A stretch of DNA of 64,000 nucleotides, from assembly GCF_900090145.1 (NCBI RefSeq), contig NZ_FMHI01000005.1:248001-312000 (forward strand), in the 5' to 3' direction. The DNA is from Streptomyces sp. WMMB 322 (GTDB lineage: Bacteria; Actinomycetota; Actinomycetes; Streptomycetales; Streptomycetaceae). The notes below the pieces were generated by a model. That model did not search any database. It was not told where the DNA came from and worked only from the letters and a program-made list of their open reading frames with translations. This document shows, in pieces, positions 1 through 64,000 of the stretch. Every line of letters begins with the position of its first letter. Positions within the stretch are counted from its first letter, which is position 1. Position numbers and translations under genes: made by a program.

Positions 1-1299
1 CAGCTCCGCCGGTGAGAGCGCTTCGCCGGTCGCGAGCGTCCAGTTGGCGGGGTCGTCGCCCGCGGCCTGGAGACCGTCCTTGACCTGGAGCAGCGCACCA
101 CCCTCGATGGGCCTCAACTCGACGGACGCGGAGGGCTCCTCGGCGCAGCGCAGCACCCGGATGTTCTTCTTGCGGGAGAGCACCTCGACGGCGCCCTCCT
201 CGTAACCGGGCGCCACGACGACCTCGGTGAAGATCTCGGCCACCTGCTCGGCCATGGCGAGCGAGACCGGCCTGTTGACGGCGATGACGCCACCGAAGGC
301 GGAGAGGGAGTCACAGGCGTGCGCCTTGCGGTGGGCCTCGGCGACGTCCGAACCGACCGCGATACCGCAGGGGTTGGCGTGCTTGATGATCGCCACGCAG
401 GGCCGGTCCCCGTGCTCGTACGCGGCTCGGCGAGCGGCCTCCGTGTCGACGTAGTTGTTGTACGACATCTCCTTGCCGTGCAGTTGCTCGGCGGCGGGGA
501 GACCCGTGCCGCTGCCGTCGGTGAGGACGGCGGCCGGCTGGTGCGGGTTCTCGCCGTAGCGCAGCACGCTGCGCCGGGTGAAGGCCGCACCGGCGAACGC
601 GGGAAGCGGGTTCTCCGCCCCGGCGCCGGCCCCGGCCTCCGTGACCGCGTCGTCCGGCGCGTAGCCGTCGGCGAACCAGTTCGCCACGGCCACGTCGTAG
701 GCCGCCGTGTGCTGGAAGGCCTCGCCCGCGAGACGCTTGCGCTCGGCCAGGGAGAACCCGCCCCCTGAGCCTTCGGCCCCGGTGGTGCTGCCCACCGCCT
801 CCAGCACCTCGCCGTAGCGCTCCGGGTTGACGACGACGGCGACCGAGGGATGGTTCTTCGCGGCCGCACGCACCATGGAGGGACCGCCGATGTCGATCTG
901 CTCCACGCACTCGTCCGGGCTCGCACCGGAGGCGACGGTCTCCCGGAACGGGTAGAGGTTGACGACGACGAGGTCGAAGGGTTCGATGCCCAGCTCGTCC
1001 AGCTGCTCCCGGTGGGCACCGAGACGGCGGTCGGCGAGGATGCCCGCGTGCACCCGGGGGTGCAGCGTCTTGACCCGTCCGTCGAGGCATTCGGGGAAGC
1101 CGGTCAGTTCCTCGACCGGCGTCACCGGGACGCCCGCCGCGGCCATCCGCTTCGCGGTCGATCCCGTCGAGACGAGCTGCACGCCCGCCGCGTGCAGGCC
1201 TCGCGCCAGCTCCTCCAGGCCCGTCTTGTCGTAGACGCTCACCAGCGCCCTGCGGACCGGGAGCCGCTGCCCGGTGTCCTGACCGCGGCCCTGACTCAT
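1..1299 (-). CDS. purH: Bifunctional AICAR formyltransferase / IMP cyclohydrolase PurH (3' end cut by window edge)
   Basis: Catalyses the last two steps of IMP synthesis in the cytosol: formylation of AICAR by 10-formyl-THF, then ring closure to IMP. The first 433 codons are visible; the family is about 520-530 residues, so roughly 90 C-terminal residues lie outside the window. The N-terminal MGS-like cyclohydrolase domain begins [20 protein letters not shown] and carries STGSTA and [12 protein letters not shown]. The transformylase domain has the [11 protein letters not shown] stretch and the IIKHANPCG motif with its catalytic Lys-His. The ATG at 1299 follows GGTGAGGGC; an in-frame ATG at 1311 would overlap the purN stop. 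Either way purH is translationally close-coupled to purN upstream. Confidence 0.96.
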
Positions 1300-1303
1300 G
1301 CCC

Positions 1304-2023
1304 TCACCCATCCTGCAGCCGTACCTTTCGTCCCTCGATGCGGTATCCGCCGCGGGAGAGGCGGCCCACGACGTCGACCAGCAGGCGTCGCTCGACCTCC
1401 TTGATCCGCTCGTGCAGAGCGGCACCCCCGTCGGCGTCGTCCTCGTCCAGGACCTCCACCACGCCCTGCGCGATGATCGGCCCCGTGTCGACACCGTCGT
1501 CGACGAAGTGGACGGTGCACCCGGTCACCTTGGCCCCGTACGCGAGAGCGTCACGGACACCGTGGGTGCCGGGAAAACTGGGAAGGAGCGCCGGATGGGT
1601 GTTGACCACCCGGCCTCCGAAGCGGGCGAGGAACTCCTTGCCCACAAGCTTCATGAAACCCGCGGAGACGACGAGGTCCGGCTCGTACTCGGCGGTCGCC
1701 GCCGTCAGCGCCTCGTCCCACTCGTCACGCGTCGCGTGGTCCCTCACCCGGCACACGAACGTGGGGATGCCCGCGCGCTCGGCACGCTCGGCCCCCTCGG
1801 TCCCGTGGCGGTCGGCCCCGACGGCCACGATCCGGGCGCCGTACGACTCCGGGCCCTCGGCCTCGACGGCGTCCAGCAGCGCCTGGAGGTTCGTGCCGGA
1901 GCCGGAGACGAGAACGACGAGACGGGCGGGGTGCGTACGGGAGCGGGAGCCGAGGCCCTGTCCGCTGCCGGTGTCGGGGCGGCTCGGGCTCTGGTGCGCA
2001 GCCACGGCGAAGCTCTCTCTCAC
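1304..2023 (-). CDS. purN: Phosphoribosylglycinamide formyltransferase PurN
   Basis: Transfers a formyl group from 10-formyl-THF to GAR, the third step of purine synthesis. The protein has the [15 protein letters not shown]-terminal phosphate-binding motif, the catalytic Asn-His-Asp set ([20 protein letters not shown] and the later [16 protein letters not shown]), and normal family length once the roughly 34-residue N-terminal tail is discounted. The GTG at 2023 follows GGGGGAATCCC. A second GTG at 2005 has GAGAGAG seven bases upstream and is an equally plausible start. The purN stop lies 5 bp from the purH ATG, so the two form one operon, read from a promoter-like site near 2111-2138. Confidence 0.95.
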
Positions 2024-2098
2024 GGGATTCCCCCGGCGCGGAGGACGCCGGACAAGGGGAGAAGCGGTTTGTGTGGTCGTACGAACTCATGGAGCGGC

Positions 2099-2114
2099 GA
2101 GTTCCGGGGAACTC
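2099..2114. promoter_or_regulatory. Palindrome overlapping the purN -10 (operator candidate)
   Basis: GAGTTCCGGGGAACTC is a perfect 7-2-7 inverted repeat that overlaps the -10 hexamer and the expected start point of purN. A further half-site GAACTC lies at 2083-2088, 10 bp away. The position is what a repressor site would need; the regulator is unknown. Confidence 0.4.
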
Positions 2115-2138
2115 TACGAAGCGTCCGACCGTCGGCAA
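2111..2138 (-). promoter_or_regulatory. Putative purN-purH promoter
   Basis: Reading the minus strand, TTGCCG (2138-2133) is separated by 16 bp from TAGAGT (2116-2111). This fits the Streptomyces HrdB-type pattern TTGACR-N16-18-TAGRRT. It would give an untranslated leader of about 80-100 nt before purN. Called by eye. Confidence 0.5.
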
Positions 2139-2412
2139 CGATACCGGCCCCTCACACGGCCCCCGCGGGACGGGGGCCGATGTGCCAGGTAGCGTCGGGA
2201 GGTACGGGCCCGCACGGAACGGGCGCATCCGGCACCTGCGGGGCGCACGGCCGCGAAGGGCCGCACGCCGGGCCCTGCCGGACAGCACGACGACCGGCCG
2301 GGCACAGCCAGGCAGGAGGCAGGGCCGGCAGGAGGCACGGCCGGCGCGGGACGCGGCGGCAGGCCGCACGCAGGACGAGACGACGACAGCACAAGGGGAA
2401 GACGCACTCCAC

Positions 2413-3357
2413 ATGGCCGACCGACGCCGCCGCCGTGCGGCCCCCTCGGACGACGCTTCGCGCGCGGACAACCCCTTCGCGGCACCACCGGAGGGGCAGG
2501 CCGACCAGCCCTGGCAGCCGCGCCGGTCGGCGGGCTCCCAGAGCGGCACGGGGACGGACTCGGGACAGGGCCGCGGCGGCCCGGACTCCGAGAACGGCTC
2601 GGGGGACTCCGGGAACGGGAACGACGGGTCCGGCTCCGGCTCCGATTCGGGCCGGGACCGCTCCGCATGGGGCAGCCACTGGAGCAGCAAGCAGCCGGGC
2701 CGGCAGAGCGGCGGCTTCGGCGGCCCCGGTGCGGGCGGCGGCCAGGAAGGCGGCAACGGCGACGGCACGGGCGGCGCGGGCGGCGGGCTCGCCCGAGGCA
2801 TGCGCTGGGACCCGACGGACCCGAAGCAGCGGCACGCGCGCTACTCCCTCCACACCGGCGTCTGGGCGCTGTTCTTCGCCCTCTTCAGCCTCCCGGAGGT
2901 GGCACTGCTGCTCGGGGCGCTGTCCCTCTACTGGGGCGGGAGCGCGCTGCGCGTCGGCAAGTCCTCGTCGAAGTCCGGGACTTCGGGCACGCCGGGCGCT
3001 TCGGGCAAGCGCGGTCACCCCGGCGGGGCGACCGCGGAGGACGTGGCGGGCACCGACCGTACGGCCGACGGCGAGGCACCGAAGCCGGTGCCGCAGGTCC
3101 CTGTCGCGGTCACTCCGGCGCAGGCGGCCAAGTCCCGTAGGACGGCGGCGGTCAGCGGCCTGGTCGCCTCGTCGCTCGCCCTTGCGGTCGTCGCGGCGAC
3201 GTTCACCTTCCAGCAGGTCTACAGCGACTACTTCACATGCACGCAGGACGCGCTGACGCAGTCCTCCCGCGAGGACTGCAAGGACCTGCTGCCGAAGGAA
3301 CTGCGGCCGCTGCTCCAGGAGCGTTCGTCGTCGGCCGGCGGTCTGCAGCTGAACTGA
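2413..3357 (+). CDS. Two-helix membrane protein with disordered Gly/Ser N-terminus
   Basis: 314 residues, function unknown. The first ~130 residues are low complexity (Arg then Gly/Ser/Asp), typical of a disordered cytoplasmic tail. Two hydrophobic segments follow, around residues 145-175 (HTGVWALFFALFSLPEVALL) and 250-270 (VSGLVASSLALAVVAATF). A short extracytoplasmic tail ends the protein and has two Cys (YFTCTQDAL and REDCKDLL) that could form a disulphide. The ATG at 2413 is preceded by AAGGGGAAG about 10 bases upstream; longer upstream readings lack family-like sequence. Membrane proteins of this kind sit next to purN in Streptomyces from memory, but no function follows from that. Confidence 0.8.
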   Translation: MADRRRRRAAPSDDASRADNPFAAPPEGQADQPWQPRRSAGSQSGTGTDSGQGRGGPDSENGSGDSGNGNDGSGSGSDSGRDRSAWGSHWSSKQPGRQSGGFGGPGAGGGQEGGNGDGTGGAGGGLARGMRWDPTDPKQRHARYSLHTGVWALFFALFSLPEVALLLGALSLYWGGSALRVGKSSSKSGTSGTPGASGKRGHPGGATAEDVAGTDRTADGEAPKPVPQVPVAVTPAQAAKSRRTAAVSGLVASSLALAVVAATFTFQQVYSDYFTCTQDALTQSSREDCKDLLPKELRPLLQERSSSAGGLQLN

Positions 3358-3635
3358 GGCCGGGCCGCGGGCGGGCCCGCCACCGGGCCCGGCCCTCGGC
3401 GGGCGCGGCACCGCCCGGACCGGGCCGGTGCGGCAGGTCTGCCGAGGTCCCGCGGGGTTGTCGAAGTCCCGCAGGATTGTCGAGGGGCCCACAGGATCGT
3501 CGAGGGGCCCGCGGGCCCCGGGACGCGCGGGCCCCTCCGGATGCGCCGGCCCGCCGGCTCGGGGGTTCGCGGTCCGGCGGGCACGCGCTCGTCCACCGTG
3601 GGGCGTCGGGCGGGCCCTCGCGGCCGGGCGTCCGG

Positions 3636-5132
3636 TCAGTCCCGGCGCGGTTCGAAGTCCGGCATCAGGCCCCCCGACACCGCCTTCAGCTCGCTCCAGC
3701 GGGCCTGACGCGCGGCGGCCGCGTCCGGGCCGTCGTCGCCTCCGCTTCCCCGGAGACGCCACGCCCGCATCGCGAGCGCCACCGGCGCCCCGACCAGCAC
3801 CGCCCACAGGAACGCGGCGACGCCCGTCAGCGGCCAGCTCGGCCCCAGGACCGCCATGGCCTCTGTGCCGAGAGCCCCGCCCGAGAACGCCGCGAGGACT
3901 GCGACACCCACAGCGCATTCGCACCCCACAAGGGCGACGACGGCCAGCGTGGCCCGCCGGCTCACCGCAGCCTCGCACCGCCCCGTGACAGGTGCGGCGG
4001 CGCGCGCCACGTACCAGCCGACGGTCGCACCGGCGGCCAGCGGTACCGCCACAGCCGCGATGCCCCCGAGGAGTCCGGGGCCGCCGCCCGCGGCGGGCAA
4101 CGCCTCCAGCAGCGGGAACGGCAGCAGGGACGCGGCACCAGTCTGCGTGAACGGGCCGACCACGGCCCCCGTACCGAGGGCGAAGCCGGGGCCGAGCCCG
4201 TAAGCGGCCGCCCACACCGCGGCGTTGGGCAGCAGCGCGATCACGAGCAGAAGCACCGCGAACTGCCCCGTCCAGGAGTCTCCCGCGAGACGCGGGAAGG
4301 CGGACTGCACCTCGTCCACGTGCCACAGGAGCGCGCCGAGCGTGACGACGAGACCTCCGCCGCACAGCACCGCCATGGCCGTCAGAGCGGTGCGAGCCGG
4401 GCGCAACCGCCGCGAGAGGGCTCGTGCCTCGGCGAGCACGGGCGCCGGGAAGTCCGGCTCCCGCGCCGTCGGCACCGCGGGCCACTGCGTCCTCCCGCCG
4501 GAAGGTGAACCGGCGGCCCTGTCAAGCTCGTTGGGCGCCGCCGGAGGCGTGCGTCCCCAGCCCGGCCACATCGCCGCCGCCGCAACGCACAGGACGAACA
4601 GCGGCAGCCGTACCGAAGCGCTCAGCACGTCGGCGCGCACGGGCCCGGCGGACGCGAACAGCACGGTGACGGCGCCCGTCACCAGATATCCGCCGGCCAC
4701 GCAGCCGAGGGGCGCCAGCGGACCCGGCACGTCCTCGGCGTCCGCCCCGGTCCGTGCATCGCCGGCGCTCTCGTCCCCGCCCGCGGCGAGCGCCTGCGTA
4801 CACGCCCGGTGCAGCAGGCACACGGGCGGGATCACCAACAGCAGCGGAGTCAGCGCGACCGGCGCCGGAATTCCGGAGAGCGTCTCGGTGCGGACGAGTG
4901 CGCTCCCGTGCCCGAGCAGCCACAGGTCGGCGGCGAGATGCAGGGCGGCACCCGCGCCGCTCTCCGGGTACGGCGAGACGATCCACAGAAGCAGCACGAG
5001 GACGGTGAGTGCTGCGAGCCCCAACCCCGCGGCGAGCATCCCTTCGAAGAACCACGAGGCCTTCGACGGCAGTCGTGACGTGCTCCGGCCGTACGGGGAC
5101 AACGTCGGGCTGCGATGCGTCACTTGGCTCAC
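3636..5132 (-). CDS. DUF6350-type polytopic membrane protein
   Basis: About 498 residues with many hydrophobic segments (for example FFEGMLAAGLGLAALTVLVL near residue 28, AVVGPFTQTGAASLLPFPLL mid-protein and AAFLWAVLVGAPVALAMRAW near the C-terminus). The pattern, with a conserved-looking SWTGQFAVLLL region, fits the actinobacterial DUF6350 family of unknown function. The GTG at 5132 lacks a clear ribosome site; GTG at 5123 is an alternative, preceded by GTGAG. A TTGACA hexamer lies only 11 bp upstream of 5132 and is badly placed for a promoter. Divergent from the sigma-like gene at 5279. Confidence 0.75.
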   Translation of the reverse strand: MSQVTHRSPTLSPYGRSTSRLPSKASWFFEGMLAAGLGLAALTVLVLLLWIVSPYPESGAGAALHLAADLWLLGHGSALVRTETLSGIPAPVALTPLLLVIPPVCLLHRACTQALAAGGDESAGDARTGADAEDVPGPLAPLGCVAGGYLVTGAVTVLFASAGPVRADVLSASVRLPLFVLCVAAAAMWPGWGRTPPAAPNELDRAAGSPSGGRTQWPAVPTAREPDFPAPVLAEARALSRRLRPARTALTAMAVLCGGGLVVTLGALLWHVDEVQSAFPRLAGDSWTGQFAVLLLVIALLPNAAVWAAAYGLGPGFALGTGAVVGPFTQTGAASLLPFPLLEALPAAGGGPGLLGGIAAVAVPLAAGATVGWYVARAAAPVTGRCEAAVSRRATLAVVALVGCECAVGVAVLAAFSGGALGTEAMAVLGPSWPLTGVAAFLWAVLVGAPVALAMRAWRLRGSGGDDGPDAAAARQARWSELKAVSGGLMPDFEPRRD

Positions 5133-5278
5133 GTCGACATGCTGTCAACAACACACGTTCTGTCCGGGTAACACGCTGGTTGTCGCTGTGTCGCCCAATA
5201 TGTGCGCATACACCTTGTACGACAAAGCACTCATACGTGGCCGGGGCCGTCTCCCGGGCCGGAGGATCTGGGGAGCTC

Positions 5279-6562
5279 ATGAGCGGACAGCAGCACGAAC
5301 CGGCCGTCGCCACAGCGGATGCCGCTTCCCCGGCCGGGGACGACGCGGTACTCCCGCCTCACGAGGAGGCCCCCTCAATCCAGGGCGGAATCGAGGAAGG
5401 GGCCGAGGAAGGGGCGGAGGACGCGGCCCCCGTCGAAGCTCCCGACGAAACCGGGGACGGGATCGAGAACGGGATCGAGGACGAACCCGAGGACGGAATC
5501 GAGACCGAAAGCGAGTGTGAGGCCCGGATCGAAGCCCCGGACGAGGCCGAGACCGAACCCCGGCCGAAGGCCCAGGACGAAGCCCGGACCGAGGACCCGG
5601 ACGAGGCCTGGGTCGGGCCCCAGACCCCAACCGAGGACGAACCCCGGAACGGAACCGGAAACGAGACCGAGGGCGAGGCCCAGACCGAAACCGAGGGCGA
5701 GGCCCAAGCCGGAACCCAGACCGGAACCCAGGCAGGGCCAGGCGGAGACCGAGACCCCCGCCCCTCCCCCGTCGCCGCTGCCGACGCCTTCGACCTGCTC
5801 TACGGGGGCAGCGCCCCCGCCCTCGCCCGTCAGGCGTTCCTGCTGTGCGGCGCGAGCGGCCCGGCCCGCCGCTCCGTCGCACACGCGTTCCGGCTCGCCT
5901 GGCGCCGCTGGCCGCAGGTCGCGGTCGATCCCGATCCGGCGGGCTGGGTGCGCGCCGCCGCTCACCGCTTCGCGCTTGCGCCCTGGCGACGGTTCCGTCT
6001 CGTCCACCTCGTACACCGCGTGCGGGCGATGCGTCATGTCCCGCCGGGTGACCGGGCGTTGCTGGACGCGCTGCTGCGCCTTCCGCCCTCCTACCGCGCG
6101 GTGCTGCTGCTGCACGACGGGCTGGGCCTGAGCCTCGGGGACACCGCAGCGGAGGTGGAGGCAGGCACGGCGGCGACGTCGGGGCGGCTGCGCCACGCAC
6201 GTGCGGCGCTCGCCGAACGTGTACCGGTGCTGCGTGACGCGTCGGAGGGCGAGCTGCCGCGTGTGACGGCGCTGTTCGTGGGTCGGCTTGCGGCGCCGCA
6301 GCCCGTCTCACTGCCGCAGGCACGGCACGTCCGCAGGAGCGGTGAGGTCCGCGGCCGGTGCGGGACGGCAGCCTCGCTGGGGCTCGCGGCCTCCGTGGCG
6401 GCCGTGGGTTTCGCACTCGTCACGTCCGACGACGAGCGGAACCCGCCTTCGCTGCCTGTTCCCAAGCCTTCGACGGCGACGCTCGGTCCGGAGCGGCAGC
6501 CCGAGCGCCTCCAGCCGATGGTCCGGAGCGCGGCGCTGCACGCACCGCACAGGAGGCCGTGA
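5279..6562 (+). CDS. Sigma-70 region-4-like protein with acidic repetitive N-terminus and one membrane segment
   Basis: 427 residues. Residues ~20-165 are Glu/Asp/Pro/Thr-rich and built from degenerate repeats of EDxPDEAxTE type. Residues ~170-360 resemble ECF sigma factors: a region-2-like helix set (RRSVAHAFRLAWRRWPQV) and a region-4-like part with LPPSYRAVLLLHDGLGLSL followed by a helix-turn-helix. A hydrophobic stretch near residue 375 (SLGLAASVAAVGFALVTS) suggests C-terminal membrane anchoring. GGGGAG lies directly before the ATG. I infer a regulatory protein; whether it binds RNA polymerase cannot be told from sequence. It ends at a shared terminator with sucD. Confidence 0.75.
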   Translation: MSGQQHEPAVATADAASPAGDDAVLPPHEEAPSIQGGIEEGAEEGAEDAAPVEAPDETGDGIENGIEDEPEDGIETESECEARIEAPDEAETEPRPKAQDEARTEDPDEAWVGPQTPTEDEPRNGTGNETEGEAQTETEGEAQAGTQTGTQAGPGGDRDPRPSPVAAADAFDLLYGGSAPALARQAFLLCGASGPARRSVAHAFRLAWRRWPQVAVDPDPAGWVRAAAHRFALAPWRRFRLVHLVHRVRAMRHVPPGDRALLDALLRLPPSYRAVLLLHDGLGLSLGDTAAEVEAGTAATSGRLRHARAALAERVPVLRDASEGELPRVTALFVGRLAAPQPVSLPQARHVRRSGEVRGRCGTAASLGLAASVAAVGFALVTSDDERNPPSLPVPKPSTATLGPERQPERLQPMVRSAALHAPHRRP

Positions 6563-6586
6563 GCGCCGGGGGGGCCGTGAAGAGCG

Positions 6587-6628
6587 ACGGGCCCGCTCCC
6601 TGCGCCTGTGGCGAGGGAGCGGGCCCGT
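6587..6628. terminator. Bidirectional hairpin terminator between convergent genes
   Basis: Perfect 14-bp stem (ACGGGCCCGCTCCC at 6587-6600 with its complement at 6615-6628) and a 14-nt loop, placed between the sigma-like gene (+) and sucD (-). It lacks a strong T-tract, as is usual in high-GC actinomycetes. Confidence 0.8.
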
Positions 6629-6711
6629 TCGTCGTACGAGTGCGAGAGCTCCGGGCGTGAGCGGTGTTCGCCTGTGTCACACCCTTGTCCGGCGGGGCCG
6701 GTGCGGGGAGC

Positions 6712-7596
6712 TCAGCCGACCAGCAGGCCGCGTGCCAGCTTCGCCGTCTCGGACGGCGTCTTGCCGACCTGCACGCCCGCGGCCTCCAGCGCCTCCTTCT
6801 TCGCCTGGGCGGTGCCCGACGAACCGGAGACGATGGCGCCCGCGTGGCCCATCGTCTTGCCCTCGGGGGCGGTGAAGCCCGCGACGTAGCCGACGACCGG
6901 CTTGGTGACGTTCGCCTTGATGAAGTCCGCCGCACGCTCCTCGGCGTCGCCGCCGATCTCGCCGATCATCACGATCAGGTCGGTGTCGGGGTCGGCCTCG
7001 AACGCCTTGAGGGCGTCGATGTGCGTGGTGCCGATGACGGGGTCGCCGCCGATGCCGACGCAGGTCGAGAAGCCGATGTCGCGCAGCTCGTACATCATCT
7101 GGTACGTCAGCGTGCCGGACTTGGAGACCAGACCGATGCGTCCCGGCTTGGTGATGTCCGACGGGATGATGCCGGCGTTGGACTGGCCGGGCGTGATCAG
7201 GCCGGGGCAGTTGGGGCCGACGATGCGGGTCTTGTTGCCCTTCTGGGAGGCGTAGTCCCAGAAGTAGGCCGTGTCGTGCACCGCGATGCCCTCGGTGATG
7301 ACGACGGCCAGGCCGATCCCGGCGTCGACGGCCTCGACGACCGCGTCCTTGGCGAACTTCGGCGGCACGAAGATGACGGTCACGTCGGCGCCGGTGGCCT
7401 CGATGGCCTCCTTCACGCCACCGAAGACCGGTACCTGTGTGCCGTCGAAGTCGACGTCGGTGCCCGCCTTGCGGGGGTTGACGCCGCCGACGATGTTGGT
7501 GCCGGAGGCCAGCATCCGCTTCGTGTGCTTCTGGCCCTCGGAGCCGGTCATCCCCTGGACGATGACCTTGCTCTCCTTGTTGAGGAAGATAGCCAT
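6712..7596 (-). CDS. sucD: Succinyl-CoA synthetase alpha subunit (ADP/GDP-forming)
   Basis: The alpha subunit binds CoA and carries the phosphohistidine in the substrate-level phosphorylation step of the TCA cycle. The protein starts [20 protein letters not shown] and has the CoA-binding Rossmann region. The active-site histidine is in [20 protein letters not shown]. At 294 residues it has normal family length. It lies 38 bp downstream of sucC in the same operon and ends before the hairpin at 6587-6628. Confidence 0.97.
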
Positions 7597-7634
7597 GGTG
7601 TGTCGATGTCCTCGCAGATCTCGGTCTCGTCCGC

Positions 7635-8807
7635 TTACTTTGCGGCCAGCTCGGCAGCGCGGTCGGCCGCACCGTCCATGGTGTCCACCTGCTGCACGAG
7701 CGGGTGGTCCGCATCCGTGAGGATCTTGCGGCCCAGCTCGGCGTTGTTGCCGTCGAGCCGCACGACCAGCGGCTTGTCGACGTCCTCACCCTTGTTCTTG
7801 AGCAGTTCGAGGGCCTGGACGATGCCGTTCGCGACGGCGTCGCAGGCGGTGATCCCGCCGAAGACGTTGACGAAGACCGACTTCACGTCCGGGTCCCCGA
7901 GGATGATCTCCAGGCCGTTCGCCATGACCTCGGCGGAGGCGCCGCCGCCGATGTCCAGGAAGTTGGCCGGCTTGACGTTGTTGTGCGCCTCGCCCGCGTA
8001 GGCGACGACGTCGAGGGTCGACATGACCAGACCCGCGCCGTTGCCGATGATCCCGACCTGCCCGTCGAGCTTCACGTAGTTGAGGTCCTTCGCCTTGGCG
8101 GCGGCCTCCAGCGGGTCGGCCGCGGCCTTGTCCTCCAGCGCCGCGTGATCCGGCTGACGGAACTCGGCGTTGGCGTCGAGCGAGACCTTGCCGTCCAGCG
8201 CGATGACCTTGCCGTCGCCGGTCTTGACGAGCGGGTTGACCTCGACGAGCAGCGCGTCCTCACGTACGAAGACGTCCCACAGCTTCTTGAGGACCTCGGC
8301 GACCTGGTCGATCAGCTCGGCCGGGAACTTCGCGGCCTCGGCGATCTCGCGGGCCTTGGCGTCGGTCACACCCTTGATGGCGTCGACGGGGATCTTCGCG
8401 AGCGCCTCGGGCTTCGTCGCGGCGACCTCCTCGATCTCGACGCCGCCCTCGACGGAGGCCATGGCGAGGAAGGTCCGGTTGGTGCGGTCCAGCAGGAAGG
8501 AGACGTAGTACTCCTCCGCGATGTCGGCGGTCTCGGCCAGCATGACCCTCTGGACCGTGTGGCCCTTGATGTCCATGCCCAGGATGGCCCCGGCCTTCTC
8601 CACGGCGTCCGCGGGGTCGGCCGCGAGCTTCACACCGCCGGCCTTGCCTCGTCCTCCGGTCTTCACCTGCGCCTTGACGACCGCGCGACCGCCGAGTCGC
8701 TCGGTCGCCTCGCGCGCCGCCTCGGGCGTATCGATGACTTCGCCGGCCAGCACCGGTACGTCATGCTTGGCGAAGAGGTCCCTCGCCTGGTACTCGAACA
8801 GGTCCAC
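7635..8807 (-). CDS. sucC: Succinyl-CoA synthetase beta subunit
   Basis: The ATP-grasp beta subunit binds nucleotide and succinate and works with SucD. It begins [19 protein letters not shown] and has the Lys-rich nucleotide loop [18 protein letters not shown]. The C-terminal ligase domain contains [14 protein letters not shown]. At 390 residues the length is typical. The GTG at 8807 follows AAGGGGAC with about 9 nt spacing. First gene of the sucCD operon. Confidence 0.97.
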
Positions 8808-9211
8808 GCGCGTACGTCCCCTTAATCAGTGGTTCGCGGTTGTCAGCGTGATCATGGGCGTGCCGCGTGGCCGCGGCGTCACGACGAGGCGCGGCATGTC
8901 CGCCTTGCAGGTTAGCCCCGCCGTTGAGCGGTGCATAAATTCCAGCTCACACCTGTGCGGTGACAACGGTCACAGCGGCACGCACATGTTGTGCGGACGG
9001 AATCTACGCTCCGGGCCGCCTCTTCCGCACGCCGCGGGCGGCGGGAACAGTGGGTTCTCCCGCGTTCCCGCACCTGTCCCGGGCGGTTCGCGCGGGGCTC
9101 CGGCATCGGTCCCGCGCGAACCGCCCGGAAGGGCGGCGTGGAACCCCCTGCACGGTGAACTACCCGCTGTGCAGGGGAACTTGGTTCAGGCTGACCGGTT
9201 GCGAACCGGTG
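8808..9211. other. sucC upstream region
   Basis: About 400 bp without a gene. An inverted repeat GTGAC-aacg-GTCAC lies at 8960-8973 and is nested in TGTGCG/CGCACA arms (8955-8984). On the minus strand TTGTCA then 18 bp then GAATTT could be a promoter for sucCD. Nothing else recognised. Confidence 0.35.
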
Positions 9212-9700
9212 TCAGAGCGCCGGGATCGCCGACGTGACGGGGAGAGCGGGGAGAGCGGGGACCGAGGAAGGGATGATGCCGATGCCCGGGACTCCCGGGA
9301 TCAGTCCGGGCACCTCGATCACGAGGCCTTCCGGCAGCCCCGGCGCGGACGATGGGGCTGCCTGAGCCGGGATGCGGGGCACAGGGCCCAGGTCCTTATC
9401 CGAGGGAGCCGACGGCTTTTCGGACATGGCCTCACCGGCCTTCTGCGTGGCATCCCTGATCGCCTTCCCTGAGCTCCGCGTCGCGTCCCCCGTCTCCCTT
9501 TCGTGCTTCGCGATGCGTCCGGTCTTCTGAAGAGTGTGCTGTGCGCTGTGCGTTGTGCCGGTGACCGCGCCGGTGCCGCCCGCGACGGCACGGACGGCCG
9601 GTGCTTCGTGCGCCGACGCACTGCCGGCACCGGCTGCCAACAGCCCTGCAGCGACTGCCGCAACGGCGAATCCACGGCCAACACTGCTTCTCATGTGCAT
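9212..9700 (-). CDS. Small secreted protein of unknown function
   Basis: 162 residues. A signal peptide is plain: charged MHMRSSVGRG, then hydrophobic FAVAAVAAGLLAAGAGSASA, with cleavage likely after ASA near residue 30. The mature part has a Thr/Lys/Glu-rich middle and a Pro/Val/Ile tail (VIEVPGLIPGVPGIGIIP). It has no Cys, so it is not a chaplin-type or disulphide protein. The ATG at 9700 has GAGG five to six bases upstream. Two similar secreted proteins follow upstream on the same strand, suggesting duplication or a common surface role. Confidence 0.75.
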   Translation of the reverse strand: MHMRSSVGRGFAVAAVAAGLLAAGAGSASAHEAPAVRAVAGGTGAVTGTTHSAQHTLQKTGRIAKHERETGDATRSSGKAIRDATQKAGEAMSEKPSAPSDKDLGPVPRIPAQAAPSSAPGLPEGLVIEVPGLIPGVPGIGIIPSSVPALPALPVTSAIPAL

Positions 9701-9810
9701 GGTTACCTCGATCGCAGGTTCCGGTGGTGGTGAAGCGATGAGCGACGGGTGGAGATGCAGGGTGGCCCGACCCCCTTTGCCGGCCACCCCGCACCCCCCT
9801 TACCGGCGGC

Positions 9811-10914
9811 TCAGAGGCCGGCCGGCACCTGGGAAGCGACGGGACCGACCGGGACGTCTGCGGGGACGTTGGCCGGGTCGGTCAGGTCGCGCTTGGTCGG
9901 AGCGGTGATGAGGACCGCCACGTTCGTGGCGGTGTGGGCGACCAGCCTGTCCACGTTCCCGTGCACACCGGTGCCGACCAGTTCGTGTGCGTACACCGCC
10001 GAGTCGGAGGCCACGCCGTGAGCGAACGCGCCGAGGTCACCGGCCGTGCCGTGACCGAGCGCCTCGGTGCGGTAGTAGGTGCTCTCCACGAAGGGAGCGG
10101 TCGTGGACAGGGCGCAGTCGACCGTCCTGGCCGCGTCGGTGGCCAACTGGTAGGCGGTGGCGCGGGCGTGGAGCTGGACAAGACGGGCCGGGGGCACGAG
10201 GCCGCTCACGTTGTCGATGACCGGGTGGACGGTGGCGACGGTGTTGCGGGCCGTGGTCACGGTCTCCTCGGTGGGGCGGCTCTTGAGCACCGCGGTCAGC
10301 TGCTCGGGACGCACAGGGGCCGCGGGGAGACCGCCGGCCGGCTCACCGGTGGCGGGGACGGACGGGCCCGCCGGAACAGCGGGAACGGCGGGAACCCCCG
10401 GCGCTGCGGGGAGGGCGGGCACGCCGGGCACGGCGAGGGCGGGCAGCGTGCGGGGCGGCAGGTGGCCGGAGACGTCGTGCACACCCGGAACGGCCGGATC
10501 AGCCGGGACGGCCGGAACGGCGGCGTCCGTGCCGCGCAGCTTCCCGGTCACGCCGTCGGCGGCGCCGGTGGGCAGGTCGCCGATCGGCAGCGTGTTGGTG
10601 GGCAGGCCGTTCTCCGGGATGCCCTTGCTCGGCAGGTTCTCGCGGATCTCGCGGCTGACGTCCTCGACCGTTCCGGTCGTCTCCTTCACGGTGTCCGTCG
10701 CACGCCGGACCGTGTCGGCCACGGCGCCCCTGCCGCCTTCACCGGCCTTCTCCGCCTTCTCGGCCTTCGCCGCCTTCTCGGTCGTCCCGGCCACAGCGCT
10801 GCCGGCGTCGGACGGGACGGGCAGTTCGGCCGCGGACGCGCCGGCCGTGCTCAGCGCCCAAATGCCGGAGGCGGCGGCAGCGACCATCAGTGAACGTCGG
10901 ATGTTCTTGCGCAT
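9811..10914 (-). CDS. Secreted Pro/Val/Ala-rich protein
   Basis: 367 residues. The signal peptide runs to about residue 29 (RRSLMVAAAASGIWALSTAG, then ASAAE). A Lys/Glu/Ala helical stretch (KAAKAEKAEKAGEGG) comes next, then a long PAVPADPAVPG-like repeat zone at about residues 130-200. The C-terminal ~170 residues look folded (NTVATVHPVIDNVSGLVPPA, ATAYQLATDAARTVDCAL). AAGGA lies about 11 bases before the ATG. Function unknown; the composition suggests a cell-wall-spanning or surface protein. It sits in a row with the two neighbouring secreted proteins. Confidence 0.75.
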   Translation of the reverse strand: MRKNIRRSLMVAAAASGIWALSTAGASAAELPVPSDAGSAVAGTTEKAAKAEKAEKAGEGGRGAVADTVRRATDTVKETTGTVEDVSREIRENLPSKGIPENGLPTNTLPIGDLPTGAADGVTGKLRGTDAAVPAVPADPAVPGVHDVSGHLPPRTLPALAVPGVPALPAAPGVPAVPAVPAGPSVPATGEPAGGLPAAPVRPEQLTAVLKSRPTEETVTTARNTVATVHPVIDNVSGLVPPARLVQLHARATAYQLATDAARTVDCALSTTAPFVESTYYRTEALGHGTAGDLGAFAHGVASDSAVYAHELVGTGVHGNVDRLVAHTATNVAVLITAPTKRDLTDPANVPADVPVGPVASQVPAGL

Positions 10915-11013
10915 GAGACGGAAGTCCTTCGAATTCAGGGGTTCTTGAGCCCCGGGACGACGGCCGGCGGATTTCCGGTCAGGAATCCGGACCGCTGCTC
11001 CGGGGATTCGGGC

Positions 11014-11090
11014 GGGCAGACCTGTCCACCCCCGCGTGGCAGGTCGCGAGCGCGCGTCGCGCGCTGCTCAGACGGGTGGAAGGTCTGCCC
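11014..11090 (-). terminator. Hairpin just after the 11090-11998 gene
   Basis: GGGCAGACCT (11014-11023) pairs perfectly with AGGTCTGCCC (11081-11090). The pairing extends through GTCCACCC/GGGTGGA with one bulged base. The right arm touches the stop codon. The GC-palindromic loop is about 45 nt long. Confidence 0.55.
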
Positions 11091-11998
11091 TAGCCGGGGA
11101 ATTCGAGGACGTCGCCGGCACTGTCACGCGTCGGCGTACCGTCCACGGCGCGCACGGCGCCGGAGTGAAGCGGCCCGAAGTGCCCGGTGCCGGGCACGAC
11201 CGCGTCGTGCTGGTGCGGGCCGCCGCGCTGGCTGTGGCCGTCACCGGTGCAGTGCGACGCGCTGGGCGCGGGCACCGCGGGTGTGGGGTGGAACGGGAGA
11301 CGATCAGCGGGGTCTCCGTCGTCCTGGATGGTGCCGGCGTCGGACGTCGCACCGGCGGCCACGTAGTGGGAGGCCGAGGACGTCATGGCCCGACTGCCGT
11401 GCGCACGCGGCCCGTCGGTGCCCTCGCCCGCGTCGTCGGCTGAGGCGTCGGAGGTGCCGTCCGTGCCGAGGTCACCGGCTCGGCCGCCGGTCGCGTCCGG
11501 CCCCTCGCCGACGACGGCGTCGCCGAGTCCGAGGCCGAGACGCCCGGGCAGCCCGGCCAGGCCCGAGGGGCCGGACACGCTGTCGACGGCTTCGCCGACC
11601 GGGCGGGTGACCTCTCCGGTTCGGCCGGCGCCTTCCGAGACGGGGCCCACGACGTGCGAGGCCGCGCGCTCGGCGGCGTTCCGCAACTCGTGCCTGTGCT
11701 TCTCGGCGAGTTCGGCCCGGGTGAGGGCGTCGCCGGCCTGCTCCTTGCCGTTGCCGCCCGCCTCGTTCGAGGAGCTCCGCTCCGATGCCGACGGCTTCGG
11801 GGACGTCACCAGTCCGGACGGTGCCCGGCCCGCCTCCCGCACCTCGTGGCCGGGCGCGGAAGCGGCCTGCGCACTGCCGCCGAAGACGACGGCGAGAGCG
11901 AGGAACCCTCCGAGGAAGAGGAACGTCAGCAGGGCCCGCCGCGCGGCGGCCGAGTGCGGCAGGCGCACAACGGCAGGCACAGCTAAGGATGCTGACAA
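11090..11998 (-). CDS. Secreted or membrane-anchored protein, unknown function
   Basis: About 302 residues from a TTG at 11998, chosen because GGAAGG lies eight bases upstream; GTG at 11980 or 11968 are alternatives without a ribosome site. The N-terminus has a basic stretch then a strong hydrophobic core (RRALLTFLFLGGFLALAVVF) ending GGSAQA, so a signal peptide or anchor. The rest is polar and disordered, with His-rich ends (HCTGDGHSQRGGPHQHDAV) that could bind metal. No family recognised. Confidence 0.6.
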   Translation of the reverse strand: MSASLAVPAVVRLPHSAAARRALLTFLFLGGFLALAVVFGGSAQAASAPGHEVREAGRAPSGLVTSPKPSASERSSSNEAGGNGKEQAGDALTRAELAEKHRHELRNAAERAASHVVGPVSEGAGRTGEVTRPVGEAVDSVSGPSGLAGLPGRLGLGLGDAVVGEGPDATGGRAGDLGTDGTSDASADDAGEGTDGPRAHGSRAMTSSASHYVAAGATSDAGTIQDDGDPADRLPFHPTPAVPAPSASHCTGDGHSQRGGPHQHDAVVPGTGHFGPLHSGAVRAVDGTPTRDSAGDVLEFPG

Positions 11999-12191
11999 GG
12001 CAGGGACCTTCCAGGCGGGGGGATGCGGACGCGCGCTGCTCAGGGGGGCCACAACTGCCCGCCGGGAACGCTGCGTTCCGGACAACGGAGATCCTTGCAC
12101 GGACGCCGGTCCCCCGCGCAACTGCCGTCACAACTTGTTCACTTGGTGGCCCCTGAGCACTCCGCCGAGGCCCTCGCCGCGCCTTCCGCGC

Positions 12192-12316
12192 CGGGCTCGC
12201 ACCTCCGTCCGCCCGGTGTCGCTCGAACCTCCGTCCGCCCGATGCGAACCGTCCGATGTCATTCGCCCGACGTCAGCCCGACGTCATTCCCCCGATGTCG
12301 TTCTCCCGATGTCATT
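12192..12316. repeat. Short degenerate tandem repeats at the 3' end of the VWA gene
   Basis: Five near-copies of CCCGAYGTCRTTC (about 12 bp) run from 12250 to the VWA stop codon at 12312-12314. They are preceded by two copies of CTCCGTCCGCCCG. This fills most of the 313-bp gap 11999-12311; no gene is seen there. Confidence 0.7.
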
Positions 12317-13649
12317 CGTCCGGTACGGGGAGGGGCCGCTTCTCGATGGCCGCCGCCATCACCTCCGGGAAATGGTCGGGCGTGCAGGCGAACGCGGGAG
12401 CCCCGAGCGCGGCGAGGGCGCTCGCGTGGGAGCGGTCGTAGGCGGGTGCACCCTCGTCCGACAGCGCGAGCAGGGCGACGAACTGCACGCCGGCCGCCTT
12501 CATCTGCGACACCCGCTTGAGCATCTCGTCACGGATGCCGCCCTCGTAGAGGTCGCTGATGAGGACCACGACCGTCTCGGACGGACGCGTGATGTGCGAC
12601 TGGCAGTACGCCAGCGCCCTGTTGATGTCGGTGCCCCCGCCGAGCTGTGTGCCGAAGAGCACGTCCACCGGATCGTCGAGTTCCTCCGTCAGGTCGACGA
12701 CGCCGGTGTCGAAGGCGACGAGCCGGGTCTTCAGCGACCGCATCGAGGCGAGTACCGCTCCGAATACCGACGCGTGGACGATGGACGCGGCCATGGAGCC
12801 AGACTGGTCGATGCAGAGGACGACGTCCTTCCTCACGCCCCGCGAGGCCCGGCCGTGACCGATGAGCCGTTCCGGGACGACCGTCCGGTGCTCGGGCAGG
12901 TAGTTCTTGAGGTTGGCGCGGATGGTGCGGTCCCAGTCGATGTCCCTGTGGCGTGGGCGGTGCACCTTCGCGGAGCGGTCGAGCGCGCCGGTGAGGGCCG
13001 ACCGCGTGCGCGCGGCGAGCTTCTTCTCCAGCTCGGCGACGACCTTGCGCACCACGGCGCGTGCCGTCTCCCTGCTGGTCTCCGGCATGGCCGACTTCAG
13101 CGACAGAAGCGTGCCGACCAGGTGCACATCCGGCTCCACCGCCTCCAGCATCTCCGGCTCCAGCATCAGCGCCGCGAGATCGAGCCTCTCGATGGCGTCC
13201 CGCTGCATGACCTGGACGACGGAACCGGGGAAGTACGTCCTGATGTCCCCGAGCCACCGGGCCACTTGAGGGGCGGAGGCGCCGAGGCCGCCCGCGCGTT
13301 CGCCACGTCTGCCCTGACCGGAGCCTGCGCCGGGGCCGCCCTGCGGTCCGCTGCCGTAGAGCGCCTGGAGCGTACGGTCCATGGCCGCGTCCGCACCGCT
13401 CAACTCGCAGCCGGTGCCGTCGGTCCCCTCGGAGCCGCCGGAGCCGCCGAGCACCAGGCGCCAGCGCCGCAGCCGTTCGGCGGCGGGCGTGAGGCCGCCG
13501 GCGTCCGCGGGCCGGCCGTGGGCGTCCCGGCCCGGTGGGCCCGACGGAACAGGCGACGTGGTGGCCGGACCGGACGCGGTGGCCGTACTGGACGGGGCCG
13601 GCGGGACGTTCGTGCCGGACGGGCCGTGTGTGCCTGACGTGCCGGTCAT
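12312..13649 (-). CDS. VWA-domain protein of a MoxR/DUF5682/VWA operon
   Basis: 445 residues. The C-terminal half is a von Willebrand A domain with an intact MIDAS: DQSGS at 281-285, Thr340 in GGGTDIN, Asp366 in ISDLYEGG. This should bind Mg2+ and a partner protein. Residues ~125-260 form a helical region (QVARWLGDIRTYFPGSVVQV) typical of VWA proteins paired with MoxR ATPases. The first ~55 residues are disordered. AGGAGGAGG precedes the ATG at 13649, which overlaps the stop of the DUF5682 gene (ATGA). Tight coupling with DUF5682 and the AAA+ ATPase argues for one complex. Last gene of the operon. Confidence 0.9.
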   Translation of the reverse strand: MTGTSGTHGPSGTNVPPAPSSTATASGPATTSPVPSGPPGRDAHGRPADAGGLTPAAERLRRWRLVLGGSGGSEGTDGTGCELSGADAAMDRTLQALYGSGPQGGPGAGSGQGRRGERAGGLGASAPQVARWLGDIRTYFPGSVVQVMQRDAIERLDLAALMLEPEMLEAVEPDVHLVGTLLSLKSAMPETSRETARAVVRKVVAELEKKLAARTRSALTGALDRSAKVHRPRHRDIDWDRTIRANLKNYLPEHRTVVPERLIGHGRASRGVRKDVVLCIDQSGSMAASIVHASVFGAVLASMRSLKTRLVAFDTGVVDLTEELDDPVDVLFGTQLGGGTDINRALAYCQSHITRPSETVVVLISDLYEGGIRDEMLKRVSQMKAAGVQFVALLALSDEGAPAYDRSHASALAALGAPAFACTPDHFPEVMAAAIEKRPLPVPDE

Positions 13650-16237
13650 AGGGGCGCCTCCTCCTGCTCGGTCGTGTGCCCGGCACGCTCGCCCACCGGT
13701 TCGAGCAGCAGGCGGAGTGTCGGCAGGACCGCGGCCGCGCGGGCCTCGTCCAGACCGGGCCCGAAGCCGGGCCGTACCGGGCGCGGCGGCGGCAGTGAAC
13801 TGCCCCCACTTCCACGTCCGTTGGGCACTCCACCGGCGTCCGCCGTCTCCGGCAGGGCGCCACGCCGCACGAGTTCGCCCACGGTGCGCCGCACACCGGG
13901 CTCGAACCCGGCGAACGTCCTGCGCAGCAGCGGCAGCACGTCGGTGAACGCTTCGCCGGGCACGGACGACAACCAGCCGTCGACGAGGGCGAGCAGCCGC
14001 TCGTCGTGGACGAGCAGCATCCCGCCGCCGGACAGGAACCCTTCGATCCATGCCGCTGCTTCCGGCGGACCGGTGCCCGGTGAGAGTGCCAGACCCATCA
14101 GCCGGGCGGCTTCCGCCTGCGTCAGCTGGGCGTCGTCCAGGAGCAGCCGGACGCACCGGCCGCGGATGAGACCCGGTATCCGGTCCCGCGAGGCGAGCTT
14201 GCGCAGGGCAGCGCGCCAGCGCGACTGCACGCCCCCCGCGGCACCTGCGGCACCCGCGGTATCTGTCCCGGCCTCCCCGGCGTCTTCGGCGTCCCGCGAA
14301 CCCCGCGCCGTGCACGTCACGTCGGTCACGCCGGAAGGCTCGGCGCACGCCTGCACCAGAAGCGCCACGGACCGGTGGACGGCGTCGATGTGGTCGCGCA
14401 TCCGGGCAGCGCCGTCCGCGTCCAGGCCCGCGCAGGCGGGCGGAATCCCTACGCACACACGCTCCGCCAGCCCGAGGGTGACCTCCGTCAGCGCCGCCGA
14501 GTCGGTGCGCCGCACATTGCCGTACCTGAGGGAACGCACCAGCGCGGGCAGAGCCTCCGCGAGCCTGCCGACATCGGCGTCCAGCGCGGCCCGGTCGGCG
14601 AGCGCCCGCATGACGACCCTCAGCGCATCCGGCAGATCCGCAGGCAGACAGCTCTCGGCAAGGGCGGTGACGTCGGCCAGGGCAGTGGCCTCGGTGGCGA
14701 GGGAGACGGTCCTGGCGCTCGCCGCGCTCTCCACGGTCGTGCCCCACACTCCCGCTTCCGCCGTGCGCACCGACAACTCCGGCTCCCAGCAAAGCCGCCA
14801 GCTCTCGCGGAATGTGCCGGTGCTGCCGGTACGGGAGCGCACGGGCACGGCCCAGTCGATGTCCAGCAGGCGCAGCCGGTGCAGAAGCCTGCTCCGCGCC
14901 GAGTCCGTCTCCTTGCGCAGGTCGAGGTCCAACTCCCGTGCGGACGCTTCCGGTTTGAGGCGCAGCGTGCGCTGCTGCCTGGTCAGGTCCCGCTGGAGCG
15001 GCACGGCGGGCGCACCCTCCGGCACCTCCCCCAGTACCTCTCCGACGACGAGCCTGTCCCGTACGAGGGCGAGCGGCACGTCGGAGCCCTCGCACATCAC
15101 GGCCCGCACCGCGTCGAGGGTCTCGGTGAGCCCCGGAAGCGGCCTGCCGCGCACGGCGGCGAGCGAATCGGCCAGCCTGACGGCCTCGATGACGTGTGCC
15201 GAGGAGACGACCCGGTCCTCGGCGCGCAGCAGCCGGGCCACCTTGGTCATCCACCGCTCGACGACCCGGTCGGGCGAGGCGAAGAGGTGCTCGTACCAGC
15301 CGGGAGAGGTGATGCCGGCGCCGTAGCCGCTGTCGCGTGCGAGCCGCCGGTGCGTCCAGGGCACCCAGGTGATCTCCGACTTCACCTTCGGCAGGCCCCT
15401 GAGTGCCTGCCTGTCGTCGGCGGCCTTCACCTTCGCCGCCAGGGCCGGAACGTGCCACGCTCCGCAGACGACGGCGACGTCGCCCGGCCCGAACTCCCGG
15501 ACCGCGTCGCGCAGTCGCAGCCGCATATGGGCCTCACGCACCTGGTCGCGACGCTGGCCGGCCCCCGGTTCCGCCGACGCGTGGACCGCTTCGGCACCTC
15601 GCTGCTCGCGCAGGGCGGCCATGGCCTCACCGAGCACCGCGAACGGCGCGTACGGGTCGGCCCCGGGCCGGGCCCCGCGGTGCTCGATCACGTCCTCCCA
15701 CCACCGCTCGGCGTCGTCGTAGCCCGCGGCCCCGGCGAGAGCCGCCAGCGGATCGACGCGCACCGCTTCGCCGTTGCCCATCCCGGACCCGGGCCCGGCG
15801 TTCCCCGGCCCCGGGTCCCCCGGGCCGGCCTCCCCGACGTCGTCCCGTCCCGGCCCGGCCACGTCGTCGGTGAGGGCGAGCGCGTGCGTGGCGGGAAGGT
15901 CGATGAAGCGCACCGGCACCCCGTGCCCCAGCGCCCAGCTGATCGCGACCCATTCCGGGGAGAACGCGGCAAGCGGCCAGAACGCCGCCCGGCCCGGCTC
16001 GTCCAGGGCGTGGGCGAGGAGCGCCACCGGCGGACGCATCGCCTCGTGCCCGGCGAGCGCGACGAGACCGTCCGCCTCCGGCGGCCCCTCCACGAGCAGC
16101 ACCCGGGGCCGCCGTGCCTCCAGTGCGGCCCGCACCGCTCGTGCCGAACCCGGCCCGTGGTGCCGTATGCCCAGCAGCAGCGGCACGCCACCCGGTCCTG
16201 GCGCGGACCCGCCGGGGCCGGCGGACGCTGCGGTCAC
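13646..16237 (-). CDS. DUF5682 family protein, possible TraB/TIKI/EreA-like enzyme domain
   Basis: 863 residues from GTG 16237, which overlaps the AAA+ stop (GTGA) and has GGGAGG seven bases upstream. Seen in the N-terminal ~320 residues: GIRHHGPGS (23-31), LLVEGPPEAD (48-56), an REAHMR helix (~234-239) and VVCGAWHVPAL (~257-266). This order of a GxxH motif, an acidic residue after a beta strand, and a late G-x-H-P motif resembles the TraB/PrgY-TIKI-erythromycin esterase superfamily. That assignment is my inference. The remaining ~540 residues are helical and unassigned. Middle gene of a three-gene translationally coupled operon. Confidence 0.88.
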   Translation of the reverse strand: MTAASAGPGGSAPGPGGVPLLLGIRHHGPGSARAVRAALEARRPRVLLVEGPPEADGLVALAGHEAMRPPVALLAHALDEPGRAAFWPLAAFSPEWVAISWALGHGVPVRFIDLPATHALALTDDVAGPGRDDVGEAGPGDPGPGNAGPGSGMGNGEAVRVDPLAALAGAAGYDDAERWWEDVIEHRGARPGADPYAPFAVLGEAMAALREQRGAEAVHASAEPGAGQRRDQVREAHMRLRLRDAVREFGPGDVAVVCGAWHVPALAAKVKAADDRQALRGLPKVKSEITWVPWTHRRLARDSGYGAGITSPGWYEHLFASPDRVVERWMTKVARLLRAEDRVVSSAHVIEAVRLADSLAAVRGRPLPGLTETLDAVRAVMCEGSDVPLALVRDRLVVGEVLGEVPEGAPAVPLQRDLTRQQRTLRLKPEASARELDLDLRKETDSARSRLLHRLRLLDIDWAVPVRSRTGSTGTFRESWRLCWEPELSVRTAEAGVWGTTVESAASARTVSLATEATALADVTALAESCLPADLPDALRVVMRALADRAALDADVGRLAEALPALVRSLRYGNVRRTDSAALTEVTLGLAERVCVGIPPACAGLDADGAARMRDHIDAVHRSVALLVQACAEPSGVTDVTCTARGSRDAEDAGEAGTDTAGAAGAAGGVQSRWRAALRKLASRDRIPGLIRGRCVRLLLDDAQLTQAEAARLMGLALSPGTGPPEAAAWIEGFLSGGGMLLVHDERLLALVDGWLSSVPGEAFTDVLPLLRRTFAGFEPGVRRTVGELVRRGALPETADAGGVPNGRGSGGSSLPPPRPVRPGFGPGLDEARAAAVLPTLRLLLEPVGERAGHTTEQEEAPL

Positions 16238-17346
16238 GGGGAGACCTCCCGGCAGGCGCGGTAGAAGTCCTTCCAGCCGTCGCGCTCCCGTACGACCGCC
16301 TCCAGGTACTCCTGCCACACGACACGGTCCGAGGCCGGGTCGCGCACCACGGCGCCCAGCACACCGGCGGCCACGTCGCCCGCCCTGAGCACCCCGTCGC
16401 CGAAGTGGGCCGCGAGCGCCATGCCGCCGGTGACGACGGAGATGGCCTCCGCGGTGGACAAGGTCCCGGACGGGGACTTGATCTTCGTGCGCCCGTCGGC
16501 CGTCATGCCGTCGCGCAGCTCCCGGAAGACGGTCACCACACGCCGTATCTCCGCCGTGCCGTCGGCCGCGGCAGGAAGGTCGAGGGAACGGCCGAGCTGG
16601 TCGACGCGGCGCGCGACGATGTCGGCCTCCTCCTCCGCCGTACCGGGCAGCGGAAGGACCACTGTGTTGAACCGCCTGCGCAGGGCGCTGGAGAGTTCGT
16701 TCACCCCCCGGTCGCGGTCGTTCGCCGTAGCGATGAGGTTGAAGCCGCGCACCGCCTGGACCTCCTCGCCCAGCTCCGGAATCGGCAGGGTCTTCTCCGA
16801 GAGCACGGTGATCAGACTGTCCTGCACATCGGCCGGGATCCGGGTCAGCTCCTCCACCCGCGCCGTCCTGCCCTCGGCCATCGCCCGCATCACCGGGCTG
16901 GGGACCAGGGCGTCACGGCTCGGTCCGTGGGCGAGCAGCCGGGCGTAGTTCCACCCGTAGCGCACGGCCTCCTCGGCGGTGCCCGCCGTGCCCTGCACAA
17001 GCAGCGTCGAGTCACCGCTGACGGCGGCCGAGAGATGTTCCGAGACCCACGTCTTGGCGGTGCCGGGCACACCGAGGAGAAGCAGGGCCCGGTCCGTCGC
17101 CAGCGTGCTGACGGCGACCTCGACGAGGCGGCGGGGGCCCACGTACTTCGGCGTGATCACCGTCCCCCCGGGCAGTTCACCGCCGAGGAGGTATGTGGAG
17201 ACCGCCCACGGGGAGAGGCGCCAGCGCTCGGGACGCGGCCTGTCGTCCGCTGCGGCGAGCGCCTTCAGCTCGTCGGCGAAGGCGTCCTCGGCGTGCGGCC
17301 GCAGCGTCTGCTGCTGCGCGGCGTCCACGGCACAGGAATCGGTCAC
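16234..17346 (-). CDS. MoxR-type AAA+ ATPase
   Basis: 370 residues. Walker A is GVPGTAKT (92-99). Walker B is degenerate, around RVEELTRIP (163-171). The sensor 1 segment is NLIATAND (203-210), and an arginine-finger-like ALRRRFN is at 221-227. This layout is typical of MoxR ATPases, which remodel or activate VWA-containing partners. The GTG at 17346 has GGAGGGG six bases upstream. First gene of the operon with DUF5682 and VWA; a 149-bp divergent promoter region separates it from the SWIM gene. Not a magnesium chelatase, since no chelatase neighbours exist. Confidence 0.93.
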   Translation of the reverse strand: MTDSCAVDAAQQQTLRPHAEDAFADELKALAAADDRPRPERWRLSPWAVSTYLLGGELPGGTVITPKYVGPRRLVEVAVSTLATDRALLLLGVPGTAKTWVSEHLSAAVSGDSTLLVQGTAGTAEEAVRYGWNYARLLAHGPSRDALVPSPVMRAMAEGRTARVEELTRIPADVQDSLITVLSEKTLPIPELGEEVQAVRGFNLIATANDRDRGVNELSSALRRRFNTVVLPLPGTAEEEADIVARRVDQLGRSLDLPAAADGTAEIRRVVTVFRELRDGMTADGRTKIKSPSGTLSTAEAISVVTGGMALAAHFGDGVLRAGDVAAGVLGAVVRDPASDRVVWQEYLEAVVRERDGWKDFYRACREVSP

Positions 17347-17495
17347 GAGTCCCCTCCACACACGGCGGTCGATGTGCCTTCAGCGTGCACCCCGCCACTG
17401 ACAGTCACCTCCCCAACCCGTCCCGACCTGCGGGAACTTCCGGCCGGAACCGCCGCGGCGACGGATTGTCAGTGGCCGGCCGTACGGTCGGGACC

Positions 17496-19061
17496 ATGAC
17501 TGGACAGGGGGTCCGCCGGAGCGCGGAAGAGGTGCTGGCGCTCGCTCCCGACGACGCGTCACGCAGGGCTGGGAGCAAGCTCTCCTCGCCGGGCCCGTGG
17601 GCGGAGGCGGGTTCGGGAGCCGGTGCCGTATGGGGCCTGTGCAAGGGCAGCGGGAGCAGGCCGTACCGGACGGTGGTGGACCTCGGCGAGGGCGACGGCG
17701 GCGACGGCGCTCGTGACGGTACGGGCGGTACGGGCGGGGGCGGTACCGGCGGGGCCGCCGGAACGCTTAACGGGCCCGCATACAGCTGCAGTTGCCCCAG
17801 CCGCAAGTTCCCGTGCAAACACGCGCTCGGGCTGCTGCTGCTCTGGGCCGGTGACCTGATCCAGACCTCGGAGGAGCCGCCGGAGTGGGCCGGCGAGTGG
17901 CTCGGCGGCCGACGTGAAAGGGCCACTCGCAGAGCCGCGGTGGATGAGGCGGGGCGAGCCGCCTCGGGGCCCGCCGCCGGTGGCCCGGGGAGCGGCGGCG
18001 CGGGGAGCGCCGGCGGCCGCCGGGCCGACCCGGAGGCCGCCCGGCGCCGCTCCGAGCGCCGATTGCGCCGCGTCGCAGCGGGCGCCACGGAACTCGAGGA
18101 ACGCCTCGCCGACATGCTGCGGGGCGGCCTGGCCGGTGCGGAGCAGGGCGGCTACGCGCAGTGGGAGGAGACGGCGTCCCGCATGGTCGACGCCCAGGCT
18201 CCCGGACTGGCCGCCCGGATACGGGAGTTGGGCGCCCTCCCCGTCTCCGGTCACACGTCGCCGGAGACCGAGGGGGCATACGGAGGCTGGCCGTCCCGGC
18301 TGCTGTCGGAGTGTGCCCTCCTCCATCTGCTGAACCGGGCCGTCCTGGCTCTGGACGACGTTCCGGAGGCTCTCGCCGCGACGGTACGCACGAGGGTCGG
18401 CCTCACCGTCGGCTCCGCCGATGTACTGGCGGACGACGCCGCTCCCGGCTCCGGCGGGACGTCCGGCGGCAAGGTCAGGGACCGGTGGCTGGTGCTGGCT
18501 CAGCGGGACACGGAGGAGGGACGGCTGACGGCGAGGCGTATATGGCTGCGCGGCCTGGAATCGGGGCGTCCCGCGCTGCTGCTGTCGTACACGCCGGGGG
18601 ACCGTGCGCCCGGACAGGCCCTGCCCGTCGGCTCGGTGATGGACGCCGAGCTGGCCTACTACCCGGGTGCCCGCCCGCTGCGTGCCGCGCTGGGCGAGAG
18701 ACACGCGGCGCCGGAAGCCGGTGCCGTGCCGGAAGGGGGCACGGTGACCGATGCGCTGGCCTCGTACGGAGAGGCTTTGTGCGACGACCCGTGGCTGGAC
18801 GCCTGGCCGGCGGTGCTGAGCAGCGTGGTCCCGACGTTCGACGACTGGGGCGGGGCCGACGGGCGGAGCGGCGGCGTCCGCCAACTCGCGGATGCCGACG
18901 GCCGGTTCGCGCTCCCGATGGCTCCCGGCACCTCGCCCGGGACCCTGTGGAGGCTCACGGCGGTCTCGGGCGGGCGCCCCCTCACCGTCTTCGGCGAATG
19001 CGGCCACAGGGGTTTCGCCCCGTACACGGCCTGGAGCGAGGGAGAGGCGGTGCAGCTGTGA
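17496..19061 (+). CDS. SWIM zinc-finger protein
   Basis: 521 residues. The SWIM motif CxCxnCxH is intact: C98, C100, C107 and H109 in CSCPSRKFPCKHALGLLL, so Zn2+ binding and DNA or protein contact are likely. The N-terminus (MTGQGVRRSAEEVLALAPD) carries a WGLCKGSG segment just before the finger. It is interrupted by a Gly/Thr-rich insert (residues ~66-90). The C-terminal part has W-rich segments (DRWLVLAQRD, GTLWRLTAVSG). The ATG has no strong ribosome site. Divergent from the AAA+ operon and followed by DUF5691. Confidence 0.9.
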   Translation: MTGQGVRRSAEEVLALAPDDASRRAGSKLSSPGPWAEAGSGAGAVWGLCKGSGSRPYRTVVDLGEGDGGDGARDGTGGTGGGGTGGAAGTLNGPAYSCSCPSRKFPCKHALGLLLLWAGDLIQTSEEPPEWAGEWLGGRRERATRRAAVDEAGRAASGPAAGGPGSGGAGSAGGRRADPEAARRRSERRLRRVAAGATELEERLADMLRGGLAGAEQGGYAQWEETASRMVDAQAPGLAARIRELGALPVSGHTSPETEGAYGGWPSRLLSECALLHLLNRAVLALDDVPEALAATVRTRVGLTVGSADVLADDAAPGSGGTSGGKVRDRWLVLAQRDTEEGRLTARRIWLRGLESGRPALLLSYTPGDRAPGQALPVGSVMDAELAYYPGARPLRAALGERHAAPEAGAVPEGGTVTDALASYGEALCDDPWLDAWPAVLSSVVPTFDDWGGADGRSGGVRQLADADGRFALPMAPGTSPGTLWRLTAVSGGRPLTVFGECGHRGFAPYTAWSEGEAVQL

Positions 19062-19135
19062 ACGCAGCCGTGAGGGCTGCCCCGTGGGCCCGCCACAGCG
19101 CCGCACCGTCCGCGCCCGCGCAGAGGGAGGCGGCG

Positions 19136-20914
19136 ATGAACCCCGTACCGCTGACGAACGGCGCTCCGGACGACCGAACCGCGCCGGGAGAGCCGGGAGA
19201 GCCGGGAGGGCCCGAAGGGCCGGGAGAACCGGAAGGGTCGGGAGAGCCATCAGGGCCGGACGAGGCCTGGGGCGAGCTCGTCACGGCGGCGCTGCTCGGC
19301 AGCGAGCGACGCACACCGCCGGGCGGGAGTCCGGCTGCACTGCTCGACGCGGCCGCGGTGGCGACGGTCCGGCACCGTGCGGGGCTGCTCCCCGCGCCGG
19401 CCCGCGCCCGCCCCGAGCCGGCTCCCGAGGACTCGCGGCCGGCGCTGCCGGCCGCGGCCGCCGACCGTCTGACGATGCTGCTCGCCGGCCGTCCGGGGCC
19501 GGCCGGGCCCGGAGGCGGACGGCGGGGCTCCTCGCCCGATCTGACGGAACTGCTTCCGCAGTGGCTGTCCGCCGCCAACGAGCACGGGTACCGCGCCCCT
19601 GACGCCCAGCTGCCCGCCTTGCTGGACGCCGCCCGGGCCCGCACCGATCTCCGGGCGGAGACGCTGGCGTTCGCCGGCCCGCGGGCGCTGTGGCTGGCAC
19701 GCCTCAATCCGGAGTGGAAGTTCGCGCTGCGCAACAGCGTGCCGCAGCACCGCGCCTCCCCCGGCGCCACGGCGCAGTCCGCGTCGGCCCGTGGGAGGCC
19801 GGACAAGGACGCGGCCCGGCAGCTGTGGGAGGAGGGGCTGTTCGCGGAACGGGTCGCTGTGCTGGCCTCGCTCCGCCGCAGCGATCCCGAGGCGGGGCTC
19901 GCCCTGCTCGCCGCCACCTGGCGGACCGAGCGCGCCGAGGACCGGCTGATGTTCCTCGATTCGCTCCGCGAAGGGCTCTGCCCCTCCGACGAGTCCTTTC
20001 TCGAGCAGGCCCTCAGCGACCGCTCCCGCACGGTGCGCGCCACCGCGGCCGAACTGCTCGGCACCCTGCCCGGTTCCGCGCTCGCGGCCCGCATGGCGGT
20101 GCGGGCCCGTACGTACGTCACGCAGGACCCTCTCGCCACGGAACCGCGGATAGCCGTCGAGGCTCCGCACGAGTGCGACGCGGACATGCAGCGTGACGGC
20201 GTTGTGCCCAAGCCCCCTTCGGGCCGGGGCGAACGGTCCTGGTGGCTGGGGCAGTTGGTGGAGGCGGCACCGCTGTCCGCGTGGACCGCGCAGTTCGGCG
20301 GGCGCGGCGCGCGGGAGATCGTCGCTCTGCCGGTGGCCGACGAGTGGAAGCAGGATCTGCACGCGGCCTGGTGCCGCGCCGCGGTGCGCCAGCGCGACGC
20401 CGAGTGGTCCCGGGCGCTGATCGGGTCGCCGACGTCTTCGCCCGCCGAGGGTGCGGGAGACCCGGCGAAGCTCCTCGCGGTGCTTCCCGCCACGGAGCGC
20501 GCCGTGTGGGCGGCGGGATTCATCGAGGCGCACGGGCTGTCGGAGGCGTTCCGCGTACTCGGGGTGTGTGCCGTGCCGTGGGCAGAGCCACTGGGACGGG
20601 CGGTGGTGGACGCCCTGGAGATCGCGCGGGACGCCGGCAGCTATCCCTGGAGTTTCAGCGGCGTCCTGGGGCTCGCCGAACGCTGCCTCTCGCCCGCGGA
20701 CGCGAGACGACTGGAGCCCCTGGCCGCGGTGCCGGACGAGCCGGAAGGCGGATCACCGGGCGCGGGCGCCTATTGGGCGGAGGCCTTCCAGCGGCTCGTT
20801 GCCACGCTGCGTCTGCGCGCGAGCATGCACGCCGAGCTGGCGGGAGTCGGCGAAAAGGAGACCGACGACGCGGAACAGGGCGAGGGGAAGCGTCACGAAC
20901 TGGAGCACGGGTGA
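19136..20914 (+). CDS. DUF5691 family protein (HEAT-like helical repeats)
   Basis: 592 residues from ATG 19136, chosen for GAGGGAGG five bases upstream; a GTG at 19058 overlapping the SWIM stop would add 26 residues. After a Pro/Gly/Glu N-terminal tract the protein is helical, with WGELVTAALLGSERRTPPG, a WLARLNPEWKFAL motif and HEAT-like paired helices (SFLEQALSDRSRTVRATAAE). No catalytic motif is visible, so a scaffold role is likely. Forms a coupled pair with the SWIM gene and a divergent module with the MoxR/DUF5682/VWA operon. Confidence 0.85.
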   Translation: MNPVPLTNGAPDDRTAPGEPGEPGGPEGPGEPEGSGEPSGPDEAWGELVTAALLGSERRTPPGGSPAALLDAAAVATVRHRAGLLPAPARARPEPAPEDSRPALPAAAADRLTMLLAGRPGPAGPGGGRRGSSPDLTELLPQWLSAANEHGYRAPDAQLPALLDAARARTDLRAETLAFAGPRALWLARLNPEWKFALRNSVPQHRASPGATAQSASARGRPDKDAARQLWEEGLFAERVAVLASLRRSDPEAGLALLAATWRTERAEDRLMFLDSLREGLCPSDESFLEQALSDRSRTVRATAAELLGTLPGSALAARMAVRARTYVTQDPLATEPRIAVEAPHECDADMQRDGVVPKPPSGRGERSWWLGQLVEAAPLSAWTAQFGGRGAREIVALPVADEWKQDLHAAWCRAAVRQRDAEWSRALIGSPTSSPAEGAGDPAKLLAVLPATERAVWAAGFIEAHGLSEAFRVLGVCAVPWAEPLGRAVVDALEIARDAGSYPWSFSGVLGLAERCLSPADARRLEPLAAVPDEPEGGSPGAGAYWAEAFQRLVATLRLRASMHAELAGVGEKETDDAEQGEGKRHELEHG

Positions 20915-21103
20915 TTTCTCTTGGTGATCGCCCCTCGCGGAGACCGACGGGCGGCGGTGACCGGACGGGAAGGCCGGCGGCCGGTGGTCAGCAGCTGGGC
21001 GGCCACAGGCCGGCGGCCGACCGCCGGCCCCGACCCCCGCGGCACGCGGCTCGCGGGGCACGGCTCGCGGCTCGCGGGGCACGGGTCACGGCACGCGGCT
21101 CAA

Positions 21104-21151
21104 CGGTCAAGCGGTCAAGCGGTCAAGCGGTCAAGCGGTCAAGCGGTCAAG
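21104..21151. repeat. 8-bp tandem repeat, 6 perfect copies
   Basis: CGGTCAAG repeated six times exactly (48 bp), ending inside the stop codon of the mutase subunit gene. Upstream, 21040-21100 holds degenerate copies of GCGGCTCGCGGGGCACG. Lies between convergent genes. Confidence 0.95.
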
Positions 21152-21557
21152 CGGCGAGGCTTCCGACGTTCGCGCGGATCCATTCGACGACCTCGTTGGT
21201 CGTCGCTCCGGGGGTGAAGATCTCCGCGACACCGCTCTCCTTCAACGGAGGGATGTCGTCCTCGGGGATGATGCCGCCGCCGAAGACCTTGATGTCCTCC
21301 GCGTCCCGCTCACGCAGCAGCTCCAGCACCTTCGCGAAGAGGGTGTTGTGTGCCCCGGACAGGATCGACAGACCGATCGCCTCCGCGTCCTCCTGGATCG
21401 CGGTGTCCACGATCTGTTCCGGCGTCTGGTGCAGCCCGGTGTAGATGACCTCCATGCCCGCGTCGCGCAGCGCCCGGGCGATGACCTTCGCTCCGCGGTC
21501 ATGGCCGTCGAGCCCCGGCTTGGCGACCACCACGCGGATCGGACCCGGCACACTCAT
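21147..21557 (-). CDS. icmB: Cobalamin-binding small subunit of isobutyryl-CoA mutase type
   Basis: 136 residues, a stand-alone B12-binding domain. The cobalt-ligating DxHxxG motif is DGHDRG (D17, H19, G22), followed by SILSG and the GGGIIP phosphate loop. These are the three signatures of base-off/His-on adenosylcobalamin mutases. The length matches Streptomyces IcmB, which pairs with a separately encoded large subunit to interconvert isobutyryl- and butyryl-CoA; no large subunit is in this window. GGAGG lies five bases before the ATG at 21557. Partnering with another large subunit cannot be excluded. Confidence 0.88.
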
Positions 21558-21907
21558 CACTGCCTCCATCTCGACGGTCCCCCTGCGCCCGACGGCGTGG
21601 GAGGTGCCACCACCTCGGGGGTTGGTTCAACGACGGCGCTTCGTCGTTCGCGGAGGCGTCCGCGACTCCCCGAGTGAACGAACGTTATCCCCAGCATGCC
21701 GCGCCCCGGCACTTCCGGCCGGCAAGCGAGGGGGAAATCACACGACGGCCGGCAACGCCGGCGCCCACCCCTCACTTCCGCACCGTGCACAGGGAAGCCC
21801 TGGCGCCCTCCTGCCCTGACGCCCCGACGCAGGAGCACCCAATCCCCGAGCACCGAGCACCGAGCACCCGGACATCCTCGCGCCCGCCGGCCCGCACATC
21901 CCCTGCC

Positions 21908-21959
21908 ACACGAGCCGTGCGCCGGCGGCCGGGACACGAGCCGTGCGCCGGCGGCCGGG
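21908..21959. repeat. 26-bp direct repeat, two exact copies
   Basis: Two abutting identical 26-bp units starting ACACGAGCCGTGCGCC, in non-coding DNA. Confidence 0.9.
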
Positions 21960-22509
21960 ACACACCTGCACCGGTATGCCCCTTCCTCACCACCTCCCGG
22001 GCACTTCTCCACCATGTCTCCCCACTCCATGCGGCGGCCTTCACGAACACCGGTCACCGGCCTCGGCACGCGCACCGACGCAGCGGCAAACCTGACCCCC
22101 TCCGCCCGCTCGGCAGTCGCGGCTCGCCGCCCCCACCGGCCGGGTGACACCGGCCCGAACTAGGCGGCTGTGCAGGGCTGTTCACGGAGACCACCGCCGC
22201 GCGCAGGAGGCTTCGGACTCCCCGGAGCGGGGCGCACGCGAGGTCCTTCCGCTCCAACGCCACCCACCTGCGGGCCTGTTGCGTCCCACCGCCTCCGCCT
22301 GTGCGGAGATACCGTCGTTTTCCCTTGCTTCGCACCGGAGTTGGGAGGCTGAAGCGTGCAGCCGGAGCCTCGGCCCGGGAGGTGTTCCGGCATCCCGCCG
22401 GCGGCCAAGTTGGTCGAACATTCATCGAACGCAAGGCCAAATACCCGTGCGTAGAACGCCGAAAGGCCACCGAATGCCCGTTTCTCCGGGCTGCAAAACC
22501 TGTTGAAGA

Positions 22510-22539
22510 TTGTCGTCCTCACGTACCGCCGGGTACAGT
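22510..22539 (+). promoter_or_regulatory. Putative promoter of the M23 peptidase gene
   Basis: TTGTCG (22510-22515), 18-bp spacer, TACAGT (22534-22539), about 50 bp before the chosen GTG start. Moderate match to the HrdB consensus. Confidence 0.4.
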
Positions 22540-22586
22540 CACCGCACTGCTCCGCCCCTGCTGTCGAGGCGAAAGAGAAGTTGGTG

Positions 22587-24269
22587 GTGAACGACAGTCA
22601 CCCGTCGGGAAACTCGTTCCCGGCAGACACCTCTCACGGCTTCTCGTACGCGGCCTCCGGCGCCGGACAGTACGAGCAGGCTGCTTTCGGCTCCTACGCG
22701 CAGCAGGGCCACGGCCAGCCGTCCTCGTACGAGGACTACCCCTCCGGCAGCTTCGGCAACCACGGGTTCTCCTCCGACGACGACCCTCTCTACGGTTCAA
22801 TGGCCGGCCCCGGCACGGGCAATGACGGCGCATGGATGCCGGGCACCTACGACGCGTACTCCGGCCACGGCGCGTACGACACCGGGAGCTACGACACCGG
22901 CACGTACAACACGGGGAGCTACGACACCGGGGGCTACGACCCGAACGAGGCCTGGACGAACGCGGGGTTCCAGCACACCGCCGAGGTCCACGCCCAACCC
23001 GGCACCGGCCAGGCCGACTTCGACTCCGGCTGGAGCAGCGGCCAGTGGGACGCCTCGCAGTGGGAAGGCCAGTGGGAGCCCGGCGGCGAGTGGAGTTCCG
23101 CCGACAACAACAGCGGCTGGGACGCCTACGGTTACGACCAGACGCCCGCCGGGAGCCCCGAGGGTGCAGCCACCGGCTCCTTCGAGGCGTACGACTCCTT
23201 CGACGCCCAGGAGTCCTACGAGGCGTACGAGCCGGGTGCCACCGGGAGCTACGGCACCCAGGACCAGCAGCAACCCTCGTACGAGGACGCGGCGTTCACG
23301 CACGGCGCCGAGGCCGACGCCACCACGGCGTTCCCCGCCTTCGACGGCGCCTACCAGAATTACGACGCCTACGACGGATACGACGCCTACGGCACGGATT
23401 CCGCCTACGACACGGACGCCCTCGCCCACGTCGGTGAGCCCGGCGGGCAGCACGACGACCTGCACGGCCACGCCGCGGAGAGCCGGGAGGACGCCGCAGC
23501 TCCGCACGTCCGCCCGGAGCAGGACCTGAGGGTCGCGAACCTGCCGGGCCGCCGGCGCTCCCCCAGGCCCAGACGATCCGCACTCCTCACCGTCGCCGTC
23601 CCGTCCGTCGCGGTGATGGGTGTGGCCGGTGCCGCCGCGGCTTCCGTGGCGGGCAACGCCCAGCAGGACGACACGACGACACAGGCCTCCGCCGACGTTC
23701 CCGTCAAACCGGTCAACAAGAAGCTCGACACCCAGCTCGCCGGACTCTCGGCCGACGCCGACGACTTCGCCGACCGGGCCAGCCGTGCCCAGGAGCGCAG
23801 GGACCTCCAGGCCCGCCAGGAAGCGGAGCGCAAGCGGAAGGCGAGGGAGGCCGCCCGCAAGGAGGCGCTGCGTCCGAAGTTCGCGCTTCCCGTCAAGGAA
23901 CACGGCCTGAGCGCCACCTACGGGCAGGCCGGGCTCAACTGGATGTCCGTGCACACCGGGATCGACTTCCCGGTCAGCGAGGGCACCCCTGTGATGGCGG
24001 CGACCGACGGCACGGTCACCACCAAGTACGACGTGTCCTTCGGCAACATGGCCGTGGTGACGGCTCCCGACGGCACCGAGACCTGGTACTGCCACCTCAG
24101 CAGCACCAAGATCCGCAGCGGCCAGGTCAAGGCCGGGGACACCATCGGCTACTCGGGCACATCGGGCAACTCCACAGGCCCGCACCTGCACTTCGAGGTC
24201 CACCCGGGCGGCGGCGACGCGATCGACCCGCTCCCCTGGCTGCGTGGCAAGGGCTTGAACCCCCAGTAG
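22587..24269 (+). CDS. M23 (LytM-type) peptidase with long Tyr/Gly-rich N-terminal region
   Basis: 560 residues. Residues ~1-310 are low-complexity repeats rich in Tyr, Asp, Ser and Gly (SYDTGTYNTGSYDTGGYDP). A basic stretch (RRRSPRPRRSALL) precedes a single hydrophobic segment (AVMGVAGAAAASVAG), then an Ala/Glu/Arg coiled coil. The C-terminal ~130 residues are a zinc endopeptidase: HTGID gives the first His/Asp ligands and HLHFE the last ligand and catalytic His. It should cleave peptidoglycan cross-bridges outside the cell. GTG 22587 is preceded by AGAGAAG; TTG 22581 and GTG 22584 are alternatives. The cytoplasmic tail ahead of the membrane segment suggests anchoring rather than secretion. 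Confidence 0.9.
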   Translation: MNDSHPSGNSFPADTSHGFSYAASGAGQYEQAAFGSYAQQGHGQPSSYEDYPSGSFGNHGFSSDDDPLYGSMAGPGTGNDGAWMPGTYDAYSGHGAYDTGSYDTGTYNTGSYDTGGYDPNEAWTNAGFQHTAEVHAQPGTGQADFDSGWSSGQWDASQWEGQWEPGGEWSSADNNSGWDAYGYDQTPAGSPEGAATGSFEAYDSFDAQESYEAYEPGATGSYGTQDQQQPSYEDAAFTHGAEADATTAFPAFDGAYQNYDAYDGYDAYGTDSAYDTDALAHVGEPGGQHDDLHGHAAESREDAAAPHVRPEQDLRVANLPGRRRSPRPRRSALLTVAVPSVAVMGVAGAAAASVAGNAQQDDTTTQASADVPVKPVNKKLDTQLAGLSADADDFADRASRAQERRDLQARQEAERKRKAREAARKEALRPKFALPVKEHGLSATYGQAGLNWMSVHTGIDFPVSEGTPVMAATDGTVTTKYDVSFGNMAVVTAPDGTETWYCHLSSTKIRSGQVKAGDTIGYSGTSGNSTGPHLHFEVHPGGGDAIDPLPWLRGKGLNPQ

Positions 24270-24441
24270 GGCCGAGCCGCGGTGGGACTGAAGCTCCGGT
24301 GGGCCCGGCGCGGGTCTCCCGGCCCCTGACGCCTGCCGCCGGCAGCCCCCGTGCGGCTCCCGGCCTCTCCTGTCGCACCCGGCGCGAGCCATCGCGCCCG
24401 CGCGGCACGGCTGCTGGACGGGCGCGCCCGTCCATGTGCGC

Positions 24442-24540
24442 GCCCCCGCCCCCGCCCCCGCCCCCGCGGGCCGCCTTGCCGCCTTGCCGCCTTGCCGCCT
24501 TGCCGCCTTGCCGCCTTGCCGCCTTGCCGCCTTGCCGCCT
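24442..24540. repeat. Tandem repeats (CCCCCG x4, then CCGCCTTG x8.75) at the pcrA 3' end
   Basis: Four CCCCCG units (about 24442-24466) are followed by CCGCCTTG repeated eight times exactly plus six bases (24471-24540). The array runs into the pcrA stop codon at 24539. It lies between convergent genes and makes up most of the 269-bp gap. Confidence 0.95.
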
Positions 24541-27118
24541 ACAGCTTCTGCACCGGCGCGTAACGCAGCAGCAGCCGCTTCGGTTTCTCGCCGCCGAAGT
24601 CGACCGTCGCTTCCGCTTTGTCGCCGCTGCCCTTCACCGCGACGACCCTGCCGAGTCCGAATGTGTCGTGCGTGACCCTGTCGCCGACCGACAGCGCGAC
24701 AACGGGACGGTCGGAGGTACGCCGCGTCGCGAACCCGCTGGGCCCGCCGCGCCGCTCCGTACCGGCGATGCCCGCACGGGCGGCCGGGGACGCCCCCGCG
24801 CCCAGCCCCGAGCCGATGCCGCCACCGCCGCTCGCACCGCCCCCGGCCGCGGCTCCCGTGCGCTTCCAGTCCACGTAGTGGTCCGGGATCTCCTCCAGGA
24901 AGCGCGACGGCGGGTTGTACGAGGGCTGTCCCCACACGCTTCGCAGTACCGACCGCGTCAGATAGAGCCGCTTGCGCGCACGCGTGATGCCCACGTACGC
25001 CAGCCGCCGCTCCTCCTCGAGCTCCTTCGTCTGACCGAGGGCCCGCATGTGCGGGAAGACTCCGTCCTCCATGCCCGTGAGGAAGACCACGGGGAACTCC
25101 AGTCCCTTGGCCGTGTGCAGCGTCATCAGCGTGATGACGCCGCTCTCCTCCCCCGCTTCCTCGTCGGGGATCTGGTCGGAGTCCGCGACGAGGGCGACCT
25201 GCTCCAGGAAGTCGGCGAGCGTGCCCGGCTCCTCCTCGCCGCGCTCCTGCTCGAACTCCAGGGCCACGGCGGCCAGTTCCTGAAGGTTCTCGATGCGCGT
25301 CTCGTCCTGCGGGTCGGTGGAGGACTGGAGCTCGGCGAGATAGCCGGTCTGCTCCAGCACCGCCTCCAGCACGGTCGCGGGCCCCGCCCCGGACTCCACG
25401 ACGGTGCGCAGCTCCTCCATCAGTACGTTGAAGCGGCGCACGGCATTGGCCGAGCGGGCGGCCATCCCGTACGCCTCGTCGACCCGGGCGAGCGCCTGCG
25501 GGAAAGTGATCTTCTCCCGGAGGGCCAGCGCTTCGATCATGGCCTCGGCGCGGTCGCCGATGCCGCGCTTGGGCACGTTGAGGATGCGGCGCAGCGGCAC
25601 CGTGTCCTCCGGGTTGGCCAGCACCCGCAGGTAGGCGAGCACGTCGCGCACCTCGCGGCGCTCGTAGAAGCGGACGCCCCCGACGACCTTGTACGGCAGC
25701 CCGACGCGGATGAAGACCTCTTCGAAGACACGCGACTGTGCGTTCGTGCGGTAGAAGACCGCCACGTCGCCGGCCCTGGCCTCTCCCGCGTCGGTGAGCC
25801 GGTCGATCTCGTCGGCGACGAACTGGGCCTCGTCGTGTTCGGTGTCGGAGACGTAGCCGGTGATACGGGCACCGGCGCCGGACTCCGTCCACAGGTTCTT
25901 CGGACGGCGGTTCTCGTTCCGTTCGATGACGGCGTTGGCGGCGCTGAGGATCGTCTGCGTGGAACGGTAGTTCTGCTCCAGGAGGATCGTCGTGGCGTCC
26001 GGATAGTCCTCCTCGAACTGGAGGATGTTGCGGATCGTGGCGCCACGGAAGGCGTAGATGGACTGGTCGGCGTCCCCCACCACGCACAGCTCGGCCATCG
26101 GCGGCGCCGGCCTGTCCTCCTCGCCGCCCTCGGCCCCGCTCTCGCCCTCGTCCCGGGCGGCCCGCGGTTGCTGCTCGGCGGCCTCGCCGGTGCCGACGAG
26201 CTCCCGCACCAGCATGTACTGGGCGTGGTTGGTGTCCTGGTACTCGTCGACGAGGACGTGACGGAAGCGGCGCCGGTAGTGCTCGGCGACGTCGGGAAAC
26301 GCCTGGAGCAGGTGGACGGTCGTCATGATGATGTCGTCGAAGTCCAGCGCGTTGGCCTCGCGCAGCCGCGCCTGGTACATCGTGTACGCCTCGGCGAGGG
26401 TCTTCTCGTAGTGGTCCGAGGCCTGCGCGGCGAAGTCCTCGTCGTCGATCAGCTCGTTCTTGAGGTTGGAGATCTTCGCGCTGAACGCCTTCGGCGGATA
26501 CCGCTTCGGGTCCAGGTCGAGGTCCCGGCACACCAGCGCCATCAGCCGCTTGGAGTCGGCCGCGTCGTAGATGGAGAAGGACGACGTGAAGCCGAGCTTC
26601 TTGCTCTCGCGGCGCAGGATGCGCACGCAGGCGCTGTGGAAGGTGGACACCCACATCGACTGGGCGCGGGGGCCGATCAGTTCCTCGACGCGCTCCCTCA
26701 TCTCGCCGGCGGCCTTGTTGGTGAAGGTGATGGCGAGGATCTGCCCGGGGTGAACATGCCGTGCGGACAGGAGATGGGCGATGCGGTGCGTGAGCACACG
26801 CGTCTTGCCCGAGCCGGCGCCCGCGACGATCAGCAACGGCGACCCGGAGTGCACGACAGCCGCACGCTGCGCCTCGTTCATCTCCGTCAGCAGCGCCTCG
26901 GGGTCGACGACGGTCCTCGGCGAACCGCCCCTGTGGTACGAGGACGGGCCTCCGGCGCCATCTCCGCGAGGGCCGCCCGGATCTGACCCGGAGCCGTCTC
27001 CCGCACCGTCCGAGAGGCCGTCGGTCCCGGCCTGTCCGCCCTGCCCGGGTGAGGCACCGTCCTGCGCGCGCACGGGTGCGAGGTCTGCCAGAAAGCTGTC
27101 GTCGAAGAGGCTGCTCAT
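24539..27118 (-). CDS. pcrA: UvrD/PcrA-type superfamily 1 DNA helicase
   Basis: 859 residues, a 3'-5' ATP-dependent helicase for repair and replication restart. Motif I is AGAGSGKT (99-106) and motif Ia is TFTNKAAGEM. Motifs II/III are LVDEYQDTN and VVGDADQSIYAFRGA, motif IV LEQNYRSTQTI, motif V LMTLHTAKGLEF and motif VI AYVGITRARKRL. The ~70-residue Gly/Asp/Ser N-terminal extension precedes the Q-motif (NEAQRAAV). The C-terminus (VGDRVTHDTFGLGRVVAVKG) is the PcrA Tudor-like RNA-polymerase-binding tail. ATG 27118 has no ribosome site, but TAGACT lies nine bases upstream, so a leaderless transcript is likely. Confidence 0.97.
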   Translation of the reverse strand: MSSLFDDSFLADLAPVRAQDGASPGQGGQAGTDGLSDGAGDGSGSDPGGPRGDGAGGPSSYHRGGSPRTVVDPEALLTEMNEAQRAAVVHSGSPLLIVAGAGSGKTRVLTHRIAHLLSARHVHPGQILAITFTNKAAGEMRERVEELIGPRAQSMWVSTFHSACVRILRRESKKLGFTSSFSIYDAADSKRLMALVCRDLDLDPKRYPPKAFSAKISNLKNELIDDEDFAAQASDHYEKTLAEAYTMYQARLREANALDFDDIIMTTVHLLQAFPDVAEHYRRRFRHVLVDEYQDTNHAQYMLVRELVGTGEAAEQQPRAARDEGESGAEGGEEDRPAPPMAELCVVGDADQSIYAFRGATIRNILQFEEDYPDATTILLEQNYRSTQTILSAANAVIERNENRRPKNLWTESGAGARITGYVSDTEHDEAQFVADEIDRLTDAGEARAGDVAVFYRTNAQSRVFEEVFIRVGLPYKVVGGVRFYERREVRDVLAYLRVLANPEDTVPLRRILNVPKRGIGDRAEAMIEALALREKITFPQALARVDEAYGMAARSANAVRRFNVLMEELRTVVESGAGPATVLEAVLEQTGYLAELQSSTDPQDETRIENLQELAAVALEFEQERGEEEPGTLADFLEQVALVADSDQIPDEEAGEESGVITLMTLHTAKGLEFPVVFLTGMEDGVFPHMRALGQTKELEEERRLAYVGITRARKRLYLTRSVLRSVWGQPSYNPPSRFLEEIPDHYVDWKRTGAAAGGGASGGGGIGSGLGAGASPAARAGIAGTERRGGPSGFATRRTSDRPVVALSVGDRVTHDTFGLGRVVAVKGSGDKAEATVDFGGEKPKRLLLRYAPVQKL

Positions 27119-27127
27119 CGTCGTAGA

Positions 27128-27133
27128 AGTCTA
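27128..27133 (-). promoter_or_regulatory. -10 element suggesting leaderless pcrA mRNA
   Basis: TAGACT (minus strand) ends nine bases before the ATG, so transcription would begin at or next to the start codon. The -35 is weak. Confidence 0.4.
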
Positions 27134-27209
27134 GATTGCCGCGCCGACACCGCACCGCCGCCTCCCGCGCGGGATAACGAACAGATATCGGACGTATCAC
27201 CTGACGGCC

Positions 27210-27238
27210 TTCACATACGCCCCACATCTCGCTACGGT
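27210..27238 (+). promoter_or_regulatory. Putative promoter of the riboswitch/NlpC transcript
   Basis: TTCACA (27210-27215), 17 bp, TACGGT (27233-27238). Transcription would start about 40-45 nt before the riboswitch P1 stem. Confidence 0.45.
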
Positions 27239-27287
27239 GCCGTGCCAGGCGGTCCGCACCAATCGCCGGCGAAAGCGTCGGCACGGG

Positions 27288-27481
27288 CCGCCTCCGCCGA
27301 ATCCGACGGACATCCGAGGGGCATCCACGAGCACTGCCCACGGAGCCGGGGACCCACCGCGCATGCGCGCTCAGGCGTGCGCACCCGGGGTGAATCGGGA
27401 AGTCGCACCGCGCAAGCGCCGCGCACGACCCGTAGGGCAGCCTTCCGAGAGCCCGAACCCGTCAGCTAACCCGGTAGGCGG
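27288..27481 (+). ncRNA. c-di-AMP (ydaO/yuaA) riboswitch
   Basis: Conserved ydaO blocks appear in order: GCCGGGGACCCACCG (about 27341-27355), GGGGTGAATCGGG (about 27389-27401) and GTCAGCTAACCCGGTAGGCG (27461-27480). The P1 stem is CCGCCT (27288-27293) with AGGCGG (27476-27481). In Streptomyces this class controls cell-wall hydrolases, and here it directly precedes an NlpC/P60 peptidase. The ribosome site AAGGAG (27489-27494) lies just past the aptamer, so control could be at termination or initiation. The aptamer call is strong; the mode of action is inference. Confidence 0.9.
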
Positions 27482-27503
27482 TTCACGGAAGGAGTTGCCG
27501 GTC

Positions 27504-28601
27504 TTGGCGTCCCATCGCAAACCGCGCAGCCGGATACTGAAGTCCGCCCCGACGAAGCGAGGAGTCCTCGGCGTCACCACCGCCGCACTCGCCTCCGTCT
27601 CCCTTCTCTCCCAGAGCGCGCAGGCCGCGCCGGACGACGGCAAGCCGTCGGTCTCGGAGGTCAAGAAGAAGGTCGACGAGCTGTACCAGAAGGCCGAGGT
27701 CTCGACCCAGAGGTACAACGCGGCCAAGGAGAAGACTGAGGCCCAGCGCAAGAAGGCGGACAGATCCCTCGACGAGGCGGCCGAGAGCACGGCGAAGCTC
27801 AACGACGCCCGCCGCACACTCGGCAACTACGCGACGGCCCAGTACCGTTCGGGCGGCATGTCGCAGACCGCGACCCTCCTGCTCACCGAGGACCCGCAGC
27901 AGTTCTTCCAGCAGACACACGTACTGGACCGGATGAGCGGCCGTCAGAAGGAGGCCGTCGCCGACTTCGAGAAGCAGCAGCAGGCGGCGAAGGACAAGCG
28001 GGAGGCGGCCACCGAGGAACTGGGCTCGCTCACCGCGTCCCAGAAGGCTCTGAAGAAGAACAAGCAGGAAGTGCAGGACAAGCTCTCCGAGGCGCGGAAG
28101 CTGCTGTCGAAGCTGACGGCCGAGGAGAAGGCACGCCTGGCGAAGATCGAGAGGCAGAAGCAGGAGGCCGCGCGCAGGGCCGCCGAGCGTGCCGAGGAGG
28201 CCCGCCGCGAGGCGGAGCAGGGCGGCGGCTCACAGTCGGACGGCTCGCAGGCCACGCAGGCCGGGAAGGTTCTCGCCTACGCCAAGGCGCAGTTGGGCAA
28301 GCCGTACGTGTGGGGCGCGACGGGCCCCAGCTCCTTCGACTGCTCCGGCCTCACCCAGGGAGCCTGGAAGGCGGCCGGGATCTCCCTGCCCCGCACGACG
28401 TGGGACCAGGTCAAGGTCGGCACGAAGGTCGCCAAGTCGGAGATGAAGGCGGGCGATCTGATCTTCTTCTACGACGACATCAGCCACGTCGGCATCTACG
28501 TCGGCGACGGGCAGATGATCCACGCGCCGAAGCCGGGCACGAACGTGCGGTACGAGTCGACCGGCAACATGCCCTTCCACTCGGCGGTGCGCCCCGGCTG
28601 A
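27504..28601 (+). CDS. NlpC/P60 peptidoglycan endopeptidase with coiled-coil domain
   Basis: 365 residues, secreted cell-wall hydrolase. The signal peptide ends near SQSAQAAP (residue ~41). Residues ~45-240 form a long coiled coil (Lys/Glu/Ala heptads), as in RipA/CwlO-type enzymes where it restrains the catalytic domain. The C-terminal NlpC/P60 domain has Cys280 in FDCSG, His328 in DDISHVG and His340 in MIHAPKPG. The TTG at 27504 is chosen because the ASHRKP that follows matches the usual start of this family and AAGGAG lies nine bases upstream. Controlled by the preceding c-di-AMP riboswitch; ends at a hairpin at 28623. Confidence 0.93.
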   Translation: MASHRKPRSRILKSAPTKRGVLGVTTAALASVSLLSQSAQAAPDDGKPSVSEVKKKVDELYQKAEVSTQRYNAAKEKTEAQRKKADRSLDEAAESTAKLNDARRTLGNYATAQYRSGGMSQTATLLLTEDPQQFFQQTHVLDRMSGRQKEAVADFEKQQQAAKDKREAATEELGSLTASQKALKKNKQEVQDKLSEARKLLSKLTAEEKARLAKIERQKQEAARRAAERAEEARREAEQGGGSQSDGSQATQAGKVLAYAKAQLGKPYVWGATGPSSFDCSGLTQGAWKAAGISLPRTTWDQVKVGTKVAKSEMKAGDLIFFYDDISHVGIYVGDGQMIHAPKPGTNVRYESTGNMPFHSAVRPG

Positions 28602-28622
28602 CGGCGGGCCACCCCGCCCGGG

Positions 28623-28652
28623 CGACCGGGTCGCGCTGCCGCGGCCCGGTCG
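28623..28652 (+). terminator. Hairpin after the NlpC/P60 gene
   Basis: 13-bp stem with one G-T wobble (CGACCGGGTCGCG / CGCGGCCCGGTCG) and 4-nt loop, 21 bp after the stop. Confidence 0.6.
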
Positions 28653-28741
28653 GCCCCCCGGTGTGACCGGGGCAGGGCGGGTAGGTGCGGCGGCTCAACC
28701 CTCCGCCGATGACGGCGATCCCAGGCCCTTCACCGCGTCCG

Positions 28742-29095
28742 TCACGTCCACAGGACGGCGATGAAGATGTTCGCCACCGTCAGCGCGCCGACCGTGCCGA
28801 AGAGGGACGAGGGGACCTTCTCCTCGTCCCTCTTCACATAGACCAGGCCGAGGATCACCACGAGCAGGGCGAGCTTGACGCCGATCTTGACATTGTTCAC
28901 GGGGTCGCCGCCCGCCTGGTTGAGACCCACCAGGACCATCCCGGTCAGCAGCATCGTGAACGCGCCGTGCAGCATGCCGGGCACGAAGCGGGCCTCGTCC
29001 GCACGCATCGCCTTCATCTGGAAGAAGAAGCCGCCCAGCAGGGCCGCGATGCCGATGATGTGGAGGCCGACGAAGACATGTATGAGTACGTCCAT
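28742..29095 (-). CDS. Small four-helix membrane protein
   Basis: 117 residues, almost all hydrophobic: helices near residues 4-25 (IHVFVGLHIIGIAALLGGFF), 42-60, 70-88 and 97-115. His6, His12 and His43 lie in or near helices, reminiscent of small haem- or quinone-linked membrane proteins, but no family is claimed. The ATG lacks a ribosome site. TAGGCT eight bases upstream suggests a leaderless transcript. Function unknown. Confidence 0.7.
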   Translation of the reverse strand: MDVLIHVFVGLHIIGIAALLGGFFFQMKAMRADEARFVPGMLHGAFTMLLTGMVLVGLNQAGGDPVNNVKIGVKLALLVVILGLVYVKRDEEKVPSSLFGTVGALTVANIFIAVLWT

Positions 29096-29170
29096 GGCCA
29101 GGGAGCCTAGCGACGGGGCCGCCGGCAGACGGGCGCGGGGCCTTCCCGCCTGCGGGAGCCCGGTGCCGCC

Positions 29171-30370
29171 TCACCAGCGCACGGGCAGCTCCTTCACCCC
29201 GCGCATCAGCATCCCCGTCAGCCACGGCAGAGAGGACTCCTCCGCGTCCGGCTCGATGTCCGGGCAGCGCTCCAGCAGGGTACGGATCGCGATGCGGCCC
29301 TCCAGGCGGGCCAGCGGAGCCCCCAGGCAGTAGTGCAGGCCGTGGCCGAAGGCGATGTGGCCGCGGGCGTCGCGGAGGATGTCGAAGCGGTCCGGGTCCT
29401 CGAAGCGGTCCGGGTCGCGGTCCGCGTCGGCCATGGCGATCACGACCGTCGAGCCCGCGGGAATGGTCACTCCGCCCATCTCGACGTCTTCCAGGGCGAG
29501 TCGCTGCGTGCACGTCTCGACGGGGCCGTCGTAGCGGAGCATCTCCTCGACGGCGCCCTCCAGCAGCCCGAAGTCCGCACGGAGCCGGGCGAGTTGGTCC
29601 GGGTGCGCGAAGAGGGCACGCATGCCGTTGCCGATGAGATTGACGGTGGTCTCGTGGCCTGCGACGAGCAACAGCACGCACATGCCGATGAGTTCGTCGC
29701 CGGTCAGCCGATCGCCGCCGTCGTCGACCTCCTGGATCATTGCGCTGAGCAGGTCGTCGACGGGGTTCTCGCGCTTCGCCTCGATCAGCCCGGTGAGATA
29801 GGCGGGCATCTCCCGGTACGCGCGGGCCTCCTCCTCCGCGCTGGTGGGCCCGACTATCGCGTTGGACCAGCCACGGAAGGTCTGACGGTCGAGTTCGGGT
29901 ACGCCGAGCAGTTCGCAGATGACCGTCATCGGCAGCGGGAAGGCAAAGGAGGCGATCAGGTCCGCACGCCGCTCCTCCTTCCCCAGCATCGCGTCGAGCA
30001 GCTCGTCGGTGATCTGCTGGACGCGGGGTCCGAGCGCGGCGATCCGGCGCGGCGTGAACGACCCCGCCACCAGGCGCCGCAGCCGGGTGTGGTCCGGCGG
30101 GTCCGTCGTCAGCATGTGGCCGATCGCCGGCAGGCCGGGGTTGAGGATCTGCCCTATGCCCCCGTGGTTCTGCCAGTCCCGGCTGAGCCGGGGGTCGGTG
30201 AAGGCCGTGCGGCACATTTCGTGTCCGACCACGAGCCACAGTTCTCTCCCGTCGGGCACGCGTACGTGGTGCACGGGTGCCTCCGCGCGGAGTGCCGCGT
30301 AGACGGGGTAGGGATTGCGTACGAAGTCCGGGCTGAGCCGGGTCAGTTCGACGATGCCGTCGGCCGCCAA
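29171..30370 (-). CDS. Cytochrome P450
   Basis: 399 residues, soluble bacterial class I P450. The haem-binding loop is FGHGLHYCLG with the Cys thiolate at 348. The I-helix oxygen-activation motif is AGHETT and the K-helix ExxR is EEMLR. PERF-like and other core segments are intact, so it should be active as a mono-oxygenase needing ferredoxin and reductase. No redox partner gene is adjacent and the substrate is unknown. The TTG at 30370 follows AGGGGG by five bases and yields normal length; it starts LAADGIVELTRLSPDFVRNP. It stands alone between membrane proteins, with no biosynthetic cluster around it. Confidence 0.95.
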   Translation of the reverse strand: MAADGIVELTRLSPDFVRNPYPVYAALRAEAPVHHVRVPDGRELWLVVGHEMCRTAFTDPRLSRDWQNHGGIGQILNPGLPAIGHMLTTDPPDHTRLRRLVAGSFTPRRIAALGPRVQQITDELLDAMLGKEERRADLIASFAFPLPMTVICELLGVPELDRQTFRGWSNAIVGPTSAEEEARAYREMPAYLTGLIEAKRENPVDDLLSAMIQEVDDGGDRLTGDELIGMCVLLLVAGHETTVNLIGNGMRALFAHPDQLARLRADFGLLEGAVEEMLRYDGPVETCTQRLALEDVEMGGVTIPAGSTVVIAMADADRDPDRFEDPDRFDILRDARGHIAFGHGLHYCLGAPLARLEGRIAIRTLLERCPDIEPDAEESSLPWLTGMLMRGVKELPVRW

Positions 30371-30613
30371 TGTGTCCCCCTGTCGACGAGTCGAAAGGCA
30401 CGCTAACCGCCACAACCGCCCACCGAGAGCGGGAATTTCGGACAGTTATCCACAGGTTGCTTCGTGCGAGCCGAGCGAGGACGCCGGCCGTCCACCCTCC
30501 GGCTCGCCGGCTCACACAGCCGGGTGACGAAGCGCGCCCTGCCGACGGAAGCCCCCCGTCCGTAGGGCACAATGCGCCTTTCACGAACGGTGTTTGAGAG
30601 GCGGGGTTGCGCA

Positions 30614-31954
30614 GTGGCCGTGGACACGGCACGAGACGGCACGGGCGGCGGCAGCGGCGCACGCGAAGAGGCCGTCCCGCTTCAGAAGACCGCTCCCGCA
30701 CAGACGCCTTCGGGGGCTCACTCCACCTCCTGCACCTGCGGCGACTGCCCGCACGGCGTCCGCGAGGGTCACCGGCACGCACGCGAGGACTTCCGCCGTC
30801 GCCGCGACGAACTCGCCGCCGGGAAGGGCCTTCCCGCCGCTCTCGCGCACTCCCCCGGAGCCTCCCGCCAGTGGGTCTCCGACGAGTTGACCCGGGCCGC
30901 CCGAAGGGTCGCCGAGCGCGCCCGCGACGAAGGCGCGGTGCGGCTGCAGTCGATGTGGCGGCACACCGTCATCGGCACGTGGGCGGCCGTCGGCGTGCTG
31001 CTGCTCGGGCAGTTGCTCTCCGCTCTCGCCGTGGGCTGGACGGCCGACCGCACCGCGTCCCTCGTCGCCGCGGTGATCGCCGCCGGGGTCGTCTCGCTCG
31101 CCGCTTACCTGCACAGGGAGCGCGGCGGGGCGCTGGCCCCGCTCATCGGCGAGGACAACAGGCTCTCCACCTCCCGCGCCGTGGCGGCGGCATGGGTGCT
31201 CCTCGCCGTGTACGACATCCTCGTCCTCGCTCTCGAACTTGCGGGCCGCTCCGGCCGGGCGGAGCGGAGCGTCCTCATCGAGGGGCTCGAACTCTCCCGG
31301 GGAGCGGGGCTGTTGACCGTTCTCGCCCTGAGCTGCGCCGTCGCGGTCTTCGTGCGCAGGACCGTTTCGGTTCGCGTGCAGCACCAGCGGCTCCAGAAGG
31401 TGCGCGCCGACCGGCCCCGAGCCGCCGACCTCCTCACCGACGACGCCGGCCGGGGGTCCTTCTGCGACGTGCAGTACGTCCTGATCAGCGGCGTCGCCGT
31501 GGTGTTCGCCGCCGTCCGCCTCGCGCGGCAGCCCGACCAACTGCCCGACCTGCCCTGGAGTCTGGCTCTGCTGGTCGTGGTCTCGGCGGCGACGTACCTC
31601 ACGGGCAAGTACGCCGAGGGCGGCCGTCCTGTGGTGCTGTCCGTCGTGCGGGCCCGCGAGGTCGGCGACCTGCACGCGCCCATCCGCACGGGCGACGACA
31701 TCGAGATCCGCGGCGCGGGCTTCGTGCCGCCGGGCGCCGGGGAGCCGGACCGGCTGTCGCGGATGGTGGTCCGTGTCGGTGCGGTGCACGTGCCGGTCCC
31801 GCTGATCCCCTCCGGCAACGGTTTCTCCAACCCGGCGGACGCGACGCTCACCGTGCCGGTGCCCGTCGAGGTCGAGCCGGGCCGGGTCGAGATCCAGGTC
31901 GTCACCGCCGCGGGCGTGGAGACCAACCGCTACCCCATCGACGTCGCCGACTGA
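30614..31954 (+). CDS. Four-helix membrane protein with N-terminal Cys motif and C-terminal IPT/TIG-like domain
   Basis: 446 residues from GTG 30614; GTG 30620 or 30590 are alternatives. Residues ~35-50 contain STSCTCGDCPHGV, a possible metal site. Hydrophobic segments appear near 105-125 (VIGTWAAVGVLLLGQLLSAL), 135-155, 180-200, 230-245, 285-300 and 315-330. The C-terminal ~90 residues (DDIEIRGAGFVPPGAGEPDR ... VEPGRVEIQVVTAAGVETN) read as an immunoglobulin-like IPT/TIG fold. No known function. Separated from the P450 by a 243-bp divergent gap. Confidence 0.75.
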   Translation: MAVDTARDGTGGGSGAREEAVPLQKTAPAQTPSGAHSTSCTCGDCPHGVREGHRHAREDFRRRRDELAAGKGLPAALAHSPGASRQWVSDELTRAARRVAERARDEGAVRLQSMWRHTVIGTWAAVGVLLLGQLLSALAVGWTADRTASLVAAVIAAGVVSLAAYLHRERGGALAPLIGEDNRLSTSRAVAAAWVLLAVYDILVLALELAGRSGRAERSVLIEGLELSRGAGLLTVLALSCAVAVFVRRTVSVRVQHQRLQKVRADRPRAADLLTDDAGRGSFCDVQYVLISGVAVVFAAVRLARQPDQLPDLPWSLALLVVVSAATYLTGKYAEGGRPVVLSVVRAREVGDLHAPIRTGDDIEIRGAGFVPPGAGEPDRLSRMVVRVGAVHVPVPLIPSGNGFSNPADATLTVPVPVEVEPGRVEIQVVTAAGVETNRYPIDVAD

Positions 31955-32266
31955 CCGGAGCGGGGCGGCACCGGGAGGGTGCGGCGCCCGCGAGGGGCAT
32001 CCGGAAGCGCGGAACCGGCGACGACCGGTGACGCGACCGGGGCGGGAACGGCTATGGCCGGCGGGTCTTCGGCGCGCCGCCGCATCCGGTTGGCCCGTTC
32101 TGCCGCGAATGCAACCCCCATCCGCCAAGTGCCCGGCGACGGATGCTCACTGAGATCGTCCAGAGAGGGTGTAACGCGGGCCACAGCCGCGTACCGTAGC
32201 GACCCGACTTCAGCCCGAGCCGAACACCCATGCGGCACAGGCGGCGACTACGGAAGGTGGACTGTC
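31955..32266. other. Upstream region of doxX-like gene
   Basis: 312 bp without a gene. TGTAAC and TACCGT 16 bp apart (about 32170-32197) could be a weak promoter. Nothing else recognised. Confidence 0.3.
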
Positions 32267-32803
32267 ATGTCTCTGGCTGATCAAACCAGGACTGATGCGC
32301 CTGTCAGCGGCTCCCCTGGCAGCCTGCGGGCAAGAGCGTCCAAGTACGCGCTGCTCCCGCTCCGCCTCTTCCTCGGAGCCACCTTCATCTACGCGGGACT
32401 GGACAAGCTCGTCCTCAACAAGGAGTTCCTCTCCGGCAAGGGCGGCGACTCGCTGGTCCAGGTCCTGGACTCCGTGGAGAACGTCGCGGCGATCCCCGCC
32501 CTGGTCAACCTCGCGCAGAACGACCCCAAGGCCTTCGGCATCGCCATCGCCGCGGGTGAAATCGCCGTCGGGCTGGGCGCGTTGGTGGGCCTGCTGACGC
32601 GCCTGGCCGCCTTCGGCGGCATGCTCATATCGCTCAGCCTGTGGCTGACGGTCAGCTGGGGAAGCGACCCGTACTACTACGGCAACGACCTGCCGTACAT
32701 GATGGCCTGGGTACCGCTGATCTTCGCGGGGGCTTCCGTGTGGTCGCTCGACATGGCCTTCTCCCGCCGGCGGCGACGCAAGGGCAGGCACATCTTCGGC
32801 TGA
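32267..32803 (+). CDS. DoxX family membrane protein
   Basis: 178 residues with four helices typical of DoxX: LPLRLFLGATFIYAGLDKLV near residue 30, a segment near 85 (AFGIAIAAGEIAVGLGALVG), LAAFGGMLISLSLWLTVSW, and a last one around residue 150. DoxX proteins accompany thiol and redox systems in actinobacteria. Here no partner gene is adjacent, so the role is undefined. GGAAGGTGG precedes the ATG by six bases. Followed by a very strong hairpin. Confidence 0.88.
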   Translation: MSLADQTRTDAPVSGSPGSLRARASKYALLPLRLFLGATFIYAGLDKLVLNKEFLSGKGGDSLVQVLDSVENVAAIPALVNLAQNDPKAFGIAIAAGEIAVGLGALVGLLTRLAAFGGMLISLSLWLTVSWGSDPYYYGNDLPYMMAWVPLIFAGASVWSLDMAFSRRRRRKGRHIFG

Positions 32804-32831
32804 CGCACGGGCACCCGGACGGTGTGGACGA

Positions 32832-32880
32832 GGCGGGGGCGGGGCTCCCGGGGCGCAGCCCCGGGAGCCCCGCCCCCGCC
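32832..32880. terminator. Perfect 23-bp hairpin between convergent genes
   Basis: GGCGGGGGCGGGGCTCCCGG... at 32832-32854 is exactly complementary to 32858-32880, with a 3-nt GCA loop. Sits between doxX (+) and the 32883 gene (-), whose stop it nearly touches. Confidence 0.8.
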
Positions 32881-32882
32881 GT

Positions 32883-33341
32883 TCATTCCGCTCCGCCTCC
32901 CCCGCCGCCGCGGCCGGGCCGCTCGTCCCCGTACCGCCGGTCCTCACCCTGTCCCCGGACGCCTCGCCCTCCGCCACGCAGCCCTTCGTCAGGGAGCCCC
33001 TCGGCCGGGAGCTCCTCGTCAGGCATCCCCTCGTCAGGGCGCCCCTCGTCTCCCCGCGCACCGCCGGTCCCCGGCCGCTCGTATCCGCCGAGCAGTTCGT
33101 CCACCGGCATCCGCCCGGGCACGTCCGGCGCCCGGGCCCTCCGCCTCCGCAGCAGCCGCCGCACGGCGTAGGCCGCCGCCGCCGTCAGCGCCGCCGCCAC
33201 CAGCGCCACGGGCACCAGCAGCAGCAGCGCCCACACCGGCACCCGCCACTCACCCAGCGCGTCCAGAACGTAGACCGACGCGGCGCCGATCAGCAGCAGA
33301 CCCAGCAGCAGCCGGGCAGGTTCGAAACGGTGCCGGTTCAT
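32883..33341 (-). CDS. Small membrane protein coupled to a PspC-domain gene
   Basis: 152 residues: two helices (residues ~10-30 and 35-62, VPVWALLLLVPVALVAAALT), an Arg cluster (RRLLRRRRAR), then a Pro/Glu/Gly tail with degenerate DEGxPDEE repeats. Its ATG overlaps the stop of the PspC gene (ATGA), so it is translated with it and probably serves the same envelope-stress function. Confidence 0.75.
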   Translation of the reverse strand: MNRHRFEPARLLLGLLLIGAASVYVLDALGEWRVPVWALLLLVPVALVAAALTAAAAYAVRRLLRRRRARAPDVPGRMPVDELLGGYERPGTGGARGDEGRPDEGMPDEELPAEGLPDEGLRGGGRGVRGQGEDRRYGDERPGRGGGGGGAE

Positions 33342-34948
33342 CGGCGGGCCTCGCTCAGCTCGTCCCCGGGCACGCTGCCGGCAGGCAGGTCGTCGGTCCG
33401 TTCACCGGAGGGGAGCAGACGCACGATCTCCAGCTGTCCGACCGTCACGTCCGCCGACAGCCTCAGCGTGCCCTTCGCCTCGCCGCGGCCGGAAGGCGCC
33501 AGGGTCAGCCGCTCGTGCCGGTGGAGGCCGCCGATGCTCTCCACCACGAAGTGCTCCCCCTTGCGCTCGGTCCGCGAGGGCAGCCGGATCTCGCCCGCGC
33601 CGACCTTCGCGTCGAGTTCGACGCTGGTTCCGCTCGGCACGACCACCTTCATCGATCCGGCACCGATCCGTACCCGCGTGCGCACGGTCTCGCGGTCACC
33701 GGTGAACCGTACGCCGCCCAGGTCGAGTTCAGCGGCGCCGCCGTCGAGTTCGTAGACACCCGCGACGTCCGTGGCGGAGGCCGGTGCCCAGGTGACTTCG
33801 CGCCAGTCCGTGCCGATGCTCTTCGGGATCAGGGAGACGCCGGCCAGCATCACGGCCGTGACGACCGTCAGGAACACCGTCCCGAAGCCGACCCGGCCCG
33901 CGAACGCGCTGACCGCGAGGCCGATTCCGTACACCGCGAGAGCGCAGGCCAGCCCGACCGTGAGACCCGTGCCGAGCGACCGAGGGTCCCAGGCGGCGGC
34001 GGTCCCGGCGACCGCCGCGACCGCCGCCAGCGTCGCGAGCAGCCCGCCGAATCCGCCGTCCCGGCCGCGGCCCGGACGGACGCCCGCCCCGGGAGGCATC
34101 CAGGGACCCCGGCGCGGAGGGTGCCCGTGCCCCGGGTGCGTCTCCGCCTCGTCGGGCCCCCACAGATACCCGGTGTCATAAGACGTGCCGGGGCCGTCCT
34201 TCGTCAGCGGCTCACGCCACCACGACGGCGTCCCCGGCACGGGCGGAGCCTGCGCCTCCGGCGGCGCGTCGGCGACCGCGTGCGCCGTCGCCGGATCGAC
34301 AGGGGCGCCGACGGCCTCCGCCGCCTCGGCCTCCCGCCGGTGGCGCGACCAGAACGCGGCACCGGCGACCGCCGCCGCGAGGAGCACGGAGAAGGGTGCG
34401 CTGCGGTTGCCCAGCGACGCCAGGAAGAGCCCGCAGCCGACGAGGGCCACGAGGATCGCCGAGAGCGTCGTTCCCTCGACGCGGCCGGACAGCAGCCACC
34501 GTGCCTCGTTCTGCTGCTCGCCCTCCTCCGGGATCAGCAGCCATGCGACGCCGTAGAAGACGAGGCCGAGCCCCCCGATGACGGAGAGGACGACGAGCGG
34601 CACACGGAAGATGACCGGGTCCAGGTCGAAGTAGCGGCCGAGGCCCGAGCACACACCGGCGGCGACCTTGGGACGGCGGCTCCGCGTGAGCCTCGCGTCC
34701 CCGGGACCGGTGCCGTCGTGGCCGTCGCCCGGCCCCCCGCCGGCGGCGCCACCCGTGGGGCCTGCACCGAAGCCGCCGGGAGCAGCGCCGTGGCCGCCGC
34801 GCACCTCTGCGCGGTCACCGCGGGCCCCGCCACGTTCATCGCGCCGGGCGCCGTCGCCGCCCGCGTCGCCGTCACCGCCCGCGTCGCGGGGCACCGGCCC
34901 GTCCGCCGGCTGATGCCGCGGCGGCACGTGCTCGTCGTCCTCCGTCAT
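33338..34948 (-). CDS. PspC-domain membrane protein with putative C-terminal adhesin-like beta region
   Basis: 536 residues. A disordered Gly/Asp N-terminus precedes a PspC domain (residues 88-140: RSRRPKVAAGVCSGLGRYFD then a helix). Further helices lie near 165, 185, 300-320 and 330-380. The last ~150 residues are beta-rich (GAGSMKVVVPSGTSVELDAK, GELxL-type repeats), like the putative adhesin/DUF4097 domains that often close PspC proteins in actinobacteria. ATG 34948 gives a clean start before TEDDEHVPP. Divergent from a PspC-histidine kinase, so likely part of one envelope-stress circuit. Confidence 0.88.
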   Translation of the reverse strand: MTEDDEHVPPRHQPADGPVPRDAGGDGDAGGDGARRDERGGARGDRAEVRGGHGAAPGGFGAGPTGGAAGGGPGDGHDGTGPGDARLTRSRRPKVAAGVCSGLGRYFDLDPVIFRVPLVVLSVIGGLGLVFYGVAWLLIPEEGEQQNEARWLLSGRVEGTTLSAILVALVGCGLFLASLGNRSAPFSVLLAAAVAGAAFWSRHRREAEAAEAVGAPVDPATAHAVADAPPEAQAPPVPGTPSWWREPLTKDGPGTSYDTGYLWGPDEAETHPGHGHPPRRGPWMPPGAGVRPGRGRDGGFGGLLATLAAVAAVAGTAAAWDPRSLGTGLTVGLACALAVYGIGLAVSAFAGRVGFGTVFLTVVTAVMLAGVSLIPKSIGTDWREVTWAPASATDVAGVYELDGGAAELDLGGVRFTGDRETVRTRVRIGAGSMKVVVPSGTSVELDAKVGAGEIRLPSRTERKGEHFVVESIGGLHRHERLTLAPSGRGEAKGTLRLSADVTVGQLEIVRLLPSGERTDDLPAGSVPGDELSEARR

Positions 34949-35071
34949 GCGCCCATGGTGTCCCCTCCCTCCCACCGGGTACATCCGGGCCCGTCCCCCA
35001 CACGACCCTGATTCCGGCGCCGCACACCCCGCCTCCCCGTGCCCGCGTGAGGGTGCACGTACGGGTGGAGG

Positions 35072-35089
35072 ATCAGGGACGACCCTGAT
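35072..35089. promoter_or_regulatory. Palindrome in the divergent PspC promoter region (operator candidate)
   Basis: ATCAGGGACGACCCTGAT: perfect 7-bp arms, 4-nt spacer. A further GACCCTGAT half-site is at 35004-35012. Both lie in the 175-bp gap between the two divergent PspC genes, as expected for autoregulation by the NarL-type regulator at 36518. Confidence 0.5.
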
Positions 35090-35123
35090 GCCCCGCACCG
35101 CACACGCGTGTGACGATCGGTGC

Positions 35124-36521
35124 ATGACCCCCGCCTCGTCGACCGCTTCCGGCCCCGGCGCCGCCCGCGCGGCCACGGGGGTACCCCCGGCGCAGCCAGG
35201 GGGAGGGCCGCCGACCGCCGACGACGCCTCGCCGCCCCCGCTGCGCAAGCTCTACCGCAGCGCCGAGGGCCGCATGCTCGGCGGCGTCGCCCGGGGCCTG
35301 GCAGGACACTTGGGGCTGCCGGTGTCCTGGGTCCGCATCGTCTTCATCGCCCTCAGCGTCACCCAGGGGCTGGGCGTGCTGCTCTACGCGGCCTTCTGGT
35401 TCGTCGTACCGCTCGGCACGGGCGGAGTGGGCACCGGCCGCAGACCGGCCGGCCCGCCCGCCGCCGGCGCGGAGTCCGCCGCGGGCCCCGAGGCCGGGGG
35501 CCGGGAGAGCGACGGGGGCTGGTCGCGGCTGCGGGTGCGCAAGCCCGACAAGGGCCAGATCTTCGCCGTTCTGGCGCTTCTCGTCGGCGCGGCCGTCATC
35601 GCCGACAACCTGCAGTTCGGACGGATCAACACCTATGTGTGGCCGGTGCTGCTGATAGGCCTCGGCGTGGTCCTGGTCTGGCGCCAGGCCGACGACGCAC
35701 GCCGCGCGCACTGGGCCGAGGTCAGCCGCCGCCGCGGTCTGGTCCCCCTCGCGCGCAGTGCTGCCGGAGTGGTGCTGGTGGCGGTGGGGGTGAGCGGAAT
35801 CGTCGTCGTGCAGGGGTCGGCCAGCCATCTCGGCCCGGTCCTGCAGGCCGCCCTCGCCGTCCTCGTCGGTGTCGCGCTGCTCGCGGGCCCGTATCTGGTG
35901 CGGATGATGCAGGACCTCTCCGAGGAGCGGCTGATGCGCATCCGCGCGCAGGAGCGGGCCGAAGTCGCCGCGCACGTCCACGACTCGGTGCTGCACACCC
36001 TCACCCTGATCCAGCGCAGCGCCGACGACTCCCGCGAAGTGGCCCGCCTCGCCCGGGCCCAGGAGCGCGAGCTGCGCAACTGGCTGTACAAGCCGCACGG
36101 CAGGGGCAAGGAGGACGAGAAGGCGCAGACCCTCTCCGAATCCGTCAAGGAGACGGCGGCCGAGGTCGAGGACCGTCACGGAGTGCCGATCGAGGTCGTC
36201 TGCGTCGGCGACTGCCCCCTCGACGAAGGGCTCGACGCACAGATCCAGGCAGCGCGGGAGGCGATGGTGAACGCCGCCAAGTACGGTGGCGACAGAGGGG
36301 CGGTCCAGGTGTTCACGGAGGTGGAGGGGCGCACGGTGTTCATCTCCGTGCGCGACCGTGGCCCCGGCTTCGACCAGGACGCGGTACCGGAGGACAGGAT
36401 GGGCGTGCGCGAGTCCATCATCGGCCGCATGCGCCGCCACGGAGGCACGGCCCGGCTGCGGTCGGCGCCCGGCGAGGGGACAGAGGTGGAGCTCGAAATG
36501 GAGAGGGCGGCCCAGTCGTGA
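35124..36521 (+). CDS. PspC-domain sensor histidine kinase (NarL family)
   Basis: 465 residues. PspC domain at 40-97 (RKLYRSAEGRMLGGVARGLA), then helices near 147-165, 172-188, 212-230 and 243-260. The HisKA_3 box AAHVHDSVLHTLT places the phospho-acceptor at His286. The ATPase domain follows (EAMVNAAKYGG, VRDRGPGFD, GTEVELEM). A membrane sensor of envelope state is the likely role. ATG 35124 is chosen on domain position; its ribosome site is weak. Its stop overlaps the start of the response regulator (GTGA). Confidence 0.93.
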   Translation: MTPASSTASGPGAARAATGVPPAQPGGGPPTADDASPPPLRKLYRSAEGRMLGGVARGLAGHLGLPVSWVRIVFIALSVTQGLGVLLYAAFWFVVPLGTGGVGTGRRPAGPPAAGAESAAGPEAGGRESDGGWSRLRVRKPDKGQIFAVLALLVGAAVIADNLQFGRINTYVWPVLLIGLGVVLVWRQADDARRAHWAEVSRRRGLVPLARSAAGVVLVAVGVSGIVVVQGSASHLGPVLQAALAVLVGVALLAGPYLVRMMQDLSEERLMRIRAQERAEVAAHVHDSVLHTLTLIQRSADDSREVARLARAQERELRNWLYKPHGRGKEDEKAQTLSESVKETAAEVEDRHGVPIEVVCVGDCPLDEGLDAQIQAAREAMVNAAKYGGDRGAVQVFTEVEGRTVFISVRDRGPGFDQDAVPEDRMGVRESIIGRMRRHGGTARLRSAPGEGTEVELEMERAAQS

Positions 36522-37228
36522 CCAACGAGACACCAGGCACCGCAGAAGGCGCCGGCACGGGCACGTCCCGCCGGGTCCGCGTGGTCCTCGTCGACGACCA
36601 CCGCATGTTCCGTGCGGGCGTGCAGGCGGAGATCGGCCGCACGGACGAGACGGGCGTCGACGTCGTCGGGGAGGCCGGCGACGTGGAACAGGCGGTCTCC
36701 GTGATCGCAGCCACCCGCCCCGACGTCGTGCTGCTGGACGTCCATCTCCCCGGCGGAGGCGGCGTGGAGGTCCTGCGCCGGAGCGCCCCGATGATGGGCG
36801 CGGCCGAATCGCCCGTGCGGTTCCTCGCCCTGTCGGTGTCCGACGCGGCCGAGGACGTCATCGGCGTCATCCGCGGCGGTGCGCGCGGCTACGTCACCAA
36901 GACCATCACCGGCACCGACCTCGTAGACGCGATCTTCCGCGTCGCCGACGGTGACGCGGTCTTCTCACCGCGCCTGGCGGGTTTCGTCCTGGACGCCTTC
37001 GCCTCCACCGACGCCCCGCCCGTCGACGAGGACCTCGACCGGCTCACCCAGCGCGAACGCGAGGTGCTGCGTCTGATCGCGCGCGGCTACGCGTACAAGG
37101 AAGTGGCCAAGCAGCTCTTCATCTCCGTGAAGACGGTCGAGTCCCATGTCTCGGCGGTACTGCGGAAGTTGCAGCTGTCCAACCGTCACGAACTGACCCG
37201 CTGGGCGGCCGCGCGGCGCCTGGTCTGA
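36518..37228 (+). CDS. NarL/LuxR-type response regulator
   Basis: 236 residues. Receiver domain with acidic pocket DD26-27 and phospho-acceptor Asp74 (VVLLDVHLPGG), switch region LALSVSD, and Lys in YVTKTI. A LuxR-type helix-turn-helix closes the protein (LTQREREVLRLIARGYAYKE, KTVESHVSAVLRKLQL). GTG 36518 overlaps the kinase stop, so the two form a coupled two-component system. Probable binding site: the ATCAGGG/CCCTGAT palindrome upstream of the operon. Confidence 0.95.
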   Translation: MTNETPGTAEGAGTGTSRRVRVVLVDDHRMFRAGVQAEIGRTDETGVDVVGEAGDVEQAVSVIAATRPDVVLLDVHLPGGGGVEVLRRSAPMMGAAESPVRFLALSVSDAAEDVIGVIRGGARGYVTKTITGTDLVDAIFRVADGDAVFSPRLAGFVLDAFASTDAPPVDEDLDRLTQREREVLRLIARGYAYKEVAKQLFISVKTVESHVSAVLRKLQLSNRHELTRWAAARRLV

Positions 37229-37525
37229 GCCGCTCCGCCACCCGGCGCGGAACCGTACGGGTCCGCGCAGGGCAGGGCCGCGGACCGGCACCGCACGGCA
37301 TCCCGCGCCTGACCGGGCGTCGCGACGTACCTGATGTACCGCACACATGCTCCGGGTTCGGCTGCGGCCGGTCGTCACGATGGCGCAGGATGGTGGCGTG
37401 GCCCGCTCATTGCCGTGCAGAAGCGGCGGGCTCGTAACCGGCCGAGGCCGACCCCGGGGAAGTTCGGGCCATGAGGAGAGCTGGGGGTCTCGGCGGCTGC
37501 GGGCACGTGCGCAGAGGTGTTCGCC

Positions 37526-38428
37526 ATGACTCAGCCACCGCAGGACGATGACGTCGGTCCGCGGTACACGGGGCAGCGGCCTCCCCCGCCGCCGGTGCCG
37601 CGGCAGCCTCCGCCGCAGCAGATCCAGCCGCGCCAGCCGCCGCCGCAGCCGCCCACGGCCGGGTACGGGTACTGGGATTCGGCGACGCAGCAACTCCCGC
37701 CGGAGCCCCCGCCGCAGCCTCCGCTGCCGCCACAGCAGGCGTCGTGGCAGACGTCGTGGCAGACGCCGGCTCCACCGCCGGCGCCCCCGCCACCGCCGTA
37801 CGACTACGAGTACCTGTCCGACGGCTCGTACCAGCAGCCGCCGCCGGGCTACGGCTACCCGCCGACGGGACCGCGGTGGGCCGCCCACTCGACGCGGAAA
37901 CTCGTCGTCCTTCTCACGGGGACGGTCGTCGCGATGCTGCTCGTCGCCGGCGGCGTCTACTACATGGTGGTGGGCGAGCGCGGTGGAGGGGCCGGAGCGA
38001 GCGCGCCGAGCGGCGACGAACCCGAACCGGGACCTGCCGGCGAGCGGCCCGACGGCGGGCAGAAGGGCCCCGGCCAGGACGACGGCGCGGGACGCGGCGG
38101 ACAGGCCGCCGGGCAGAAGGCGTTCATCGGCACGTGGCAGTCGCGCGGCGGGGAGACGCTGACGGTGGGCCGGGAGGTCCGTTCCGGCAAGGCAGCCGGC
38201 AAGAACGCCGTTTCCTACAACCGCCTCGGCCGCCTGTCCACCTGCCCCGGTGTCGGCGAGCTGAACAAGTCCGGCGCGGCATTCCGGCTGGCCCTCAAGT
38301 GCGTCAACGGAAAGGTGAGGAGCGACCTCACGGGCAACGCGGGCCGCTCCGGCGCCAAGCTCACCGTCGAGTGGGAGGGCGGCACCAAGGACACCTTCGA
38401 GAGGCGGGGCGCGCGCAACGCGGGATGA
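37526..38428 (+). CDS. Proline-rich single-span membrane protein
   Basis: 300 residues. Residues 1-115 are Pro/Gln-rich (cytoplasmic, disordered), residues ~130-150 a single helix (LVVLLTGTVVAMLLVAGGVY), then a Gly/Asp linker and a ~95-residue extracytoplasmic domain beginning AFIGTWQSRGGETLTVGREV, with two Cys (STCPG, ALKCV) likely bonded. Similar tails occur on actinobacterial kinase-linked proteins. ATG 37526 has AGAGGTG upstream. Function unknown. Confidence 0.78.
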   Translation: MTQPPQDDDVGPRYTGQRPPPPPVPRQPPPQQIQPRQPPPQPPTAGYGYWDSATQQLPPEPPPQPPLPPQQASWQTSWQTPAPPPAPPPPPYDYEYLSDGSYQQPPPGYGYPPTGPRWAAHSTRKLVVLLTGTVVAMLLVAGGVYYMVVGERGGGAGASAPSGDEPEPGPAGERPDGGQKGPGQDDGAGRGGQAAGQKAFIGTWQSRGGETLTVGREVRSGKAAGKNAVSYNRLGRLSTCPGVGELNKSGAAFRLALKCVNGKVRSDLTGNAGRSGAKLTVEWEGGTKDTFERRGARNAG

Positions 38429-38754
38429 GACCGGCACGAGCCCGGGGACCGTGTCCGGTGCGGCCGCCGGCGACGCCCGCCCGCACGCACCGGCCGGTGC
38501 TCACCCCGCGGGAGGCGCACCGGCCCCGCCGGGCTGCCCCGGACGGCGCATCAAGCGGCCCGACGGCGAAGCCCGGCAGTCGGCGGCCCGGACGCGCGGC
38601 AGCGCGCGACGCCCGGCGGTCGGCGCGCGGTGGTCGGCGGCACGGACGGTCGACAGCGCCCGGCGGCGCGCGGCGCTCGGCGACCCGACGGTCGACAGCA
38701 CGCGGCAGCCCGGACGGTCGGCAGCCCGGACACTCGTTGCGCGGGCCGCCGCGG
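38429..38754. repeat. GC-rich degenerate repeat region at the 3' end of the sigma/LamG gene
   Basis: 326 bp without a gene. From about 38560 the sequence is built of variants of CGGACGGTCGACAGC and GGCGGTCGGC, in near-tandem order up to the stop codon at 38755. It lies between convergent genes. Confidence 0.6.
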
Positions 38755-40692
38755 TCAGGAGCGGCCCGCCAGGTCGCGCACCTGCTGTCCCGAGAGTGCC
38801 GAGCCGAAGGCCCGCACCTCGTCGACGGTGCCCCTCAGCCCTTGGAAGGGCACTCCGTCGAGCAGTCCCCTGCCGACCGTGAAGGCTCCGTCCGCCCGCC
38901 AGTCCCGCCCGTGCCTGACCGTGTCCTCGAGCCTGCCGTCGACGTACAGCCGGATCACGTTGCCCGGGTCGTCGTAGACGCCGGTCAGCCGGGTCCAACT
39001 GCCCACCTCCGGCGAGGAGTCGGACAGGGCCACGCTCTGCCCGGCCTCCGAGGAGTCGTCACCCCGGATCGCCATCGCCCAGCGGTCCTCGGCGGCGTCG
39101 TACCGCAGCGAGAACCCGCTCACGGCCCGGCCGTCCTGGCTGACGACGGTCTGGGAGCCGCCCTTGTCCTGCAGCTTCACGCGGACGGAGACGGAGAAGC
39201 TGGACGCGGTGTCGAGCACGCCGCCTTCCGAGCTGACGTCCTGCGACCCGTTGAACTGGAGGGCGCCGTTCAGCAGCGCGGGCAGCGGGTCGCCGAAGAG
39301 CGTCCCGAGGATGCCGTTGGCGGAGCTGTCCGCCGTCGTCGCCCCCTGCACCGTGTCGAAGAGCCATTCCAGTGCCGTGTCGACGGCCGGCACCCCTCTC
39401 GGCGGCTCGCTGCCGCTGCCGCCGGGACGTCCGCCGCCGTTCCCGCGGGGCGGGGCGGTCTCCGTGGCCGTGACGGTGGCGGTTGCGGTGGCCGTCGCCG
39501 TCGTCGGGGATGGCCGGGCCGGCTGGGCGGTGACCTGCGAACCGCCCCTGGCGGGCGGTGATTCGGCGCTCTGCGGCGAGCCGGGGCGGAAGGCCCCGGT
39601 GTAGGCGACGGCCACGACGAGCGAGCACGCGGCCACGAGTGCCGCGCTCTGCACCACGCGCCTGGTCCTGTGCCGTCTCCTCTCCTCGCCGGGGCGGGCG
39701 TCCGCGTCGTCAGCACCCGGGTCTCCTCCCAGGAGCCGGCCACCGGCTCGGCCGCCGGACCAGCGGAGCATCAACCCCCGCCATCCTCCCGCGTGTTGGT
39801 CCCCGTGGATGCGCTCCCCGTCGCCCGCGCCGCCCGCGGCTCCGGTCCTGGCGGCGGTGTCGTCCTGAGAGCCGTGTGCGGCGCGGGCGCCCGCCGACGA
39901 GGGCAGGCTGGAGGCGGCGTACTCCGGTCCGCCCCACGGAAGCAGCGCCTCCGCCAGCAGCGCCCCGCAGTGGACGTGCATCAGCCCGAGGTCGTCGACG
40001 GCCTGTGAGCAGTGTGCGCACCGCTCCAAATGCGGCAGGAGGTCCGCCGCGGTCTCGATCGACTTCTGGTCCGCGTAGGCGAGCACCGTCCGCTGGAGGC
40101 GACGGCACTCGTCCTCCCGCATCTCGTCCTGGTGCATGCGCACGTAGGCGTTGTAGAAGTCCCGCCGCGCACGCCTGCCGAGCACCGAGACCTCGTCGGT
40201 CCCGCCGCCGAGGAGCTGGTCGATCCTGGCCACGCCGTCGTACTCGACGGCGTAGTGCCACAGCACCGTCTGCGCGTGAGCGGGAAGCGATCCGAAGGCC
40301 CGCGCCGCCCTCGACGTGCGGGGGAAGTCGTCCGCCGAGGAGTCCCCGCGGCCCTCCGAGACGTAGCTCTGGATCCAGCTGACCAACTCTTCGTGCAGAT
40401 CCTCGCGTTTGGCCGTTCCGGCCCAGTCGGCCGTCGTACGCAGCACCGAGCACAGCGCGTGCGGACGCACGGCGCCGACACCCGGGTCCGCGCGTAACGC
40501 CGTCGTCGCGCGGCGCCACGCGTTGCCGGCCAGTTCCTCGGCCGCGGACGAACCGACGGTGCACACCGCCGCGAAGGCCTTCACGGCCTGGAAGTGGCGC
40601 CGCTGCAGTTCACGGAGCGCATCGGGGGACGACTCGCCCTCCTCCCGCACCAGCGAGAGGAGTTCAGCGTCTGACAGTTGCGCCCATTCCAT
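38755..40692 (-). CDS. Sigma-factor-like / zinc-finger-like / transmembrane / LamG fusion protein
   Basis: 645 residues. N-terminus ~1-200 resembles an ECF sigma factor (LSDAELLSLVREEGESSPDA; GSLPAHAQTVLWHYAVEYDG). Then an anti-sigma-like zinc finger (LPHLERCAHCSQAV), a disordered stretch, one helix (VVQSAALVAACSLVVAVAYT, near residue 345), Thr/Ala repeats, and a C-terminal concanavalin/LamG domain (ALQFNGSQDV ... GTVDEVRAFGSALSG). So a cytoplasmic transcription-factor-like head is joined to an extracellular sugar- or protein-binding domain. ATG 40692 is preferred; TTG 40704 adds four residues. Confidence 0.88.
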   Translation of the reverse strand: MEWAQLSDAELLSLVREEGESSPDALRELQRRHFQAVKAFAAVCTVGSSAAEELAGNAWRRATTALRADPGVGAVRPHALCSVLRTTADWAGTAKREDLHEELVSWIQSYVSEGRGDSSADDFPRTSRAARAFGSLPAHAQTVLWHYAVEYDGVARIDQLLGGGTDEVSVLGRRARRDFYNAYVRMHQDEMREDECRRLQRTVLAYADQKSIETAADLLPHLERCAHCSQAVDDLGLMHVHCGALLAEALLPWGGPEYAASSLPSSAGARAAHGSQDDTAARTGAAGGAGDGERIHGDQHAGGWRGLMLRWSGGRAGGRLLGGDPGADDADARPGEERRRHRTRRVVQSAALVAACSLVVAVAYTGAFRPGSPQSAESPPARGGSQVTAQPARPSPTTATATATATVTATETAPPRGNGGGRPGGSGSEPPRGVPAVDTALEWLFDTVQGATTADSSANGILGTLFGDPLPALLNGALQFNGSQDVSSEGGVLDTASSFSVSVRVKLQDKGGSQTVVSQDGRAVSGFSLRYDAAEDRWAMAIRGDDSSEAGQSVALSDSSPEVGSWTRLTGVYDDPGNVIRLYVDGRLEDTVRHGRDWRADGAFTVGRGLLDGVPFQGLRGTVDEVRAFGSALSGQQVRDLAGRS

Positions 40693-40911
40693 CCGTTCGT
40701 TCAATCCCCAGACTCGACGGCGTCCCGATGCCGAGACGGATGCTCAGAGTGCATGGCCGATAACAGTACGAGGATACGACGTACCGGCGGCCGAATCGGC
40801 TCCATCGAGAGGGGCCGGGGAAGATGCCCGAAAAGACTGCAGACATAACGGACTTACCGATCCAACCGAACAGGAGGGGACAAGTCGGTGACCGGCCTGC
40901 GGGCATCCGCG

Positions 40912-41225
40912 TCAGTCGTCGCTGCCGCCGCCCTTCTGGAAACCGTACGGACAGGGCAGCCGGCGCCGCGCGGCGCCGGTGAGCCGCTTCACCTGCGAGG
41001 ACTCCAACTCCCAGTCCACAACGGCGGGATGGGAGGCGAACTGCTCCATCGTGCGCGCACCGACGATCGACGCGGTCACACCGTCCTGCCGGAGCAGCCA
41101 GTTGACCGCCCCTGGGCCGGAGGACGCCCCGACTCCTCGGCGACAGCGAAGAGTTCGTCGAGTACGCGCCACGTCCGCAGGGCCTGCGCCCCTCCGCGGT
41201 CGGCGCGTTCCGGCGGGCCGGCGCG
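40912..41225 (-). pseudogene. Aldo/keto reductase remnant (5'-truncated, frameshifted)
   Basis: The C-terminal third of an aldo/keto reductase is recognisable in two frames. [20 protein letters not shown] (about 41165-41110) continues, after a shift of frame, as [20 protein letters not shown] and a tail ending CPYGFQKGG. Restoring one base in the C-run at 41109-41112 joins the frames exactly where the family has ...PAQVAxxWLL. The catalytic N-terminal two thirds are absent. Confidence 0.8.
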
Positions 41226-41322
41226 TAACCCCTCGCCTCCCCGGCGGCGCCGGATCTTTCGCTTCTGTGACGGTGCCGTACGGGGCGGGGCGTACCGGCC
41301 GCAGCGCACCTACCATCACGGC

Positions 41323-41958
41323 ATGTCCGTACCCCGTTGGAAGAACCTCACCCGCGACATCGTCCTCGTCGTGGCGGCGCCCCTCGTGCTGGCCGGGTTC
41401 GGGCTCACGCACCCGGCCGGGCTGCGGCCGCACAACGCCGTGATGTGGGCGGAGATGCACATCTGGCTGCTGCCCGTCTGGCCGCTGCTGGCGCTCGGCC
41501 TGGTCGTGCCCCTGTGGGGAAGGCCGCGCCCTGACGTGCCGGGCGTGGCCACCGTCGTCGCGTGGACCGGCGCCTTCGGCTACGCCTGCTTCTACACGGG
41601 ACTGGACGCCGTCGCCGGCATCGGGGCGGGCATCGCCGAGCAGCACGGCGGCGAACAGCGCCGCCGCGTCGTCAACCCGCTCTTCCACACCGGTGACGCG
41701 CTCGGTCAGGCCGGCGTGTGGTGCCTGACGGTCGCGGTGGTCGCGGCGTCGGTCGCGCTGTGCCTCAGGCACGGGGCACGCGTGCTGCCGGGCACAGCGG
41801 TGCTGCTGGTGTCCTGCTGGTCGTTCTTCGACAGCCACATCTTCAACCCGCGGGGGGTGGTGACGATGCTCGGCTTCGCGCTCGGCTTCGGCCTGCTCGT
41901 GTGGGCGGCGGCGCGGCCGGCGAAGGACGGTACGTCCCACGCACGGCCTGCGGCCTGA
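41323..41958 (+). CDS. Polytopic membrane protein
   Basis: 211 residues with helices near 12-30 (IVLVVAAPLVLAGFGLTH), 42-65, 72-95, 127-145 and 160-200. No family recognised; His residues (LTHPAGLRPH, EMHIWLLP, FDSHIF) cluster near helix ends. TACCAT seven bases before the ATG and absence of a ribosome site suggest a leaderless message. It lies just past the aldo/keto reductase remnant. Confidence 0.75.
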   Translation: MSVPRWKNLTRDIVLVVAAPLVLAGFGLTHPAGLRPHNAVMWAEMHIWLLPVWPLLALGLVVPLWGRPRPDVPGVATVVAWTGAFGYACFYTGLDAVAGIGAGIAEQHGGEQRRRVVNPLFHTGDALGQAGVWCLTVAVVAASVALCLRHGARVLPGTAVLLVSCWSFFDSHIFNPRGVVTMLGFALGFGLLVWAAARPAKDGTSHARPAA

Positions 41959-41967
41959 GCCGGGCGG

Positions 41968-42312
41968 CTATCGGACGCGGCCGCCGAAGAAGACCTGGGT
42001 CTCGGTGATGCGCCCGTCGCGGACCGTCGCGACCTCGACGTTGCGGTGCCGCTCGCCGGTCCTCAGCTCGTACTCGTAGAGGAGGAAGACGTCGTCGCCG
42101 CCGGCGGGCACGACCGCCAGGATCTCCTGCCACCGGAAGCGTTCCGCCGTGGGGAAGCAGCGCTCGAAGAACGCGTCCCTGTCGATGTGGTCGTCCTGCG
42201 GGCTGGTGAAGCGGTAGTCGTCGGCGATCAGCCGTTCCGCACGCTCGCGGTCCTGCGCGATGTAGCTCTCCATGCAGGCCCTTACGACCTCGGTCCCGGT
42301 GGCACCCGGCAC
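41968..42312 (-). CDS. SnoaL-like / NTF2-fold protein
   Basis: 114 residues, the size of a single NTF2-like cone fold. ACMESYIAQDRERAERLIAD starts the first helix, with FTSPQDDHIDRDAFFERCFP and a beta half ending EVATVRDGRITETQVFFGG. These are typical of SnoaL-like proteins, either enzymes on small polyketide-like substrates or binding proteins. GTG 42312 has GAGGGAGAG upstream. Confidence 0.85.
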   Translation of the reverse strand: MPGATGTEVVRACMESYIAQDRERAERLIADDYRFTSPQDDHIDRDAFFERCFPTAERFRWQEILAVVPAGGDDVFLLYEYELRTGERHRNVEVATVRDGRITETQVFFGGRVR

Positions 42313-42460
42313 AGCAGCTCTCCCTCGGTACGTGATGTCCTTGCGGCGGTGCAGACCGCCGCCGGGGCCGGGACTCATCGGAGTGGAGCGGCAGCCGGTG
42401 CCGGTCCCGCCTCCCGAAAACCGGGACGCGCTGCCGTCCGGGCCGTGAAAAGCTTGCCCC

Positions 42461-42988
42461 ATGACCAGGACGACCCCGGACGGACGCCCCGTCCCCGCAG
42501 CGCACGCCGGCGAACGCGCCATGCTGGAGGGCTGGTTGGACTTCCACCGCGCCACCCTGACCCTCAAGTGCGCGGATCTCGACGACAGTCAGGTCCGTGA
42601 GCAGCCGGTGAAGCCGTCCTCGATGACGCTGCTCGGACTGGTGCAGCACATGGCGGAGGTCGAACGCAACTGGTTCCAGCGGGTCTTCGCCGGTCAGGAC
42701 GTCCCGAGGCTGTATCAGGAGGGAGAGGACGGGTTCACGCTCGTTCCCGGACGCGGCATGGACGAGGCGATGGCCGTCTGGCAGCGCGAGGTCGGGCGGG
42801 GCCGCGAACTGACGGCCGACGCCTCCCTCGACGACTCGGGCGGCCTTCCCGAAGAGGCAGCGGCCATCATGGGCGAAGACAGCGTGTCCCTGCGCTGGAT
42901 CCTGGTCCATATGATCGAGGAGTACGCGCGGCACAACGGGCACGCCGACCTGCTCCGCGAGCGCATCGACGGCACTGTCGGCAGCTGA
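42461..42988 (+). CDS. DinB/DUF664 family protein (putative metal-dependent thiol transferase)
   Basis: 175 residues, four-helix bundle. Metal-binding His residues expected for DinB are visible: [10 protein letters not shown] (first site) and [12 protein letters not shown] (last two). In actinobacteria this family includes mycothiol- or bacillithiol-dependent S-transferases; the substrate here is unknown. No obvious ribosome site before the ATG. A GC hairpin candidate (GCCGCCGCG/CGCGGCGGC) lies right after the stop. Confidence 0.85.
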
Positions 42989-43148
42989 GCCGCCGCGAGG
43001 ATTCCGAGCAGCACCACTGCCGCGGCGGCGGCCCCGACGATCCGCTTCCGACGGTCCGGGCGGCGAGGCCCCCGATATCGGTCACCGGGAAACCTACCGC
43101 CGCGGACGCCGGACCTCCGAGATCGTCGGGCCCGGCCCGGGCGGCCGT

Positions 43149-43763
43149 CTACAGGTGGTCGATCCCGGTGAGGTCGATGTCGACCTGGAAGGGCACCGAG
43201 AGCTTCAGCTGATCATGGTGGATGCCCGTGACGGCGTACACCATCGTCGTCGGGTCCAGCTCGTAGACATAGACCACCGGACGGTCCTCGTCACCGGACA
43301 TCTCCACGCGCCAGAAGTGCGGGATGCCCGCCCGGGCGTACTTGTGCGGCTTGGTGTCGCGGTCCCGCTCCTGGGAGTCCGGCGAGACGACCTCGACCGC
43401 CAGCACGACGTCCTCCGCCTCGTAGCGGGTCTGGCGCCCGTCCTTGTCCGCTTCGGCACGGACCACGCAGATGTCCGGTTCCGGGACGGTGCCGGGGCTG
43501 AGGACCACCGCCATCTCCCGGCGCACACGCAAGGTCTCGGGAACCGTGGCGCGCATCCCGCTTTCCAGCAAGTACATCGCCAGCGAATGGAACTTCCGCT
43601 GTGGGCTCACGAAGACCAGGCTCCCGTCGATCAGCTCAGTGTGCGGCGGGAGGTCGGGCAGATTGAACAGGTCGTCCACGGTGTAGCCCTGCCGCGGCGG
43701 CACGGGCCACCGCGATTCCGCGGCCGGGGAATCGCCGGCGGTGGGCACGGGCTCGGCGGTCAT
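43149..43763 (-). CDS. Uma2 family (DUF820) putative PD-(D/E)xK nuclease
   Basis: 204 residues. The nuclease core is PEPDICVV (Asp), then VLAVEVVSPDSQERDRDTKP with the E-x-V / K pair, and HKYARAGIPHFWRVE, the usual Uma2 signature. The family is abundant in Streptomyces; physiological role unknown. ATG 43763 follows GGGAGG. Lies downstream of guaA on the same strand, 138 bp away. Confidence 0.9.
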   Translation of the reverse strand: MTAEPVPTAGDSPAAESRWPVPPRQGYTVDDLFNLPDLPPHTELIDGSLVFVSPQRKFHSLAMYLLESGMRATVPETLRVRREMAVVLSPGTVPEPDICVVRAEADKDGRQTRYEAEDVVLAVEVVSPDSQERDRDTKPHKYARAGIPHFWRVEMSGDEDRPVVYVYELDPTTMVYAVTGIHHDQLKLSVPFQVDIDLTGIDHL

Positions 43764-43901
43764 GGTTCCTCCCATGGACGGGATTCTTGGCCCTGTGCCC
43801 ACCGTAGCGGGCCGGAAAGCCCTCTGGTCACTCAGAGGCATGAAGCACAACGCCGCGTTGACGGGTGGCGCGCCCGGGGCGCTCTCCCCGTCCGCCCCCG
43901 C

Positions 43902-45527
43902 TCACTCCCACTCGATCGTGCCCGGGGGCTTGCTCGTGATGTCGAGCGCGACGCGGTTGACGCCGGAGACCTCGTTCGTGATGCGGGTGGAGACGCGGGC
44001 CAGCACGTCGTACGGCAGCCGCGACCAGTCCGCGGTCATCGCGTCCTCGGACGAGACCGGGCGCAGCACCACGGGGTGCCCGTACGTGCGCCCGTCTCCC
44101 TGCACCCCGACGGAGCGGATGTCGGCCAGCAGCACGACCGGGCACTGCCAGATCTCGCGGTCCAGGCCGGCGGCGGTCAGCTCCTCGCGGGCGATGGCGT
44201 CGGCCTCGCGCAGCACGTCCAGGCGCTCGCGGGTGACCTCGCCGATGATGCGGATTCCGAGGCCGGGCCCGGGGAACGGCTGCCGCTGGACGATCTCCTC
44301 CGGCAGGCCCAGCTCCTGGCCGACCATGCGGACCTCGTCCTTGAACAGCTTCCGCAGCGGCTCGACCAGTTCGAACTCCAGGTCCTCCGGCAGTCCGCCC
44401 ACGTTGTGGTGGGACTTGATGTTGGCCGCGCCGGTGCCGCCGCCGGACTCGACGACGTCGGGGTAGAGGGTGCCCTGCACGAGGAAGGCGACGTCCTCGC
44501 CTGCGGCACCCGCCTCGGCGACGAGCTCTGCCTGCGCCTGCTCGAAGACCCGGATGAACTCACGTCCGATGATCTTCCGCTTCTGTTCCGGGTCGGAGGC
44601 TCCGGCCAGCGCCGCGATGAAGCGGTCGGCGGCGTCGACGACCTTCAGCTGCACGCCAGTGGCGGCGACGAAGTCCTTCTCCACCTGCTCCGTCTCGCCC
44701 TTGCGCATCAGCCCGTGGTCGACGTACACGCAGGTCAGCTGCGTACCGACGGCCTTGTGGACGAGGGCGGCGGCCACGGCGGAGTCCACGCCGCCGGACA
44801 GCCCGCAGATGGCGCGCTTGCTGCCGATCTGCTCGCGGATCGCCGCGACCTGCTCGTCGACGATGCTCGCGGTCGTCCAGGTCGGGGAGAGACCGGCGCC
44901 GCGGTAGAGGAAGTGCTCCAGCACCTGCTGGCCGTGCGTGGAGTGCATGACCTCGGGGTGGTACTGGACGCCGTACAGCCCGCGCTCGTCGTTCTCGAAC
45001 GCGGCGACCGGGACCATGTCCGTCGACGCGGTGACCGTGAAGCCCTCGGGGGCCGCGGAGCAGGCGTCGCCGTGCGACATCCACACCTGCTGGTGCGAGG
45101 GGGTGCCCTCGAAGAGCGTGGAGACGCTCTTCGAGACCGACAGGTCCGTGCGCCCGTACTCCCGGCTGCCGGTGTTGTCGACGGTGCCGCCGAGGGACTG
45201 GGCCATCAGCTGGAAGCCGTAGCACAGACCGAGGACGGGGACGCCGGCGTCGAAGAGCGAGCTGTCGAGCGAGGGTGCGTCCTCGGCGTACACGGACGAG
45301 GGGCCGCCGGAGAGAATGACCGCCTTCGGGTTCCTGGCCAGGATCTCCTCCACGGGCATGGTGGAGGGCACGACCTCGCTGTAGATCCGCGCCTCACGTA
45401 CGCGGCGCGCGATGAGCTGCGCGTACTGGGCGCCGAAATCGACCACGAGGACGGTCTCCGGGGCGTCCGGAGAAGCGGAGGCGGATTCCGGGGAGCCTGA
45501 GCCCCGGGGGGCGGGCGCTGATGCCAC
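43902..45527 (-). CDS. guaA: GMP synthase (glutamine-hydrolysing)
   Basis: 541 residues, cytosolic. Converts XMP to GMP using ATP and glutamine. The N-terminal amidotransferase triad is Cys102 (GLCYGFQL), His190 and Glu192 (GVQYHPEV). The synthetase P-loop SGGVDS is at 244-249. The C-terminal dimerisation domain ends [12 protein letters not shown]. The GTG at 45527 adds a short Pro/Ser-rich tail before [17 protein letters not shown] good -10 (TAGAAT) lies upstream at 45646-45641. Works downstream of guaB in this window. Confidence 0.97.
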
Positions 45528-45640
45528 GGAGCGGCTGCCTTTCGGCCTTTACGGCGGTGGTACGGGAGCGTGGGACGGCGTGGACGGCGCTTGTGCACGC
45601 CGTGCCGGAGCGCGGAGCACGTGCTCGCTTCGTACGGCCG

Positions 45641-45646
45641 ATTCTA
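45641..45646 (-). promoter_or_regulatory. -10 element of the guaA promoter
   Basis: TAGAAT on the minus strand, about 115 bp before the guaA start. The -35 is not recognisable; probable leader of ~108 nt. Confidence 0.5.
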
Positions 45647-45694
45647 ACGGGAGGCGCCCGTGGGGCCGCTCGGCCTCCACAGCGGCCTCGTGCA

Positions 45695-45700
45695 TACTGT
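45695..45700 (+). promoter_or_regulatory. -10 element before the 26-codon leader ORF
   Basis: TACTGT five bases before the ATG at 45706. This predicts a leaderless transcript starting at the small ORF. Confidence 0.4.
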
Positions 45701-45705
45701 CGGGC

Positions 45706-45786
45706 ATGTTCGAGCTGCCCGTCACCACCAGCTTCTGGTTCGGCCACGGAACCGGCCCTCACGGCCGCCGTGGTCGAGCTGCTTGA
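45706..45786 (+). CDS. Putative attenuation leader peptide with Phe-Trp-Phe
   Basis: 26 codons: MFELPVTTSFWFGHGTGP then a His/Gly/Arg end. Aromatic codons F10-W11-F12 (45733-45741) resemble the control codons of amino-acid leader peptides, and the M-F start with W/F centre recalls Streptomyces trp leader peptides. It is followed by a strong terminator (45810-45839) and, after an inserted repeat element, a chorismate mutase gene. No ribosome site; probably leaderless. Peptide production is inference. Confidence 0.5.
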   Translation: MFELPVTTSFWFGHGTGPHGRRGRAA

Positions 45787-45809
45787 TCCACCGACGAGCG
45801 ACTCACCGG

Positions 45810-45839
45810 GCGCCCCGGGCCGGCAAAGGCCCGGGGCGC
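45810..45839 (+). terminator. Attenuator-like terminator
   Basis: Perfect 12-bp stem GCGCCCCGGGCC / GGCCCGGGGCGC with GGCAAA loop, then TCTTGG. The 5' arm overlaps GGGCCGG (45817-45823), which can instead pair with CCGGCCC (45752-45758) inside the leader ORF. Confidence 0.65.
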
Positions 45840-45849
45840 TCTTGGTTCA

Positions 45850-46012
45850 GGGGGTGTCCGGCGGATCTTTGAGGACCAGCCCGCGGCGTCGGATGCGGTG
45901 CATCGCGAGGCGGAGGATCGCCCTCGTACTGGGCGTACTCGGGCGACTCCGACAACACAGCGAGGTGCCGTAGCCGGCGTCGCGGGCCCGAGAAGATCCG
46001 CCGGACACTCCC
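45850..46012. mobile_element. MITE-like element with long terminal inverted repeats
   Basis: GTGTCCGGCGGATCTT at 45854-45869 is exactly inverted at 45993-46008. Pairing extends outward with one G-T pair to 45850/46012 and inward imperfectly for about 35 bp more. The 163-bp element has no transposase frame. I see no clear target duplication. Confidence 0.6.
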
Positions 46013-46069
46013 TCGTCGCACCGGGCGGCCCAGGGCTCCGCCGTACGTACGACCTACGAGGACGGAGAC

Positions 46070-46468
46070 GTGAACACCATGAGCACCGAAGCCGCAGAGA
46101 CCACCGGGCGTACCGGGCGTACCGGCCCGGACACGACGGTGGCGGGCACGGCGGGCGGGCGGGAGTCCGCAGCCGCGGTCCGCTCCCGCATCGACGACCT
46201 GGACGCCCGCATCATCGCGCTCGTGCAGGAACGCAGGGCGGTCGCGGTCGGCGACATCCGCCGGGCGCATGCCGGGGCGGGAGAGAGCCGGACCGCGGAA
46301 AGCGCCCGCACCGCACAAAGCGCAGGGACCGGCGAAGGCGCCCGGACCGGCGAAGGCGCGGGCCTGGCCCGTGAGATGGAGATCCTGAACCGCTACCGCG
46401 GCGAACTGGGCCGTCCCGGCACGCAACTTGCCATGACACTGCTCGCACTGTGCAGAGCGCAGCCGTGA
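46070..46468 (+). CDS. AroQ-type chorismate mutase with repeat insertion
   Basis: About 132 residues. Converts chorismate to prephenate for Phe/Tyr synthesis. The first AroQ helix is VRSRIDDLDARIIALVQERR, and the last helices are REMEILNRYRGELGRPGTQL. The pattern resembles the short mycobacterial intracellular chorismate mutase that relies on DAHP synthase for activity. The loop between helices carries a ~25-residue insert of Thr/Glu/Gly/Ala repeats (TGEGARTGEGAG). GTG 46070 has GAGG eight bases upstream; ATG 46079 is the alternative. Possibly regulated by the leader at 45706. Confidence 0.85.
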   Translation: MNTMSTEAAETTGRTGRTGPDTTVAGTAGGRESAAAVRSRIDDLDARIIALVQERRAVAVGDIRRAHAGAGESRTAESARTAQSAGTGEGARTGEGAGLAREMEILNRYRGELGRPGTQLAMTLLALCRAQP

Positions 46469-46759
46469 ACCGGGGCGTGCGCCTCCTCCGACCGGTGCGG
46501 CGTTCGCACAACGCGGCAAATCCGCAGCGCACCGGTCACCCGTAAGGAGCGTGACCGCCGCGTGAGCGGGTTCGTTGGTCCCGGTGACCCCGATGCCCGC
46601 CGGACGTCCGGCGTTCGGGGCGCGCCATCGCAGCGATGAGACGCCCGTTCCTCCTCGTGGGCGGGGACGGAAGTGTCGTGGGACCTCGCTCCGGCGCGAG
46701 TGACCGGTCAGCAGGGGACAGCAGCCCGGTCACCAACTCTCCCCGCGCGGGGAGACAGT

Positions 46760-46789
46760 GGCCGGTCCGGGGGACGCTCCGGACCGGCC
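46760..46789. terminator. Hairpin, possible chorismate mutase terminator
   Basis: 11-bp perfect stem GGCCGGTCCGG / CCGGACCGGCC, 8-nt loop, about 290 bp past the chorismate mutase stop. Confidence 0.4.
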
Positions 46790-47070
46790 GCTCCGCGGAC
46801 CGGGAGTCCCTGCGAGTCGGGAAGATTCTCGGGAGATTGTCGGCCGACGGTAAAAGTTCCGTCCGGCCGGTACGGATGCGGTGACCGTGGTACCGACGCC
46901 TTGCGCGGCACGTGCGCATCCAGCACGATGCACACGAACTCCCTTTCAGGACCCGGCCGTTGACCTGCCGTGCAGCTTGCTGCCGTCAGCCGCGACGGCC
47001 AGGCGGCACTACCCCCCGGTGCCGCTCCTCCAGCCGGGCGCTGCCCTGACGCCCTTGCTGGACGCCAAGA

Positions 47071-47113
47071 GCCCCGTGGCGCCGGCTTCACCACCCGGTC
47101 GGCGCCACGGGGC
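47071..47113 (-). terminator. Hairpin after the GMC oxidoreductase gene
   Basis: 14-bp perfect stem GCCCCGTGGCGCCG / CGGCGCCACGGGGC with 15-nt loop, about 90 bp beyond the stop at 47200; minus-strand exit reads TCTTGG. Confidence 0.6.
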
Positions 47114-47199
47114 CCTTCGCGTGTGCACGGGGTTCCCGGGCGTGTGCGCGGGCCCGCCCCCGCCGGCAGAACTGCCCGGCCGGGGGCGGAACTCGGGGA

Positions 47200-49041
47200 C
47201 TACTCCACCTCCGCGCTCTCCTTCGCCACCGTCTCCTGCCTCCTGGCCGGCACCTTCGGGACGGGCAGCACGGTCAGCCGCAGCGCCCCGAACGCGTCGT
47301 CCGGAACGACCGGTGCGCGCGGCGCCACCGGCGCCATCCGCACGTACTGCGATCCCTGCTCGGGACGCGCGTCCTCCTCGCCCCTGTTGGGCCACATGGA
47401 CATCGCGCGCTCCGCCTGCGCGGTGATGGTGAGCGCGGGGTTGACGCCGAGGTTCGCGGAGACGGCGGAGCCGTCCACGACGGTGATGCCCGGGTGCCCG
47501 TAGAGGCGGTGGTACGGGTCGATGACCCCGCTTGCAGCGTCCGCGCCGATCGGGCAGCCGCCGAGGAAGTGCGCCGTGAGCGGCATGCCCAGCAGCTCCC
47601 CGAGGTTGGTCCCGGCGAAGCCGTTGATGTCCTCGGCGAGATGCCGTGCGGCCTCCGCGCCCTCGGGGATGTAGGCGGGGTTGGGCGCGCCGTGTCCCTG
47701 TCGCGCGGTGAGCAGTCCCTTCCCGAGGCCCTTCGTCTTCCGGTACGTGGTCAGGGAGTTGTCGTGGGTCTGCATCACCAGGCCGATGATGATCCGCTCG
47801 GACCACTTGCGTCCGGAGAGCGACCGCAGGAACAGATTCGGGTGCCGCAGGCAGGTGACCAGGTGTCCCAGCAGCTTGGGCAGCTTCGTTTCGTGGTTCA
47901 CCTGGAGCGTCGTCAGGGCGCTCATCGCGTTGGAGCCCCTGCCGTAGCGGACGGGCTCGATGTGCGTGTGCTCGTCGGGGTGCACGGAGGACGTGATCGC
48001 GACGCCCCGTGTGAAGTCGAGCTTCCGGCTGTCCTTCCACTTCTTGCGGTAGCGCCGCTCGATGGTCTGCGCGCCCACCAGCGCCTCGGAGTTGGTGCGG
48101 GTCAGCTCGCCGAGGCGTTCGGAGAGCCTCGGCAGGGTGCCGGTGTCGCGCATGCGGTGCAGCAGGGTCTGCGTCCCGTACGTGCCGGCTGCCATGACCA
48201 CCTTGCGGGCACGCAGCACAGTCCGGGGGCCCTTGCGCTTGTCCGTCGCGACGCAGGTGACGGAGAAGCCCTGCCCGTCCGGCAGTTCCGCGACCTCGCG
48301 CACAGTCGTCATCGGGTGGACGACGGCGCCCGCCTTCTCGGCGAGGTAGAGGTAGTTCTCGTTGAGGGTGTTCTTCGCGCCGTGGCGGCAGCCGGTCATG
48401 CACTCGCCGCACTCCGAACAGGCCCTGCGCGAAGGGCCCGCTCCGCCGAAGTACGGGTCGGCGACCTCGCCGCCGGGCTCCGTCGTCGCCTTGCCGTCGG
48501 CGTCCTGGCCGTCGCCGAAGAAGACGCCGACCGGAGCCATGTGGAAGGTGTCGCCGACGCCCATCCGCTCGGCGGCCGTCTTCAGATGCTCGTCCGAGGG
48601 CGTCATCGTGGGGTTGAGCCGTACGCCCAGCATCCGCTGTGCCTGGTCGTAGAAGGGCTTCAACTCCTCCTGCCAGTCCGTGATGTGGCCCCACTGGCGG
48701 TCCTGGAAGAAGGCCGGCGGCGGAACGTAGAGGGTGTTGGCGTAGTTCAGCGAACCGCCCCCCACACCGGCGCCTGCCAGGATCATGACGTTGCTGAGCA
48801 CATGGATGCGCTGGATGCCGTAGAGGCCGAGCGCGGGGGCCCAGATGTAGTTCTTCGTGTCCCAGGAGTTCCTGGGCAGGGTCTCGCGGGTGTAGCGGCG
48901 TCCCGCCTCCAGCACTCCGACGCTGTACCCCTTCTCGGTGAGACGGAGAGCGGAGACGGAACCGCCGAAGCCGGAGCCGATGACAATCACGTCGTAGTCG
49001 TACGAACCGCCCTCATTCGGGGCGGAGTTCTCCTCGGGCAC
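47200..49041 (-). CDS. Cholesterol-oxidase-like GMC oxidoreductase with ferredoxin-type Cys cluster
   Basis: 613 residues. FAD-binding VIVIGSGFGGSVSALRLTEK at ~18-37 and a GMC second motif (AGVGGGSLNYANTL at ~91-104). Unusual: C208, C211, C214 and C218 in ACSECGECMTGCRHGAKN form CxxCxxCxxxC, like a [4Fe-4S] ligand set. The C-terminal active-site region contains HFLGGCPIGADAASGV and NLGVNPALTITA. Likely oxidises an alcohol or sterol-like substrate and may pass electrons on rather than to O2. GTG 49041 follows GGAGG by six bases. 85 bp downstream of the aldehyde dehydrogenase, so a sequential alcohol/aldehyde route is plausible. Confidence 0.93.
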   Translation of the reverse strand: MPEENSAPNEGGSYDYDVIVIGSGFGGSVSALRLTEKGYSVGVLEAGRRYTRETLPRNSWDTKNYIWAPALGLYGIQRIHVLSNVMILAGAGVGGGSLNYANTLYVPPPAFFQDRQWGHITDWQEELKPFYDQAQRMLGVRLNPTMTPSDEHLKTAAERMGVGDTFHMAPVGVFFGDGQDADGKATTEPGGEVADPYFGGAGPSRRACSECGECMTGCRHGAKNTLNENYLYLAEKAGAVVHPMTTVREVAELPDGQGFSVTCVATDKRKGPRTVLRARKVVMAAGTYGTQTLLHRMRDTGTLPRLSERLGELTRTNSEALVGAQTIERRYRKKWKDSRKLDFTRGVAITSSVHPDEHTHIEPVRYGRGSNAMSALTTLQVNHETKLPKLLGHLVTCLRHPNLFLRSLSGRKWSERIIIGLVMQTHDNSLTTYRKTKGLGKGLLTARQGHGAPNPAYIPEGAEAARHLAEDINGFAGTNLGELLGMPLTAHFLGGCPIGADAASGVIDPYHRLYGHPGITVVDGSAVSANLGVNPALTITAQAERAMSMWPNRGEEDARPEQGSQYVRMAPVAPRAPVVPDDAFGALRLTVLPVPKVPARRQETVAKESAEVE

Positions 49042-49126
49042 GGTGGGCCTCCGGTGCGAGTGGTTCGGCTCGGGATCGGTTGTACGGTTCGTCGGGCTGG
49101 GCCGGCTCGGCGGACGCCGGCCAGGG

Positions 49127-50797
49127 TCAGCGGAAGCGGAGAGCCTTGAGCGCCTTCAGAGAAAGGCTCATGAACTGGGAGTACTTCGCGTCGTCCATGC
49201 CGAAGGACGGCGCCATCGGCAGCACGCGCTGGTGCGCCACGGTCTGCGACTCGGTGTACTTGAGGATGCCCTCGCTGCCGTGCCGTCTGCCGAGGCCGGA
49301 GTCGCCCATGCCGCCCATCGGGGACTGCACGCTGCCGTAAGCCGCCGCGTACCCCTCGTTGACGTTGACGGTGCCGCTGCGCAGCCGCGCCGCGACCTCC
49401 CGCGCCTGGCGTCCGTTGCGGCCCCAGACGCTCGCATTCAGGCCGTACGCGGTGGAGTTGGCGAGCTCCACGGCCTCGTCCACGTCCGAGTAGCGGTATA
49501 CGGAGACGACGGGGCCGAAGGTCTCCTCGGTGCACACGGCCATCGGCGACTCGACGCCGTCGAGGATCGTCGGCTCGTGGAAGAGCGGCCCCACATCGGG
49601 CCGTGCGCGCCCGCCCGCGAGCACCTTCGCGCCCTTGGCGACCGCTTCCTCGATGTGCCGGCTGACGTTGTCGAGCTGCTTCTGTGAGACGAGGGAGCCC
49701 ATGTCGGCGCCGTAGGCGAGTGCCGAACCGAGCCGCATCCGCTTCGTACGGGCGACGAAGCGCTCAAGGAACGCGTCCGCCACCGACTCGTGCACGTACA
49801 GCCGCTCGATCGAGATGCACAGCTGGCCCGCGGAGGAGAAAGCACCGCGCACCGCGCCCGCCGCGGCCTTGTCCAGGTCGGCGTCGGGCAGCACGATCAT
49901 GGCGTTCTTGCCGCCCAGTTCGAGGGAGGCGCCCACCAGGCGCTCCGCCGCCTTCTGCGCCACGCCGCGGCCGGTCCTGGTGGAGCCGGTGAACGAGACG
50001 TAGTCGCCGCGCTCGACGACCGCGGGGCCGACCACATGACCCTCACCGATGACGACCTGCCACACGTTCTTCGGCAGCCCGGCCTCGATGAGCAGACGGC
50101 GCGCCCACAGGGCGGTCAGCGCCGTCTCCGTGTCGGGCTTCATCACGACGGCGTTGCCCGCGGCGAAGGCGGGAAGGGCGTCGCCCACGGAGAGTTCGAA
50201 GGGGTAGTTCCAGGGCGCGATCTGCCCGACGACGCCACGGGGATGACGGTTCTCCGTCACCTTGGTCAGGACGGGGATCGCACCCGTGTGCCGCTTGGGA
50301 CGCAGGTAGGCGGGGGCACGCCGCCCGTAATGACGTGCGGCAACCGCGACGGCCTGCACCTCCTCGTGCGCGTGCAGCCGGGTCTTGCCGGTCTCCAGCT
50401 GGATCAGGTCCAGGACCTCGTTCTGACGCGCCAGCACCAGGTCGTGGAAGCGCAGCAGGACGGCGGCCCGCTCCTGTACGGGCGTCGCGGCCCACGCGCC
50501 CTGTGCCTCGCGGGCGCGGTGGAAGGCGAAGGCGACGTCCTCGGGCGTCGACTCCGGCAGCTCGGCGAGCTTCTTGCCCGTGAACGGCGTGTGACTGGAC
50601 GTGCGGCCGCTGCCGATCACTCCCTCGGTGAGGGCCTCGACGAGTTCGGAGGTGACGACGTCGGCGGCCGTGCGCACCCCTGCCGGCGCGGCGGCCACCG
50701 GGTTGCCGCCGGGAGTGCCTTCGGATGTGGCGCTGCCACCGGCGGTGCCGCGGTCTTCGCCGTTGCTCTGGGAGCGGGTGTCCTGCGTGTCCGTCAT
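49127..50797 (-). CDS. Succinic-semialdehyde-type NAD(P)+ aldehyde dehydrogenase
   Basis: 556 residues; about 60 extra N-terminal residues are Ser/Gly/Thr-rich. Core signatures: Rossmann NYPFELSVGDALPAFAAGNA, FTGSTRTGRGVA, the general base Glu in LELGGKNAMI, catalytic Cys in SSAGQLCISIERL, and the C-terminal EETFGPVVSVY. It matches the actinobacterial succinic semialdehyde dehydrogenase type, but substrate is not provable from sequence. The ATG 50797 has no ribosome site; TACTCT five bases upstream suggests a leaderless message. Probably co-transcribed with the GMC oxidoreductase. Confidence 0.93.
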   Translation of the reverse strand: MTDTQDTRSQSNGEDRGTAGGSATSEGTPGGNPVAAAPAGVRTAADVVTSELVEALTEGVIGSGRTSSHTPFTGKKLAELPESTPEDVAFAFHRAREAQGAWAATPVQERAAVLLRFHDLVLARQNEVLDLIQLETGKTRLHAHEEVQAVAVAARHYGRRAPAYLRPKRHTGAIPVLTKVTENRHPRGVVGQIAPWNYPFELSVGDALPAFAAGNAVVMKPDTETALTALWARRLLIEAGLPKNVWQVVIGEGHVVGPAVVERGDYVSFTGSTRTGRGVAQKAAERLVGASLELGGKNAMIVLPDADLDKAAAGAVRGAFSSAGQLCISIERLYVHESVADAFLERFVARTKRMRLGSALAYGADMGSLVSQKQLDNVSRHIEEAVAKGAKVLAGGRARPDVGPLFHEPTILDGVESPMAVCTEETFGPVVSVYRYSDVDEAVELANSTAYGLNASVWGRNGRQAREVAARLRSGTVNVNEGYAAAYGSVQSPMGGMGDSGLGRRHGSEGILKYTESQTVAHQRVLPMAPSFGMDDAKYSQFMSLSLKALKALRFR

Positions 50798-50937
50798 GCG
50801 AGAGAGAGTACGACCCCGGAAACACGCTGCATACCCGGCGGTAACCACTTTCACCGAATCTGCCAGTGAACGCTGGCGTGACGATTCTGCGGTCACGCCG
50901 GCTCATGTCTCCGACGCCGGCACCGGCCGCGGCACCG

Positions 50938-51022
50938 GGCCGAGTCGGGCCGGGGCCGGGGTCGGGCCGGGGTCGGGCCGGGGATCGGGGCGGGCCGGAC
51001 CGGGGATCGGGGCCGGGAACCG
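50938..51022. repeat. GGGGTCGGGCCG-type tandem repeats at pseudokinase 3' end
   Basis: Degenerate 12-bp units (GGGGTCGGGCCG and GGGGATCGGGGC variants) occupy much of the 257-bp gap just beyond the stop codon at 51055. Confidence 0.75.
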
Positions 51023-51054
51023 CGGCACCCCGGCCGCGGCACGGCGTACGCAGA

Positions 51055-54000
51055 TCAGCGCCCGGTGGAGCGGTAGGTGTCGGCCACGGCCTCGAAATGC
51101 CGGTCGATCTCCTCCTTCTTGCCCTTCGAGCCCATCACCATCACCACGTGGTAGCGCCCGTCGAGGATCATCGCGCGGTTGCGTGCGTACACGTCGCGGC
51201 CGCCGTCCTTCCAGCTGAAGGTGCCCTCGGCCATGGCGGTTTCACCGACGTCGATGCGCCGCAGGCCCGATGTCGACGCCCAGTCCGAGGCCCGGTAGGC
51301 GCTCAGCTCGGGCTCGTCGTCGCTCTGGTAGGCCATCGGATCGTTGCCGAACTTCCGTACGCTGTCGCGGCCGTTGACGACGACCATCTCGACCTCGCCG
51401 CCGTTGTAGCGGACCTGGCCGCGGCCGGTCGTCGAGCGGCGGTTCCACTCGTCGGGAACGGCGATCCGGAAGCCCGCGGGATCCCGGCTGAGCTTGTAGC
51501 CCTTCGGTGCCTTGCCGGCGGCGGGCGGGCGCTGCTTCCCGGCGTCGCCTCCGCCGTCGCCGTCCCCTTCGCCGCTGCCGCCCCCGTCGCCGCTGCCGTC
51601 ACTGCCGTCACCGGGCTGCGAGGAGGGCTTGCTCTCGCCCCCGACCGAGCCGCGCTGATGGTTCGAGGCGCCGCTCGTGCCGTCCTTCGGCATGAACCAC
51701 ACCGCGTACGCCAGTGCCGCCGCCAGACCCGCGAGCACGAGCCCCACCAGCACGCCGCCGAGCCTGCGGGGGCCCGCACCCTGCCGTGGCTTCTTCTCCC
51801 GCGCGGACCGGGGCCGTCCGTGCGCGGCCCGTTCGCGCCCGGGTTCCGGTGTCTGACCGGGCGGGGGCGGGACGGGGCCGGGCTGCCGGTGCTGCGTGTG
51901 ATGACGCGCTTCCTGGTCGGCCGCGGCCCGATGGCGGCGGTCCTGACCGGGCGGGGCCGGGTGGGGGGCAGCCGGGGGCCGCTGCTGCTTCTGACGGCGC
52001 TGTTCCCGCTGCTGATGCCGGTGCTGCTGCCTCTGCTCGGCGCGGGCCGCGCGTCTCGCCGCCCGCCGTCTGCGTACGAGCTCGCCGCGACGGCGCAGTA
52101 TCGGCAGCCGTCTCGGGTCCGACGTGCCGCCGGGGTCCAGGGAGGGGGCGTACACCGTGTGCCAGCCGACCTCCGGCTCCGGTGCGGAGCGCACCAGGGA
52201 CCGCAGCCAGCCCCGCAGCTCCTCGAAGTCCGGCCGCTCCGTGGGGTCCTGACGCAGCAACGACTCGACGACGGGACGCAGCGGGCCGCACTCCTCCGCG
52301 AACGCGGGAGGTTCCCCGCACACCATCTGCACCAACTCGGCGACATCGTCCTCGGGGTAGGGCGCATGCCCCTGCACGGCACGGAAGAGCAGAACGCCCA
52401 GCGCCCACAGGTCCGCGGACGGGCCCACCGGCGGCGCCAGCCGCCAGTTCTGATGCACCGGCCCGGCCTGCTCGGGCGCCCACCGCTCGCCGACCGCACC
52501 GACGACCGTCATGCGCGCCTGCCGCGCACGTTCGGCGGCCAGCGCGGTGGCGGGGCCGTGGAAGCCTTGTGGCGCGCCGTGCTCCTCGGCACCCTCAACA
52601 CCCCAGGGCCGGCTGCCGGAGCCCTCGGCCGACGGACCGTCGTCGTACGGGCCTTCGGAGTAGGAGCCTTCGCCGAACTCGCCCTCGTCGTACGGAACAT
52701 CGGCGCCGTACGGCACATCGTCGCCGTACGGAACGTCGTCGCCGTACGGAACGTCGTCTCCATTGGGGACGTCGGCGCCGTACGGAACGTCGGAGCCGTA
52801 GGGGACGTCGGCGTACCGGGAGCCCTCCGGTCCGCCCTCGCGTCCGTGCCCGGGCCGGGACTCGGGCCCGGGCTCAGCCGGACGCCAAGTGGCCTTCACC
52901 GGATGGCTGTTGGGCGGACGTGAACCCGGCAGATCGCTCGGGGTGACCTCGTCCTCCCCGGACGGGAACCAGCGCACGTAGTCGTCCGGCGTGGCGTGAC
53001 GGGTGTCCGCGGGGGGCGCCGACCTGGGGCGGTTCCACCAGTCCTCCCCCGCACGCCCCTCGTCCTGCTGCCGCCGCTCCTGCCCCTCCCCCTCCGGTTC
53101 CCCGCGTTCCGTGCCGTGCACGCGGGCCGCGGCGCCGCGCCGTGCCCCCGCCTGGTAGGCCGCCACGGCACCGCTGCGCGGGCCGCGCCCCCCGGTTTCG
53201 TACCCGTGGCGCACGGGCCCGCCGCCCTGCTGCGCCGGGCCGGAGCCGGTGCCGGCGTCGGTACGGGTCCCGGTGCCGGCGTCGGTGCCGGTGTCGTTCC
53301 CGAGGCTCTGGAGGCCGAAGATGCCGCGCGGTGAGCCGCCGGCCCCCGAAGTGCCCGTGCCCGCAGCGCTGTTCGGGCCGGAGCCGACCCCGCGCCCGTA
53401 CGGGTCGTCCGCCTGGTCCGCCTGCCGTTCGTCGAAGCCCTCGGGAAGCGCGATGCCCTTCAACGACGCCGGTACGGGCGCCCCTTCGGGCCCCGCCTGC
53501 GGCCGCTGCCCGCCTGCGTCCGTCCCGCTGCCGCCGCCACGCCGCGGTTCCCCCGGAATGTTGCCGCTGGGCGGCAGCGCCACCCGCTCGGAGTCGGGCA
53601 GAGGACTGTATCCGCACAGCGCCTCCTCGGCCGCGCCGACCGCGAGCCCCGTCAGCAGGGCCCGCCCGTCGTCACAGATGAGGACCGTGCGGGGGGTGAC
53701 GTTCCGGTGGGTCCAGCCGTGCGCGTGGACCACGCGCAGCGCGGTCAGCAGATCGGCCGCGATCTCCGCGGCTCGGTGCGCGGTCAGGGTCTGGTGCGAA
53801 AGCAGCGTCGCCAGCGGCGTGGCGGGCAGCAACTCGCTGACGATCCACAGGCCGTCACCCTCGACGAAGACGTCGAAGACCTGGTCGAGCCTGGGGTGGT
53901 CGGGCAGCCGCGCGGCCGCTATCGCCGCGTCGAGGGCCCGCCGGACGGCGGGATCGGCGGGCCTGCGAGTGGCGCGCCCGACCGAGCCGCGGAATGCGGC

Positions 54001-54213
54001 GCCCTGTGCGGTGCCGTCGACAGCGGCACCGCCGTCCTCCAGCACCTCGGCCTCGACGATCTCGGGCAACGGCACCTGGCGCACGAGCACTTCCTGCCCG
54101 CTGACCGTGTCGTAGGCCACCGACTCCGTCAACTGGTGCGAATCGGCGGTGGTACGGGGCAGGCGGTAGCGGTCGGCGAGCAACCGTCCCGTCTTGTCCG
54201 CGTAGTCCTCCAC
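51055..54213 (-). CDS. Transmembrane protein with split, degenerate Ser/Thr kinase domain (pseudokinase)
   Basis: 1052 residues. Kinase-like N-lobe and catalytic loop at ~10-200, but HRD is HRN (169-171), the DFG site reads LTGLAVG, no Gly-rich loop is seen, and the VAIK Lys position reads VLVRQV. The C-lobe (SADLWALGVLLFRAVQGHAP) follows only after a ~420-residue low-complexity insert, including DVPYGD hexapeptide repeats. Then a basic Gln/Arg tract, one helix (VLVGLVLAGLAAALAYAVWF, near 845) and a ~150-residue extracytoplasmic domain. Likely an interaction or regulatory partner of the adjacent active kinase. GTG 54213 has GGGGAGG just upstream. Confidence 0.88.
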   Translation of the reverse strand: MEDYADKTGRLLADRYRLPRTTADSHQLTESVAYDTVSGQEVLVRQVPLPEIVEAEVLEDGGAAVDGTAQGAAFRGSVGRATRRPADPAVRRALDAAIAAARLPDHPRLDQVFDVFVEGDGLWIVSELLPATPLATLLSHQTLTAHRAAEIAADLLTALRVVHAHGWTHRNVTPRTVLICDDGRALLTGLAVGAAEEALCGYSPLPDSERVALPPSGNIPGEPRRGGGSGTDAGGQRPQAGPEGAPVPASLKGIALPEGFDERQADQADDPYGRGVGSGPNSAAGTGTSGAGGSPRGIFGLQSLGNDTGTDAGTGTRTDAGTGSGPAQQGGGPVRHGYETGGRGPRSGAVAAYQAGARRGAAARVHGTERGEPEGEGQERRQQDEGRAGEDWWNRPRSAPPADTRHATPDDYVRWFPSGEDEVTPSDLPGSRPPNSHPVKATWRPAEPGPESRPGHGREGGPEGSRYADVPYGSDVPYGADVPNGDDVPYGDDVPYGDDVPYGADVPYDEGEFGEGSYSEGPYDDGPSAEGSGSRPWGVEGAEEHGAPQGFHGPATALAAERARQARMTVVGAVGERWAPEQAGPVHQNWRLAPPVGPSADLWALGVLLFRAVQGHAPYPEDDVAELVQMVCGEPPAFAEECGPLRPVVESLLRQDPTERPDFEELRGWLRSLVRSAPEPEVGWHTVYAPSLDPGGTSDPRRLPILRRRGELVRRRRAARRAARAEQRQQHRHQQREQRRQKQQRPPAAPHPAPPGQDRRHRAAADQEARHHTQHRQPGPVPPPPGQTPEPGRERAAHGRPRSAREKKPRQGAGPRRLGGVLVGLVLAGLAAALAYAVWFMPKDGTSGASNHQRGSVGGESKPSSQPGDGSDGSGDGGGSGEGDGDGGGDAGKQRPPAAGKAPKGYKLSRDPAGFRIAVPDEWNRRSTTGRGQVRYNGGEVEMVVVNGRDSVRKFGNDPMAYQSDDEPELSAYRASDWASTSGLRRIDVGETAMAEGTFSWKDGGRDVYARNRAMILDGRYHVVMVMGSKGKKEEIDRHFEAVADTYRSTGR

Positions 54214-54452
54214 GACGCCTCCCCACCGCGCGCGAGACCGTCGATTCCCCAACGCATCCGCATCTTTGCGGACGGATACCGGTCCGCGGCCATTCACGAT
54301 ACGTGCCCGAGCTGTCCGGCGCGGGCGGACTCGGTGACTCTCCGGCCCCATTCGCGCCGCAGCAGACCTCACTCACGGGAAACGCTTGCCCGCTTCGGCC
54401 TCAACCCGAACGTCCCCCGCACCGCGGGCCGGGAACCCCTTCGGGTGAGACT

Positions 54453-56552
54453 TCAGGTGAGAGGCTTGAACGTGCTGAACGCCGTCTTGCGGAGCGTCTT
54501 GCACTCCTTGTCGTCCCACTTGTCCGCCCGGCACGTGATCATGATCGCGTAGCCGTGTGAATCGTCCACCCGGAAACCGCGGTTGAGCACCCGTACCTTG
54601 CGGCCGTCCTCGTCGCGCTCGAACTGCCAGTCGCCGACCGTCGGGTAGCCCCGCCAGTCCTTGCTCTTGATGCTGATCTGCCGGTACCCGCTGCTGTTGC
54701 TCTTCACGGACGGCTCCAGGTCGCGCCATCCGGCTGCGGCGTCCTTCAGCGGCTTGGGGCTGAAGTCCACCTGGAGCTTGGGCACTCCGCCGTCGGAGTA
54801 CTTGGCGCCCGAGTTGGTTCCGGCGACTCCGGAACGCTCGAAGTCCTCCGGCATCGCGATGCTGAAGTGGAAGCGCTTGTCGGTGACTTGCTCGTAGTCC
54901 TCGGGGAGCGAGGGCTCCGCCCCGGGCTCCTCCTCGTCCTCGCCGCTGCCGGCGGAGGCACTCGGGTCCGGGGACGCGCTCGCCTTGTCCTCGCCGCTCT
55001 TGTCTTCCTTCTTGGTGCCGGCGCCGCCTTCACCCTTGTCGCGTTCGGTGCCTTTCGCGCCCGAACTCGCGGTGCCCTTCGAGGAGTTGTCGCCGCTCTC
55101 GCCACCGCCGCGGTTGTTGAGAGCGAGGACCGCGATCAGCGTCAGCACGGCGACCGCCGCCACGGCCACGATGGCCAGCGAGCGGCGCGAGACGCGGCCC
55201 GCGAGCTGCGATACGCCCGTTAGCGCCCCTCCGGCACCGCCCCCGGAGCCCGTCGAGGCATGCGCTGCCGCCTTGTCACCGCTGTGTGCGAGTGCAGCGG
55301 AGCCGGTGGGCGCCGGGGTCTCGTCACCGTCGCCGCCCGTGGCGCCGCCGGATTCGGCGTCGCCGGCTGCGGACCCCGAACCCGCCGCGCCCGCAGCCGC
55401 GGCGCCCGCGACTGCCGCACCGCCCGACGCCGGCTTCTTCGAAGTGCCACGCCCCGACGCCGGCTTCTTCGAAGTGCCACGCCCCGACGCCGGCTTCTTC
55501 GAAGTGCCACGCCCCGACGCCGGCTTCTTCGAAGAGCCGCGCCCCGAGGCCGGCTTCGCCTCGCCCTCACCGGGCTCGGCGTCCTGATCCCCGCCCCCGT
55601 CGCCGCGCCCGGCCTCCCCGGCCTCTGCGGCTTCGGAGGCGTCACTCTCGGTTCCGTCCGGTTTCGGCGGCAGCACGGCCGTCGTACCGCCGTCCTGCGC
55701 GGCAGCGGCACCGGCGCCCGCGCCGTACTTCCCGAGGGCCACCGGTTCCAGCAGCGCGCGTGCGCCCGCCACGTCGAGCCGCTTGTCCGGGTCCTTCGTG
55801 AGCAGCCCGAAGATCACTTCCTCGAGCTCACCGGCCTGCTCCGGCGGCGGCACGTCCTCCGTCATCACCGCCGTGAGAGTCGATATGGCCGAACCCTTGT
55901 CGTACGGGGGATGGCCCTCGACCGCCGCGTACAGCAGGGCGCCGAGCGACCACAGGTCGGCCGGCGGCCCCGGCGGCTTCCCCCGGGCCCGCTCCGGAGA
56001 GATGTACGAAGGAGCGCCCACGAGCATGCCCGTCGACGTGACCGACGGGTCGCCCTCGACCTTTGCGATGCCGAAGTCGGTGAGCACCACACGTCCCGTG
56101 ACATCCTCCAACAGCACGTTGGACGGCTTCACATCACGGTGCAGGACGCCTTCGCGGTGCGCGGCACGCAGCACGTCGAGCACGGCGAGCCCGACCTCCG
56201 CGGCGCGCTGCGGAGTGAGCGGCCCCTCGGTGCGGATGTGATCGGCGAGCGAACCGCCCTCGACCAGCTCCATCACGATCCACGGCCGGTCGTCCTCGTC
56301 GACCACGTCGAAGACCGTCACAGCACTGCCGCTGCGGATACGCGCGATCGCTTTCGCCTCGCGCAGAGTACGGGTGATGAGCCGCTGCTTCTCGTCCTCC
56401 TCGACACTCGAGGGGAAACGGAGCTCCTTCACGGCGACCGAACGGCCCAGCACCTCGTCCTCGCCGCGCCACACGGTGCCCATGCCACCACGGCCGAGGA
56501 CTCCCCCGAGCCGATAGCGACCTCCTACCAGCCGACCCTCGTGCTCGCTCAT
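54453..56552 (-). CDS. PknB-type transmembrane Ser/Thr protein kinase
   Basis: 699 residues. Complete kinase: LGRGGMGTVWRG loop (19-30), Lys42 (VAVKEL), HRDVKPSN with Asp140, DFG at 159-161, and APSYISPE activation-loop end. The juxtamembrane linker contains nearly identical KKPASGRGTS decapeptides (about residues 340-375, encoded at 55426-55560). A single helix (SLAIVAVAAVAVLTLIAVLA) near 475 leads to a Lys/Glu/Ser linker and an extracytoplasmic domain (RFHFSIAMPEDFERSGVAGT, ending TFKPLT) also recognisable in the neighbouring pseudokinase. ATG 56552 follows AAGGGG by four bases. Confidence 0.95.
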   Translation of the reverse strand: MSEHEGRLVGGRYRLGGVLGRGGMGTVWRGEDEVLGRSVAVKELRFPSSVEEDEKQRLITRTLREAKAIARIRSGSAVTVFDVVDEDDRPWIVMELVEGGSLADHIRTEGPLTPQRAAEVGLAVLDVLRAAHREGVLHRDVKPSNVLLEDVTGRVVLTDFGIAKVEGDPSVTSTGMLVGAPSYISPERARGKPPGPPADLWSLGALLYAAVEGHPPYDKGSAISTLTAVMTEDVPPPEQAGELEEVIFGLLTKDPDKRLDVAGARALLEPVALGKYGAGAGAAAAQDGGTTAVLPPKPDGTESDASEAAEAGEAGRGDGGGDQDAEPGEGEAKPASGRGSSKKPASGRGTSKKPASGRGTSKKPASGRGTSKKPASGGAAVAGAAAAGAAGSGSAAGDAESGGATGGDGDETPAPTGSAALAHSGDKAAAHASTGSGGGAGGALTGVSQLAGRVSRRSLAIVAVAAVAVLTLIAVLALNNRGGGESGDNSSKGTASSGAKGTERDKGEGGAGTKKEDKSGEDKASASPDPSASAGSGEDEEEPGAEPSLPEDYEQVTDKRFHFSIAMPEDFERSGVAGTNSGAKYSDGGVPKLQVDFSPKPLKDAAAGWRDLEPSVKSNSSGYRQISIKSKDWRGYPTVGDWQFERDEDGRKVRVLNRGFRVDDSHGYAIMITCRADKWDDKECKTLRKTAFSTFKPLT
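55426..55560. repeat. 30-bp in-frame tandem repeats in the kinase gene
   Basis: Three exact 30-bp units (55441-55530) flanked by a partial and a diverged copy, encoding KKPASGRGTS. Length polymorphism is likely. Confidence 0.95.
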
Positions 56553-57075
56553 GAATCCCCTTGTATCCCCTCAGCGATGGCCCACCCCAGCCCGGCTCTC
56601 ATTGTGAACCATCGTGTCGTCACATCGCGCCGGGGGGCGCCGCGGCCGGGCACCACGACGCCGTCGCACACGCCGCCTCACGCATCGCCGCGGACGCCGT
56701 CGGAGCAACGGAAGTGCGGGTGCCCCACCCGGGTGCCGCCTACTCATGCGGTGCGGGTGAGCGGAGCCCGCTCCGCTCACCCGCACCCACCGTGCCGAGC
56801 CACGTCGTCGATGCCCGTCGCGACATCGCTCGGGGCGGCAGGCTCCACGCCGGCCCACGCGACGACCTGGAGAAGTCCCCTCAACGCCTGCATGCCGAAC
56901 GTCAGGAAGCACTACGGATGCAAGGGCGTGTCCGCAGGACACGCAGGCCCACGCACACACACAGGTCGGCTCCGGCAGCTCCAGGCGCCGCAGGTCGGCA
57001 CCCGCAGCTCCAGGCGCCGCATGTCCGGACTCCGCCGCAGCTACAGGCGCCCGCCGCAGCCCCGGGCGCCGCGCC
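56553..57075. other. Region between kinase and glpD
   Basis: 523 bp. Contains the hairpin at 56751-56786 and, at about 56960-57075, degenerate ~30-bp repeats of CCGCAGCTCCAGGCGCCGCA running up to the glpD stop. A Cys-containing open frame at 56571-56960 (minus) lacks a ribosome site and family likeness, so I do not call it. Confidence 0.5.
56751..56786. terminator. Perfect 16-bp hairpin downstream of glpD
   Basis: GTGCGGGTGAGCGGAG (56751-56766) pairs exactly with 56771-56786, 4-nt CCCG loop. It could end glpD transcription, although it is 290 bp past the stop. Confidence 0.5.
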
Positions 57076-58782
57076 TCACACCGGCGCGATGTCCGGCGCT
57101 CCCAACCGTGCGGCGTCCGCCGTCAGATCGTCCGGCTGGAGCTGCGACTCACGCTCCGCCTCGACGCGCTTCTCGTAGTACTCGACCTCGCGGTCGATCT
57201 GGTCCGCGTCCCAGCCGAGGACCGTTGCCATCAGCTCGGCGACCTCGCGCGCGCTGCGCACACCGCGGTCGAACGTCTCGATCGAAATGCGGGTGCGGCG
57301 CGTGAGGACGTCGGCCATGTGCCGCGCGCCCTCGTGGGTGCACGCGTAGACGACCTCCGCCTTGAGGTAGTCGTCCGCGGCCGGAAGCGGCTCGCCCAGC
57401 TTCGGGTCCTCGGCTACGAGTTCGAGCAGTTCCTCCGTCAACGTGCCGTAGCGGTTGAGGAGATGCTCCACGCGCGCCACGTGCAGGCCCGTACGGGCGG
57501 CCAGTTGGGCCCGCCCGTTCCACAGCGCGTGATAGCCCTCGGCGCCGACGAGCGGAACCTCCTCGGTGACACAGTCCGCGACGCGGCGGTCCAGCCCGTG
57601 CACCGCCTCGTCCACGGCGTCCTTCGCCATCACGCGGTACGTCGTGTACTTGCCGCCCGCGACGACGACCATCCCCGGGACCGGGTGCGCGACGGTGTGC
57701 TCCCGCGACAGCTTGCTCGTCGCCTCCGACTCGCCGGCCAGCAGCGGACGCAGGCCCGCGTACACGCCCTCCACGTCGTTGCGCGTGAGCGGCACCGCGA
57801 GCACCGCGTTGACGTGGTCCAGCAGATAGTCGATGTCGGCACTCGACGCCGCCGGGTGCCTCTTGTCGAGGTCCCAGCTGGTGTCGGTGGTGCCGACGAT
57901 CCAGTGACGGCCCCACGGGATGACGAACAGCACGCTCTTCTCGGTGCGCAGGATCAGCCCGGTCGTCGAGTTGATCCGGTCCTTCGGCACGACCAGGTGG
58001 ATGCCCTTCGAAGCCTTCACATGGAACTGACCCCGCTCGGCGATCAGGCCCTGTGTGTCGTCCGTCCACACGCCGGTGGAGTTGACGACCTGCCGGGCAC
58101 GCACCTCGTACTCGCCGCCGAGCTCCAGGTCCTTCACCCGCGCCCCGACGACGCGCTCGCCCTCGCGGAGGAAGCCCACGACCTGCGCCCGGTTCGCGGC
58201 GTGCGCCCCGTAGGCGGCGGCGGTGCGGACGACTGTGGCGACGTACCGGGCGTCGTCCATCTGTGCGTCGTAGTACTGCAGCGCACCGACCAGCGCGTCC
58301 TTCCTCAACGCCGGTGCAACGCGCAGGGCGTGACGCCTGCTGAGGTGCCGGTGCCGGGGAAGCCCGCGCCCGTGCCCCGAGGTGAGCGACATGATGTCGT
58401 ACATGGCCACGCCCGAACCGGCGTAGAACCGTTCCCAGGCCTTGTGCTGCAACGGGTAGAGGAACGGCACCGGCTTCACCAGGTGCGGCGCGATCCGCTG
58501 GAGCAGCAGCCCGCGTTCCTTGAGCGCCTCTCTCACGAGGGCGAAGTCCAGCATCTCCAGATAGCGCAGTCCGCCGTGGATCAGCTTGCTGGAGCGGCTG
58601 GATGTGCCCGATGCCCAGTCGCTCGCCTCGACGATCCCGGTGGACAGTCCGCGCGTGACGGCGTCCAGCGCGGTACCGGCGCCGACGATGCCACCACCGA
58701 CGACCAGCACGTCGAGTTCGTGCTCGGACATCTGTGCCAGCGCCCGTACGCGCTGCTCCGGTCCCAGTGTCGCCGTCCTCAC
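57076..58782 (-). CDS. glpD: Aerobic glycerol-3-phosphate dehydrogenase
   Basis: 568 residues, FAD enzyme feeding electrons from glycerol-3-phosphate to menaquinone at the membrane. The FAD motif is DVLVVGGGIVGAGTALDAVT at ~24-43, followed by SSRSSKLIHGGLRYLE, the family signature. VVNSTGVWTDD and GGKYTTYRVMAKDAV are also present, with the C-terminal helical domain (RVEHLLNRYGTL). GTG 58782 follows GGGAGG by five bases. No glpK or glpF adjacent. Divergent from the nucleotide-sugar dehydrogenase, with 280 bp between them. Confidence 0.96.
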   Translation of the reverse strand: MRTATLGPEQRVRALAQMSEHELDVLVVGGGIVGAGTALDAVTRGLSTGIVEASDWASGTSSRSSKLIHGGLRYLEMLDFALVREALKERGLLLQRIAPHLVKPVPFLYPLQHKAWERFYAGSGVAMYDIMSLTSGHGRGLPRHRHLSRRHALRVAPALRKDALVGALQYYDAQMDDARYVATVVRTAAAYGAHAANRAQVVGFLREGERVVGARVKDLELGGEYEVRARQVVNSTGVWTDDTQGLIAERGQFHVKASKGIHLVVPKDRINSTTGLILRTEKSVLFVIPWGRHWIVGTTDTSWDLDKRHPAASSADIDYLLDHVNAVLAVPLTRNDVEGVYAGLRPLLAGESEATSKLSREHTVAHPVPGMVVVAGGKYTTYRVMAKDAVDEAVHGLDRRVADCVTEEVPLVGAEGYHALWNGRAQLAARTGLHVARVEHLLNRYGTLTEELLELVAEDPKLGEPLPAADDYLKAEVVYACTHEGARHMADVLTRRTRISIETFDRGVRSAREVAELMATVLGWDADQIDREVEYYEKRVEAERESQLQPDDLTADAARLGAPDIAPV

Positions 58783-59062
58783 CGCTGCCTCCCGTGGGTC
58801 GTGCGTACGTCGGTGTGCTTGTGGTGGTGGTTGATAAGAACGTAGGCAGTGTTCCCCAGCCGATGGTCCTCCAATTCCCTGACTTCGGCGGCGCTGCGGG
58901 CGCCGTGGAGCGGGTAATCCCAGATATCCGTCATATTGCCGATTAACTTGCTATAGCGCCGCACAGCACCGGACCGGGCAGTTCGACGCGATCTTCGGGG
59001 ACCGTCCCCCGGAACGGCACGCACGGGGCCTCGCCACCCCAGCGAGGGAAGCAAGGGGAAGG

Positions 59063-60337
59063 ATGTCCGCAGCAATGCCCGCAGATCTCGCCGTCCTCGG
59101 ACTGGGCCATTCGGGTCTTCCGGTCGCACAGGCCGCCGTCGCCGCGGGGATCGAGACCATCGGCTACGACGCGGACGAGGAGACCGTTGCGGGCCTCAAC
59201 GCGGGCAGGCCGCCCGCCGACGGCATCATCACCGCTGCCGGGGTCCGCCGCATGATCTCCCGGGGCTTCCGCGCCACGACCGACCCCGAGGCCCTCGGTC
59301 ACGTCCGCACGGCCCTCATCTGCGCCCCGACGTCCCTCGGGCCCGACCGCGCGCTCAACCTGGACGCGGTGCGCGCCACAGCTCGAACTCTCGCCTCTCA
59401 CCTGCACCCCCGCACGACCGTGGTGCTCGAGTCCGCGGTGTACCCGGGCAGTACGGAAGAAATCCTCAAACCGCTGCTCGAGGAGGGCTCCGGCCTGCGC
59501 GCCGGCCGTGACTTCCATCTCGCCTACTCCCCCGCCCGGCTCGACCCGGGCAGCCGCCGCTACGGCTACGCCAACACCCCCAAGGTCATCGGCGGCCTGA
59601 CTCCCGCCTGTACGGAGCGGGCCGCCGCCTTCTACGGGCGGCTCGCCGGAAAGGTCGTACGGGCCCGAGGGCCTCGCGAGGCGGAGACGGTGAAGCTGCT
59701 GGAGACCAACTTCCGGCAGGTCAACATCGCGCTGGTGAACGAGATGGCCGTCTTCTGCCACGACATCGGCGTCGACCTGTGGGACGTCATCCGCTGCGCG
59801 GAGACCAAACCGTTCGGCTTCCAGGCCTTCCGGCCCGGACCCGGAGTCGGGGGCCACAGCGTCTCCATCGACCCCAACTACATTGCGTACCGCAGCCGTT
59901 CACTGGGCTATCCGCTGCGAATGGTCGAACTCGCACAGGAGGTCAACGGGCGCATGCCGCGGTACGTGTGCCAGCGCGCCGCCGAACTCCTCAACGAGCA
60001 CGGCAAGTCGGCGCGCGGAGCTCGCGTACTGCTGCTCGGCGTCACGTACAAGCCCGACCTGCCCGACCAGGAAGGTGCGCCAGCACGCGAGGTTGCACTG
60101 CGACTCAAGCAACTCGGTGCGCAGCTGAGTTTTCACGACCCGTACGTCATGCAGTGGCAGGTGGCAGGCCAGCCGGTGCCGCGCGCCGACTCCCTCTACG
60201 AGGCCGCCGCGGCCGCCGACCTCACCGTGCTGCTCCAGCACCACCGCAGGTACGACCTGCAAGGGCTGGCCGCGAAGGCCCGACTGCTCTTCGACACAAG
60301 GGGAGCCAGCCCCACGGGCGCCGCACACCGACTGTGA
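59063..60337 (+). CDS. Nucleotide-sugar (UDP-sugar) 6-dehydrogenase family protein with altered active site
   Basis: 424 residues. NAD-binding LAVLGLGHSGLPVAQAAVAA (9-28) and the central-domain EAETVKLLETNFRQVN with the conserved Lys211. The catalytic loop is PGPGVGGHSVSIDPNY: Ser266 replaces the catalytic Cys of UDP-glucose/UDP-ManNAc dehydrogenases. The SPER motif reads SPAR (156-159), losing its Glu. The codon for 266 is AGC. It may be inactive, do only the first oxidation, or use another chemistry. ATG 59063 follows AAGGGGAAGG. Convergent with guaB3. Confidence 0.9.
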   Translation: MSAAMPADLAVLGLGHSGLPVAQAAVAAGIETIGYDADEETVAGLNAGRPPADGIITAAGVRRMISRGFRATTDPEALGHVRTALICAPTSLGPDRALNLDAVRATARTLASHLHPRTTVVLESAVYPGSTEEILKPLLEEGSGLRAGRDFHLAYSPARLDPGSRRYGYANTPKVIGGLTPACTERAAAFYGRLAGKVVRARGPREAETVKLLETNFRQVNIALVNEMAVFCHDIGVDLWDVIRCAETKPFGFQAFRPGPGVGGHSVSIDPNYIAYRSRSLGYPLRMVELAQEVNGRMPRYVCQRAAELLNEHGKSARGARVLLLGVTYKPDLPDQEGAPAREVALRLKQLGAQLSFHDPYVMQWQVAGQPVPRADSLYEAAAAADLTVLLQHHRRYDLQGLAAKARLLFDTRGASPTGAAHRL

Positions 60338-60454
60338 AGCGAGCAATGGGCGGGCGGAGACCCGCCGCGGGCGCCGGCGCATCCGCCCTCCGCCTGGGGC
60401 CCAAGGCACCTGCCCTGTTCGCCGCCCTGCAGCGCCGACCCAGCGCCGCGGGTG

Positions 60455-61564
60455 CTACCGGGCCACCGTGACCTCGACGCGCTGGAACTCCTTCAGCTCC
60501 GAGTAGCCGGTCGTCGCCATCGCGCGGCGCAGCGCACCGAAGAAGTTCATCGACCCGTCCGGGGTGTGCGACGGGCCGAGCAGGATCTCCTCCGTGGTGC
60601 CGACCGCACCCAGGTCCATGCGCTTGCCACGCGGCACGTCCTCGTGCACGGCCTCCATGCCCCAGTGGTGCCCGCGCCCCGGTGCGTCGGTGGCCCGGGC
60701 CAGCGGCGAGCCCATCATCACCGCGTCCGAGCCGCAGGCGACGGCCTTGGGCAGGTCGCCGGACCAGCCGACCCCACCGTCCGCGATGACGTGCACATAC
60801 CGGCCGCCCGACTCGTCGAGGTAGTCGCGGCGCGCGGCCGCCACATCGGCCACGGCCGTGGCCATCGGCACCTGGATGCCGAGCACGTTGCGCGTGGTGT
60901 GCGCGGCTCCGCCGCCGAAGCCGACCAGCACGCCCGCCGCCCCCGTCCGCATCAGGTGCAGCGCCGCCGTGTACGTGGCGCAGCCCCCCACGATGACGGG
61001 CACGTCCAGCTCGTAGATGAACTGCTTGAGGTTGAGCGGCTCCGACGCCCCGGAGACGTGCTCCGCGGAGACGGTGGTGCCGCGGATGACGAACAGGTCG
61101 ACGCCCGCGTCGACGACGGCCTTCGAGAACTGGACCGTACGCTGCGGCGAGAGCGCGGCGGCCGTCACCACACCCGCGTCGCGCACCTCCTTGATCCGCT
61201 CACCGATCAGTTCCTCCTTGACCGGCTCGGCGTAGATCTCCTGCATCCGGCGGTTCGCCGTGCGCTCGTCCAGCTCGGCGATCTCGGCGAGAAGGGGCTC
61301 GGGGTCCTCGTAACGCGTCCAGAGCCCCTCGAGGTTGAGCACGCCGAGCCCGCCCAGCTCACCGATGCGGATCGCGGTGGCCGGTGAGACGACCGAATCC
61401 ATCGGCGCGGCCATGAAGGGCAGTTCGAAGCGGTAGGCGTCGATCTGCCAGGCGATCGAGACCTCTTTGGGGTCACGCGTGCGGCGGCTGGGCACCACAG
61501 CAATGTCGTCGAAGGCGTACGCCCGGCGTCCGCGCTTGCCGCGTCCGATCTCGATCTCAGTCAC
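60455..61564 (-). CDS. guaB3: GuaB3 family IMP dehydrogenase-related protein
   Basis: 369 residues. An IMPDH/GMPR TIM barrel without CBS domains, starting TEIEIGRGKRGRRAYAFDD. Contains GGVGWSGDLPKAVACGSDAV and MGSPLARATDAPG. The loop that in GuaB carries the catalytic Cys (GSICTTR) reads GGGAAHTTRNVLG here, without Cys, as in other actinobacterial GuaB3 from memory. Enzymatic activity is therefore uncertain. GTG 61564 has AGAAGGG seven bases upstream. 87 bp downstream of guaB, the order also known from mycobacteria. Confidence 0.93.
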   Translation of the reverse strand: MTEIEIGRGKRGRRAYAFDDIAVVPSRRTRDPKEVSIAWQIDAYRFELPFMAAPMDSVVSPATAIRIGELGGLGVLNLEGLWTRYEDPEPLLAEIAELDERTANRRMQEIYAEPVKEELIGERIKEVRDAGVVTAAALSPQRTVQFSKAVVDAGVDLFVIRGTTVSAEHVSGASEPLNLKQFIYELDVPVIVGGCATYTAALHLMRTGAAGVLVGFGGGAAHTTRNVLGIQVPMATAVADVAAARRDYLDESGGRYVHVIADGGVGWSGDLPKAVACGSDAVMMGSPLARATDAPGRGHHWGMEAVHEDVPRGKRMDLGAVGTTEEILLGPSHTPDGSMNFFGALRRAMATTGYSELKEFQRVEVTVAR

Positions 61565-61651
61565 TGTGAAGCCCTTCTCGCCGTGCGCTGTGCTGTGCCG
61601 CTCCAGTATCACCGACACGCGGCGCCCTCAGGCCCGGTGGGTGGCGGGCGC

Positions 61652-63806
<2,155 letters not shown>

Positions 63807-64000
63807 CGGTCCATGGTGCACCTGGGCCCCGGGATCCGTCGCGCCGCGTCCTTGGTTGTGCACCGAAGCGTTATGAGCAGGGGTGCTGACCCTCATCTCC
63901 CGCGCCCTCCCCTCACGCATGACCGACCGGTCCCCGAGGAACTCCATACAACAAGCATGCGGCACGCGCGGGATTCCCGGGCCTCATACGCCACCCCGCC

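Follow-up and report, generated by a model that had tools for sequence, protein, structure and literature searches.

A conserved attenuator-like leader before the chorismate mutase gene in Streptomyces and related actinobacteria

Many antibiotics of Streptomyces are made from aromatic precursors, and control of the phenylalanine/tyrosine branch in these bacteria is little described in the parts of the literature that were compared here. The locus analysed in Streptomyces sp. WMMB 322 raises the question of whether the chorismate mutase (CM) gene is preceded by a leader that adjusts its transcription to the supply of aromatic amino acids and, if so, of which ones. The original prediction, made from the letters of the sequence, proposed an attenuator with phenylalanine and tryptophan as the signals. 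The reading favoured below, to which a probability of roughly four in five is assigned on comparative grounds, is that of a ribosome-mediated transcription attenuator by which CM would be set by charged Phe-tRNA and, in most relatives, by charged Tyr-tRNA as well.

Positions refer to the window, i.e. the whole stretch of 64,000 nucleotides that was analysed, and the features of the leader and its CM gene lie on its plus strand. Two covariance models were used: R1, built from 30 Streptomyces copies, and R2, built from eight DAHP-synthase leaders of the family of Nocardiopsis. The elements that were parsed number 84, the window's own and one from each of 83 loci; further near-identical Streptomyces loci were left out of this set, which includes five of the 30 alignment rows of R1 (the window's copy, L010, L020, L022 and L031), the 25 others being only aligned. 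As the 84 were found with R1, part of their conservation arises by construction, and as R1 contains hairpin P1, one form of hairpin P2 and the terminator (all described below), the elements found with it lean towards these features. Pairs were counted on the 76 CM-type elements, aligned without the eight DAHP-synthase leaders.

The leader in the window

All the features named in the original prediction are found on direct reading: the motif TACTGT (45695-45700), a 26-codon open reading frame (ORF) with Phe-Trp-Phe, a perfect 12-bp stem and the segments proposed to pair, namely CCGGCCC (45752-45758) with GGGCCGG (45817-45823) and CGGCC (45753-45757) with GGCCG (45763-45767). The leader ORF, MFELPVTTSFWFGHGTGPHGRRGRAA (45706-45786), runs from ATG 45706 through 26 codons to a TGA at 45784-45786 and has an in-frame homologue in 84 of 84 parsed elements. 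Its putative regulatory codons, TTC TGG TTC for Phe-Trp-Phe, lie at 45733-45741, the second Phe standing at the position that carries TTT in 80 of the 84.

TACTGT had been taken as the -10 motif; comparison with the relatives gives the better reading that the predicted -10 box is CATACT (45693-45698), two bases 5' of it, since 84/84 parsed elements keep a hexamer of the form xAxxxT, 6-7 nt 5' of the start codon (in four of them the inner ATG, and not an upstream GTG, was set as the start). This spacing leads to the prediction that the leader mRNA is itself leaderless, starting at or adjoining the A of the ATG. A conserved -35 box is not claimed, TTGACA being matched in at least four of six positions in 18/84 elements as against 8.5% of random sites, and in three of six in the window. 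A promoter scan of 44500-47500 found nothing.

Folding places three hairpins along the leader. P1, within the ORF (45737-45780), contains the CGGCC/GGCCG pairing that had been proposed as the competing early hairpin, which exists as the tip of this longer stem. P2 surrounds the leader stop codon (45780-45800) and is represented by varied helices in the homologues. The terminator hairpin (45808-45841), drawn from folding and pair counts, comprises 12 perfect pairs, or 14 with flanking pairs; its stem arms are GCGCCCCGGGCC (45810-45821) and GGCCCGGGGCGC (45828-45839), and it is followed by a weak T-tract, TCTTGGTT, a scan for terminators with a T-run having found none between 44500 and 47500. 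In the predicted antiterminator (45754-45821) the terminator's 5' arm is instead bound by P1, through the loop and 3' arm of the latter, and the stop-codon hairpin forms the tip.

The 140-nt leader, folded by itself, exceeds 200 of 200 dinucleotide shuffles in stability (z = -4.97). It is matched once only in its own genome, both by the DNA search and by R1, and the Rfam covariance models gave no match over 45693-45845 up to E = 5. The fold score and the conservation across the family described below place the leader beyond chance.

Distribution, downstream genes and the window's divergent copy

At the DNA level, 143 of 199 Streptomyces genomes give a match with E <= 0.001, to short pieces in the weakest cases; in a set of 30 relatives the best matches reach 78-85% identity, and this over part of the element. 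R1 matches 197 of the 199 at E <= 0.01. In the family Streptomycetaceae it matches 110/150 genomes, 105 of them at full length with E <= 3.4e-7, and full-length matches occur in 16 of the 17 genera, the remaining genus giving short or weak matches only. Across the class, 61/246 genomes are matched; 22 of these are Streptomyces, and many of the others show the terminator only. Full-length copies were confirmed outside Streptomycetaceae in three families (f17, f35 and f37), the first of which, the family of Nocardiopsis, we take to be Streptosporangiaceae in GTDB. Weak full-length matches of R1 in families f9 and f18 were rejected as the loci are without such a leader. Of the weak class-level matches, L206 and L207 show none, and L198 is without a leader ORF. 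A pattern scan for one form of the element returned at least 120 stretches and, among the matches listed, nearly all belong to Streptomyces or to Nocardiopsis and its relatives.

Leader and CM tend to be missing together. Thirteen genomes without the leader were examined, being 11 of the 40 unmatched in the family plus both unmatched Streptomyces, and 12 of them are also without a CM match at E <= 1e-8 (G204, G211, G219, G223, G231, G235, G238, G241, G249, G253, G304 and G103); in the thirteenth the leader site falls outside the assembly because the CM gene is cut by a contig end. As a control, the same CM query finds CM at 76/76 leader-bearing CM loci.

The original prediction that CM is the gene under control agrees with the relatives: CM comes next in 76 of the 84 parsed elements, three of these (L072, L073 and L077) lying outside Streptomycetaceae. 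In 54 of the 76 the CM frame starts 35-65 nt past the match, and in 75/76 within 103 nt, a count in which some CM starts were set too far upstream. In the other 8/84 elements, all in the family of Nocardiopsis (L074, L075, L076, L078, L079 and L137-L139), the next gene is one that we take to be DAHP synthase, by its family and by mutual similarity. The target would belong to the aromatic pathway in each of the 84.

R2 matches 74/80 genomes of the family of Nocardiopsis at E <= 0.01, some of them weakly, and leaders were read in those matched genomes whose loci were fetched. R1 and R2 cross-match many copies, and R2 finds several Streptomyces CM leaders at full length (best E 4.8e-10), recovering the terminator only in the window's copy. 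Among 60 further loci, 48 have DAHP synthase next, three have neither this gene nor a threonyl-tRNA-synthetase-like one, and nine (L188-L196) carry Thr-rich leader ORFs of the type MKRAAMTTTPESVPAR with a terminator 5' of a gene which is presumably threonyl-tRNA-synthetase-like. The leaders of these nine are reminiscent of the thrL leader of S. lividans, as given in the part of the source consulted (PMC8079986). Peptides of the DAHP-synthase leaders in the family of Nocardiopsis are of the type MQRNFWRFYGYRP or MRTAFWFWYGDGP, and such peptides also occur among L142-L205.

The copy in the window is divergent. It scores 108.5 bits to R1, where other copies of the genus reach 168.8, and its core has TTC for TTT, His for Tyr and a Trp. 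The spacer to the gene is longer, the CM frame (46070-46468, starting at GTG 46070 or ATG 46079) lying about 224-230 nt past the element. This putative regulated gene is a CM of the high-GC type, itself divergent: it scores 57.6 bits to PRK07857 (cut-off 73) and 40.8 to CM_M_hiGC-arch (cut-off 52.15), both NCBIfam models and both below cut-off, and 14 bits to PF01817, and a Pfam scan of it found no family at E <= 0.001. Between 46079 and 46468 a low-complexity insertion rich in Ala, Gly, Arg, Thr and Glu occupies the place of the relatives' GGRRV-type stretch, and the C-terminal end is altered. To judge from its sequence the window's CM looks degenerate. A second and better conserved CM in the same genome (G000:C14:213197-213433; L140 1480-1878, minus strand) scores 78.2 bits to PF01817; it adjoins a gene that we take to be pyruvate-kinase-like. 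Further along the window, 47065-47119 matches the Rfam family F6 (TB sRNA) on both strands, with 42.1 bits on the plus strand against a gathering score of 46; it lies between converging gene ends and is probably a hairpin terminator.

These features admit the alternative that the attenuator is decaying in the window's species, where the second CM could take over. The insertion and below-cut-off scores of the CM, a leader core without Tyr and TTT, the grown spacer and the terminator-only match by R2 would fit such a decay. Against it, the leader has kept its ORF, P1 and its perfect terminator, and the CM frame is still open; complete decay is made less likely by this terminator and by the compensating pairs CCACGG/CCGTGG in P1. 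This alternative, which is compatible with attenuation in the relatives, is judged rather unlikely. The window's leader may now be one for Phe and Trp, or it may be decaying together with its CM.

Sensor codons and the proposed RNA switch

The leader ORF has 20-28 codons and is in frame through the Phe core in all 84 parsed elements, the number of codons 5' of the core Phe varying from 6 to 11 with the frame always kept. The core reads F-x-Y-G or F-Y-G, Tyr being replaced in three elements (by His in the window and L129, by Gln in L123). The core Phe is TTT in 80/84 elements, as against 38 of 1909 Phe codons in long open frames at the 76 CM loci, and the core Tyr is TAT in 77/84, as against 57 of 1337 Tyr codons there; this background was drawn from high-GC3 open frames of at least 200 codons at the fetched loci and not from annotated genes. 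In four elements (L064, L086, L087 and L131) the frame is shifted 3' of the core, so that the peptide tail is altered with nearly the same RNA, which suggests that the core codons and not the whole peptide are under selection.

As regards the amino acids sensed, the Phe part of the original prediction is borne out in 84/84 cores and the Trp part is not general. Trp occurs in the core of 5/76 CM leaders, a frequency that rules it out as the general signal at CM; as it is mostly missing there, the general signal is probably Phe together with Tyr. Trp is present in all DAHP-synthase leaders counted, both the first eight (8/8) and the 44 further ones (44/44), making 52/52. The count leaves out L163, an incomplete match, and L142, L143 and L145, which repeat L137-L139; the 44 were required to fit an aromatic-core pattern, which none of them failed (0/44). 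All three aromatic amino acids depend on the DAHP synthase step, and only Phe and Tyr on CM. The Trp contrast is the strongest hint that amino-acid supply would be read by the codons, but it is tied to phylogeny, as the DAHP-synthase leaders all belong to a single family.

The ribosome might instead be arrested by the nascent peptide, the core F-T/S-Y-G-T-G stalling it on a free aromatic compound and the same RNA switch following. Ribosomes stall with tryptophan on TnaC. The core is conserved by residue, and not just by aromatic content, and P1 begins right at the core, both of which would suit this explanation; arrest is nonetheless improbable, given the conservation at the codon level that keeps the rare TTT and TAT, the frame shifts 3' of the core in 4/84 elements, and the difference between CM and DAHP-synthase cores by Trp, the amino acid of the extra branch.

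In the favoured reading, attenuation by translation of the core codons, transcription would start at the leader ATG. With Phe plentiful, the ribosome would reach the stop codon and leave, P1 and the terminator at 45808-45841 would form, and transcription would end. With Phe short, it would stall at 45733-45741 and mask P1's 5' arm. The rest of this hairpin, namely its loop and 3' arm, would then be free to pair with the terminator's 5' arm, P2 serving as the tip, so that no terminator would form and CM would be transcribed. Once the ribosome had moved on, P1 would occupy the antiterminator strand.

The structural parts of this scheme are conserved to different degrees. In the 76 aligned elements 98.2% of the terminator's cells are paired and 47 show a double change, as against 9.4 in shuffles; each of the 84 has a GC-rich terminator as well as a hairpin within its ORF. 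P1 pairs in 95.1% of cells as against 94.5% when shuffled, hardly above the shuffles because its columns are so conserved, and has 6 double-change cells as against 1.4; by stability, the P1 region has a mean z of -2.99 and falls in the best 5% in 70/84 elements. The antiterminator pairs in 75.9% of cells overall and in 84.1% in its outer helix, with modest covariation (63 double-change cells as against 43.7 +- 9.9, a value equalled or exceeded in 10 of 500 shuffles). Exact CCGGCCC:GGGCCGG pairing, which had been proposed as the means of breaking the terminator, was given up as a conserved antiterminator, many relatives carrying CTGGTCCGG instead; what is conserved is the broader pairing of the P1 loop and 3' arm with the terminator 5' arm. 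Lack of conservation of the short ORF or of the alternative pairing had been named as grounds for abandoning the original prediction, and both recur in the relatives, the ORF with its Phe core in 84/84 and the outer helix at the frequency just given.

A helix that has its 5' arm at the stop codon and comprises at least five pairs is present in 66/84 elements (GCCUG/CAGGC, GUCUG/CAGAC, GCUUG/CAAGC and others), a count without a shuffled counterpart; the longest helix at this place averages 5.02 pairs as against 4.16 when shuffled. The stability of the region is mild (mean z -1.01; 24/84 in the best 5%).

Folding of the spacer indicates that the antiterminator is truly available to the 5' arm of the terminator. 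The mean upstream pairing of this arm is 0.76 as against 0.57 with shuffled spacers, 78/84 elements lying above their own shuffled mean and 32/84 being reached by at most one of 20 shuffles. In simulations of the switch, done at equilibrium, with no kinetics, on the transcript up to the terminator loop, with a stall represented by covering 15 nt from the core Phe, the median upstream pairing was 0.78 with a stalled ribosome, 0.69 on the free transcript and 0.68 with the ribosome at the stop codon, given a realistic footprint of 28 nt. In 44/84 elements the stalled value is the higher by more than 0.1, and in 9/84 the at-stop value; in the window it is 0.84 stalled and 0.93 at stop. A median of 0.05 at the stop codon was rejected as proof of a switch: it arose only with everything upstream masked, and the contrast nearly disappears with the 28-nt footprint. 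The complete free leader folds as P1 plus terminator in the window and in most other examples printed. Equilibrium folding thus gives no proof that ribosome position sets the choice of fold, which is something we infer, and the switch would have to be kinetic. Attenuators generally switch kinetically.

An ORF with Phe codons, a terminator between this ORF and the gene, and an alternative pairing that excludes the terminator are all found at the locus. That the ORF encodes a small protein, on a leaderless mRNA ending at a terminator that serves this gene alone, and is set beside a CM with its own promoter by accident of neighbourhood, is very improbable: its frame kept in 84/84 elements, the strong hairpin at its end, the 230 nt to CM in the window and a ribosome-dependent switch unproven by folding would suit this explanation, while the distance to the CM frame (35-65 nt in 54/76, within 103 nt in 75/76), the change of the peptide tail on frame shift and the joint absence of leader and CM count against it.

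Relation to known leaders and significance

The closest known system is the aroR leader of Corynebacterium glutamicum, reportedly described by Neshat et al. in 2014. Like the element studied here it is an actinobacterial leader peptide with an aromatic core 5' of an aromatic pathway gene; it carries Phe-Tyr-Phe, precedes aroF and is reported to respond to Phe and not to Tyr limitation, according to the part of the source consulted (PMC11802643). The likeness of the two is one of description, and they differ in target, aroR controlling DAHP synthase (PMC11802643, in part) and the window's leader putatively CM. The place before DAHP synthase is taken by the leaders of the second family, CM being the next gene in the window. 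The pheL leader of E. coli, which controls pheA (CM-prephenate dehydratase), is likewise an attenuator that senses Phe-tRNA before a CM activity, in another lineage and with another gene fusion; this likeness, too, is one of description (PMC11802643, in part).

In Streptomyces and Corynebacterium the trp leaders, trpL1 (MFAHSTRNWWWTAHPAAH) for instance, likewise combine a leader ORF with competing GC-rich hairpins and differ in having a run of Trp codons and trpE as the target (PMC8079986, PMC1262725, both in part); the trp leader ORF of S. lividans is leaderless (PMC8079986, in part). Within the present set, the DAHP-synthase leaders (MQRNFWRFYGYRP...) share the TATGGC core, the hairpin in the ORF and the terminator with the CM leaders; they differ by Trp in 52/52 cores, by the absence in many of a residue between Phe and Tyr, and by their target.

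As far as the consulted parts of these sources extend, the RNA-seq catalogue of S. lividans holds eight leaders and none at CM (PMC8079986), a comparative survey of Actinobacteria describes T-boxes 5' of ileS and structures at genes for Trp, Cys and Leu, with none conserved for other amino-acid pathways (PMC1262725), and the CM leader is not named among the 79 premature transcription units of S. griseus (PMC8914203). A description of the CM leader was not found in the literature covered, most subscription papers lying outside this coverage, nor in the consulted parts of PMC2965389, PMC4833913 and PMC1173090. A warning for the CM leader comes from S. coelicolor, in which the codons of the ilvB leader were altered without effect (PMC1262725, in part). 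By its sequence, the CM leader is a widely conserved attenuator-like element of a known type, with a putative target that is new with respect to the sources compared.

A broader proposal, which is held tentatively and at somewhat less than even odds, is that one ancestral cassette has come to stand at different entry points of aromatic biosynthesis (CM in Streptomycetaceae and two further families, DAHP synthase in a fourth), its sensor codons being retuned to the branch of the target (with Trp at the enzyme that serves all three amino acids and mostly without it at CM), the UUU and UAU codons, rare in these high-GC genomes, serving as the sensor and the hairpin at the stop codon aiding the antiterminator. 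The two gene contexts, with sensor codons that differ as the pathway predicts, would provide a natural experiment. If the attenuator reading is true, nearly every Streptomyces would have a simple Phe/Tyr sensor at CM that is missing from Rfam and, in the parts consulted, from the existing lists of attenuators (PMC8079986, PMC1262725).
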